Positions 1 to 36,559 of a DNA stretch of 36,559 nucleotides are shown piece by piece. A model generated the notes under the pieces. It made no database searches. It saw only the letters and a program-made list of their open reading frames with translations, and was not told the DNA's origin. The position numbers and the translations under genes are program-made. Every line of letters begins with the position of its first letter. The stretch's first letter is position 1. The stretch covers positions 1 to 36,559 of the forward strand of contig CALFOM010000024.1 of the NCBI GenBank assembly GCA_937919685.1, in the 5' to 3' direction. Source of the stretch: an uncultured Phycisphaera sp. Lineage in GTDB: Bacteria; Planctomycetota; Phycisphaerae; Phycisphaerales; SM1A02.

Positions 1-182
1 GAATCCGACAGAGGAGGATCCGGGGATTCGCCGCGACCGATCGCGGCGCGACGATCATCCGCATCGAGTTTCGATTGCAGAGCCGTATCACCCTCTTCAT
101 GACGGTTGATCACCTTCCAGATGATCCAGCCGACGACCAGCATCGAGGCGGTCATGGCGGTCATGGCGAGCATTTCGATCAT
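1..182 (-). CDS. Small one-span membrane protein, C-terminus cut by window edge
   Basis: This gene is missing from the ORF track because it runs off the left edge. It starts at an ATG read leftwards from base 182, preceded by a strong Shine-Dalgarno-like AGGGAAGGA. About 60 residues are visible. They begin MIEMLAMTAMTASMLVVGWIIWKVI, a single hydrophobic segment at roughly residues 5-24, followed by a charged, Asp/Arg-rich stretch (NRHEEGD, DADDRRAA). The layout suggests a small inner-membrane protein with a short N-terminus and a cytoplasmic tail. It begins only 28 bases after the xylulokinase stop, on the same strand, so the two are probably co-transcribed. I do not recognise a family and its function is unknown. 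The remaining length cannot be seen. Confidence 0.6.
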   Translation of the reverse strand, partial: MIEMLAMTAMTASMLVVGWIIWKVINRHEEGDTALQSKLDADDRRAAIGRGESPDPPLSD

Positions 183-210
183 GGTTGGTTCCTTCCCTTG
201 GATTGAGCCA

Positions 211-1725
211 TCAGGCTTCGGCGGCAATCGCGGGGAAGAGGGGCTTCAACGCGGGGTAGAGGCGTTCGTAGATCGAGTGTCTCGCCGCCAGCACGGCGGC
301 GTTTGGGCCTGCTTCCGTTCGATCGACTTCCCTGATCGTCACCCGGCAGGCCTCTTCGACGCTGGGGAAGGCGCCGGCGCCGACCGCGGCCAGGATGGCG
401 GCGCCGCACGCCGTGCCTTCTGTCGTCGTGGTCGTGATTGTCGGAACGCCGAAAAGGTCGGCGCAGGTCTCGCGCCAGAGTGCGCTCTTGGCGCCTCCGC
501 CCGAGAGTCGGACGGTCTCCGGTTCGACACCGGCCTCCCTCACCAGATCCAGGCACTGGGTGAGTCCGTGGGTCACACCCTCGAAGACTGCTCGAGCGAG
601 ATGTCTGCGATCGTGCCGCTGGTCAAGGCCGATGAACGTCCCGCGAGCGTTGACGTCGGGGTAGGGCGTCCGCTCGCCGGAGAGATAGGGAAGGAAGAGC
701 ACTCCTTCGGCGCCCGCGGGGACCTCCTTCGCCATCGATTCGATGCGGGGAAACGCTTCCGAGCCCGCTTCTTCGTCGATGTCCGGAACGATCGCCGATC
801 GGAACCAGTCGAGGCTGCCGGCCCCGGAAAGCATCACGCCCATCAGGTGCCATCGCCCGGGGACCGCATGACAGAAGGCGTGGAGTCGGCCGTCCGGGAG
901 TGAACGCCATTCGTTGGTCGGGGCGAAGACGACACCGCTGGTTCCCAGGGTCGTGCCGACGGTGCCCTCCGCGATCAGACCGGTTCCGATCGCGGATGCG
1001 GCTTGATCACCGGCACCCGCGACGATCGGAACACCTTCACGAAGGCCGGTCTCCGCGGCCGCGGCCGCGTGGACCGATGCGACGACCTCCGGGCTCTCGG
1101 CGGCGTGGGGCCACCAGGCACGAGGGAGATCGAGTTCGGCGAGTAGTTCGTCGGACCATGTCCGATGAGCGCAGTCGAAGACCGCAGTACCGGAGGCATC
1201 GGAGACATCCATCACGAGTTCACCCGAGAGCCGGTAGCGAATCCAGTCCTTCGGGAGCAGCACGGTGGCGACGCGGGCGTACGCTTCAGGTTCGTGCTCG
1301 CGCATCCAGAGAAGTTTGGGTGCGGTGAATCCTGGAAGCATGCGATTACCGCAGAGTGAGACCAGGCGTTCGATCCCGATTCGGGCTTCGACGGCATGGC
1401 ACTGCGGTTCACTGCGTCCATCATTCCAGAGAATTGCTGGCCGGATCGGCGTCGCTGACGAGTCCAGGGCGACCAGGCCGTGCATCTGGCCGGTCAGACC
1501 GATGGCCTCGATGGCGTCGGCTTTGACACCCGCGATGCGACATGATTCTCCGATCGCCGCGATCGTGCTCGGCCACCAGTCGTCGGGGTTCTGTTCGGAC
1601 CAACCAGACCGAGGGACGGAGGGGGCGTGACTCCCGCTGCCGGTCGCGACGACCCGGCCTTCCTGATCGAGGAGAACGGCCTTGGTGCCGCTGGTGCCGA
1701 TGTCGATGCCGATGAAGAGGCTCAT
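211..1725 (-). CDS. xylB: Xylulokinase (FGGY-family carbohydrate kinase)
   Basis: Phosphorylates D-xylulose with ATP to give xylulose 5-phosphate, feeding the pentose phosphate pathway in the cytoplasm. The product is 504 residues, the usual length for XylB. The N-terminal phosphate-binding motif DIGTSGTKAVLLD is at residues 8-20 and GQMHG at 79-83. The strongly xylulokinase-like run GNRMLPGFTAPKLLW is near 126-140, with LLPKD and SDASGT after it. The likely catalytic base is Asp240 in GAGDQAASA. The ORF track starts 50 residues earlier, but that extension reads through the upstream terminator hairpin, and MSLFIGIDIG is the normal family start. No clear Shine-Dalgarno precedes it. The gene lies about 60 bases beyond the terminator of the efflux operon, so it probably has its own promoter. 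Xylose isomerase is not in view. Another FGGY sugar is possible, but the motifs favour xylulose. Confidence 0.92.
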   Translation of the reverse strand: MSLFIGIDIGTSGTKAVLLDQEGRVVATGSGSHAPSVPRSGWSEQNPDDWWPSTIAAIGESCRIAGVKADAIEAIGLTGQMHGLVALDSSATPIRPAILWNDGRSEPQCHAVEARIGIERLVSLCGNRMLPGFTAPKLLWMREHEPEAYARVATVLLPKDWIRYRLSGELVMDVSDASGTAVFDCAHRTWSDELLAELDLPRAWWPHAAESPEVVASVHAAAAAETGLREGVPIVAGAGDQAASAIGTGLIAEGTVGTTLGTSGVVFAPTNEWRSLPDGRLHAFCHAVPGRWHLMGVMLSGAGSLDWFRSAIVPDIDEEAGSEAFPRIESMAKEVPAGAEGVLFLPYLSGERTPYPDVNARGTFIGLDQRHDRRHLARAVFEGVTHGLTQCLDLVREAGVEPETVRLSGGGAKSALWRETCADLFGVPTITTTTTEGTACGAAILAAVGAGAFPSVEEACRVTIREVDRTEAGPNAAVLAARHSIYERLYPALKPLFPAIAAEA

Positions 1726-1773
1726 GGCATGGATGGTACGTGTGCCGCAGGTCTGCAGGGAGCAAGTCGATCC

Positions 1774-1818
1774 AAAAATGAAAGGCCGGGACGGAATGCG
1801 ATCGCATTCCGTCCCGGC
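1774..1818 (-). terminator. Intrinsic terminator: 34-bp perfect palindrome
   Basis: Bases 1785-1818 are a perfect palindrome with 17-base arms (GCCGGGACGGAATGCGA and its complement), so an RNA hairpin would form with only a few unpaired bases at its tip. On the minus strand it is followed by CTTTCATTTTT, an imperfect T-rich tract. It lies between the stop of the lipoprotein gene at 1890 and the xylB start at 1725, where termination of the efflux operon is expected. The symmetry means a DNA-binding site or cruciform cannot be excluded. Confidence 0.8.
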
Positions 1819-1889
1819 ACTGTTCGTTCCATCGATGCGTCTCTTGACGCGCCATGCCTCGATGCCCGGCATCAAGGTTTCAAGCCGGC

Positions 1890-2585
1890 TCAGTGATCTG
1901 GCGTGCCATCACCATCATGATCGTGCGAGACACCATCGGCGTGATCGTGGCCTCCGGCATTGCCGTCCACCGCTCCGGCGTTCTCCTCGCCCTTCAGTGA
2001 ACCGCGGCGAGGCTCGCCTCGCATGGGCTTCCCGCCGACCCAGATCCGAGTGGCGTCGATGACGAAGAGGCCTTCGTCGTTCCGCTCGTTGACCACACCC
2101 TCGACCACGACGAATTTCAGGGGTTCGAGACCACCGGCGCCCTCTGCATTGGCCGCGATTGGATCGCCGGCACTTCCCGCAAGACGAATCGTGGCGGAAC
2201 CCGCGGTGATCCCGTTGGGATCCTCGCAGCAGTAGTCCCAGGGGAGGGGGCAGTGATCTTCGTCGCCCATGAGTTCGCACGACAAGAGCGATGGATCGGC
2301 GACCGTGAAGATTGCAATCCCATCGACAAACGGTTCGACCCGGCCGCCGACGCGTGCAAGGAAAGTCACCGAGTCACCGACTGAAGCAGTCGGCTTGATC
2401 TGAATGAGATCCGCAACTTCCGCCGGGCGATCGGTGGTGAAGAAGGCCGCCGGAATCATCGCGCGGGTGGGGCCGACGTCATTGGACGCAGTGGTATCAC
2501 CGCCGCCCTGATCGCAACCGTTGAGCGTGATGAAGAGAGCTGAAAGCCCGAGAAGTAAGTGCGTGTTTCGAGACATGCGAGACAT
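1890..2585 (-). CDS. Lipoprotein with CPLPWDYCCE motif and His/Asp-rich tail
   Basis: Predicted periplasm-facing lipoprotein of 231 residues. The chosen ATG at 2585 has GGAG ten bases upstream; the ORF-track start 29 residues earlier adds a non-signal-like extension. A short hydrophobic segment (LLLGLSALFITLNGC) ends in a lipobox with Cys24 as the lipidation site. Two beta-rich stretches (VTFLARVGGRVEPFVDG and LKFVVVEGVVNERN) flank a Cys-rich motif, HCPLPWDYCCE, which could hold a metal or disulfides. The pattern is reminiscent of an OB-fold, but that is inference. The C-terminus, GGHDHADGVSHDHDGDG, is rich in His and Asp and looks metal-binding. The gene is the last of the export operon, 44 bases after the second permease and before the strong terminator. 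I do not know a named family. A periplasmic metal-binding or substrate-delivery partner of the transporter is the best guess. Confidence 0.75.
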   Translation of the reverse strand: MSRMSRNTHLLLGLSALFITLNGCDQGGGDTTASNDVGPTRAMIPAAFFTTDRPAEVADLIQIKPTASVGDSVTFLARVGGRVEPFVDGIAIFTVADPSLLSCELMGDEDHCPLPWDYCCEDPNGITAGSATIRLAGSAGDPIAANAEGAGGLEPLKFVVVEGVVNERNDEGLFVIDATRIWVGGKPMRGEPRRGSLKGEENAGAVDGNAGGHDHADGVSHDHDGDGTPDH

Positions 2586-2629
2586 GGTTGAGTGACTCCA
2601 GAACGGAATGGAAAAGATGGAACGAGATA

Positions 2630-3811
2630 TTATGAGGAACGAAGGGCTTCGGGTACGGGAAGCCGCAGACAACGAATCGCGGGGATCACCGCCCCTACGA
2701 CGCCGAGAGTGAGGCCGCCGAGCAGACCGAGGGCGACGACGCCGGGGCCGATCTGGATCCCGAAGACGCCCATGGAGAATCGGATGGTTACCTGATCAAG
2801 AAAAAGAATGCCGATGGCGGCTGCCACCAGAGCTCCGATCGAGGCGGTGAGGACCGACTCTTCGACCAAACTGCGGACGATGGCGATTCGACTGTATCCC
2901 AGCGTCTGGAGGGTGCCGATCTCCCGGACCCGGCTTGCGAATGCGGCATAGGTGGTGTTGAGCCCGCCGATGATCCCGCCGGCTGCCACCAGAATGGCGG
3001 TGATCACCACCATGAGTCGGATCGGGGTGAAGAAGGCGGCGAGCGAGGCGTAGTAGTCGCTCTCTCTGGTGGCCACGAGTTCGAGATCGAGTCGGGTTGC
3101 GGCGAAACCGCGGGCGGATGCGAGGTCGCCGTCGATGGTGCGAATCACCACGCACGAGAGGGTGTCGCGTTGTCCGACGATGAGCAGGTCCGAGAGCGGA
3201 ATCCAGATCTCCCCTTCGATCACCCCTCCGTCAGCATCGATCACGCCGACGATGGTGAAGGGGCGGTCATCGACGATCAGCGTCGCATTCAGAATCTGCT
3301 CCGCGTCCTCCAGCCCGAGGCTGCGGGCGGCGAGGCGGCCGATCGCGACCTCGTCGGCGCCGGTCTCCGGGAAGCGGCCGTCGGTCAGCCGTGCCTCCTG
3401 ATGCACGAGAAAGGCGGAGGGCGTGATTCCGCGGAACAGCGCGTTGGTCTCATCGCGCTCGGTGGCGGAGTCGGCATTGGTCTGGAGTCGAATCGGAATG
3501 GCCAGATGGACTTCGGGCGAGATCGCTTCGACCCCGGCGGCGATCGCGATGCCGCGAATGCCCGTCGCGGCGATCCCCGGCGTTCGCATCGGGATCTCGC
3601 TGCGCTCGACGCTTTCTTCGCTTCCCGCGCCCATGAGAATGACGTTGCGTGATGAACCACTGATTTTCAGTGACTCTTGCATGCCGCTGACGAAGCCGCC
3701 CGCCGCCATCGCCAGTAGTACTACCAGCCCGCATCCGCCGGCGCTCATCAGGAGCCGGCTGGGACTGCGTCCAAGATTCCGGACGGCGTACTCGAATGGA
3801 AGTTTGTGCAT
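2630..3811 (-). CDS. ABC transporter permease, FtsX/MacB type (second permease)
   Basis: Inner-membrane permease of 393 residues in the MacB/LolCE/FtsX superfamily. One N-terminal transmembrane segment (about residues 20-43) is followed by a large periplasmic domain (about 45-265) that includes IVGVIDADGG and GEIWIPLSDL. Three C-terminal segments follow, around 268-292, 315-345 and 355-385. The cytoplasmic stretch VREIGTLQTLGYSR is the typical coupling region that contacts the ATPase. It lies 19 bases downstream of the first permease, and the pair probably forms a heterodimer served by the single ATPase gene. Substrate cannot be read from the sequence. These systems use ATP hydrolysis to drive mechanical movement across the periplasm rather than to pump through the membrane. 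Confidence 0.88.
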   Translation of the reverse strand: MHKLPFEYAVRNLGRSPSRLLMSAGGCGLVVLLAMAAGGFVSGMQESLKISGSSRNVILMGAGSEESVERSEIPMRTPGIAATGIRGIAIAAGVEAISPEVHLAIPIRLQTNADSATERDETNALFRGITPSAFLVHQEARLTDGRFPETGADEVAIGRLAARSLGLEDAEQILNATLIVDDRPFTIVGVIDADGGVIEGEIWIPLSDLLIVGQRDTLSCVVIRTIDGDLASARGFAATRLDLELVATRESDYYASLAAFFTPIRLMVVITAILVAAGGIIGGLNTTYAAFASRVREIGTLQTLGYSRIAIVRSLVEESVLTASIGALVAAAIGILFLDQVTIRFSMGVFGIQIGPGVVALGLLGGLTLGVVGAVIPAIRCLRLPVPEALRSS

Positions 3812-3830
3812 GAATCAACTTTCTGGTCGT

Positions 3831-4991
3831 TCAGACCGCACGGAACCCCTGCACGATCTCGCCGCGAGAAGCGCGAATCGCAGGCACCGCGCCTGCAAGC
3901 AATCCGAGGCCGACCGCGATCCCGGCGCCGATGAACGCGAGGCTGGGATCGTTCGCGATCTCGACGTTCATCCCTTCCATGGTCATGCTGAAACGACCGA
4001 TGCTGACCACCACCGTCGAGGTCACGGCGCCAACCACCCCGCCCGCAAGGCCGAGCAGGGCGCCTTCGAGTAGCACCATCCAAGCGATCAAGCCACCGGT
4101 GTAGCCAAGCGTCTGAAGAACCGCGTGATCCCGGATCCGGTCCCGCATCGCGAGCACGATCGCGTTGGCCACCAGGGCCAGGACCGCGATCAGTGACGCC
4201 CAGCCAACCCAACTGGCGAAACCGACCAGTTCGATGATGTCCCGCACCGCACGGCCGACGAATGCTTTCTCGGGCCAGGTGCTGGTTGGGAATTCGTCGT
4301 ATCGAAACGCTTCGTCGATACTGGAGGCGATCGATTCCATCTGCGTCGGATCATCGACGTTGACGTTGAATTGGGTCACGATACCCCCCGAACCGCCTCT
4401 GGTCACGGTCTCCTGAAGAAACGTGAGGTGGACGTAGGCGACGTTGCGATCCTGCGGACGATCGCTGCCGAGGATCCCCGCGACGAAGACGGTGATTCCC
4501 GCCGCGGAGAAACGGTCTCCCACCTTGATGCCTCGTCGGAGGGCGAGTGACTCACCGACGAAGGCCGCGTCACTCCGTGAGCGCCAGGCGGCGGCATCGC
4601 CTTCCAAAAACCGTCCGGCGTTGCCGATGGTCGCTTCGAGGTCGTCGTTGGGCACGCCGCGAAAGGTCACGACATCTAGGCTCGCGCGGCAGTTGGATAC
4701 GAGGATCTGCATCGGGATCACTGACTTGACGCCATCGATGCGCTTGATTCGATCTCCGTAGAACTCAGGAAGCCGACTGGTGAACGGGCAGAACCGGTTT
4801 TCCCGGTAGACGACGAGGGTCGCATCTTGCGCATTGCTGGTCGTCGCGGCATGGACGCCGCTCCGCATCGCTTCGACGCTGGTGAACAGGAACATCGCGA
4901 CCGCGATTCCCGTGATCGTCAATCCAGTGCGAATTGGAGCCCGAACGATCTGGCGCCAGACAGTTGGTATGACGCTGATGGCACGGTTCAT
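3831..4991 (-). CDS. ABC transporter permease, FtsX/MacB type (first permease)
   Basis: Inner-membrane permease of 386 residues with the FtsX/MacB plan: an N-terminal transmembrane helix (LTITGIAVAMFLFTSVEAM, about 23-42), a periplasmic domain, and three C-terminal helices. The coupling motif RDRIRDHAVLQTLGYTG precedes the second-last helix. The periplasmic domain contains two cysteines (RFCPF and VSNCRA). The ATG at 4991 overlaps the ATPase stop by four bases (ATGA), which implies translational coupling. It differs clearly from the second permease, consistent with a heterodimer of the LolC/LolE kind. With an adaptor and TolC-like protein in the same operon, a MacAB-like export role is more likely than lipoprotein release, but the substrate is unknown. 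Confidence 0.88.
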   Translation of the reverse strand: MNRAISVIPTVWRQIVRAPIRTGLTITGIAVAMFLFTSVEAMRSGVHAATTSNAQDATLVVYRENRFCPFTSRLPEFYGDRIKRIDGVKSVIPMQILVSNCRASLDVVTFRGVPNDDLEATIGNAGRFLEGDAAAWRSRSDAAFVGESLALRRGIKVGDRFSAAGITVFVAGILGSDRPQDRNVAYVHLTFLQETVTRGGSGGIVTQFNVNVDDPTQMESIASSIDEAFRYDEFPTSTWPEKAFVGRAVRDIIELVGFASWVGWASLIAVLALVANAIVLAMRDRIRDHAVLQTLGYTGGLIAWMVLLEGALLGLAGGVVGAVTSTVVVSIGRFSMTMEGMNVEIANDPSLAFIGAGIAVGLGLLAGAVPAIRASRGEIVQGFRAV

Positions 4992-5722
4992 GACGAGGTC
5001 TCCGACATGGCTTGGTTACGAGATTTCGCTTCGGACGAGTCGTCGAAGTCCGACTCGGCAAGGCGCCCTTTTTCCAGATGCAGCACGGTGTCGCACCAGG
5101 CGGTGGTCTTCGGGTCGTGGGTGACCATGACGATTGTCCTTCCAAGTTCTATGTTGAGCTGCTTGAGCAGATCCATGATATTGGTGGCGCTCTCGCGATC
5201 GAGATCTCCGGTTGGCTCATCAGCGAGGATGAGGGTCGGATCAGTCACGATCGCGCGGGCGATTGCGACTCGTTGCTCCTGACCACCGGAGAGTTGACGG
5301 GGATAGTGATCGCTTCGGTCAGCGATGCCAACGAGGTCGAGGGCAGCCGCGACCTTCTGATGACGTTTCTTCCTCGTCAGCGAGTGAAGAAGCAGAGGCA
5401 ACTCGACGTTCTCGTACGCGGTCAGCACCGGGACGAGGTTGTAGAGCTGGAAGACGTATCCCACTGACTCGCTTCGCCACTCGGCGAGGGCGTTCCGCGA
5501 GAGCGTGTGGACGGGACGCCCGTCGATCGTCAACGAGCCTCGGGTGGGGCGGTCGATGCCCGCAAGGAGGTTGAGGAGGGTCGTCTTCCCGGATCCCGAA
5601 GGACCCATGAGGGCAACGAAACCACCACGCTCGATGTCGAGATCAAGACCGTCCAGCGGTGTGATCTTCTCGGTGCCTCGGGTATAGGTTCGGGTCAGGT
5701 CCCGGCATTCGATCAGGCTCAT
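4988..5722 (-). CDS. ABC transporter ATPase, MacB/LolD family
   Basis: Cytoplasmic nucleotide-binding subunit of 244 residues that powers the two downstream permeases. All core motifs are intact: Walker A GPSGSGKTT (about 40-48), Q-loop in YVFQLYNL, signature LSGGQ (144-148), Walker B LILADEPTGDLD (164-175) and H-loop His202 in VTHDP. YVFQLYNLVPVLTAYENVELPL is typical of the LolD/MacB/FtsE group. The last 20 or so residues (DFDDSSEAKSRNQAMSETSS) are a polar extension. The gene overlaps both neighbours by ATGA, placing it in the middle of a tightly coupled operon: adaptor before, permease after. Confidence 0.95.
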   Translation of the reverse strand: MSLIECRDLTRTYTRGTEKITPLDGLDLDIERGGFVALMGPSGSGKTTLLNLLAGIDRPTRGSLTIDGRPVHTLSRNALAEWRSESVGYVFQLYNLVPVLTAYENVELPLLLHSLTRKKRHQKVAAALDLVGIADRSDHYPRQLSGGQEQRVAIARAIVTDPTLILADEPTGDLDRESATNIMDLLKQLNIELGRTIVMVTHDPKTTAWCDTVLHLEKGRLAESDFDDSSEAKSRNQAMSETSS

Positions 5723-7275
5723 GTGTCGGCTCCATTTTTTGCGACCGGTTCTCGGAAGCGGATTGCGGTCCCCGTTTTGATCGAAGGGTCGAGGATGACC
5801 ACATCACCCGGACGCAGGCCGGATCGAATTTCAACCCAGCCGTCGACGCGGACTTCGCCCACCTCCACCGACCTTCGTGCGGCGACCCCTTCGTTTCCGC
5901 TCCGTTCGTCGACGACCAAGATGCCACCTTTCGGATCGACGGCGGATTCGGGCGCGAAGATCCGGCTAATCGTTCGGCGTACTCCGGCTTCGTTCCCGTT
6001 TTTGGAGGGCAGGATCCTGACTCGGGCAAGCATGTCGGGCTTGAGCAGCGGGGAGGGATCGGTGATGTGCACCTTTGCCTCGACGGTGTTCTTCGAGAGG
6101 TCCGCCCGATGGACGAAGCGGGTGATGACTCCCCGAAAGAGGGTGTTGGGAAGAAGGTCTACGACGATCTCCGCGGGTTGCCCCACCCCGACCTTCGCGG
6201 CCTCACCCAGCGGAATATCGGCTCGAACCTGGAGCATCGTGGGATCGTAGAGGTGGACGATATGAGCGCCGTGCTGACCGTTCGCGAATTGAATGGTCGA
6301 TCCAGGTGACGCAATTCGTTCGATGACCACGCCGTCAATCGGCGAGACCACCGTGCATCGATCCAAGGCGAGGGCCGCTACGTCTCGATCTGCGGCCGCC
6401 CTCGCGACTTCGGCCTCCGCGACCAGCAGCCCAGCTTGAGCGGACTCGAGGTCGAGTCGTTCCTTGATGCGGAGTTCGCGGTCGGAGACGGCGGCTCGCC
6501 GTTCCGCTTCCGCCGCTTGCAGCGAAGCCACGACTGCTGCTCGCTCCATCTCCAGTTGCGTGATTTTCGCCTCCAACGATCGGAGTCGAAGTCCCATTCT
6601 GGCCACCGGTCCGGCGGCGACGGCGCCTTCATCGACGAGCCCTCGCTTGCGGTCGTACTCGTCGCGAAGTTCGTCGTGGCTCGACTTTACTTCGTCGATT
6701 CGCGAAGGGAATGCCTTGAGGTCCGCGGCGATCTTCGCTTCGTTTGCTTCCGCGATCGCCACTCGTCGATGTACTGAGACCCGTGTCTCGTAGTCGGCTT
6801 CGGCGGCGGTCAACCTCGCCAGAGCGGCGCTGCGGAGCCCGACTCTTCGATCGACTTCGGTTTCAGCTCGGCGAAGGTTGATCTCGGAATCCGCTCGGAC
6901 CAGCGTCGCAACCGGTTGTCCGATCGTTACGAAATCGCCCTCGAGAACGAGGATCGACTCCACGATTCCCTGGGTGAGTGCAGAAGCATAGATCGAGAAC
7001 GGATCCGCCTCCACCCACCCGGGTGCCTGCACGATTGCGTTGCCCTCGGATTTCGGAGTCGGCGCTTCATCGGTCTCGATGGTTTTGAGCGCGACCGTGA
7101 CCGCGGTCACATCGGTGCGCGGTCGGACCGCATCCCAGCCGACAAAAGCGAGCAACGCCGCGGTCGCGAGCAGAATGAGAATGGGAAGTCCGAGCCTGGA
7201 AAAGATTCGGCGGGGCGGTGTCGGCACCAGGTCGCCGGCCGAGGGTCGAATCGACTCGAATCCTGAATCGGTCAT
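5719..7275 (-). CDS. Periplasmic adaptor (HlyD/MacA/RND membrane-fusion family)
   Basis: Membrane-fusion protein of 518 residues that would bridge the inner-membrane ABC transporter and the TolC-like channel. A Pro-rich cytoplasmic N-terminus is followed by a membrane anchor (LGLPILILLATAALLAFVGW, about 28-47). A split lipoyl domain comes next: VEADPFSIYASALTQGIVESILVLEGDFVTIGQPVATL on one side and CTVVSPIDGVVIERIASPGSTI on the other. Between them lies a long Ala/Glu/Arg-rich coiled-coil hairpin of about 180 residues. A beta-barrel domain (VRADIPLGEAAKVGVGQPAEIVVD) and a membrane-proximal domain follow. It is longer than typical MacA (about 370), mainly in the hairpin. ATGA overlaps join it to TolC upstream and the ATPase downstream. 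I infer export from periplasm to outside; the substrate is unknown. Confidence 0.9.
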   Translation of the reverse strand: MTDSGFESIRPSAGDLVPTPPRRIFSRLGLPILILLATAALLAFVGWDAVRPRTDVTAVTVALKTIETDEAPTPKSEGNAIVQAPGWVEADPFSIYASALTQGIVESILVLEGDFVTIGQPVATLVRADSEINLRRAETEVDRRVGLRSAALARLTAAEADYETRVSVHRRVAIAEANEAKIAADLKAFPSRIDEVKSSHDELRDEYDRKRGLVDEGAVAAGPVARMGLRLRSLEAKITQLEMERAAVVASLQAAEAERRAAVSDRELRIKERLDLESAQAGLLVAEAEVARAAADRDVAALALDRCTVVSPIDGVVIERIASPGSTIQFANGQHGAHIVHLYDPTMLQVRADIPLGEAAKVGVGQPAEIVVDLLPNTLFRGVITRFVHRADLSKNTVEAKVHITDPSPLLKPDMLARVRILPSKNGNEAGVRRTISRIFAPESAVDPKGGILVVDERSGNEGVAARRSVEVGEVRVDGWVEIRSGLRPGDVVILDPSIKTGTAIRFREPVAKNGADT

Positions 7276-8750
7276 GACGAGATCTCCGGGCTGAAGCTCG
7301 ATGGGCGAGCAGCGGTCTTGGGGGCATCGGTGGTCGCGGTGGTTTGGTCGATGTCGGGCACTTTCGGGGGCATCGCGGGGATGTCGAACGAGCCTCCGAC
7401 CTGTTCCTCGAGTGAGATGCGATCGGCGATTGCGGCCAACTGAAAGTTCACCAGACGCCGTTCGGCGGTGATGCGCTGCTGCTGGGCGAGCAAGAGAACG
7501 GTGAGGTCGATGACGCCTTCGCGATACGCGGCCTCCGCCAGCACTTCCGCTTCCGTCGCCGGGGTGAGCACCGTGTCCGCATAGGCGATGCGTTGCTGAT
7601 CCGATCGCAGAAATGCTTCGCGACTCAAACGAACTTCGCCGACGGCACGCCGACGCACGGAGAGAAGCTCAAGTTGTGCACGATCCAGTCGTGCATGGGC
7701 CGCCGCGATCGCTGCGCTTCCATCGTCGAGGATCGGGAGCGTGATCTTGGCCCCGGGGAGCACGGCCTGGCGATCCCCGAAATTCTTGTTCCAGGCCGCA
7801 CCGACGCCCACTTCTGGAAGTCGTTTCGATCCGGCCAGACGACATTCCGCTTCCGCGGCGAGCACTCGCATGCGGGCCGCAGCGACATCCAGTCGCGTGG
7901 CGCGAGTGAGTTCGACGATTCGTTGTTCGTCGGGAATTGACTCGCGGGAAGTCACGAGGGAACCGCTCAGTTCGAAGTCGGTGGATCCGTCGGGACATCC
8001 GATGCTCGCGAGGACCGCGAGCTTCATCTGGCGTGCGGTGCGCCGGCTGGCATCGGCAGTGGCGGCGCTCTCGGCCGCATTCAGCCTAGCGCGGTCGAGG
8101 TCGATCCTGGATGCCTCACCGGCTTCGAATACGCGAGTCACTGCATCGACGGTCCGTCGGGTCGCCTCCGCGTGGGCTCCATCGAGCAGATGCGTCGCTT
8201 CGGCGGCGATCGCAGCGGCATGAGCCCGACGAACCTCCGCGTCGAGCCGGATCATCGAGGCCGCGGCGAGCAGGATCATCGCGCGGCGATCTGCATCGCG
8301 GGCGTCAACTCGATCCGGTCGGGTCCAGATCCAGGTCAGTTGCTGAGTGACGCCGACGATCGCAGGAGCACCTGAGACTCCATCCACGGCGATGCCGATC
8401 GCAAAGTCCATTGCGGGGTTCGGCGGAAGATCGGCTTGGGCGAGTTCGGCGCGAGCGAGGTCGAGTTCTGCCAGAGACGCCCGGATGCCGGCGTCCCGTT
8501 GGAACGCGACGCGGACCGCGGTGTCGGCATCGAGGGGTTCGAGCCCGTTCCAGACCGAAGGAGGCGAGACGGGTGACGCCTTGACCGAGTCAAGATCGAC
8601 ACGTTCGCCAAGGCGAGGCCGAACGAGTGCGTCCACGTTCGATCGATCGGACGCAGGATCATTCGAGATACAACCCGATGCCGTCAGGGCGAATCCGGAC
8701 AGCAGCAGGAGCGGCGCGGTGCCGCGGAGATTGAGGGTTGGGAGGATCAC
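7272..8750 (-). CDS. TolC-like outer-membrane efflux lipoprotein, GTG start
   Basis: Outer-membrane factor of 492 residues forming the exit duct of the export system. The ORF track begins at 8903, inside the preceding gene. I prefer GTG at 8750 because GGAG lies six bases upstream and the protein then starts with a proper lipoprotein signal (LPTLNLRGTAPLLLLSGFALTASGC, lipobox Cys27). Two repeated helical halves follow, as in TolC/CusC: the first around DTAVRVAFQRDAGIRASLAELDLARAELAQADLPPNP and the second near TRATRLDVAAARMRVLAAEAECRLAGSKRLPEVGVG. Long amphipathic Ala/Arg/Glu-rich helices lie between. The Pro-Asn-Pro context after LAQADLPP is common in this family. The stop overlaps the adaptor start by ATGA. 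It resembles CusC/CzcC-type factors as much as TolC itself. Confidence 0.88.
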   Translation of the reverse strand: MILPTLNLRGTAPLLLLSGFALTASGCISNDPASDRSNVDALVRPRLGERVDLDSVKASPVSPPSVWNGLEPLDADTAVRVAFQRDAGIRASLAELDLARAELAQADLPPNPAMDFAIGIAVDGVSGAPAIVGVTQQLTWIWTRPDRVDARDADRRAMILLAAASMIRLDAEVRRAHAAAIAAEATHLLDGAHAEATRRTVDAVTRVFEAGEASRIDLDRARLNAAESAATADASRRTARQMKLAVLASIGCPDGSTDFELSGSLVTSRESIPDEQRIVELTRATRLDVAAARMRVLAAEAECRLAGSKRLPEVGVGAAWNKNFGDRQAVLPGAKITLPILDDGSAAIAAAHARLDRAQLELLSVRRRAVGEVRLSREAFLRSDQQRIAYADTVLTPATEAEVLAEAAYREGVIDLTVLLLAQQQRITAERRLVNFQLAAIADRISLEEQVGGSFDIPAMPPKVPDIDQTTATTDAPKTAARPSSFSPEISS

Positions 8751-8829
8751 GTTGGACTCCGAACGAAGTTCACGACGACAGACTCTGGTGCGCGATGCAT
8801 CACAAGAGAACGGCAGAAGTTCTTCGGAA

Positions 8830-9261
8830 TCAGCGTTGGATGATGATGATGCGACGCAGCCATCTCGGGGACCTGGTGGGGTCCTTCGCCAGTGGCGGTT
8901 CACTCTGATATTGGTCAGGTTCGAATCGGTCTTGGGAACAGACGACGACCTCGACCGGCACGTTCATCACGTCGGGAAGGAAGGCAATGGTGTCGAGCGC
9001 GATTCGAAGATCTTGATCGATGGTCGCCGGTGCCTTGAGGCAGCAGCCTTCTCCACATCCGTTGCCGTCGTGGGCCGGCGGGGGAGCATCCGTTCCTTCT
9101 TCGCACTGATGGGCGGAGCAGCAGGATGGAAGCAGTCCGCCGCTCGATTCCGGTCCGGAAAGTGCCGCGGCACTGCGAAGCACGCAACAGCACAACGGCA
9201 TCGCGATCACGAGCGCTGTCGTGACCAAGAGACGCATGAAGTTGTGATGCATGAGACGCAT
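8830..9261 (-). CDS. Small exported Cys-rich protein, first gene of the efflux operon
   Basis: Predicted product of 143 residues that I cannot assign to a named family. A hydrophobic segment (FMRLLVTTALVIAMPLCCC, about 8-26) looks like a signal peptide or lipoprotein signal ending in three consecutive cysteines. Ten cysteines in all are visible (24-26, 47, 48, 53, 69, 73, 74, 108), arranged as SCCSAHQC and GCGEGCC, with a few His nearby. This suggests metal binding or disulfides in the periplasm. The C-terminal half (IDQDLRIALDTIAFLPDVMNVPVEVVV) is ordinary, and the end is basic (RWLRRIIIIQR). The start is uncertain: ATGs at 9261, 9252 and 9237 are all possible and none has a clear Shine-Dalgarno. 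It lies 79 bases before the TolC-like gene and probably leads the operon. A metal sensor, scavenger or chaperone role is inference. Confidence 0.65.
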   Translation of the reverse strand: MRLMHHNFMRLLVTTALVIAMPLCCCVLRSAAALSGPESSGGLLPSCCSAHQCEEGTDAPPPAHDGNGCGEGCCLKAPATIDQDLRIALDTIAFLPDVMNVPVEVVVCSQDRFEPDQYQSEPPLAKDPTRSPRWLRRIIIIQR

Positions 9262-9612
9262 GGAAGGTGAAATGCTCCGGGCGTGGTGTCTGAACGATCA
9301 AGTATATGCGACCGCGTCGACGGAAGGTTGCGAGAATTTGTATCGGACGAGGCCCCTCGGGGTGCATCGGGTCCTTTCCACCCTCTTCTGGAGCCCGGAA
9401 TCCCAGATTGTCGGATCGCGTCGTGGGGTGTTCCGATCAGAGGGATTTCTCAGATTCAGGGCAGGCGGTCTGGTTCGAACGGGTAACTCCAGCCGTCCGG
9501 GAACCCGAGACCCGTTGGCGGTGGACCCCCGGTCGAATCTGAGCATCGGTCGGTGGCTCGGAATCACAGCGGGTACCTTTTGGGGGATCGCCAACTCTTC
9601 GAGGTGCACGCC
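9262..9612. other. Divergent intergenic region between efflux and mannosidase genes
   Basis: About 350 bases with no convincing gene; the ORFs drawn here have no recognisable domains and run into the mannosidase gene. It must hold the promoters for the leftward efflux operon and the rightward alpha-mannosidase. On the minus strand TATACT (bases 9306-9301) is a fair -10 match placed about 40 bases before the Cys-rich gene start, but no good -35 box is visible. A piece near 9471-9481 resembles a tRNA T-loop but no cloverleaf forms around it. Confidence 0.5.
9301..9306 (-). promoter_or_regulatory. Possible -10 box (TATACT) for the efflux operon
   Basis: TATACT on the minus strand differs from the TATAAT consensus at one position and lies about 40 bases before the ATG of the Cys-rich gene. 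The six bases at the expected -35 position (AACCTT) match poorly, so this is only a tentative promoter. Confidence 0.25.
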
Positions 9613-12600
9613 ATGCTTCCCGATCTTGAATACGCCGCTCTTCGATTTGAAACCTTCGCCGACGAGGTGCTTCGACCCGTCGCGACGCCGGTCATGTCCC
9701 CGCTCGAGATCACGGTCGCCCAGTTTGAAGGCCGCCCGACGCACGACGAGATCAGTTCGCTCCCGGATGATGAGTTCGCCCGGGTGGAGACCGGTTGGCG
9801 ATGGGGGCCGGTGTGGAGTACGGCGTGGTTTCGACTCAAGGGTGATCTGCCGGAATCGATGACGGGGCGGGCCGTGCACCTTCGATTCGATTCGGGGACG
9901 GAAGCCTTGCTCTGGCGGGACGGAGCGCCGTTTCATGGCTTCGATTTCAATCGCGATCGGGCCCCGCTTTTCGACTCCGCAGAACACGGAGGATCCGTCG
10001 ATTTACTCGTCGAAGCAGCCTGCAACATGCCCCTCGGAATCTCGACGTTCTGGTGGGATCACCCCGAACTTCATGCTCGCTGGAAGGAAATGAAGCCCGG
10101 CCGTCTCGCCGCGGCGGAACTGGTGGTCTACGACGACCTTGCCTGGCGTTTCGTGGAGGCCTGGGATCTCGCGCGTCGAACGCTGTTGGTCCAGCCGACC
10201 TCTTCGCCGCGAGCCCATCGACTGGAGGCGGGTCTGCGAGAGATTCTGGGGACCATCCCGGCCCACGATCCACGACCCGCCATGGAGGCTCGCTACGACG
10301 ACCTCAAGATCTTGCTTCGTGGTAATGGCCCGGCGAGCGGAACGGGGACGACCTCCATCGCGGTTGGCCATGCCCACATCGACACCGCTTGGCTCTGGCC
10401 GATCGCGGAGACCCGCCGAAAGTGTCTGAGGACCTTTGCCACCGTCGATCGGATCATGGAGCGGTCACCGAATTTTCGATTCCTCTGCAGTCAGGCACAG
10501 CAGTATCAGTGGGTCCGGGAGGATTCTCCCCGGCTCTTTGAGAGAATCGCGACGCGGGTCCGCGAGGGACGCTGGGAACCGGGCGGGGCGATGTGGATCG
10601 AACCGGATTGCAACGCACCCAGCGGCGAGAGCTTCATCCGTCAGATTCTTCACGGGACGGGTTGGTGGCGTGACGCCTTCGGATCCGACGCTCCGCAACG
10701 CCATCTCTACCTTCCGGACACTTTTGGTTTCCCCGCCTCGATGCCTCAGATCATCCGCGGCGCCGGGCTTGACACCTTCATCACCAACAAGATCAGTTGG
10801 TGCGAGCGGAATAAGTTTCCGCATGTCAGTTTCGATTGGGTCGGAATCGACGGGACTTCGGTGCTGACCCACCTGACGCCCGGGCACAACTACAACAGTT
10901 CGATCCTCCCGGCGGATCTGCAGTTCGCCGAACGCAATGTCACCGAACTCGATCACGCCGCGATGCCGACCTGGTTGCAGCCCTATGGCTTCGGCGACGG
11001 CGGGGGCGGTCCGACAGTCGAGCAAACGGAACGCATTGAATTGATGGCAGAGGGTGTGGAGGGTCTTCCCGCGGTCGAGTTTGGTCGGGCCGACGATTTC
11101 TGCGGCCGCCTCCACGACGAGGCCGCCGAACTTCGCGCCGCGGGACGGGAGCCGGCGAAATGGGACGGCGAGCTTTATCTCGAACTTCATCGTGGCACCT
11201 ACACTTCTCATCAGTGGCTTAAGCAGGCCAACGCCGAGGCGGAGTCAGCGTTGCGTGCGATCGAACTGATCGGGTGCGGCACACCGGATGCGACAACGGC
11301 TTCCACGGCGGCGCTGCGTGAGCGACTCGATGCGACGTGGAAACTCGTCCTTTTGAATCAGTTCCACGACATTCTTCCCGGGTCCTCGATCCCAGAGGTC
11401 TATGTCGACGTCCGAGCGCAGTACGAGTCGATTCGATCGGTCTGCAAAGTCGAACTCGACGCCGGTCTCGATCGATGGTCCGCTTCGCTGGATGCCACCG
11501 GTTTCGATCAACCGGTCCTGATCATGAATCCAGCAAGTACACCGCGTGGTGGCGTGGTGAACTTGGGGGGTGAACTGCTCCCGGTCGATTTGGTGCCGGC
11601 GGCTGGTGGAATGCTGGTCGACGCCTCGCGGCTGCATGCAGTCGAGCCGGTGGTGGTGGAGGAGCGATTGATGCGCAACGGCCGCGTCGAAGTGGCCTTC
11701 GACGAATCCGGTCGCGTGATCGAACTTCGGCGAGCCGGCGGGGAATCGGTCAACGGTCGCGATGAACGTGGGCTGGTTCGACCACTGAATCGATTCCGGC
11801 TCTACGAGGATCGGCCTCGTCGCTGGGATGCCTGGGACCTTGACCGCGACTATCACGAGAAGTTCGAGGAAATTCTCAGCGATGCGGCTCGGCATGCGGT
11901 CATCGATTCAGGACCGTTTCGCGGTGCGATCGAATTCGAACATGCGATCGGTCGGTCCAGTCGACTGGTGGTGCGTTACGTACTCGATGCCGGTGCGGAT
12001 CGACTCGATGTGCAACTGCTCGTCGACTGGCAGGAGGATCGGACGCTGCTTCGCGCCGAGTTCCCGACGGGGATCCGGGCTCGCAGTGCGACCTTTGGAA
12101 TTCCGTTCGGAGCCATCGAGCGAGCCACGCATCGGAATACTTCTTGGGAGGAGGCCCGATTCGAAGTGCCGGGTCGACGATGGATGGATCTCTCCCAGCC
12201 CGGGCTTGGCCTCGCGGTGCTCGATGCGGGCATCGTGGGGCGGAATGCACATCAGTCGACGCTCGGCCTAAGCCTGCTTCGAAGTCCGGGGTTCCCCGAC
12301 CCGACTTGCGATCGCGGAACCCATCGTCTCGCGTACGCCTTGATGCCGCACTGCGGTGATCGCTTTGCCGCAGGGGTCGATGCTGAGGCGGAGGCATTCG
12401 CGGAACCACTGGTGGTCCGGCGGCTGAAGTCGGGCGAGGCCTCCGCGGGCGGCGTCGATCGGATTCGTCCGATCGTCATCGAAATCGGCGGCGCGGCGGC
12501 GGTCGAAATCGTCGCTCTGAAGCCGGCCGAGGACGGCGACGGCGTGGTGCTGCGAATCGTCGAGAAGCACGGCGGTTCCGGAACGGCGACGATTCGCGTG

Positions 12601-12744
12601 CCCGGTTGGGGCGATCCCGCGCCGGTGGATCTCCGTGAGCGTCCGGTGAACCCGGATGCGAAGTTCGAGGTGCGTGCCGACGGTGGATTCGAGTTGCCGC
12701 TTCGTCCCTTCGGGATCGAGTCGATCCGACTCCGAAAACGATGA
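9613..12744 (+). CDS. Alpha-mannosidase, glycoside hydrolase family 38
   Basis: Large cytoplasmic retaining alpha-mannosidase of 1043 residues, close to the usual bacterial GH38 length. The ATG at 9613 is chosen over the ORF-track start at 9553 because GAGG sits eight bases upstream. The zinc-binding motif HAHIDTAWLWP is at residues 253-263 and the catalytic nucleophile is Asp369 in YLPDTFGFPASMPQI. A helical N-terminal region (1-240) precedes the catalytic domain (about 245-510). The helical middle domain contains LYLELHRGTYTSHQWLK and LLNQFHDILPGSSIPEVY, both family hallmarks, and beta-sandwich domains fill the C-terminal half. There is no signal peptide, so substrates must be imported. The symporter and beta-mannosidase downstream on the same strand suggest they act together on mannose-containing oligosaccharides. 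The exact linkage preference cannot be read. Confidence 0.95.
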   Translation: MLPDLEYAALRFETFADEVLRPVATPVMSPLEITVAQFEGRPTHDEISSLPDDEFARVETGWRWGPVWSTAWFRLKGDLPESMTGRAVHLRFDSGTEALLWRDGAPFHGFDFNRDRAPLFDSAEHGGSVDLLVEAACNMPLGISTFWWDHPELHARWKEMKPGRLAAAELVVYDDLAWRFVEAWDLARRTLLVQPTSSPRAHRLEAGLREILGTIPAHDPRPAMEARYDDLKILLRGNGPASGTGTTSIAVGHAHIDTAWLWPIAETRRKCLRTFATVDRIMERSPNFRFLCSQAQQYQWVREDSPRLFERIATRVREGRWEPGGAMWIEPDCNAPSGESFIRQILHGTGWWRDAFGSDAPQRHLYLPDTFGFPASMPQIIRGAGLDTFITNKISWCERNKFPHVSFDWVGIDGTSVLTHLTPGHNYNSSILPADLQFAERNVTELDHAAMPTWLQPYGFGDGGGGPTVEQTERIELMAEGVEGLPAVEFGRADDFCGRLHDEAAELRAAGREPAKWDGELYLELHRGTYTSHQWLKQANAEAESALRAIELIGCGTPDATTASTAALRERLDATWKLVLLNQFHDILPGSSIPEVYVDVRAQYESIRSVCKVELDAGLDRWSASLDATGFDQPVLIMNPASTPRGGVVNLGGELLPVDLVPAAGGMLVDASRLHAVEPVVVEERLMRNGRVEVAFDESGRVIELRRAGGESVNGRDERGLVRPLNRFRLYEDRPRRWDAWDLDRDYHEKFEEILSDAARHAVIDSGPFRGAIEFEHAIGRSSRLVVRYVLDAGADRLDVQLLVDWQEDRTLLRAEFPTGIRARSATFGIPFGAIERATHRNTSWEEARFEVPGRRWMDLSQPGLGLAVLDAGIVGRNAHQSTLGLSLLRSPGFPDPTCDRGTHRLAYALMPHCGDRFAAGVDAEAEAFAEPLVVRRLKSGEASAGGVDRIRPIVIEIGGAAAVEIVALKPAEDGDGVVLRIVEKHGGSGTATIRVPGWGDPAPVDLRERPVNPDAKFEVRADGGFELPLRPFGIESIRLRKR

Positions 12745-12847
12745 GCACCGTCGGGTTCCATCCTCCTTGTCTCACGTCTTCGGTATGCTTCCGCGACGAC
12801 GACTGGTCGGTCGTTCGAATCGTGAAATCGAAAACGGAGTTCGACGA

Positions 12848-13270
12848 ATGAGTTTGATCGAGTGCGGGCCGGAGGGCCTCGAGGAAGCCGTGGACGCCTT
12901 CTATGCCGGACTGCTTGCGATGTTCGGTGGTGACGCCGCACCCATGAAGGCGGCGTGGTGGCACGACGCCGACGTCTCGTACATGGGGCCCGGCGGCGAC
13001 CATCGCATCGGCTGGGACGAGGTCGCCGCCGAATGCGAGCGCCAGGCGGGTCTCCATCTCGGTGGCCAGGTGTCTCCCGAGCGGCGCCATGTCATGCAGG
13101 GCGAGGATCTCGCGGTGTTCACCTGCGTCGAAACCGGTGCGAACGTGGTCGACGGAACACCCGCCCCGGTCTCGATTCGCGCGTCGACGGTGCTTCGCAA
13201 GCGGAACGGATCCTGGAAGGTTGTCGCGCACCAGTCGGACCGGTTGGATCACGTCGCGATCACTTCCTAG
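12848..13270 (+). CDS. NTF2/SnoaL-like fold protein (DUF4440-type)
   Basis: Small protein of 140 residues. The ORF track extends it upstream, but the ATG at 12848 has GGAG eight bases before it and lies just after the mannosidase gene. The features fit the cone-shaped NTF2-like fold. An N-terminal helix pair (LEEAVDAFYAGLLAMFGGDAAPM) is followed by WWHDADVSYMGPGGDHRIGWDEV and by beta strands ending in VLRKRNGSWKVVAHQSDRLD, a common DUF4440/SnoaL ending in which a strand carries W-K-V-V-A-H. Members range from small-molecule isomerases and hydrolases to binding proteins, so no reaction can be assigned. There is no signal peptide. It sits 103 bases after the alpha-mannosidase and 80 before sbcB; whether it belongs to sugar use or is independent is not clear. 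Confidence 0.8.
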   Translation: MSLIECGPEGLEEAVDAFYAGLLAMFGGDAAPMKAAWWHDADVSYMGPGGDHRIGWDEVAAECERQAGLHLGGQVSPERRHVMQGEDLAVFTCVETGANVVDGTPAPVSIRASTVLRKRNGSWKVVAHQSDRLDHVAITS

Positions 13271-13350
13271 CGGTCCGATCCCACGGTGGACGAACGTTCA
13301 CGATCCGCATCGTCCCTCGGAATCCGGTTAGGGTCGTCCTCGGAGGCCGC

Positions 13351-14844
13351 ATGCAAGACGAGACCATCCTTTGGTTCGACTTCGAGACCTTCGGCTCGCT
13401 GAGCCGTCCTTGGGATAAGGGTCGATCGGGTCCCTATCGTCGTCGCGATCGGCCTTCCCAATTTGGCGCGATCCGCACCGATCTCGATCTCCTGCCCGTG
13501 GGCGATCCGATCGAAATCCGATGTACGCCGCCGATTGACGAGCCGCCGTCGATCGGCGCGTGTCTGGTCACGGGGATCGGACCGCAGGACACGATTGAGG
13601 ATGGCGACCCGGAGCATGTGTTCTTCGAGAAGGTGCTCGAGGAGATGTCGACACCGGGATCGATCTGCACCGGTTGGAACAGTCTCGGGTACGACGACGA
13701 CATCATTCGATTCGGCGCTTGGCGGAATCTCCTGCCCACCTACGACCGCGAATGGAAGCATGGCAATCGTCGATTCGATTTGATGGCCGCGTTCCGGATG
13801 GCCTGGAGCACAGGCCGGCACGAAGGCATCGAATGGCCGACCTATGAGGATGGCTCGCTCTCGCTCCGACTCGGGGAGCTTGCCTCTGCCAACGGTATTT
13901 CAGAGCACGCCGAGAGTGCCCACGATGCGCTGGGCGATGTTCGAGCCACGATCGAAATGGCCCGAAGACTTCGCGAATCGAACGGACGACTCTGGGATCA
14001 TGCGATCTCGATGGGCATCAAGGACAAGGTCAAGAAGATCGTCGACAAACCGGGGCAGCCGTTCTTTATGTCGGTTCCCGGCCTTGGCGCTGCTCGGGGA
14101 CACGGAACGGTCGGGGTCGTGGTGGCGAGCGACGGGAGGAACGAGCGGGTGGTCATCGATCTGCACGGCGATCCCGCGGAGATTCTTGCCCTTGAACCGA
14201 GGCAGGTCCATGCACGATTCCATGGCATCTCGGAGGATGGTGAACGAATTCCGGTCCGGAGGCTCCGGGTCAACAGCGTCCCGATGGTGGCGCCCGCGGA
14301 GGTGCTCACCCGCAATCCCCAGGCACTCGCCGCGACGGGGCTCGACGAATCGATGATCTCGGAGCGATTGGACTTCGTTCGAGCCAACCGGGCCGCGATC
14401 ACCGAACGCCTCCGACTCGTGATGGACGATCGACCGGCGGACAACGACGATCAGATCGATGCCGAGGAGCAACTCTACGGCCGGTTCGTCGGTGATGGCG
14501 ATGGCGTCGCGATGGCGCGAGCGAGAACGGGCGGCCCAGAGGAACTCCGCCGATTCATTCGAGCCACCAGTGACGAGCGACTCGAGGAACTCGCGTTCCG
14601 ATTCCTCGCCCGCGTTCATCCGGAATCGCTGGACTCGGAGGAACAGGCCCGTTGGGATCTCCATCGACAAGATCGACTGACCGGGCCCGGTGGCGGTGGC
14701 TTGCCGCGAGCCGTGGAGTCCCTGCGGGCCATCGAGGTTGCGCGGGCGGAGGGGTCGGCGGACGGCCGGATGCTCCACGATGTCGAGGCATGGACCCGTG
14801 GTATGGCGGAATCGGTCGGTCTTGAACTCCCCCCGTCGACGTGA
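13351..14844 (+). CDS. sbcB: Exodeoxyribonuclease I
   Basis: Cytoplasmic 3'-to-5' single-strand DNA exonuclease of 497 residues, used in recombination and repair. Motif I is FDFETFG with Asp10 and Glu12. The third exonuclease motif AHDALGDVRATI contains His191 and Asp196, the H-x4-D arrangement of DEDDh nucleases, and is very close to that of E. coli SbcB. ICTGWNSLGYDDDIIRFGAWRNLLPTYDREW matches the second motif region. The C-terminal half fits the SH3-like and helical extension of ExoI (DLHGDPAEILAL, FVRANRAAITERL, DEEQ-like AEEQLYGRFVGDGD). The ATG at 13351 follows CGGAGG; the ORF-track start at 12955 overlaps the preceding gene and is a shadow extension. Its place between mannosidase and transporter genes is unusual; the intact motifs indicate a working enzyme. 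Confidence 0.95.
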   Translation: MQDETILWFDFETFGSLSRPWDKGRSGPYRRRDRPSQFGAIRTDLDLLPVGDPIEIRCTPPIDEPPSIGACLVTGIGPQDTIEDGDPEHVFFEKVLEEMSTPGSICTGWNSLGYDDDIIRFGAWRNLLPTYDREWKHGNRRFDLMAAFRMAWSTGRHEGIEWPTYEDGSLSLRLGELASANGISEHAESAHDALGDVRATIEMARRLRESNGRLWDHAISMGIKDKVKKIVDKPGQPFFMSVPGLGAARGHGTVGVVVASDGRNERVVIDLHGDPAEILALEPRQVHARFHGISEDGERIPVRRLRVNSVPMVAPAEVLTRNPQALAATGLDESMISERLDFVRANRAAITERLRLVMDDRPADNDDQIDAEEQLYGRFVGDGDGVAMARARTGGPEELRRFIRATSDERLEELAFRFLARVHPESLDSEEQARWDLHRQDRLTGPGGGGLPRAVESLRAIEVARAEGSADGRMLHDVEAWTRGMAESVGLELPPST

Positions 14845-14882
14845 GGGAAGTGAATGACGCGGGTCGCGAGTAGGATCTTGAC

Positions 14883-17264
14883 GTGCATCTCTCCACGCTT
14901 GACTGGACGATTCTCGCCGTCTTCTTCACGCTGCTTCTCGTGGCGGCGATCGCCACCAACAGATATGCCCGCTCGGTATCCGGCTTCCTCGCCGCGAATC
15001 GTTGCGCCGGCCGCTATCTGATCGCGGTCAGTTACGGCATGGCCCAACTCGGCGTGATCTCGCTGGTCTGGTTCTGGCAGCAGTACTACGACGTTGGATT
15101 CACCAGCATTTGGTGGGGTTTCATGGAGAACCCCGCGATGATTCTCATCGCGCTTTCGGGCTGGGTCGTCTACCGATTCCGGCAGACCCGTGCCCTCACC
15201 ATGGCGCAGTTCTTTGAGATCCGCTACTCCCGGAGATTCCGCGTCTTCGCGGGATTGGTCGCCTTTCTCTCTGGCATTATCAATTACGGGATCTTCCCGG
15301 CGGTGGCGGCGCGTTTCTTCATCGCACTCTGCGGACTTCCGACCGAGATGGCCGTCGGTCCCTGGGTGGTGCCGACGTTCGCGATCCTGATGGCGGTGAT
15401 GCTCGCGACGGCACTGTTCTTCGTATTCATCGGTGGTCAGGTCGCGGTGATCGTCACGGACTTTCTGCAAGGCACCTTCGGCCAGATCGTTTTTCTCGGG
15501 GTGATGTTGTTCCTGCTGACCACCTACTCATGGGGCGAGATCGGAGAGACCCTGCTCGCCGCGCCCGAAGGGCGGTCGATGGTCAATCCCTTCGATCTTG
15601 GGCAGGAAGAGCAGTTCAACGCGTTCTACTGGGTGATCAGTGTGATCGTGCTGTTCTACGGGATGCTTGGCTGGCAGGGGACGTCGGGGTACAACGCGGC
15701 TGCCATCGATGCCCATGAAGCGAAAATGGCGAACATCCTGAACGGATGGCGGTTCCGGGTCCTGCTGCTGATCACGCTGGTGCTTCCGATCTGCATCCGG
15801 GTCGTGATGACCTCGCCCGAGCACGCGGCGGCGGCGGCGGAGGTGCAGGCGATCATCGCCGCACAGCCCGCCAACGGCGCCGACCCCGCCGTCCTGTCGA
15901 GTGAATTGAGAACGCCGGCGGCGGTGAGCGTCATGCTTCCGTCCGGTCTGCTGGGGCTGTTCGCCGCGGCCTTGCTCGGAGCGTTCATCTCCACCAACGA
16001 CACCTATCTCCACTCCTGGGGATCGATCTTCATCCAGGATGTGGTTCTTCCGTTCCGCAAGCGCCCGCTCTCTGCGCGGGCGCACCTCTGGCTGCTTCGA
16101 AGCTCCATCTTCGGAGTCGCGATTTTCGCCTTCTGCTTCAGCCTTTGGTACACGCCGAATCAATACGTCGCCATGTTCCTAGCGCTGACCGGCGCCATCT
16201 TCGTGGGCGGTGCCGGAAGCGCCATCATCGGCGGTTTGTACTGGCGTCGGGCGACGACGGCCGGGGCCTGGGCCGCCATGATCTCGGGAATGTCCCTCGC
16301 GGGGTTCGGCGTGGTCGTCAAACAGATGAACGAGCCCCTGATTCATCCGGGCGGTGTCCTGACGATCACCTTTGATTCCGAAAACGATGATCGAGAAACG
16401 GTTCTCCTCGGCGACATCGTGAGCGACGGAGGAGTACGGGAACTCCCGGAGCGAGACCTTCGATTCCGGATCGATGCAGTTCAATCTTCCGACGGAGATC
16501 GTGGTGCCGAGGTCGGGATCACTTTCGTTGACGCAGCGGATGCGCCTCTGGTCACCTGGTCCCTTTCGTCGGGTGATTCCCCGGAGACGAGTCGGCGGAT
16601 GCCCGCTGGAGGTTCCGCGGGGTTCGACCTACGCGAGCCGCGGGTGGGGTGGCTCGGTGCGATAAGCCGTGTTGCCTCATACGTGCGCAACGAGATGAGC
16701 GGCCAGGTCCTGACTTTTTGGTCGATCGCGATCTCCATCGGCCTCTTCGTCGTCGTCTCAATCCTGACCAGCCGGGAGCCCTTCGATCTCGACCGCATGC
16801 TGCATCGCGGTATCCATGCCGATTCGCAGTCCGGCGGCGGTGATGAGCGGCCGGTTCGATGGTACGAACGCCTTGGATTCGGCCATGAGATGACGCGGTG
16901 GGACCGGATCGTCACGGCAGTCACCATTGCTTGGCCAATTTTCTTCACGCTGGTGTTTGCCGTTGGATTGGCCTGGTATTTCGCGGCCCCTGTCATGCAA
17001 TGGCCTCAGATCTCGGACGAGGCCTGGGTCGAGGCTTGGGGCTGGTGGCTTTGGTTTGCAATCGCGACGGCGATGGTCGTCACGGTCTGGTTCACCATCG
17101 GCGGGTTTCGCGACCTTGTCCGGATGTTCCGGTTGATGGGACAAGTGCAGGCCGATGAACGCGACGATGGTCGGGTGATCGGACATGTGAATGCCGATGA
17201 GATCGAAGCCGGAGCGGCGGAGGGTCGGACTCCGTCCCCGACGGACCGCGAAAGGAAATCATGA
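14883..17264 (+). CDS. Sodium:solute symporter (SSS family), enlarged, GTG start
   Basis: Inner-membrane sodium-coupled transporter of 793 residues, well above the usual 500-600. GTG at 14883 is the start, with AGGA seven bases upstream. The N-terminal portion has the SSS core: DWTILAVFFTLLLVAAIATNRYARSVSGFLAANR, then IALSGWVVYRFRQTRALTMAQFFEIRYSRRFRVFAG, then about a dozen hydrophobic segments including LLGLFAAALLGAFISTNDTYLHSWGSIFIQD, the usual sodium-site region. Between about 500 and 590 is a predicted non-membrane insert (TFDSENDDRETVLLGDIVSDGG...), beta-rich and polar, probably outside the membrane. Three or so further helices and a charged tail follow. The stop overlaps the beta-mannosidase start by ATGA. 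Import of mannosides or mannose-containing oligosaccharides is inferred from the neighbours. Confidence 0.9.
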   Translation: MHLSTLDWTILAVFFTLLLVAAIATNRYARSVSGFLAANRCAGRYLIAVSYGMAQLGVISLVWFWQQYYDVGFTSIWWGFMENPAMILIALSGWVVYRFRQTRALTMAQFFEIRYSRRFRVFAGLVAFLSGIINYGIFPAVAARFFIALCGLPTEMAVGPWVVPTFAILMAVMLATALFFVFIGGQVAVIVTDFLQGTFGQIVFLGVMLFLLTTYSWGEIGETLLAAPEGRSMVNPFDLGQEEQFNAFYWVISVIVLFYGMLGWQGTSGYNAAAIDAHEAKMANILNGWRFRVLLLITLVLPICIRVVMTSPEHAAAAAEVQAIIAAQPANGADPAVLSSELRTPAAVSVMLPSGLLGLFAAALLGAFISTNDTYLHSWGSIFIQDVVLPFRKRPLSARAHLWLLRSSIFGVAIFAFCFSLWYTPNQYVAMFLALTGAIFVGGAGSAIIGGLYWRRATTAGAWAAMISGMSLAGFGVVVKQMNEPLIHPGGVLTITFDSENDDRETVLLGDIVSDGGVRELPERDLRFRIDAVQSSDGDRGAEVGITFVDAADAPLVTWSLSSGDSPETSRRMPAGGSAGFDLREPRVGWLGAISRVASYVRNEMSGQVLTFWSIAISIGLFVVVSILTSREPFDLDRMLHRGIHADSQSGGGDERPVRWYERLGFGHEMTRWDRIVTAVTIAWPIFFTLVFAVGLAWYFAAPVMQWPQISDEAWVEAWGWWLWFAIATAMVVTVWFTIGGFRDLVRMFRLMGQVQADERDDGRVIGHVNADEIEAGAAEGRTPSPTDRERKS

Positions 17265-19786
17265 GCACGCGGATGTCACGAACACTGCAGGAGGGATGGC
17301 GGGTGGTTCGTAGCGGCGGAAGCGTAGACTCGCCGGTGGTGCTTCCAGAGGGCGGTCTGGAGGCCGAGGTTCCCGGCTGCATTCATCTCGACCTTATCCG
17401 GCATGGTCTGCTCATCGACCCTGATCAGGGTGAAGGTGAAGCGGCGCAGATGTGGGTCGGTCGGACGGACTGGACCTGGCGTCGCGTGATGAGTGGATCG
17501 GATCTTCCGGTCGGGCTGGATCCTGATGCAACCGTCGAACTCGTCTTTGACTCACTGGATACCGCCGGGGAAGTGAGGCTTGACGGCGAACTTCTCGGCG
17601 AGGTTCGAAACCAGTTTCATCCCCACCGATACCGGATCGATGCCGCAAGGCTTCGGCGAGGATGCGTGCTTGAGGTCGAACTCCGAGCACCCCTGGATGA
17701 ACTGGATCGACTCGTCGACGCCCTCGGTGATCGTCCGGTGAACGCCGACGGCGAATGGGGCGTCTATTCCTACCTTCGCAAGGCGTCCTGCAGTTTCGGA
17801 TGGGATTGGGGCCCAAAGTGTCCGGGGGCTGGAATTCTCGGCGAGGTTCGAGTCGAGGGCTGGAAGGCCGCGCGGATCGAGCACGTTCGTCCGCTGGTCT
17901 GCACCTGCAACGATCGGCTGGCGGTGATCGACGTCGCGGTCGACGTCTTGCTGGAGTCGGGTGCCGACGTTCAGGAGTTTGACGTTGTCGTCCAGATCGA
18001 CGCGCCGGACGGACGCGGATTCGAGGAAATGGTGCCGGTCCGGTTGATTCAAGCCGGGCATCTGGCGACCGCGATGATCGAGATTTCGGAACCCGACCGA
18101 TGGTGGCCGCGTGGGCTTGGCGAACAGCCCATGCACGATGTCCGCGTCACGCTCCGCCGGGAAGGCATCGATCTGGACGTTGCGACACGGAAGATCGGGT
18201 TACGAGTGGTGGCCCTTGATGTGGGGAAGGACCCCGAGGGAGCCCGTTTTCGATTCGTGGTGAACGGAGCGCCGATTTTCTGTCGCGGCGCCAACTGGAT
18301 TCCTGACGGCCTCTTTCCGGGCACCGCGGAACCATCGCGGGTTCGCGAGAGGATCCGGCAGGCGGTCGGGGCGGGCTTCAACATGCTTCGGGTGTGGGGG
18401 GGCGGGATCTATGAGCAGCCGGCCTTCTACGAGACGTGTGATGAACTCGGAATTCTGGTCTGGCAGGACTTTATGTTCGCCTGTGCGACTTACCCGGAGG
18501 ATGATCCCTTCCCCGCATCGATCGAGCGCGAGGCACGCCATCAGGTTGCCCGCCTTGCAGCGCACCCTTCGATCGTGCTGTGGTGCGGCGGCAACGAGAA
18601 TGTGCTCGCCTGGCGAAACTGGGGATGGCGGGAGCGGATGGACCCGGCGCAGACCTGGGGCAGGAAATACTTTGTCGAACTTCTCCCCGAGATATGTGCG
18701 GATCTGGATCCATCTCGACCGTACCTCGTGGACAGTCCGTGGTCTGGGTCCGTGGATGCCGATCCAAACGATCCCGATATCGGCGATCGCCACACCTGGG
18801 ATCTCAAACTCGAAGAGGTCAGGGAGATCGTGCCTCGATTCGTGAGCGAGTTCGGCCATCAGGCGCCTCCGCTTCGCCGCACGATCGAGGAGGCCCTTGG
18901 TGAGGATGTCTTCTCCTCGGAAAGGCCCGAGGCGCTGGATGCGTTTGCGGGCCGACAGCGCGGTTGGGGTGGAGATGCCGCGCAGTACGACCGATGGCTC
19001 GATGAGTGGTTCACGCCGTCGACCTCGCTCGACCAGCGGCTGTTTCGGATGCATTTGTTGCAGGCTCGCGCTACCACGATTTCCTACGAGTGGTTGCGCA
19101 TGAACTCGCCTCGGTGCTCGGGAGCGTTGGTCTGGCAGTTGAATGACGCTTGGACCGGGCATTCTTGGTCGTTGATCGATCGCGCTGGCCGTCCCAAGCC
19201 TGCGTGGTGGGCGGCTCGCGCCGCGTGCGTTCCGCAACTGATCGGATTCACGGCGAGTGACGAAGGCATTGCGGTCGGCATGGTGAATGATGGCAAATCG
19301 GCGTGGTCGACTGATGCGACCGTTCGTCGGGTCGACGTTGCCGGCCGAGATCTCGCGGTGGATCATCTTCGATTGCACGCGGACGTCGGAACGTCAAGCC
19401 AGGTTTTGGTCGGTCGAGAGATCTCGATTCCAACCGATCCTTCGAGCGAGTTTCTCGTCATCGAATCGGGAGCTCGCAGAGCCTTCTGGTTCTACGGGAA
19501 GGACGCGTGGCTTTCACTCCCGGCCGCCGACTACGACCTCGAGGTCGAGGCGATAGAAGGGGGTTGTCGCGTCGGCATTCGCGCTCGGACCATCGTGCGA
19601 GAACTGGTCATGGATCCGAGTCGTCTTGCCGCCGACGGGGTGGTCGACCGGAACCTGCTGACCATGCTCCCTGGCGATCGAGTCACCCTCGAATTCCTCG
19701 CGTCGGCGCCGGTAGATCCTGCTCGATTCGTCGACTCAGGAATTTTTCTTGCGGCAAATTCTCATGCGTCAAACGGATCAGAGTGA
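17261..19786 (+). CDS. Beta-mannosidase, glycoside hydrolase family 2
   Basis: Retaining beta-mannosidase of 841 residues that removes terminal beta-mannose, probably in the cytoplasm since no signal peptide is present. The order is an N-terminal jelly-roll sugar-binding domain (MWVGRTDWTWRR, LVFDSLDTAGEVRLDGE), an immunoglobulin-like domain, the TIM barrel, and C-terminal beta domains. The catalytic acid/base is Glu446 in LWCGGNENVLAW and the nucleophile is Glu530 in FVSEFGHQAPP. FCRGANWIPDGLFPG and MLRVWGGGIYEQPAFYETCDELGILVWQDFMFACATYP are classic for this subfamily. Translation is coupled to the symporter through an ATGA overlap, a strong sign that its substrate enters by that transporter. 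The alpha-mannosidase upstream would handle the other anomer. Confidence 0.95.
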   Translation: MSTRMSRTLQEGWRVVRSGGSVDSPVVLPEGGLEAEVPGCIHLDLIRHGLLIDPDQGEGEAAQMWVGRTDWTWRRVMSGSDLPVGLDPDATVELVFDSLDTAGEVRLDGELLGEVRNQFHPHRYRIDAARLRRGCVLEVELRAPLDELDRLVDALGDRPVNADGEWGVYSYLRKASCSFGWDWGPKCPGAGILGEVRVEGWKAARIEHVRPLVCTCNDRLAVIDVAVDVLLESGADVQEFDVVVQIDAPDGRGFEEMVPVRLIQAGHLATAMIEISEPDRWWPRGLGEQPMHDVRVTLRREGIDLDVATRKIGLRVVALDVGKDPEGARFRFVVNGAPIFCRGANWIPDGLFPGTAEPSRVRERIRQAVGAGFNMLRVWGGGIYEQPAFYETCDELGILVWQDFMFACATYPEDDPFPASIEREARHQVARLAAHPSIVLWCGGNENVLAWRNWGWRERMDPAQTWGRKYFVELLPEICADLDPSRPYLVDSPWSGSVDADPNDPDIGDRHTWDLKLEEVREIVPRFVSEFGHQAPPLRRTIEEALGEDVFSSERPEALDAFAGRQRGWGGDAAQYDRWLDEWFTPSTSLDQRLFRMHLLQARATTISYEWLRMNSPRCSGALVWQLNDAWTGHSWSLIDRAGRPKPAWWAARAACVPQLIGFTASDEGIAVGMVNDGKSAWSTDATVRRVDVAGRDLAVDHLRLHADVGTSSQVLVGREISIPTDPSSEFLVIESGARRAFWFYGKDAWLSLPAADYDLEVEAIEGGCRVGIRARTIVRELVMDPSRLAADGVVDRNLLTMLPGDRVTLEFLASAPVDPARFVDSGIFLAANSHASNGSE

Positions 19787-19888
19787 CGGCGCAGATCGTG
19801 CGCAGTCGGCTCCGAGGTCTTTGTGCGGTAGGACGTCAGCACTCCTCAAAACTTAGATTCTGGTGATCCAGCGGCGTTTTTTGGGGTC

Positions 19889-19921
19889 GGCAGAATTTTC
19901 AAGTCGGACTGAAATTCTGCC
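19889..19921. repeat. Inverted repeat with 10-bp perfect arms
   Basis: GGCAGAATTT at 19889-19898 is perfectly matched by AAATTCTGCC at 19912-19921, separated by 13 bases. There is no T tract on either strand, so a standard terminator is unlikely. It lies about 100 bases after the beta-mannosidase stop. It could stabilise the 3' end of the operon transcript or be a protein-binding site. Confidence 0.6.
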
Positions 19922-20129
19922 AAATCCTGAAAGAAGCGAGGACTTCGCGGATCTTCCAGTTGTGCGGACTCGGTCGATTTCATCGTCTCGTCCGAAAATC
20001 ACTGTAGAAAAACAACGGAACGGCCGAACTACTCAGTAGCGGAGTCGTATCTAAGACTCTTGATCTCGTGCGGGGATCCGCCGCGGCGGACGACCGACTA
20101 CTCAACTTGTCATCTCTTTCTCCTCCTGT

Positions 20130-20168
20130 CACCTCGGCGCCTACCGGCACCGGGGTGATTTCTTTTTG
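20130..20168 (+). terminator. Intrinsic terminator-like hairpin, plus strand
   Basis: CACCTCGGCGCC pairs with GGCACCGGGGTG across a TACC loop (one mismatch and one G-T pair in twelve positions) and is followed by ATTTCTTTTTG. The G/C-rich stem plus T-rich run is a good rho-independent terminator on the plus strand. The nearest upstream plus-strand gene, the beta-mannosidase, ends about 340 bases earlier, so the 3' untranslated stretch would be long. The heptamer array starts right after it. Confidence 0.6.
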
Positions 20169-20245
20169 CCTTGAACCTTGAACCTTGAACCTTGAACCTT
20201 GAACCTTGAACCTTGAACCTTGAACCTTGGACCTTGGACCGTGGA
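20169..20245. repeat. Tandem heptamer array (CCTTGAA)n
   Basis: Eight perfect head-to-tail copies of CCTTGAA (20169-20224) are followed by CCTTGGA, CCTTGGA and CCGTGGA, which decay toward the right. The complement reads TTCAAGG, which gives the spurious VQGSRFK repeat seen in a minus-strand ORF. The array lies just beyond a terminator-like hairpin and about 100 bases before the next gene. Such short arrays arise and change length by polymerase slippage. Confidence 0.95.
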
Positions 20246-20346
20246 CCTTTTGGTTCTTTGCAACGATTCGCCTGCGAATCCGCCTCGCATCCCAGAGCGT
20301 GCCTGATTCTGGCCTAGATTGCGGGTCAGAGGGCGGAGATGAACGC

Positions 20347-20901
20347 ATGTTCGATTCGACGGGACGGAATCGGATCTTCGATCGCAAACGAGGTTCTCGG
20401 GAGCGGGCCATCGACCGACTGCAGTCGGCGGCGATCGTGGGTTTCGGAATTGAGGATCGAGGCTATTGGACGCTGGTGCATGATCTTGAGCTTGCCGCGT
20501 TGACGACGAATCTTCGACAACTTGAGGAGATCGGCATCGAGGTTCCGATGACCGATTCGCTTCAAGACGACGAACTTCGGCGGTTACTCGAAGAGGTGAT
20601 CCGCGGACTTGCCGAATTGGAGGTCTATCTCCTGCATACCGATCACCTGGACGACCGGTCGTTGTATCGGCGTCTCCGTGATGATGTGCTGACGGATCAG
20701 GTGCGGGATCTTCCTCCGCGCATCGGTTGTCGTGAGTGGATCGACCTCTCGAGTGGTCTTGGAGATCCCGTCGAAACCTGGCTCCGGTACCACGCAAGCG
20801 ACGAAGAGCGAAGTGAGGCATCCGATCGCGGGGAGATCGTTCCGTCGAGATCTCGGAAGAAGGCCGACCGAGATCGATTGCTTCCGCGTCCGGACGCCTG
20901 A
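20347..20901 (+). CDS. Hypothetical protein, soluble, unrecognised
   Basis: Product of 184 residues with no family I recognise. The ORF track begins at 20227 next to the heptamer array, but the ATG at 20347 has GGAG eight bases upstream and gives a natural start (MFDSTGRNRIFDRKRGSRERAIDRL). The N-terminus is basic. The middle is predicted helical (LVHDLELAALTTNLRQLEEIG and LRRLLEEVIRGLAELEVYLLHTDHLDD), and the C-terminus is charged (DEERSEASDRGE, RSRKKADRDR). No transmembrane segment, signal peptide or catalytic motif is visible. It ends five bases before the convergent sulfatase stop. A small helical cytoplasmic protein is all that can be said. Confidence 0.6.
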   Translation: MFDSTGRNRIFDRKRGSRERAIDRLQSAAIVGFGIEDRGYWTLVHDLELAALTTNLRQLEEIGIEVPMTDSLQDDELRRLLEEVIRGLAELEVYLLHTDHLDDRSLYRRLRDDVLTDQVRDLPPRIGCREWIDLSSGLGDPVETWLRYHASDEERSEASDRGEIVPSRSRKKADRDRLLPRPDA

Positions 20902-20906
20902 CCGAG

Positions 20907-22511
20907 TCAATCTTCGATCGTATTCGCGCGGAGAATCGCGGCATGCGCGGCGGGTCGTCGAACGGGTTGGTTCGTTCGTGAATCGATCGAGATTGTCGCG
21001 CCGGTGTCGACGTACCAGGCCTCGAGGGCAAGCAGCAGATCCTGCACGATGTCGGGATGTTCTTCGGCGAGGTTTTTGGTCTCGCCGAGATCGTTCGCGA
21101 GGTCGTACAACTCGATCCGCGGCCCATCATGGAAATACAGGATCTTCCATTTGCCTCGTCGGAACGATGTGAACGGTTCGATGCCCGGTCCGCTCGCGCC
21201 CCATTGATGAGGCATGTGCCAGGCGAGGCCCCGGTCCTTGCTCGGGACCTCGGTGTCGCCTCCCGCGCGGAGCAGGCCCACCAGAGATTCCGCGTCGACG
21301 GTCGGAGCATGTTCTGCGGGAAGCGGCGTATTCGTGAGTTCGAGCACGGTCGGAAAGAGGTCGATCACGGTGACCGGGGTCGATATCCGGCGGCCATCCG
21401 CGTGGATCTCGTTCCGCCCGGGCCCAGAGATGACCATCGGTACCCGGACCCCGCCTTCGTAGGCCGAACCCTTCCCACTTCGGAGCGGCGCATTGTGGAC
21501 ATGGGGTTGACCGCCACGAGCGTGGGCGGAGAGTCCGCCGTTGTCACTGGCGAAGATGACAATCGTATCGTCGGTGAGTTTCAGCTCGTCGAGCGTGTCG
21601 AGAATTCGCCCGAGGGCGGCATCGGCCGACTCGATCATCGTGGCGTACGCCGCTTCTCGCCGATCGATTCCTTCGTAGTGTTCGAGATGTCGGGGATTTG
21701 CCATGATCGGGGCGTGGACTGCGTACGGCGCGAAATGAAGGAAGAACGGTCGGCCATCCGCGGTCTTCTTGCGGATCTCCTTCTCTGCTTCTTCCGCGAG
21801 CACATCGGTGAGGAAGACATCTTGGCCGTGGTATTCGTCGAGGCCCGGAACGTCCCAGACGCTCGGGCCGGTCTTCCCTTGACGCTTGTTGGCGCCGAAG
21901 TCGTGAATTCCATAGAAACTGCCGGGCCCTCCGGCCGCATGGCCCGCGATGTTGGTCTCGAATCCGAGGTTCGTCGGATCGGCTCCACTGGTGCCGATCG
22001 CGCCGAAGTGTGCCTTGCCGATGTGGATCGTGCGGTAGCCCGATTCTTGAAGGAGGCCTGGCAGGGTGGTGTCGTCCGAAGAGAGCCCTTCGAGCCGCCA
22101 AGGTGGGCTCTTCAGTCTCGGGTGCTTGGTTGAGTTGTCGCGATCGGCATGAAGTGTCCAGTAGGTGATACCGCTGCGGCCCGGATGGCGACCGGTCATC
22201 AGCGAGGTCCGTGTCGGCGTGCACACCGGGCTCGCGGCGTAGGCATCGGTGAAGACGACGCCTCGGGATGCGAGTCGTTCGAGATTCGGGGTGCGATAGC
22301 GACGATTGAAGTCGGTGGTTTCGGGACCGAGGGGGAGAGAGACGTCCTGCCAACCGAGGTCATCCACCATGAATACGACGACATTGGGCCGGGGTGGATC
22401 CGCGTTTTCGATCGGACCCGCGGCCATGGTCAGGAGTATCAATCCGAGCAGTGTGGGAAAGGCGAAATCCGTTCTGTCCCGCTGGTGGCGATGGTGATCG
22501 ATCGTTTTCAT
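20907..22511 (-). CDS. Sulfatase, formylglycine-dependent (arylsulfatase family S1), exported
   Basis: Hydrolyses sulfate esters, probably on a polysaccharide or glycan, in the periplasm or outside. Length is 534 residues. A charged N-terminus is followed by a hydrophobic signal segment (FPTLLGLILLTMAAG, about 18-32). The metal-binding pair is Asp50-Asp51 in FMVDDLGW. The active-site motif CTPTR (Cys97, in SPVCTPTRTSLMTGRHP) matches C-x-P-x-R, so Cys97 should be converted to formylglycine by a maturase not present here. IFASDNGG and GKGSAYEGGVRVPMVISGPG are the later metal and substrate motifs. HMPHQWGASGPGIEPFTSFRRGKWKILYFHDG is the usual C-terminal strand region. It is divergent from the OPT transporter with 66 bases between the starts. 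The substrate cannot be predicted from sequence alone. Confidence 0.95.
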   Translation of the reverse strand: MKTIDHHRHQRDRTDFAFPTLLGLILLTMAAGPIENADPPRPNVVVFMVDDLGWQDVSLPLGPETTDFNRRYRTPNLERLASRGVVFTDAYAASPVCTPTRTSLMTGRHPGRSGITYWTLHADRDNSTKHPRLKSPPWRLEGLSSDDTTLPGLLQESGYRTIHIGKAHFGAIGTSGADPTNLGFETNIAGHAAGGPGSFYGIHDFGANKRQGKTGPSVWDVPGLDEYHGQDVFLTDVLAEEAEKEIRKKTADGRPFFLHFAPYAVHAPIMANPRHLEHYEGIDRREAAYATMIESADAALGRILDTLDELKLTDDTIVIFASDNGGLSAHARGGQPHVHNAPLRSGKGSAYEGGVRVPMVISGPGRNEIHADGRRISTPVTVIDLFPTVLELTNTPLPAEHAPTVDAESLVGLLRAGGDTEVPSKDRGLAWHMPHQWGASGPGIEPFTSFRRGKWKILYFHDGPRIELYDLANDLGETKNLAEEHPDIVQDLLLALEAWYVDTGATISIDSRTNQPVRRPAAHAAILRANTIED

Positions 22512-22577
22512 GTGTGAAGCCTACCGATCGGCGACCGAGACGAGACCGAACCCCTCTTCGGATGATAGATTCCGATC

Positions 22578-24491
22578 ATGAGCAATCGTGAACCCAGCCG
22601 CAGCGCGGAACAGATCTATCGTCCGACCTCTGATGAGGCTCAACTCTCGTGGCGGGCGGTGATCACCGGCTGTTTGCTCGGAGCGGTGGTCGCCTCCATG
22701 AACATCTACTTCGGCCTCAAGACCGGGTGGTCGATCGGTGGTTCCTTGATCGCCGCCATTCTGGGATTCAGCGTGTGGAAGGCATTGGCTTCCGTGGGAT
22801 TCCGGCCGCTGTCGGTGTTGGAGACCAACATCGCCCAGACTTCCGGGAGCGCCGCCGGCTCGATGACGAGTGCGGCGGGCATGTTGAGCGCCATCCCGGC
22901 GCTCGGGCTCCTCGGTCTGGAGTTCTCGTACCTGCAACTGGCGGGTTGGGCGTTGGCAGTGGGCTTCCTTGGCGTCTTCTATGCGATCCCGCTTCGCAAT
23001 CAGATGGTGGTGGTGGAAAAGCTCAGATTTCCCACCGGCACAGCCACCGCAGAGACCATCGTCTCGATGAATTCTTCGGGTGGCGCGGGTGACGCACTCA
23101 AGCAGGCGAGATTCCTTCTCATCTGGGCCCTGATCGCAGCCGCGTTCACCCAGGTGAAATATTTCTATCCGATCATCGAGCACCCGATGTTTGCGAATCT
23201 GATCGCCGGTCCGGAGCGGGTCGCTTTGATCAACGCCGGTGATGCGGCGGCGAGCATCGGGGCGACCGGGCTCTTCGTCATCGCGGGGATGTGGGGATTC
23301 AGTCTTCTCATCTCACCGCTGATGTTGGGTGCGGGGATCCTCATCGGGCCACGAATCGGAATCTCACTCCTGTTGGGCGCGATTCTCAGTTGGGCCATTC
23401 TCGGCCCCTGGTCGAAATCGCAGGGTTGGGCCGAGGGATCGATCATGTCCTATGCCGACGGCCCGCGGGGGTGGTTGTTGTGGCCAGGGGTGGCCATCAT
23501 GATCGCCGACGCCTTTGCGAATCTCGCCTTGTCGTGGCGGACGATACTCAACACCTTCCGTCCCGGGGCATCCGTGATGACCGACGGCGACGAGATGGAG
23601 CCGGCATCGATGCTGGTACCCAATTCCTGGTGGATCATCGGTCTGGGGATCGCCAGCGTGATCACCATGACGGTCGCCCATTCGGTCTTCGGGATCCCCT
23701 GGTGGATGACGCTGATTGCCGTCGCCATGAGTTCGGTGCTCGCGATGATCGCGACCCGGTCCACGGGCGAGACCGACATTAATCCGATCGGCGGTATGGG
23801 CAAGGTCACGCAGCTGGCCTTCGGTGCGATCGCGCCCGGCCAGGCGGAGATAAACGTTCTGGCCGCGGGTATCACCAGTGCCGGAGCCAGCCAATCCGGC
23901 GACATGATGCAGGATCTGAAGACCGGTCGGCTGCTGGGGGCAAGCCCTCGCAAACAGGTGATCGCCCAGCTCGCCGGCGTCTGCGTCGGAATTCCGATCT
24001 GCGCCGGGGTCTACAAGCTCTTCGATTCACAATATGAGATCGGAATCGACGAGTCCTTTCCCGCTCCAGCGGCCAACGCGTGGAAGGCGATGGCGGAGCT
24101 CCTCAGTGGGGGCTTCGATCAACTTCCACCGCAAGCACTTCCGGCGATCATCGGCGGGGCCTGTTTCGGGATCGTCTTGCCCATGTTGCGTCGGTTTGTG
24201 AAACCGCTGGCACCCTTCATTCCAAGTTCGCTGGCCATGGGCATTGCATTCATCGTTCCGGCGTACTACTCCGTCGCGATGTTCGCTGGATCGATGATAC
24301 TGGTGGCATGGAAGCGTCTTTCGCCGGCCTCAGCGGCGGCCCTCGCCATCGCGGTGGCCAGTGGCCTCATTGCAGGCGAGGGACTCACCGGCGTACTGTC
24401 CGCGATCGAGTCGCTCATCGGACTTCCCGAGGGTCAGGGCGTTTCAGCAGCGATACAGTGGGTATTCGGTGGGGGATCTTCGGGCACGTGA
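22578..24491 (+). CDS. OPT-family oligopeptide transporter
   Basis: Multi-pass inner-membrane transporter of 637 residues with about 14-16 hydrophobic segments. Family landmarks are SWRAVITGCLLGAVVASMNIYFGLKTGWSIGGSLIAAILGF at the N-terminus, NIAQTSGSAAGSMTSAAGM, and EKLRFPTGTATAETI. DINPIGGMGKVTQLAFG and SAGASQSGDMMQDLKTGRLLGASPRKQ come later. Bacterial members are annotated as peptide or metal-chelate transporters driven by protons, but the substrate is rarely known. The ATG at 22578 has only a weak ribosome-binding site. It stands between two sulfatase genes and is followed after 90 bases by an MscS channel; co-transcription with the latter is possible, though a small hairpin overlaps the OPT stop. 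Confidence 0.92.
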   Translation: MSNREPSRSAEQIYRPTSDEAQLSWRAVITGCLLGAVVASMNIYFGLKTGWSIGGSLIAAILGFSVWKALASVGFRPLSVLETNIAQTSGSAAGSMTSAAGMLSAIPALGLLGLEFSYLQLAGWALAVGFLGVFYAIPLRNQMVVVEKLRFPTGTATAETIVSMNSSGGAGDALKQARFLLIWALIAAAFTQVKYFYPIIEHPMFANLIAGPERVALINAGDAAASIGATGLFVIAGMWGFSLLISPLMLGAGILIGPRIGISLLLGAILSWAILGPWSKSQGWAEGSIMSYADGPRGWLLWPGVAIMIADAFANLALSWRTILNTFRPGASVMTDGDEMEPASMLVPNSWWIIGLGIASVITMTVAHSVFGIPWWMTLIAVAMSSVLAMIATRSTGETDINPIGGMGKVTQLAFGAIAPGQAEINVLAAGITSAGASQSGDMMQDLKTGRLLGASPRKQVIAQLAGVCVGIPICAGVYKLFDSQYEIGIDESFPAPAANAWKAMAELLSGGFDQLPPQALPAIIGGACFGIVLPMLRRFVKPLAPFIPSSLAMGIAFIVPAYYSVAMFAGSMILVAWKRLSPASAAALAIAVASGLIAGEGLTGVLSAIESLIGLPEGQGVSAAIQWVFGGGSSGT

Positions 24492-24507
24492 CCCGCCGGT
24501 CACCTTT
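24488..24507 (+). terminator. Short hairpin overlapping the OPT stop codon
   Basis: GTGACC and GGTCAC form a perfect six-base stem with a CGCC loop, followed by only CTTT. It overlaps the OPT stop. The stem and T-run are short, so it may be a weak terminator or attenuator between the OPT and MscS genes. Confidence 0.3.
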
Positions 24508-24581
24508 GCGATCAGTACCAGTCTCTATAGAGTCCTCAGAGTTTTCAGTTTTTCTTCTATCTCATTCCGGGAACAGAAATC

Positions 24582-25526
24582 ATGCGAATTGGATTCAATA
24601 GTCAAGACACGAATGCGGCGGCTGCAGCAGCGCCGTCGGGGGGAGCAGGCGCCGGCGAAGCGGCGACGTCATCCACCTCCACGACGGAAGTCGCGGACTG
24701 GATGAATACCGCGAGCACACAACTTGTGGATCTGACGGTGGCCTACGCGCCGCGGGTCGGTCTCGCGATCGTCGTATTGGTGGTCGGTTGGGTGGTGATC
24801 GGCATCTTCCGCCGAGGCATCAATCGGGTTCTTGGGATGAAGCAGATCGATGTCACGGTTGGGCACTTTCTCGGGAACCTGGCCTCAATCTCGCTCAAAA
24901 TCATGCTCCTGCTCTCGGTCGCGGGCATGTTGGGTATTCAGGTCACCTCCTTCATCGCAATTCTGTCGGCCGCCACGTTGGCCATCGGGATGGCTTTGAA
25001 AGGAACGCTCTCCAACTTTGCAGGTGGTGTTTCGGTGATGCTGTTCCGCCCCTACAAGGTCGGTGATTTCATTACTGGGGCGGGCCAGAGTGGCTCCGTG
25101 CAGTCGATCCACATCTTCAACACGGTGCTCACCACCGGCGACAATCAGACAGTGATCATTCCGAACAACGCGATATCCACCGGCGTTCTCGTCAACTCCT
25201 CGACCCAGTCCACTCGTCGCGTTCAGATTGACGTGGGAATCGGCTACGAGGACGACATCGATGTCGCACGCAAAGTCGTGATGGATCTGATCGCGAAGGA
25301 CAAGCGGGTGCATGCTGAGCCGGCACCGATGGTGGCGGTCGGTGCCCTGGGAGCGAGTTCGGTCGACCTGGTCATTCGATTCTGGGTGGATTCGGGCAAC
25401 TTCTGGCCGGCCAAGTTCGACTTCAACGAGAACGTGAAGAAGGCCTTCGATGCGGCCGGGATCAACATTCCCTATCCGCAGCAGGTCGTCCATCATGTCC
25501 GCGAGAAGGATGCCGTCGCGAGCTGA
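24582..25526 (+). CDS. Small-conductance mechanosensitive channel, MscS family
   Basis: Inner-membrane channel of 314 residues that opens under membrane tension to release solutes during hypo-osmotic shock. An unusual N-terminal extension rich in Ala, Gly, Ser and Thr (about 40 residues) precedes three transmembrane helices at about 55-77, 97-117 and 120-150. The pore helix shows the Ala/Gly packing typical of TM3: AATLAIGMALKGTLSNFAGGVSVMLFRPYKVGDFI. The cytoplasmic vestibule domain follows (GDNQTVIIPNNAIST, IDVGIGYEDDIDVARKVV), ending in NIPYPQQVVHHV, a standard MscS C-terminus. A 90-base leader with the 10-bp palindrome CTCTATAGAG and a T-rich run precedes it. It suits a marine or osmotically variable habitat but is widespread. 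Confidence 0.95.
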   Translation: MRIGFNSQDTNAAAAAAPSGGAGAGEAATSSTSTTEVADWMNTASTQLVDLTVAYAPRVGLAIVVLVVGWVVIGIFRRGINRVLGMKQIDVTVGHFLGNLASISLKIMLLLSVAGMLGIQVTSFIAILSAATLAIGMALKGTLSNFAGGVSVMLFRPYKVGDFITGAGQSGSVQSIHIFNTVLTTGDNQTVIIPNNAISTGVLVNSSTQSTRRVQIDVGIGYEDDIDVARKVVMDLIAKDKRVHAEPAPMVAVGALGASSVDLVIRFWVDSGNFWPAKFDFNENVKKAFDAAGINIPYPQQVVHHVREKDAVAS

Positions 25527-25529
25527 GCC

Positions 25530-27098
25530 TCAACGACTCGTCTGATCGTCCGCCCGGATCTGGTCGAGGATCGCCTGCAGTCTGGCGACCTCCTCCGGAT
25601 GTCGGGCGGCGAGGTTCTCCGTCTCGTGAGGGTCCGTCGAGAGGTCGTAGAGTTGGACGGTCGGTTCGCCTGCTTTGGCGGCTCGTCGCTTTGGCGCCGT
25701 GAATCCGCCGCTTCCGAGTCCTTCGATCAACTTCCAATCGCCGACCCGGATCGCGAACATGCCGTCGAGGCTGTGATGCACGATGCCGGTTCGGCCTGCC
25801 AGCAAGGTGGCGTCACCATCGGCAAGCAGAGGCACGAGGTTGATCGAATCCTCACCGCCGCGATCCGGCCGCGCGGCGGTCGTGGAGTTCGCGCGGTCCG
25901 CGGCAGCGATGCTTGTGGCATAGAGGTCGGTCAGGCACACGGTTTCTTCGAGGGTGGTTCCCGGTTCGATGACGCCGGGCCATCTCGCGATCAACGGGAC
26001 CCGGTGCCCGGCCTCGTGAATGTCCGCTTTCTGGCCACGCCACTCGAGATTCGCCGCATGTCCCCACCGTCGAACGTCGGCGACGGGCCAATGCGATCCG
26101 TTGTCGCTGGTGAAGATGAAGAGCGTGTTCTCCGCCAGTCCGGAGGACTCGAGGGCGGCGAGCAGTCGGCCGACCTCGAAGTCGACCTCGTTTACGAAGT
26201 CGCCGTAGTGTCCCGCATCGCTCGTGCCTCGGAACCGTTCGGTCGGAAGCCAGGGCGTGTGCGGCGCACTCAGACAGAGTTCGAGAAAAAGGGGTCGGCC
26301 GTCATTGGTTTTGACGTGGTCTTGCACTACGGCGATCGACTCATCGACCGACCGTGCGAGAACCTCCTGATGTACGAAACCTTCGCCGATCGCTCCCGCT
26401 CGCCAGAATCCTTCGCCGTCCTGGCGTCGATGCTTTGAGCCTTCGATGGTCGCAGTGGGTGGAGGATCACCGGCCCCGTCCCTGAACCAGCAGTAGGGGG
26501 GAATATCCAGCGAACTCGGAATTCCAACGCTCCGCTCGAAACCAACGGTGTGAGGTCCGGCATCGAGCGGCGCGGTCCAGTCGGTTGGCCCCTTGGAGCC
26601 GAGTCCGAGATGCCATTTGCCGATGAACGCCGTCTCGTAGCCTCGCGCGGCAAGTTCGCTGGCGATCGTCGGTCGGTCGGGTTCGATCAACAGGGGGTCG
26701 TTGCTCCAAAGCACGCCCGACTGCAGCGAACCTCGCCAGCAGTAGCGGCCGGTCAGGATGCCGTAGCGAGTTGGCGAACAGACGGCGCTGGGGGAATGGG
26801 CGTCGGTAAAGCGGGCGCCGGCGGCGGCGACTCGATCGAGACTTGGTGTCTCGGTGGCGGCCTCCGGATTGAAGCACGAGAGATCCCCGAGACCAAGATC
26901 GTCGGCGAGCACGATCACGATGTTCGGTGGGGGTGACGTCCTCTGCGCAGTTGTCGTCGCGGTCACGCAACCGTTCGCTGCCAGCATCGTGCTCCCGAGC
27001 AGCCCAAGCCCAAGAGGAGCAAGAGGAGCAAGAGCAGCAAGAGGAGCAAGAGGAGCAAACTTGAATGCTCGGGTTGACGGCGGGTTGGATTCTCTCAT
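25530..27098 (-). CDS. Sulfatase lipoprotein, formylglycine-dependent (S1 family)
   Basis: Sulfate-ester hydrolase of 522 residues, likely anchored to a membrane as a lipoprotein. I chose ATG at 27098 (MRESNPPSTRAF) over the ORF-track start, because it places a proper signal next to a lipobox ending at Cys44 (MLAANGC). The hydrophobic core contains repeated Ala-Pro-Leu units encoded by a 9-bp tandem repeat. Catalytic features are intact: Asp pair in IVLADDLGLGD, Cys107 in SAVCSPTRYGILTGRYCW (C-S-P-T-R, formylglycine site), FTSDNGSHWP, and HRVPLIARWPG. It differs clearly from the first sulfatase and resembles the arylsulfatase A-like branch. Its stop lies three bases beyond the convergent mscS stop. 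The maturase is not in the window and the substrate is unknown. Confidence 0.93.
   Translation of the reverse strand: MRESNPPSTRAFKFAPLAPLAALAPLAPLGLGLLGSTMLAANGCVTATTTAQRTSPPPNIVIVLADDLGLGDLSCFNPEAATETPSLDRVAAAGARFTDAHSPSAVCSPTRYGILTGRYCWRGSLQSGVLWSNDPLLIEPDRPTIASELAARGYETAFIGKWHLGLGSKGPTDWTAPLDAGPHTVGFERSVGIPSSLDIPPYCWFRDGAGDPPPTATIEGSKHRRQDGEGFWRAGAIGEGFVHQEVLARSVDESIAVVQDHVKTNDGRPLFLELCLSAPHTPWLPTERFRGTSDAGHYGDFVNEVDFEVGRLLAALESSGLAENTLFIFTSDNGSHWPVADVRRWGHAANLEWRGQKADIHEAGHRVPLIARWPGVIEPGTTLEETVCLTDLYATSIAAADRANSTTAARPDRGGEDSINLVPLLADGDATLLAGRTGIVHHSLDGMFAIRVGDWKLIEGLGSGGFTAPKRRAAKAGEPTVQLYDLSTDPHETENLAARHPEEVARLQAILDQIRADDQTSR
27011..27055. repeat. 9-bp tandem repeat inside the sulfatase signal peptide
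   Basis: Five head-to-tail copies of CAAGAGGAG, the third with one change (CAAGAGCAG). On the coding strand they encode APL-APL-AAL-APL-APL in the hydrophobic core of the lipoprotein signal. Gain or loss of a unit keeps the reading frame and changes signal length by three residues. Confidence 0.9.
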
Positions 27099-27285
27099 GA
27101 AGCCGACCGTACCCGGGAATCGATGATGGCGACAGGATGGTCTTGAGATGGCGTGGGCTTTCGACATTCGCGGGCGAGTTCCTTCTCGGTAGCCTCGACT
27201 TCCAAGAGCCGGATGGCGTAACCTCGTCACTTGCCGCACGGTGTTACTCGTGCCTTTGAAGCCCCACTTCAGGAATCTGTCTTCT

Positions 27286-28380
27286 ATGGATCTCACCTAC
27301 TATCAGACGCTCGGACGTTCGGGCCTCCGAGTCAGCCCCTTCTGTCTCGGTTGCATGACTTTCGGAGATGAATGGAAAGCAGTCGGCGCCGGTGTGGACG
27401 AGAGCCTGCGTGTGCTCGAGACGTATATCGAAGCGGGGGGTAACTTTCTCGACACCGCCAACGTCTATACACACGGCCACAGCGAAGTGATCATCGGGGA
27501 CTATTTCTCGGGGACGCCCATCGTCTCCAGGGACCGCATGGTCATCGCGACAAAGTTCTCGGGCAACATGCATCCTGGAGATCCCAACGGCGGTGGATCC
27601 GGGAGGAAGGCGATCTTGCATCAGTTGGAGGACTCGCTGCGGCGTCTTCGGACGGATTACATCGATCTCTACTGGTGCCACTTTTATGATCGCCACACGC
27701 CGATCGAAGAGACCATGCAGGCGCTCGACGAGATCGTCCGGAGTGGCAAGGTTCGATACATCGGTTTCAGTGACGTTCCGGCGTGGGTTGTGGTGCAGGC
27801 GCAGTACGAAGCGATGATGCGGAATTGGACGCCATTGATCGCGCTGCAGATCGAGTACAGCTTGTCGGAACGAACGGTGGAGGCGGACCTTATCCCCATG
27901 GCTCGTGAACTCGGTCTCGGCGTCACGCCGTGGAGTCCGCTTCGAGCCGGGGTGCTGAGCGGAAAATACCGACGCGACTCCCGTCCAGAAGTCGGCACGA
28001 CTCGAGTGAAGATCGATAGTCCGCATCTCAACGATCGCAACTACGAGATCATTGAGATGCTGGTCTTGATCGCGGAGGAGCTCGGCGCCACACCGGCGCA
28101 GGTGGCGCTCAGGTGGGTTCAGAGTCGCGAAGGTGTCACAAGCACGATCATCGGAGCTCGACGACGCGATCAGTTGCTCGACAATCTTGATGCGATTGCG
28201 GTATCGCTTTCAAGCGATCAGTTTCGCCGACTCGACGACGTCTCCAAACCGCGGCACTCGTTTCCCCATCCATTCCTCGCGTCGGTTCAGCCGTCCGCGA
28301 TCCAGGGAGGCGTCCGGGTAAACGACGTTGTGGGTCCACGGGCGGAATTCCTTCCCGCGACGTCTGAAGACCGATGGTGA
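27286..28380 (+). CDS. Aldo/keto reductase
   Basis: NAD(P)H-dependent oxidoreductase of 364 residues, cytoplasmic, reducing an aldehyde or ketone. The ATG at 27286 (MDLTYYQTLGRSGLRVSPFCLG) is the usual family start and has AGGA eleven bases upstream; the track start adds 15 unlikely residues. The tetrad is complete: Asp56 and Tyr61 in NFLDTANVY, Lys90 in VIATKFS and His132 in LYWCHFYD. The cofactor-binding end includes GVTPWSPLRAGVLSGKY and STIIGARRRDQLLDNLDAI. It resembles the YajO/Tas-like branch that includes sugar and aryl-alcohol reductases. It is divergent from the sulfatase with 187 bases between starts. The substrate cannot be told. Confidence 0.93.
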   Translation: MDLTYYQTLGRSGLRVSPFCLGCMTFGDEWKAVGAGVDESLRVLETYIEAGGNFLDTANVYTHGHSEVIIGDYFSGTPIVSRDRMVIATKFSGNMHPGDPNGGGSGRKAILHQLEDSLRRLRTDYIDLYWCHFYDRHTPIEETMQALDEIVRSGKVRYIGFSDVPAWVVVQAQYEAMMRNWTPLIALQIEYSLSERTVEADLIPMARELGLGVTPWSPLRAGVLSGKYRRDSRPEVGTTRVKIDSPHLNDRNYEIIEMLVLIAEELGATPAQVALRWVQSREGVTSTIIGARRRDQLLDNLDAIAVSLSSDQFRRLDDVSKPRHSFPHPFLASVQPSAIQGGVRVNDVVGPRAEFLPATSEDRW

Positions 28381-28435
28381 GTTCAGCGAGTCGCTGAAAC
28401 TCGATTCGACACACCGTGAGGATCGGTCCATCTAT

Positions 28436-28450
28436 AGGAGCACATCGATT
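28436..28450 (+). promoter_or_regulatory. Ribosome binding site before a probable AUU start
   Basis: A perfect AGGAG (28436-28440) is followed after seven bases (CACATCG) by ATT at 28448, in frame with the nucleotidyltransferase. No ATG or GTG is in frame near this site; the track's first residue is a TTG at 28328 lying inside the reductase gene with poor spacing. This decides the start used here. Confidence 0.5.
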
Positions 28451-29218
28451 CAAAGGGAAGATCTGATCGTCGCGATCACCGGCAAAGTCTCGGAACTCGA
28501 GTGGCTGGATGCCGCGTGGTTGGGGGGATCCGATGCGACCGACCGCATCGACGAGCGGAGTGATCTTGATCTCGTTTGTCTCGTCCACGACGATCGCGTC
28601 GAAGAGACTTTTGTCTCGCTGGAATCGCTGTTCGATTCCCTCGGTGGCATCCGGCATCGCTTTCGGGTGCCAGAGCCTACCCGCCATGGAAACGCGCAGG
28701 CCTACTACTTGCTGGTCGGTGCCACCGACGATCTCACCATCGACCTCGTGGTGCTCCGAAACTCCGTGCAGGATCGACTGCTCGAACTCGAACGCCACGG
28801 TGATCCGCTGGTGCTCTTCGATCGAGGGCTCGGTATCCGCTCCGTTCCGCTCGATCGGGACGCTCATGTCACGCGGCTTCGAGCGAGATTTTCCGAAATC
28901 AAAAACGCCGCGCCGATTCTGATTCCGCTCGTCTCGAAGGCGATCGATCGCGGCTTCGTCGCGGATGCCGTTTCTTCCTATCAGAACTTCGTTCTTCGGC
29001 CGCTGGTCGATCTGCTTCGAATGGAACACTGTCCCGAGCGGTTCGATTTCGGTTTCCGCTATCTGGACCGCGACCTGCCACCTTCGGAACGCGCCCTCGT
29101 CGAACGCCTCTCGATGGCCGGTGATCTCGAATCGCTCGATGGACTTCGGAAGCAGGCGATCGCTCGTCTGGAGATTCAGATCGCTCGCGTCGACGCGTTG
29201 CTCAATCGCGACCGATGA
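28448..29218 (+). CDS. Nucleotidyltransferase-domain protein, possible AUU start
   Basis: Protein of about 256 residues with the minimal nucleotidyltransferase signature. In LGGSDATDRIDERSDLDLVCLV, the GGS (26-28) and D-x-D (Asp39, Asp41) would bind the nucleotide and magnesium. DLTIDLVVLR further on supplies a third acidic position. The C-terminal half is helical (SSYQNFVLRPLVDLLRMEHCPERFDFGFRYLDRDLPPSERALVERL), like the helical partner domain of aminoglycoside-type and MNT-like transferases. The start is the uncertain point: AUU at 28448 with a perfect AGGAG is best supported, with TTG at 28328 or CTG at 28466 as alternatives. The product could adenylate a small molecule or protein. The gene follows the reductase by 67 bases and overlaps the convergent LOG gene by 17. 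Confidence 0.75.
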   Translation: MQREDLIVAITGKVSELEWLDAAWLGGSDATDRIDERSDLDLVCLVHDDRVEETFVSLESLFDSLGGIRHRFRVPEPTRHGNAQAYYLLVGATDDLTIDLVVLRNSVQDRLLELERHGDPLVLFDRGLGIRSVPLDRDAHVTRLRARFSEIKNAAPILIPLVSKAIDRGFVADAVSSYQNFVLRPLVDLLRMEHCPERFDFGFRYLDRDLPPSERALVERLSMAGDLESLDGLRKQAIARLEIQIARVDALLNRDR

Positions 29219-30002
29219 ACGGATGTTCCAAGAGATATCCCCGGGGTCGTACTTTCGGGCCGTAGGTGAGGCCGAATCTGTTTAGGGCGATGTCGGAGAT
29301 CAGGTCGACTACTTCCTGCGGATCGTCGACGATCACGAGGCGGTCGGGGTCCTCCGGCGAAATGGTGCCTGCTTCCAGCATTCGATCGCGAAGAAAATCG
29401 ATCATCGGTTCCCAGAAATCGCGGCCCATCAAGACGATCGGGAAATCGACGACCTTGCCGGTCTGGACGAGGGTTGCGATCTCGAAGAGCTCATCGAGGG
29501 TCCCGAAGCCGCCCGGCATGACCACGAATGCATAGGAGTACTTGACGAGCATCACCTTGCGGATGAAGAAGTAGTGGAAAGGGACCTCGAGGTCGAGATA
29601 CGGATTCGACGATTGTTCATGGGGAAGTTCGATCGTCGCGGCGATCGAGCGGCCGCCAGCTTCCTTCGCGCCGCGGTTCGCAGCTTCCATGATTCCCGGT
29701 CCACCACCAGTCATGACGGTGAAGCCGGCTTTGGCGATGAGCGCAGACGTCTCGCGAGCCAGTTGGTAGTACGGATTCTCCTCGGTGAATCGAGCGGAGC
29801 CGAAGACCGTCACGCAGGGGCCGACGAAGTGCAGCCGGCGAAATCCTCGAAGGAACTCGTTCCCGATGCGGAGAAGCCGGGCAAACTCGAATCTGCGAGA
29901 TTGAGGGCCCTGGAGAAATCGAAGTTCTGGAATCTCGTTCGGTTCCCCGGCCTTGGCAGGGTGGGGCGAGGAAAGTGGCGGGGGCGTCCCTGGTGTCTTC
30001 AT
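29202..30002 (-). CDS. LOG-family protein (TIGR00730, putative cytokinin riboside 5'-monophosphate phosphoribohydrolase-like)
   Basis: Cytoplasmic Rossmann-like enzyme of 266 residues. The family signatures are clear: GGGPGIMEAANRG (99-111) and PGGFGTLDELFE (163-174), the latter holding the catalytic Glu. VTVFGSARF and FHYFFIRKVMLVKYSYAFVVMP complete the pattern. Members were formerly called lysine decarboxylases; those tested cleave ribose 5-phosphate from nucleotides such as AMP or cytokinin precursors. It is longer than the smallest LOG proteins because of an N-terminal extension of about 60 residues that starts Pro-rich (MKTPGTPPPLSSPHP). It is divergent from the aldehyde dehydrogenase (51 bases) and convergent with the nucleotidyltransferase (17-base overlap). 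Confidence 0.92.
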   Translation of the reverse strand: MKTPGTPPPLSSPHPAKAGEPNEIPELRFLQGPQSRRFEFARLLRIGNEFLRGFRRLHFVGPCVTVFGSARFTEENPYYQLARETSALIAKAGFTVMTGGGPGIMEAANRGAKEAGGRSIAATIELPHEQSSNPYLDLEVPFHYFFIRKVMLVKYSYAFVVMPGGFGTLDELFEIATLVQTGKVVDFPIVLMGRDFWEPMIDFLRDRMLEAGTISPEDPDRLVIVDDPQEVVDLISDIALNRFGLTYGPKVRPRGYLLEHPFIGRD

Positions 30003-30053
30003 CCCATCATGCTAGAGATGGATCCGTTCGCGTGAGGCGGTACCATCCCTGAT

Positions 30054-31565
30054 ATGCAGCAGATACTCATCAATGGTGATTGGACTTTTTCGTCCTCATC
30101 CGCCGACGGATTTCGAGCACTCAATCCATCCACCGGCGAAACTCGGGCACCGATCTTTCCTTTTTCGAACTGGAAGGACCTCGACTCGATGGCCGAGGCG
30201 GCCATGGCCGCGGCGGTCCATCCCGCGAATGCGGAACCGGACCGAATCGGGCATTTTCTCGAGCTCTTTGCCGATCGGCTTGATGCGAATCGAGCAAAGA
30301 TCGCCGAGACGGCGCACGAAGAGACCGCGCTTCCGCTTGAAACCCGACTGGCTCAGATCGAGTTCGGTCGGATGCTCGGCCAACTTCGCGCCGCCGCATC
30401 GGCCGCTCGTGATGTGTCACCGAATTCCTGGCGAACACCATTGATCGATACCGATTCAGGAATTCGAAGTGATTTCGGGCCGCTGGGTGGTGCGGTTCTG
30501 ACGATCGGTCCCAACAATTTTCCGCTCGCGTTTCATGCCGTTTCGGGCGGAGACTTCGCCGCCGCGATCGCGGCGGGTAATCCCGTCATCGCAAAAGGGC
30601 ACCCGCTTCATCCGGAGACCGGGCTCTTGCTGGCACGTTGTGCGGCGGAGGCGGTGACCGAAGCCGGTCTGCACCCCGCGACGGTGCAGTACTTTCATCA
30701 ATGCGATCCGGAAGACGGGCTTCGACTGGTGGTCGATTCGAGAATCGCGGCGGTCGGTTTCACCGGAAGCCGCGCGGCAGGTCTTTCGATCAAGGCCGCC
30801 GCGGATGCATCGGGAACACCGAGCTTTCTGGAAATGTCGAGTGTGAACCCAGTCTTTGTCCTGCCTTCGGCCCTCGCAGAGCGGGGCGCCCAGATCGGCG
30901 GGGAATGGGCGGCGTCGCTCCTCATGGGCGCCGGACAGTTCTGCACGAAGCCGGGAATCGCGGTCATGGTCGGCAAGGGTGGCGATGCATTTCTGGAGGC
31001 AGCGACCTCGGCCCTTCGTGCTGCCGCTCCGGGCGTGCTCTTCTCCGTCGATGGTGTCGAACGCCTCGCCTGCGGAATCGATGCGGTGGAAGCAGCTGGT
31101 GCAGTACTTCGTTGTGGAGGGGCTTCCGGGAGTCCTGGCTCGCGCTTCGAGCCGACCTTGCTCGAAGTGGATGGCGATGACTTCCTGAAGTCGTTCGAAG
31201 ATCTCTCCCAGGAACTCTTTGGCCCCGTGGGTCTGGTGGTTCGTGCGGCAGACCTCAATGAGGCATCGAGTCTCGCCGCTCGATTCGGTGGTCAATTGAC
31301 GGCCACGATGTTCACCGGAAGCGACGATGACGCCGCTTGGATGGCTCTTGAGCCGATCCTGCGCGTGAAATGCGGTCGGCTGATCGAGAACAAGATGCCG
31401 ACCGGCGTCGCGGTGGTCCCGTCGATGGTGCATGGTGGCCCGTATCCTGCGACCGGTCATCCGGGATTCACCGCAGTTGGTCTTCCGACGAGCGTTCGTC
31501 GATTCGCCATGGCTCGCTGTTGGGATGGCGTGGCTTCCGAACGGCTTCCGGCTTGGCTTCAATGA
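30054..31565 (+). CDS. Aldehyde dehydrogenase, alpha-ketoglutarate-semialdehyde (2,5-dioxovalerate) type
   Basis: Cytoplasmic NAD(P)-dependent dehydrogenase of 503 residues. The nucleophile is Cys297 in GAGQFCTKPG, the general-base region is FLEMSSVNPVFV, and the cofactor loop is IGPNNFPLAFHAVSGGDFAAAIAAGNPVIAKGHP. FGPLGGAVLTIGPNNFPLAF and the EMSSVNP motif, in place of the usual ELGGKSP, are the mark of the KGSADH branch that makes 2-oxoglutarate from its semialdehyde. That product is the last step of hydroxyproline and some pentose pathways, and an epimerase plus a DapA-family lyase stand 1-4 kb away on the other strand. The stop overlaps the next start by ATGA. Other semialdehydes remain possible. 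Confidence 0.9.
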   Translation: MQQILINGDWTFSSSSADGFRALNPSTGETRAPIFPFSNWKDLDSMAEAAMAAAVHPANAEPDRIGHFLELFADRLDANRAKIAETAHEETALPLETRLAQIEFGRMLGQLRAAASAARDVSPNSWRTPLIDTDSGIRSDFGPLGGAVLTIGPNNFPLAFHAVSGGDFAAAIAAGNPVIAKGHPLHPETGLLLARCAAEAVTEAGLHPATVQYFHQCDPEDGLRLVVDSRIAAVGFTGSRAAGLSIKAAADASGTPSFLEMSSVNPVFVLPSALAERGAQIGGEWAASLLMGAGQFCTKPGIAVMVGKGGDAFLEAATSALRAAAPGVLFSVDGVERLACGIDAVEAAGAVLRCGGASGSPGSRFEPTLLEVDGDDFLKSFEDLSQELFGPVGLVVRAADLNEASSLAARFGGQLTATMFTGSDDDAAWMALEPILRVKCGRLIENKMPTGVAVVPSMVHGGPYPATGHPGFTAVGLPTSVRRFAMARCWDGVASERLPAWLQ

Positions 31566-32449
31566 GTGAAACGGCGGACAACGCGTCTCTTGCTGGCGTT
31601 CGTATCGGGATTCTGCATCATGCCGGCAGCCGATTGCTTCGCCGCGGCTATCTCATCGAATTGATGGCGGACGAGTGGGCGGCACGTGGGGCCGAAGTCG
31701 TGGACATCGTGGGGATAGAAACGGCGGTTCCGGTCGATGTGCTGCTGCTTCACGTCGACCTTTCGATCGTGCCTGATGAGTACCTTCATTTTGCGAAGTC
31801 CTACTCGAGTGTGATCAATCTGGAGGCGGTGGACATCCGCAAGACGTCCTACCTCGACGACCTCGTCGGTGCGGAGAGCGACTGGGACGGTCCGGTCATC
31901 GTCAAATCCAACTTCAATCACGGCGGCCTCCCAGAGCGGTTGCTCTCGCCTGAAAAAACGCGGCTCGGTGGCCGGTTGGCTGGGGTGCTTCGCCGGATTC
32001 GGCGCCTGATGGGTCTTCCAAACGAGATTCGAGCAAAGGCCGATTACGCGGTGTTTCCAGATCGAGCTTCGATTCCGGCACGAAGATTCCGTGACGGCTC
32101 CATCATCCAACCGTTCCGCTCGGAGCGGTCGGGGAGCGATTTCGTATTGCGTGAGTACTACTTCTTCGGTGGGGTCGAGATCCTGAACAAAGAGATCGGC
32201 CCGGATCCGATCCTGACCAGTGGGCGGCAGGTGGAATGCCGGGCGGAGTCTCCTCCACCCGAAGTCCGGGCGGTTCGAGATCGTCTGAATCTCGACTACG
32301 GCAAGATCGACTACGGCTGCCCGGACGGAGTCACGGTCGTCTATGACGCCAACAAGACACTGGGCATCCGTCAGAACCCGGGGGAGGTGACGACGATGAT
32401 CGCGTCGGCACTGGCGAAGGGAATCGACGGGTGGATCCGTCTGGGATGA
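31562..32449 (+). CDS. Unrecognised protein with ATP-grasp-like features, coupled to the aldehyde dehydrogenase
   Basis: Product of 295 residues. The start codon overlaps the dehydrogenase stop by ATGA, so the two are almost certainly translated together. The N-terminal third looks Rossmann-like (VRIGILHHAGSRLLRRGYLIELMADEWAARGAEVVDI). Lys115 lies in PVIVKSNFNHGGLPE, which resembles the nucleotide-binding lysine and glycine loop of ATP-grasp enzymes. LNLDYGKIDYGCPDGVTVVYDANKTLG near 255-280 resembles the acidic metal-binding strand (D-x-N type). These features together suggest an ATP-dependent ligase or a relative, but the match is by eye and the family is unnamed to me. No signal peptide is seen. 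The partner dehydrogenase suggests a shared substrate or product. Confidence 0.7.
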   Translation: MSETADNASLAGVRIGILHHAGSRLLRRGYLIELMADEWAARGAEVVDIVGIETAVPVDVLLLHVDLSIVPDEYLHFAKSYSSVINLEAVDIRKTSYLDDLVGAESDWDGPVIVKSNFNHGGLPERLLSPEKTRLGGRLAGVLRRIRRLMGLPNEIRAKADYAVFPDRASIPARRFRDGSIIQPFRSERSGSDFVLREYYFFGGVEILNKEIGPDPILTSGRQVECRAESPPPEVRAVRDRLNLDYGKIDYGCPDGVTVVYDANKTLGIRQNPGEVTTMIASALAKGIDGWIRLG

Positions 32450-32478
32450 TCTCACGTGATTCATGATGATCCGGCCGC

Positions 32479-33390
32479 TTACTTCGATCGGGTCCGTTTC
32501 GCTTCAGCGATCATCGCCAATGCGTGTTCGCGAACGGGACCTTCAAGCGGTCGGCGAGGGCCTCGAACAAGTTCGTCGCCCATGTCAAACTCGGCTTGCA
32601 CCAGGTTGACCAGATGAACGAATTCGGGGACGGCATCGAGCCGCAGGAGAGGCAGAAACCACTGATAGAGCGCTTCGAGCTCATCACGGTCGCCAGTGGA
32701 CCGAGCGTGGAGCGCGAGTTCCCAGAGGCGGATGGATTCTTCGGGGAGCGCATTCACCAGCCCGGCGATCCAACCGTCGGCGCCGGCTTCGGCGCCTTCG
32801 ACCGCCATGTCGTCGATTCCCACGAAGATCGCTAGGCGTGTGCCGAGCGTGCCCCGGATCTCGCGGAACCTCCGAATATCGCCGCTCGACTCCTTGGTCG
32901 CATGGAGATTGGAATGATCGGCGGCGAGTTCCGCGAGTTCGTGAGGCCGAACGTCCACTCGGTACGCGATGGGGTTGTTGTAGAGCATGCAAGAGAGACC
33001 GGTCGCCTCGAACACCGTCGCGAAGTGCGTTTTTGTCTCGGTCCAGGGGCCGGCGTACGCGTATGCCGGGAGCACCATCAGCCCTCGGCATCCACATCGC
33101 TCCGCCTGCTGGGCGATGTCAACCGACTGGCTGGTAGAGATGGCGCTCACCGCGGCGACGATCGGGATGCGGTTCCCGACCGCTTCCACGCAGGTGTTCC
33201 AGACGGCGGACTTCTCTTCCATCGACAACGCGCCGCCTTCGCCGAGCGAGCCAGGCGTGACGATCGCGGAACTACCAGCGTCGGCCATCCGCACCACATG
33301 CGCGGCAAGTCGATCGTGGTCGATGGTGAGGTCAGGGTGGTAAGGATTGGTGATGGCCGGCATCACGCCCTGCCAAGTGGAGCGGTTCAT
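32479..33390 (-). CDS. DapA-family lyase/aldolase, likely pyrroline-4-hydroxy-2-carboxylate deaminase
   Basis: Cytoplasmic TIM-barrel enzyme of 303 residues, typical of the dihydrodipicolinate synthase/N-acetylneuraminate lyase family. The Schiff-base lysine is Lys166 in LHATKESSGD and the partner tyrosine is Tyr137 in CMLYNNPIAYRVD. The phosphate-loop equivalent is GSLGEGGALSMEEK. The neighbouring 4-hydroxyproline epimerase and KGSADH-like dehydrogenase make conversion of pyrroline-4-hydroxy-2-carboxylate to 2-oxoglutarate semialdehyde and ammonia the best guess. The ATG at 33390 has GAGG ten bases upstream. It lies 74 bases after the epimerase on the same strand, so co-transcription is likely. 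A different 2-keto acid substrate is possible. Confidence 0.88.
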   Translation of the reverse strand: MNRSTWQGVMPAITNPYHPDLTIDHDRLAAHVVRMADAGSSAIVTPGSLGEGGALSMEEKSAVWNTCVEAVGNRIPIVAAVSAISTSQSVDIAQQAERCGCRGLMVLPAYAYAGPWTETKTHFATVFEATGLSCMLYNNPIAYRVDVRPHELAELAADHSNLHATKESSGDIRRFREIRGTLGTRLAIFVGIDDMAVEGAEAGADGWIAGLVNALPEESIRLWELALHARSTGDRDELEALYQWFLPLLRLDAVPEFVHLVNLVQAEFDMGDELVRGPRRPLEGPVREHALAMIAEAKRTRSK

Positions 33391-33464
33391 GATTCTGGAT
33401 CCTCAGGTTTGGAGTTCGAAGGGTATCCGAAGGGGCGTACCCTCCGACTTGGGCATCTCGGAGT

Positions 33465-34412
33465 TCAGAAGATCCCGAACCGATACGGGTCTTCAGGATC
33501 AAGGTAGAGCGTCGATTCCCCGGTAATCCACGCCCGGCCTGAGATGGTGGGAATAATTACTCCGGGTTCGGAACTCGCGCGCCAGGAACCGCTGAAGCGA
33601 GAGCCGATGATCGACTCCTGGATCCACGTCGCACCCTCTGCGAGCTTTCCGTCGGCGGCAAGGCACGCCAGTTTCGCACTGGTGCCCGTTCCGCAAGGCG
33701 AGCGGTCGTAGGCGCCACCCGGACAGAGCACGAAATTCCGCCCGTCGCCACCGTCTTTGGAAGGACCGAAGAGTTCGACGTGATCGATCGGCCCGCCGTG
33801 TGCACCGGCGCCGTCCAATCCTTCTGCGTTCATGACTCGACGGATGTTCGAGGCCAGTTCAGTGAGTTCCTTGCGACGATCGAACTCGACGGTCTCGCCG
33901 TGATCGTCGATCAACGCAAACCAATTGCCACCCCATGCGATATCCGCATGAACCAGCCGGTCATCGAGTTGCACGGGCACTCGGTGGCTCGTTCGGCGTG
34001 ATGCCACGTTCTCCACGGCGATGATTCCGTCCGGGCCGATGCGCGCGGTCACCGGGCCGACCGGGGTGTCGAGTCGAATGGTCTCGCCCGGCGTGGTCGA
34101 GGCTTGGCCGAGGTGTTGCAGGGTTCGGACCACACCAATCGTTCCGTGGACGCACATCCCGAGGGCGCCGGAATTGTTGACGAAGATGACCCCGGCGTCC
34201 GAGGCGGGTGATTCCGGCGGACGGAGAATCGCGCCCACCAAGGCCTCGGACCCGCGAGGTTCTCGCACGATGGCGGTTCGGATGTGATCGAATTCGGTGG
34301 TGAATCGACTCGCCTGCCGGGAAAGCGATCCGCCGCCAAGGTCCGGCCCGCCCCCCACGATTACTCGGGTGGGTTCACCTTCGGTATGGCTATCGATCAC
34401 CTTGATGGACAT
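33465..34412 (-). CDS. 4-hydroxyproline epimerase (proline racemase family)
   Basis: Interconverts trans-4-hydroxy-L-proline and cis-4-hydroxy-D-proline without cofactor, using two cysteines. The product is 315 residues, normal for the family. Cys87 (SGALGMCVHGTIG) and Cys240 (DRSPCGTGTSAK) are both present, so this should be an epimerase rather than a family dehydratase, where the first Cys is replaced. The first motif has Val where most relatives have Gly (MCVHG, not MCGHG). The start at 34412 (MSIKVIDSHTEGEPTRVIVGG) matches the family N-terminus; the track start is a TTG inside the exosortase gene. No clear Shine-Dalgarno is visible. Spacing is 85 bases from the exosortase stop and 74 to the lyase, suggesting an operon with the lyase. 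Confidence 0.92.
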   Translation of the reverse strand: MSIKVIDSHTEGEPTRVIVGGGPDLGGGSLSRQASRFTTEFDHIRTAIVREPRGSEALVGAILRPPESPASDAGVIFVNNSGALGMCVHGTIGVVRTLQHLGQASTTPGETIRLDTPVGPVTARIGPDGIIAVENVASRRTSHRVPVQLDDRLVHADIAWGGNWFALIDDHGETVEFDRRKELTELASNIRRVMNAEGLDGAGAHGGPIDHVELFGPSKDGGDGRNFVLCPGGAYDRSPCGTGTSAKLACLAADGKLAEGATWIQESIIGSRFSGSWRASSEPGVIIPTISGRAWITGESTLYLDPEDPYRFGIF

Positions 34413-34497
34413 GCCGCGGAAGGTAACCGAGACGGGATTCTTCGGTATGCCCGCAAGCCGGAGTCGCCTCGGGAGCGTGCGGCATCGAGAGCCCGGG

Positions 34498-36342
34498 TCA
34501 GGGGCCTTCAAAGTCGCGCCAGTCCGGGAGGATCTTGGCGAGTTCAGGGAGCAGCGCGGTGATGAAATCGGTCACCTGTGCTTCGAAGAGGGCGAGTATC
34601 TCATCGTCGTCCGACGCGCCTCTGGACGTGTACGTCGAGTTCAGCTGGATCTTGCAGTAGTAGGCGTACTCGGAGGTGAGGTCGAAGGCGACATTCTCGA
34701 CCGCCATGGCGCTGTCCGTGGTTCTGCCGTTGGCGACGAAGAAATATGCGCCCAGATTCCGCTGCGATGGATTTTCGGGATCCGTGAAGATCGTCGTACG
34801 GAGGGAGATCTCACCAATCGGAAGAGGGAGCTCGCTGGTAACGCCGGTGACCGGATCTGTGACGGAGATCACCTGATAGGGAAGGCCCGTCGCCCGGTTG
34901 AGGGTATCAGTGGCGGTGCCCAGATCGGGAAGGTCAAGATCGATGTTGAATGGACTGCGAACGGAGAGAAGTCCGCTCTTGGCCCAGCAGATCTCGGGAA
35001 CGTGCGGTGCAGTACCGGCAAGATCCGTGTAATACGCGAGATGAAGCTGAAGAAACCCCGGGACGTCCTCGGCGGTCGGAACGTAGTTTCGCTGGAGATA
35101 CTGATTCGTGCCGAGGACTTCGATGATCGTATCTCGGAAGACCTCATCCTCGCCGGATCTCTTCCAGCCGCCGATGGTGGTCGGCACGCTGGCGATCGCT
35201 TCCCGGGGTTGAACCTGCTTTTTCACGAGATGAAGGCCAAGCGCATCAACCGTGGTATTGATGGCGATTCCGCCCGTGAAGAGCAGCACGGCGGTGGCAA
35301 TGCAGATCGGAATCGCGGATCTAGGGAATCGAGGCGATGCCGCCTTCCGGGTCTCGGCGCTTCCGGCGCCTCGCCGAAGTCGATGTCCATCTTCGTCTTC
35401 GTCAAGTGGCTGGAGAAACCACATCAGAAGCATGAAGAGTCCGAAGGTGGGGATCATCCAGATGAGTCCCACCAGCGAATGGAATTCGCCGAACATGAAT
35501 TCCTCGCCGTTCATGCCGAGGATTCCAAGGGTGCAGATTCGGAGGACGTTGATGAAAATCGCGATCGGAAGTCCGGTGGTGATCAGGAGGAGGCGGAGCC
35601 ACCAGCGATCGAGACCGACGTAGGCGATGACGGTGCCAAGCGCGAGGAACGCCATGAGCATTCGCATGCCCGAGCAGGCTTCCGCCACATCTAGCGGATA
35701 CGTGTTGCCACCCGGGAGAAGAATCTCGATGTAGTTCCCCCGGAGCGGCAGCAGGTCATAGCCGATCAGGTCAAGCGCCTGCCAGGATCCCCATGCGGCC
35801 ATCGATTGCAACGGAAGGGTGATCTCGAGGAGCACCTTGTCGGTGATCCGCTGGCCGAAGACGAAGATATAAAGCAGCGGGAACCAGAGCCAGACAAGCG
35901 CTCGCCAACCGAGAATCGCGATGCAGCCGCCACTCAGCCCGAAGAAGACGCCGACCGCCCGCATGTTGTGGCTGTTAAGGAACGTCGACTCCGGTGCGAG
36001 CCAGGTCGCGGCGTACCAGAGGATGCCCAAGCCGATCAGGGCCAGTCCGCTCCAGGTGGATTGGAAGGGTCGAGCAAAGAGATCCGCCTTGTGCAGGAAG
36101 ACCACGTACAAGGCGATCAACGGAATGAAAAGCGTATGTCCCCAGTCCGCGGAATCGGTCGTGGCATAGTGGTACTGGAGAAGGAAGAAGTCGCGGAAGG
36201 CGAAGAAGAGCGCCCCGAGGATCGCCGCGCCGATGACCAGTGCCACGACGGGCGAGGGCACGAGGCACGCGGCCTCCTCGGAGGTCGGATCGATCTCGGT
36301 GGCTGGCGAATCGGTGTTTTTTTGAGTGTCTGAATTGACCAT
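34498..36342 (-). CDS. Exosortase fused to EpsI-like domain
   Basis: Inner-membrane cysteine transpeptidase of 614 residues, expected to cleave and anchor PEP-CTERM-type surface proteins. After a polar N-terminus (MVNSDTQKNTDSPATEIDPTSEE) come about eight to ten transmembrane helices. The three catalytic residues are in place: Cys223 in VAEACSGMRML, Arg268 in INVLRICTLG and His288 in GEFHSLVG. After a basic linker (HRLRRGAGSAETRK) a further helix leads into a soluble EpsI/DUF3485-like domain (about 350-614) with VPTTIGGWKRSGEDEVF and APHVPEICWAKSGL. Fusion of exosortase and EpsI in one chain is a known arrangement. The start is uncertain: ATG at 36342 suits the topology but has no purine-rich site. 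No PEP-CTERM substrate is in the window. Confidence 0.9.
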   Translation of the reverse strand: MVNSDTQKNTDSPATEIDPTSEEAACLVPSPVVALVIGAAILGALFFAFRDFFLLQYHYATTDSADWGHTLFIPLIALYVVFLHKADLFARPFQSTWSGLALIGLGILWYAATWLAPESTFLNSHNMRAVGVFFGLSGGCIAILGWRALVWLWFPLLYIFVFGQRITDKVLLEITLPLQSMAAWGSWQALDLIGYDLLPLRGNYIEILLPGGNTYPLDVAEACSGMRMLMAFLALGTVIAYVGLDRWWLRLLLITTGLPIAIFINVLRICTLGILGMNGEEFMFGEFHSLVGLIWMIPTFGLFMLLMWFLQPLDEDEDGHRLRRGAGSAETRKAASPRFPRSAIPICIATAVLLFTGGIAINTTVDALGLHLVKKQVQPREAIASVPTTIGGWKRSGEDEVFRDTIIEVLGTNQYLQRNYVPTAEDVPGFLQLHLAYYTDLAGTAPHVPEICWAKSGLLSVRSPFNIDLDLPDLGTATDTLNRATGLPYQVISVTDPVTGVTSELPLPIGEISLRTTIFTDPENPSQRNLGAYFFVANGRTTDSAMAVENVAFDLTSEYAYYCKIQLNSTYTSRGASDDDEILALFEAQVTDFITALLPELAKILPDWRDFEGP

Positions 36343-36559
36343 GGGGGGAATCGGATCGCCTGAGTACCGTGCCGGATAATCTCTACGTGACACGTATTGA
36401 CCGAAGTTGAACTGCCATTCGCACCGCTTGGCTATTGATGATCGTCCTTCTCGGGCGTTGATCCAGCGAGAACGTTTGATTTCTAGGCCATCTGAAGGTC
36501 GCCGCGACCGGTATGGTCCGAAAACCAACGGCATCGTATCCAAGGGCGTGCGTCATCGA
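36343..36559. other. Upstream region of the exosortase, right window edge
   Basis: About 217 bases with no supported gene; the exosortase frame stays open to 36543, but the extra 67 residues are basic, non-membrane and unlike an exosortase N-terminus. It presumably holds the exosortase promoter and leader. No clear -35/-10 pair or hairpin is seen. Confidence 0.4.

Follow-up and report, generated by a model that had tools for sequence, protein, structure and literature searches.

To our knowledge, the metal pumps of Gram-negative bacteria that span the whole envelope are of the RND type. In CusCFBA and CzcICBA, an RND proton antiporter works with an adaptor and an outer-membrane factor; the former includes the periplasmic metal chaperone CusF, which is an OB fold, and the latter a small exported first gene, czcI. 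In NosL-NosDFY and CcmE-CcmABC, an ABC transporter works with a chaperone for metal or heme that faces the periplasm, and CcmE is also an OB fold. MacB-type pumps take their substrate from the periplasm (PMC5985334). PvdRT-OpmQ, a MacB-type pump with a periplasmic substrate, is also reported to expel pyoverdine-metal complexes (PMC5985334, PMC8277102). The locus described here is a seven-gene operon on the minus strand (9261-1890) of the window, the 36,559-nucleotide stretch of Planctomycetota DNA that was analysed.

The first gene (8830-9261, minus strand, as are all features below) encodes a small exported Cys-rich protein of 143 aa, referred to as family A4. It is followed by a TolC-like outer-membrane factor (7272-8750), with PF02321 (OEP) matched at E 3.5e-27 on the ORF 7272-8903; this ORF reaches 8903, and the inferred GTG start at 8750 yields a lipoprotein signal, LTASGC. 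The third gene encodes a periplasmic adaptor of the HlyD/RND_mfp type (5719-7275; PF16576, HlyD_D23, E 2.5e-16), which scored 119 bits with TIGR01730, above the cut-off of 94.9. An ABC ATPase of the LolD/MacB class has its own gene (4988-5722; PF00005, E 2.2e-36), apart from the two FtsX/MacB-type permeases: permease 1 (3831-4991; PF12704, E 1.1e-13; PF02687, E 9.9e-13) and permease 2 (2630-3811; PF12704, E 1.6e-13; PF02687, E 1.1e-11). The last gene (1890-2585, or about 2577-1890) encodes a lipoprotein with an LNGC lipobox. Three ATGA overlaps (7275/7272, 5722/5719 and 4991/4988) couple the genes for the TolC-like protein, the adaptor, the ATPase and permease 1. A strong intrinsic terminator (1785-1818; a 15-pair stem with 11 GC pairs and a T-rich tail) ends the operon ahead of a xylulokinase gene. 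Upstream, a candidate -10 element, TATACT, can be read from the sequence 40 bp before the first gene (9301-9306), and it is also found at a similar position in four relatives (L091, L092, L093 and L095). No recurrent palindrome and no metal-box promoter motif were found upstream of the first gene across the relatives.

The original prediction had described a complete TolC/adaptor/ATPase/two-permease exporter on seven minus-strand genes, four of them joined by overlaps, with a ten-cysteine first protein and a last protein that carries HCPLPWDYCCE and a His/Asp tail. Re-reading the sequence returned the overlaps and the Cys and His motifs exactly as first described, and Pfam agreed on the exporter, with OEP, HlyD and ABC_tran once each and MacB_PCD plus FtsX twice among the seven proteins. 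Neither end protein matched a family in Pfam or NCBIfam.

In both permeases MacB_PCD is followed by FtsX, above the Pfam cut-offs, which places the transporter in the type VII ABC (MacB/LolCE/FtsX) superfamily. The adaptor, the outer-membrane factor (HlyD_D23, RND_mfp and OEP were matched) and the MacB_PCD/FtsX permease fold are shared with MacAB-TolC and PvdRT-OpmQ. Unlike these, the cassette has a separate ATPase gene, two different permeases, a cysteine pair in permease 1, a dedicated lipoprotein and a Cys-rich exported protein. Membership of MacAB was ruled out, since MacB is a fused ATPase-permease and the ORFs 5722-4988, 4991-3831 and 3811-2630 are separate. A split ATPase with FtsX-type permeases is the arrangement of LolCDE and of DevBCA/YknXYZ; however, none of these has such Cys-rich partners, and the scores fell below the curated cut-offs. 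Among the NCBIfam models, LolD, DarD and MacB all matched the ATPase under their cut-offs. It is conceivable that the operon is a LolCDE-like machine for lipoprotein sorting, in which the lipoprotein would be cargo or an accessory, as LolD is the best-scoring model for the ATPase (229 bits against a cut-off of 308) and LolCE is matched weakly by the permeases (56 and 27, cut-off 362). This is highly improbable, because every Lol model stays under its cut-off and Lol lacks the adaptor and the outer-membrane factor that the operon contains; membership of LolCDE itself was ruled out on the same scores and genes. With CusCFBA and CzcICBA, the cassette has in common an outer-membrane factor, an adaptor, a small exported first gene and a candidate periplasmic chaperone, but an ABC transporter stands in place of the RND proton antiporter. 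No RND gene (PF00873) is present among the seven, and RND genes occur only next door, for example in L069. NosL-NosDFY and CcmE-CcmABC, which have neither adaptor nor TolC and for which no sequence relation was found, may be compared by analogy only.

The lipoprotein carries HCPLPWDYCCE and the C-terminal tail GGHDHADGVSHDHDGDG. Its family is present in 87 of 294 sampled Planctomycetota genomes, about a third, and in one species-level collection 488 loci carry the signature CxxPWD[YF]CC. The gene lies next to the ATPase and the two FtsX permeases of the cassette at 59/60 and 79/80 fetched loci; the lipoprotein of L079 stands alone. The CxTPWDYCC core is near-invariant: C112, W116 and C119 were found in all 61 members, and C120 is also conserved. 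A deviant lipoprotein in L080 carries CGSTWSGCG. These residues lie within the folded domain, beyond the lipobox alone, which is a further point against a role in lipoprotein sorting. The AlphaFold model has a core pLDDT above 90, and Foldseek returned OB-fold matches (probability 0.97-1.0, best E 1.9e-3); PF01336, an OB fold, was matched weakly by 12 of the 61 members. The lipoprotein is thus predicted to be an OB fold, like CusF, but the candidate chaperone is a Cys/Trp lipoprotein with no sequence relation to it, and no CusF Pfam match was found among the 61 members. Searches of the PDB for a sequence relative with a solved structure and of plasmids for any relative returned none, and the viral fold library gave nothing meaningful. 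Metal binding had originally been argued from both Cys and His. The cysteines are conserved; the His-tail argument was only partly right, since most of the family lacks the tail. At least three His were found in the tail of only 13 of 140 homologues, so the tail was rejected as a family feature and is lineage-specific, although His/Asp tails, up to (HD)n, are seen again in several lineages.

The ten cysteines of the first protein include the motifs CCC, SCCSAHQC and GCGEGCC. In its family, C24, C25, C47, C48, C69, C74 and P123 are near-invariant, and a hydrophobic C-terminus is conserved. In structure prediction, which had been proposed for both end proteins, AlphaFold here gave an N-terminal helix, with the remainder at low confidence. 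A small exported Cys-rich gene opens the operon at 43/46 and 50/55 testable loci; as a control, one and the same filter selected 40 of 46 cassette loci and 60 of 504 control windows. The three loci without it among the 46 are L049 and L064, where an ArsR-family regulator takes its place, and L088, which has neither. The regulator of L049 has an ELCVCDL motif (NF033788 metalloregulator, 5.3e-22) and that of L064 a CCVCD motif (PF01022, 4.8e-12). As with CzcI-like proteins, the family is found as first gene of metal-efflux operons: L171 has a profile relative in front of a CusA/CzcA-type RND, L174 and L175 have such relatives in front of adaptor operons, and in L069 a protein similar by position and composition precedes an RND operon. 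The curated model did not recognise the family, as DUF2946 matched one of 89 members (E 0.0045) and none of the others. The Cys-rich protein might instead be cargo, a Sec-exported peptide taken from the periplasm and released outside as a metal binder or bioactive peptide. Its export, its first place in the operon, its conserved hydrophobic C-terminus and the periplasmic uptake of substrates by MacB-type pumps (PMC5985334) would fit. This is distinctly unlikely, because the same family opens operons of ion-exporting CusA/CzcA-type pumps, an ArsR gene stands in for it in two cassettes while L088 lacks both, and the conserved cysteines of the lipoprotein and the permease would be left unexplained.

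Since both end families recur at the same position across Planctomycetota, their placement is more than chance. The co-occurrence with the transporter that the original prediction called for was thus borne out, and what it had named as damaging, homologues away from transporters or without the cysteines, was not what was found.

Permease 1 has two periplasmic cysteines, C68 (RFCPxTSxLP) and C101 (NCRASLD), both present in 54/54 homologues; no invariant Cys was found in permease 2. The pair had been absent from the original prediction. The conserved cysteines could form disulfides rather than metal sites. A thiol, disulfide or redox machine, in which they would be redox disulfides and the pump would export low-molecular-weight thiols or handle oxidative stress, agrees with the invariant cysteines in lipoprotein and permease 1, and also with two genomes where an apparent thioredoxin-like gene and an ABC/FtsX pair follow a relative of the Cys-rich gene. 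Against this, no thiol-disulfide oxidoreductase family is prominent beside the cassette, and the recurrent partners are metal genes, together with the His/Asp tails; such a machine is very unlikely.

A ZntA-type heavy-metal P-type ATPase directly adjoins the cassette in three genomes from three families (L031, L069 and L179). The ZntA-type ATPase and ArsR links to the cassette come from few loci. The 180 ORFs flanking cassettes belong mostly to families unrelated to metals, so the general neighbourhood does not support metals. Paralogues of the lipoprotein adjoin a His-rich lipoprotein in L176, L177, L178 and L183; the L177 locus also has a ZigA-type zinc-chaperone GTPase and MerC, and L176 and L178 have MerC-like genes. 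Metals are favoured over thiols because ZntA-type ATPases, ArsR-type regulators, CusA/CzcA-type pumps, ZigA and MerC occur in these contexts. The proposed metal- or thiol-linked export system is therefore supported, as far as sequence can tell, by the tie of the end families to the transporter and by the metal genes in related contexts. ZigA-type genes usually go with zinc shortage rather than excess, which makes the direction of transport uncertain. In one alternative, the pump would export a metal-binding molecule in metal shortage, as a metallophore or zinc-recovery exporter comparable to PvdRT-OpmQ with periplasmic pyoverdine. The ZigA-type GTPase beside the lipoprotein paralogues and the precedent of a MacB-type pump that has a periplasmic substrate and is reported to expel its metal complexes favour it; however, the flanking ORFs include no biosynthetic genes that accompany the cassette, and the adjoining ZntA-type ATPases and CusA/CzcA-type pump are detoxification genes, which makes it unlikely.

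Taken together, the operon is read, with a probability of roughly 0.6, as a tripartite ABC efflux machine (type VII, MacB/LolCDE-like) whose dedicated substrate would be a soft, thiophilic metal ion or its chelate, the Zn/Cd/Pb class being the most likely. This metal efflux reading relies on the fixed linkage of the lipoprotein and the Cys-rich gene to the transporter, on the conserved cysteines in three components, on ArsR in the Cys-rich slot and the adjoining ZntA-type ATPases, on the metal operons opened by Cys-rich relatives and the lipoprotein paralogues near the His-rich lipoprotein, ZigA and MerC, and on the recurring His/Asp tails and the predicted OB fold. A metal-handling role overall is likely and well supported by inference, export is somewhat favoured over another direction, and Zn/Cd/Pb rather than Cu/Ag stands at about even odds. 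In the proposed scheme, the membrane-anchored OB fold would bind periplasmic metal as a chaperone at a three- or four-Cys site with a Trp (CxTPWDYCC) and hand it to permease 1 via C68 and C101. Driven by ATP, the permease pair would then close and push the metal through the adaptor and TolC to the outside; CusF supplies CusBA in a similar way, but here ATP would provide the power. The Cys-rich first protein may buffer, chaperone or sense metal in the periplasm, and is comparable in its placement to CzcI in czcICBA operons.

As read from the sequence, the operon joins a separate ATPase and two FtsX permeases to an adaptor, an outer-membrane factor and two phylum-conserved exported Cys-rich partners. 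No paper describing the cassette was found in a literature search that covered part of the relevant journals, and its neighbours and relatives suggest a hitherto undescribed machine for toxic metals, probably Zn- or Cd-like ones. It is tentatively suggested, at slightly less than even odds, that it represents a new class of metal efflux widespread in Planctomycetota, with an ABC tripartite pump, an OB-fold Cys/Trp metallochaperone and a permease Cys-pair relay, as a separately evolved, ATP-powered counterpart of the RND systems Cus and Czc. As the lipoprotein family occurs in roughly one in three sampled genomes and the signature at hundreds of loci, cultured species already allow the idea to be tested. 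If true, an ABC-driven pump with a lipoprotein chaperone would be a second solution for expelling metals across two membranes, and a function would be given to two conserved Planctomycetota protein families that have no Pfam or NCBIfam entry.

The export operon of seven adjacent minus-strand genes put forward in the original prediction was confirmed at positions 9261-1890. It opens with a small Cys-rich protein (9261-8830), followed by a TolC-like protein (8750-7272), an adaptor (7275-5719), an ABC ATPase (5722-4988), permease 1 (4991-3831), permease 2 (3811-2630) and a lipoprotein (about 2577-1890); the predicted ATGA overlaps linking the TolC-like, adaptor, ATPase and permease 1 genes are present. 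Gene starts are inferred, and the best one for the TolC-like gene is a GTG at 8750, which gives the lipoprotein signal LTASGC. A TATACT element, common to the closest relatives, lies 40 bp 5' of the first ATG, and a minus-strand terminator with a 15-pair stem (1818-1785) ends the operon ahead of a xylulokinase gene. The latter (211-1725) is found 3' of the cassette in many Phycisphaerales loci, despite the strong terminator between them in the window; this order is conserved synteny, and a functional link is not evident. Divergent from the operon, a plus-strand ORF of 1063 aa (9553-12744) is probably a GH38 alpha-mannosidase by its motifs. The five middle genes are named by Pfam and NCBIfam, and neither end gene has a match in these collections. 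In the window's genome, the lipoprotein is single-copy and a close second copy of permease 1 was not found.

The lipoprotein is tightly linked to the transporter. In the first search, it lay on the same strand and adjoined the permease genes in 59 of 60 loci, bearing out the expected co-occurrence. The exception (L079:8794-9339) was read and holds a truly solitary homologue with the core motif intact; it has no FtsX cassette in its vicinity, and ~3.5 kb upstream is a toluene-tolerance/Mla-like ATPase. A scan of 84,980 species returned 488 loci that carry the signature CxxPWD[YF]CC and encode relatives, and the best 80 of these are nearly all labelled planctomycetes. A permease adjoins the lipoprotein in 79 of the 80, and in the remaining locus (L133) the lipoprotein is 95 bases from the contig end. 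Many loci come from metagenome assemblies, and since the two sets overlap partly and the loci are related by descent, these counts are not independent events. Of 294 genomes sampled from across the phylum, 87 encode a relative, whether the query was a single sequence or a 61-member profile. The window's gene order, adaptor-ATPase-permease1-permease2-lipoprotein, is one of two; the second, permease2-lipoprotein-adaptor-ATPase-permease1, occurs in f30 and one other family. In part of f30, genes for a multihaem cytochrome c and a TPR protein lie directly upstream of the cassette (L039:3770-7095, with similar genes in L040 and L047).

The original prediction gave the lipoprotein both a Cys motif and a His-rich end; the former held as a family trait and the latter did not. 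C112, W116 and C119 are invariant in the 61-member alignment, C120, P115, D117 and D97 are kept in 60 members and C103 in 55. All but two of 140 homologues have a core of the form CxxPWDxCC (L080 has CGSTWSGCG and L089 has CGAPWDCCC). A His/Asp-rich tail with at least three His occurs in only 13 of the 140, namely in the window's own clade, where it can extend into long (HD)n runs, and, apart from this clade, in L036 and L076. In L071 and L072, an HD run lies near the N-terminus instead. What marks the family is thus the Cys/Trp core, with the tail as an add-on. The AlphaFold model has a high-confidence core (about residues 41-185, with most blocks scoring above 90), made up of strands and a short helical insert that carries the Cys motif. 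Foldseek matched this model to OB folds, including the aspartyl-tRNA synthetase anticodon domain, OBody, RMI2 and CST subunits, with probabilities of 0.97-1.0 and a best E of 1.9e-3, none being below 1e-3; the Pfam OB-fold model weakly matched 12 of the 61 members. One locus, L031:9186-10100 (G270:C6:40191-41111), encodes a tandem pair of lipoprotein-type domains, the upstream copy being more diverged.

By a composition filter, a small exported Cys-rich ORF precedes the operon in 40 of the 46 loci with enough upstream sequence, versus 60 of 504 control windows. Reading the six misses revealed the gene in three more (L048, L055, L067) and an ArsR-family regulator in its slot in L049 and L064, leaving L088 as the only locus with neither. 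In the second set it was found in 50 of 55 loci. C24, C25, C47, C48, C69, C74 and P123 are near-invariant in an 89-member alignment, and proteins of this family often end in a short hydrophobic LLI, LRI, ILQV or RPPxS. The family is real but changes fast, and no curated model covers it; AlphaFold predicts a single N-terminal helix and little besides. In permease 1, C68 (RxCPxTSxLP) and C101 (NCRASLD) are invariant in 54 of 54 homologues and both fall within the MacB_PCD periplasmic domain; no invariant Cys was found in permease 2, the adaptor or the ATPase. With this pair joining those of the lipoprotein and the Cys-rich protein, three periplasm-facing components bear conserved Cys, and their periplasm-facing side could be where the substrate is met.

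Metal genes are not enriched in the wider cassette neighbourhood, so the argument for a metal rests on specific cases. The ArsR gene of L049 has an ELCVCDL motif and passed the NCBIfam metalloregulator model NF033788 (77 versus a cut-off of 55 bits), and that of L064 has a CCVCD motif (PF01022, 4.8e-12). A heavy-metal P-type ATPase directly adjoins the cassette in three genomes: upstream in L031 (f2), downstream in L069 (f31) and downstream of the genome's second cassette in L179 (f30). All three scored above the NCBIfam cut-offs for the heavy-metal and cadmium families; for the copper family, two fell short and one narrowly passed (411 versus 397). Residue reading found CPC and a C-terminal DxG in the L031 and L179 pumps, which we take to be features of Zn/Cd/Pb pumps. 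Given 84 such ATPases listed for a set of 40 genomes that total about 215 Mb by their listed sizes, chance would place about 0.1 within 3 kb of the roughly 42 cassettes, and three are seen; the estimate is uncorrected, for one of several families looked at. L069 forms an island in which the cassette and ATPase are followed by another Cys-rich protein, with TIALLI at its end, then a TolC-like gene, an adaptor that ends in HAGHNH, and an RND pump of the CusA/CzcA type (TIGR00914, E 4.2e-208, 694 bits versus a cut-off of 701).

Relatives of both end genes also occur outside cassettes. In L171, a Cys-rich copy lies in front of a partial RND gene (TIGR00914, E 6.6e-90). The copy in L174 precedes an adaptor operon (CzcB/NccB-family TIGR00999, E 8.4e-45, under the cut-off) with a divergent ArsR-family gene, and that in L175 precedes an adaptor whose N-terminus is His-rich. 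At L172:3825-7195 and L173:3568-7091, a Cys-rich relative is followed by an apparent thioredoxin-like gene, a single FtsX-like permease gene and a gene for an ABC ATPase. Neither an adaptor nor a TolC gene is among those that come next; this is possibly a shorter relative system. Lipoprotein paralogues form a recurrent pair with a preceding His-rich lipoprotein, whose N-terminus is HDHDH-rich (pairs at L176:5687-6786, L177:5787-6880, L178:2317-3488 and L183:8349-9375); in the three paralogues fully read (L176, L177, L183), HDPSTCPFC replaces the core motif. These pairs lie near MerC or MerC-like, ZigA-type GTPase or P-type ATPase genes: L177 has a MerC gene and a GTPase matching the zinc chaperone ZigA (592 versus a cut-off of 600), and the L183 paralogue is ~4 kb from a P-type ATPase. 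The ZigA link leaves room for a role of the cassette in zinc shortage.

A description of the cassette was not found in a literature search that covered a limited set of journals. By its domains it is assigned to the type VII ABC superfamily. MacB-type pumps take a periplasmic substrate and drive it into the adaptor-TolC channel by ATP-powered movement of the periplasmic domains (PMC5985334). PvdRT-OpmQ reportedly expels complexes of pyoverdine with metals, and in the Cus system Cu(I) is passed from the chaperone CusF via CusB to CusA (PMC8277102). In czcICBA, the first gene is czcI (PMC7060636). Judging from its sequence, the cassette would function as a hybrid of MacAB-TolC and Cus/Czc, but the tests made place it in neither group: unlike the former it lacks a fused MacB, and unlike the latter it has no RND pump among its genes and no CusF sequence. 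By analogy, we infer metal binding and a relay in which the lipoprotein would load a soft metal into permease 1 via C68 and C101 for presumed export, and the Cys-rich protein may buffer or sense the metal. As to which metal this might be, the ATPase type, the His tails and the ZigA link favour zinc-class metals as the substrate.

Follow-up and report, generated by a model that had tools for sequence, protein, structure and literature searches.

We found that an open reading frame wedged between the dehydrogenase and deaminase genes of a probable hydroxyproline catabolic cluster encodes a protein, hereafter Q, that has an ATP-grasp fold according to its structural models. With moderate confidence, we read Q as an enzyme of an uncharacterised and sparse planctomycete family of the ATP-grasp superfamily, most likely a ligase, and as an accessory, recombining protein that is not needed for hydroxyproline breakdown. 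The window in which it lies is the entire contig C24 (36,559 nt) of G000, an uncultured Phycisphaera sp. genome (3.45 Mb, 254 contigs) in which Q is single copy.

We infer that Q is catalytic and that its chemistry is that of a ligase. K94 and K115 would bind Mg-ATP in the space separating the lobes, the metals would sit on D250, D262 and N264, and R197 and K248 would hold phosphates. Q would then phosphorylate the carboxylate of a first substrate, and the amine or hydroxyl of a second substrate would attack the acyl phosphate. At the gene level, Q would have entered the cluster, in this genus, at the point where the dehydrogenase and deaminase genes converge. There it would be translated with the dehydrogenase, and homologous recombination via the flanking genes could bring it in, exchange it or remove it.

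The hydroxyproline cluster around Q

The usual gene set for trans-4-hydroxyproline catabolism comprises an epimerase, an oxidase of the DAAO superfamily, a deaminase of the DHDPS family and a 2-oxoglutarate semialdehyde dehydrogenase (PMC4113996), and the dehydrogenase, deaminase and epimerase homologues around Q make up most of it (Table 1). The best models for the racemase-family gene are 4-hydroxyproline epimerases, all below cutoff; its start was set at an internal ATG, and the longer ORF extends to 34511. The dehydrogenase also falls under the NCBIfam cutoff for all 25 models among the matches listed. Its assignment as KGSADH-like, made in the initial annotation, is plausible since it is clustered with epimerase and deaminase homologues and resembles the 3v4c/1eyy type most. 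No oxidase gene lies within the hydroxyproline block of the window. Another contig of the same genome, C104, encodes a D-amino-acid-dehydrogenase-like protein (L073, G000:C104:4007-5185; 227 bits, below cutoff), which might supply the D-hydroxyproline oxidase activity that the block lacks.

Wherever contigs reach, the common block reads sulfatase, AKR, nucleotidyltransferase, LOG, dehydrogenase, Q, deaminase, epimerase and exosortase. The exosortase gene of the window (34498-36543, minus strand) encodes an EpsH domain with a C-terminal DUF3485, and its best NCBIfam models, XrtD and XrtW, are far under cutoff. In four genomes, G084, G100, G120 and G129, the deaminase gene has a short palindrome (e.g. 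TGACCCCGGGGGTCA) at its 3' end (L088 near 7000-7016; the equivalent place in L106, L014, L016). This element, which is not obvious in the window, might act as a terminator of the two converging transcripts.

Table 1. Features of the window that bear on Q, with coordinates on the 36,559-nt contig
Feature	Coordinates	Strand	Evidence
Aldehyde dehydrogenase, KGSADH-like	30054..31565	+	PF00171 2.9e-43; nearest solved structures 3v4c, 1eyy; GQFCT and LEMSS motifs
ATGA start/stop overlap of Q with dehydrogenase	31562..31565	+	Five species retain an NTGA overlap of 4 nt
Q, predicted ATP-grasp-fold protein, 295 aa	31562..32449	+	ORF, AlphaFold, Foldseek, conserved catalytic positions
K94 codon, linker lysine before lid domain	31841..31843	+	Invariant, 18/18; template PMC4431377
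VIVKSNFNHGG, lid strand: K115, then N119 and G122	31895..31927	+	All three invariant
Arg-rich helical insertion, lid loop, about residues 123-160	31928..32041	+	AlphaFold models and alignment
R197 codon, first strand of kinase-like lobe	32150..32152	+	Arg in 16/18
DYGKIDYG...DANKTLG: K248, D250, D262, N264, predicted metal/ATP residues	32294..32365	+	Alignment; Asp1 spacing; DdlB alignment
DHDPS-family protein, probable deaminase of hydroxyproline pathway	32479..33390	-	PF00701 8.9e-44; context
Proline racemase family, 4-hydroxyproline epimerase homologue	33465..34418	-	NF052296 E 1.3e-107, 359.8 bits, cutoff 450 not reached

Reading frame, overlap and selection

Q is a real gene under purifying selection. 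Its reading frame, with an ATG start in the ORF listing of the window, and its overlap with the dehydrogenase, whose TGA stop sits inside the shared ATGA, are present as first described, and the two peptides that had been singled out, VIVKSNFNHGG and DYGKIDYG...DANKTLG, correspond to residues 112-122 and 245-268. The frame is retained in G033, G062, G120 and G111 at 49-72% protein identity. The dN/dS of Q is 0.12-0.34, compared with about 0.08-0.21 for the dehydrogenase, values that are rough given that synonymous sites are near saturation.

A lone ATGA overlap is common among bacteria and by itself proves little. However, the 4-nt overlap is retained in all five species with a readable Q start despite a changing start codon (ATGA in G000, TTGA in G033 and G120, GTGA in G111 and G062), which is stronger evidence than any single overlap. 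This retention suggests that coupling Q to the dehydrogenase is worth something, and the tight coupling first proposed from the window holds across these species; the two genes are probably coupled in translation. In G129 (L016:6441-7333), Q is broken across two reading frames near residue 54, by either a true frameshift or an assembly error.

Predicted fold and catalytic residues

AlphaFold models of Q reached a pLDDT of 86.0 and a pTM of 0.84 with nine relatives in the alignment, and 89.6 and 0.87 with fourteen. For both models, the top 50 Foldseek matches in the PDB are exclusively ATP-grasp proteins, including PPIP5K2, LysX/ArgX, ITPK1, RimK, Ddl, DcsG and AMdnB (best E values 1.9e-7 and 3.2e-8), and the matches in a viral structure library are likewise ATP-grasp. 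The predicted structure comprises the two-lobe ATP-grasp fold and a pre-ATP-grasp domain. TM-scores are about 0.5 with large rmsd, so that the fold is fixed while the subfamily is not settled, and inositol-phosphate kinases place as high as ligases. The initial annotation had guessed an ATP-grasp fold and proposed structure prediction and a fold search as the check; the two models, their uniform matches and the conserved catalytic positions described below all bear the guess out, and no unrelated fold emerged. It had also called the fold shortened or divergent. Divergent it is, but not shortened, as the lid loop carries an insertion.

Sequence searches gave no family assignment: Q has no match in Pfam, NCBIfam or PDB sequence searches, none of eight relatives scores above a Pfam cutoff, and searching PDB sequences with the relatives or with a profile gave no match. 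Profile comparisons of Q with E. coli RimK and GshB were not significant, and NfsA, a control from outside the ATP-grasp superfamily, scored like GshB.

Residues of Q were compared with the superfamily template of catalytic positions (PMC4431377), and conservation was counted over Q and 17 relatives (17 sequences for D250, D262 and N264). K94 is the lysine of the linker that leads into the lid domain, and K115 is the one that closes lid strand 2; both are kept in 18/18 sequences. In the kinase-like lobe, the acid of strand 4 (residues 246-252) is D250, an Asp in 16 of the 17 sequences and a Glu in one, and the acid-x-Asn motif of strand 5 is D262-x-N264 in 17/17. Q thus carries DxN in place of ExN, a form accepted for CDC123 (PMC4431377). 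Strand 1 of the same lobe (residues 193-202) supplies R197, and an arginine on this strand is typical of most peptide/amide ligases (PMC4431377). The lid loop departs from the template, in which it is glycine-rich (ssxGbGl) and spans about 9 residues: Q lacks the GxG and has instead TDxNxGGxPE followed by an Arg-rich helical insertion of ~40 residues, where, the N-terminus aside, model confidence is lowest. This loop is not strictly defining, because the R2K clade also lacks the motif and is still counted as ATP-grasp (PMC4431377).

Q could instead be an ATP-grasp phosphotransferase that acts on a small polyol, a phosphate ester or a protein with chemistry like that of ITPK/PPIP5K, its Arg-rich insertion binding the anionic substrate. 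ITPK1 and PPIP5K2 are among the best Foldseek matches of both models, and the invariant Asp of the DxN motif is shared with Asp1 (D333-x-N335) at a position where E. coli RimK, DdlB and GshB have Glu. However, CDC123 has DxN yet is no known kinase, R197 is of the ligase-clade type, and Q has no sequence similarity to kinases, neither Q nor its relatives giving a Pfam match to the ITPK/PPIP5K profiles. Moreover, PF05770 was not detected in 199 planctomycete genomes, the window's included, although the control genomes gave no match either. We consider a phosphotransferase unlikely and favour a ligase.

Distribution of Q and its relatives

Q is found in 7/8 genomes of the genus, in two of these seven as a partial gene, and its position is identical in every one of them with enough flanking sequence. 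Among the sampled genomes of the family's other genera it was not found, and in several of these the three pathway genes lie near one another; in G013, for example, the dehydrogenase and deaminase genes are convergent and a few bp apart. The pairing, whose conservation the initial annotation proposed to check, therefore extends beyond a single genome, but it is confined to one genus and is not universal even there, as G100 and one haplotype of G084 have the hydroxyproline cluster without Q.

In profile searches, 8/397 genomes of the class gave Q relatives at E 1e-8. Across the phylum, 10/392 genomes did so at E 0.001, a set that includes some weak matches to the ExNTNP family described below. 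Some genomes carry two or three copies of the Q family. The eight distant loci of the class have no gene neighbour in common, and none of the distant loci read for context, two of them in part, adjoins an aldehyde dehydrogenase. Viral contigs, phages and plasmids yielded no Q relative, and thus no sign of phage or plasmid carriage, and a literature search returned no relevant work joining ATP-grasp, hydroxyproline and semialdehyde dehydrogenase.

These patterns bear on whether Q works as a dedicated partner in hydroxyproline breakdown, joining an amine to a carboxylate from the pathway (2-oxoglutarate, hydroxyproline or a derivative). The conserved overlap with the dehydrogenase and the constant position of Q within the genus are what such a partner would show. 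However, other genera and two lineages of this genus have the cluster but no Q, the Q relatives at the distant loci read for context are not beside such genes, and Q evolves faster than the dehydrogenase and separately from it. A dedicated pathway ligase is therefore quite improbable, and the original suggestion that the enzyme joins the carboxylate product of the dehydrogenase to an amine finds no support in the comparison.

Probable gain, loss and exchange at the junction

The junction between the dehydrogenase and deaminase genes appears to be dynamic. G100 has an intact site without Q. In the G084 bin, the site is empty on contig C39, and contig C90 carries the end of Q (loci of the two haplotypes: L018:7837-8129 and L088:6990-7163). 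The deaminase-epimerase-exosortase stretches of C39 and C90 are 99.2% identical, and over the empty site C39 matches G100 without a difference for 170 nt, against ~89% identity around it. The Q fragment of C90 is identical to G111, of the other clade, at 103/105 nt, and the C90 deaminase is close to that of C39 and then diverges near its 3' end. C90 is either a recombinant or a chimeric contig, and a chimera comes into question for G084 alone, because G084 is a metagenome bin and its piece of Q lies at a contig end. In the Q tree, the proteins of the genus group together (100/99), and G062 branches apart from all the others, in neither of the two clades (97/99). The G062 dehydrogenase is 83-85% identical to those of the window, G033, G084 and G100 (85% to the window's) and ~66% to the other clade. 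Taken together, the empty sites, identical tracts and tree discordance suggest that Q was gained at the junction and that homologous recombination in its neighbours is exchanging or removing it.

Q might also be an ATP-grasp protein that is inactive as an enzyme or has a regulatory role, or its gene might be on the way to loss. This reading would fit the faster evolution of Q relative to its neighbours, its absence from some lineages and the frame break of G129, but it is very unlikely, as the catalytic positions are invariant in very distant relatives, dN/dS is well below 1 and the break may be an assembly error.

Implications

As a probable accessory ATP-grasp ligase, Q hints at a new enzyme family and not at a new step of the hydroxyproline pathway. 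With Q, the ATP-grasp superfamily gains a family that went unrecognised by the libraries searched here and has its own residue signature and lid insertion. It could go further: Q might represent a new clade (K94, K115-x3-N-x2-G, Arg-rich lid insertion, YGKxD...DxN), a single mobile accessory gene in planctomycetes whose reaction, phosphotransfer or protein/peptide modification, has no known precedent among bacterial members of the superfamily, an idea that we put forward as speculation with little expectation. The junction also carries a caution for annotation. A tight start/stop overlap is a poor guide to function, since the partner pathway occurs without Q, and the apparent gain, swapping and loss of Q by recombination at this site adds to that caution.

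Comparison with known ATP-grasp systems

LysX/ArgX and RimK are ATP-grasp amino-acid/glutamate ligases. Their overall fold is like that of Q, and the strand-4 Asp and the acid-x-Asn motif align. In contrast, Q has Asp for the Glu of ExN, an Arg-rich insertion and no GxG lid loop, and sequence similarity is not usable (hhalign against RimK was not significant).

Ddl is the best among the weak profile matches to Q (E 0.003 for a single comparison, probability 10%), and the two have in common G-[K/R]-x-D followed by acid-x-N-x-[ST]-x-[G]. This motif aligns with R255/D257/E270/N272 of DdlB, in which R255-x-D257 resembles K248-x-D250 of Q. The motif alone aligns, however; Ddl has the Glu of ExN, and the lid and substrate region differ. 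At this motif, E. coli RimK, DdlB and GshB carry MEVN, LEAN and TEIN, with Glu where Q has Asp.

The ITPK/PPIP5K inositol phosphate kinases also have a fold like that of Q. Asp1, an inositol pyrophosphate kinase with D321, D333 and N335, shows the same 12-residue spacing and the same Asp in DxN (PMC9765450). Q differs from these kinases in its ligase-type Arg and in sequence, where there is no similarity.

The R2K clade, made up of CDC123 and its bacterial relatives, resembles Q in the DxN motif (in CDC123), the missing GxG loop motif and a variable lid loop. R2K proteins lack the linker lysine and have a second Lys/Arg in the lid loop, whereas Q keeps K94 throughout, which places it outside this clade.

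A second ATP-grasp-like family of planctomycetes (L043:3432-4418, L044:3886-4653 and L045:2427-3296) is distantly related to Q. Its members differ from Q in having Glu in ExN and Arg for Lys, and they give weak profile matches; their GRxDY...ExNTNP motif is close to the GKxDY...DxNxTP of Q.
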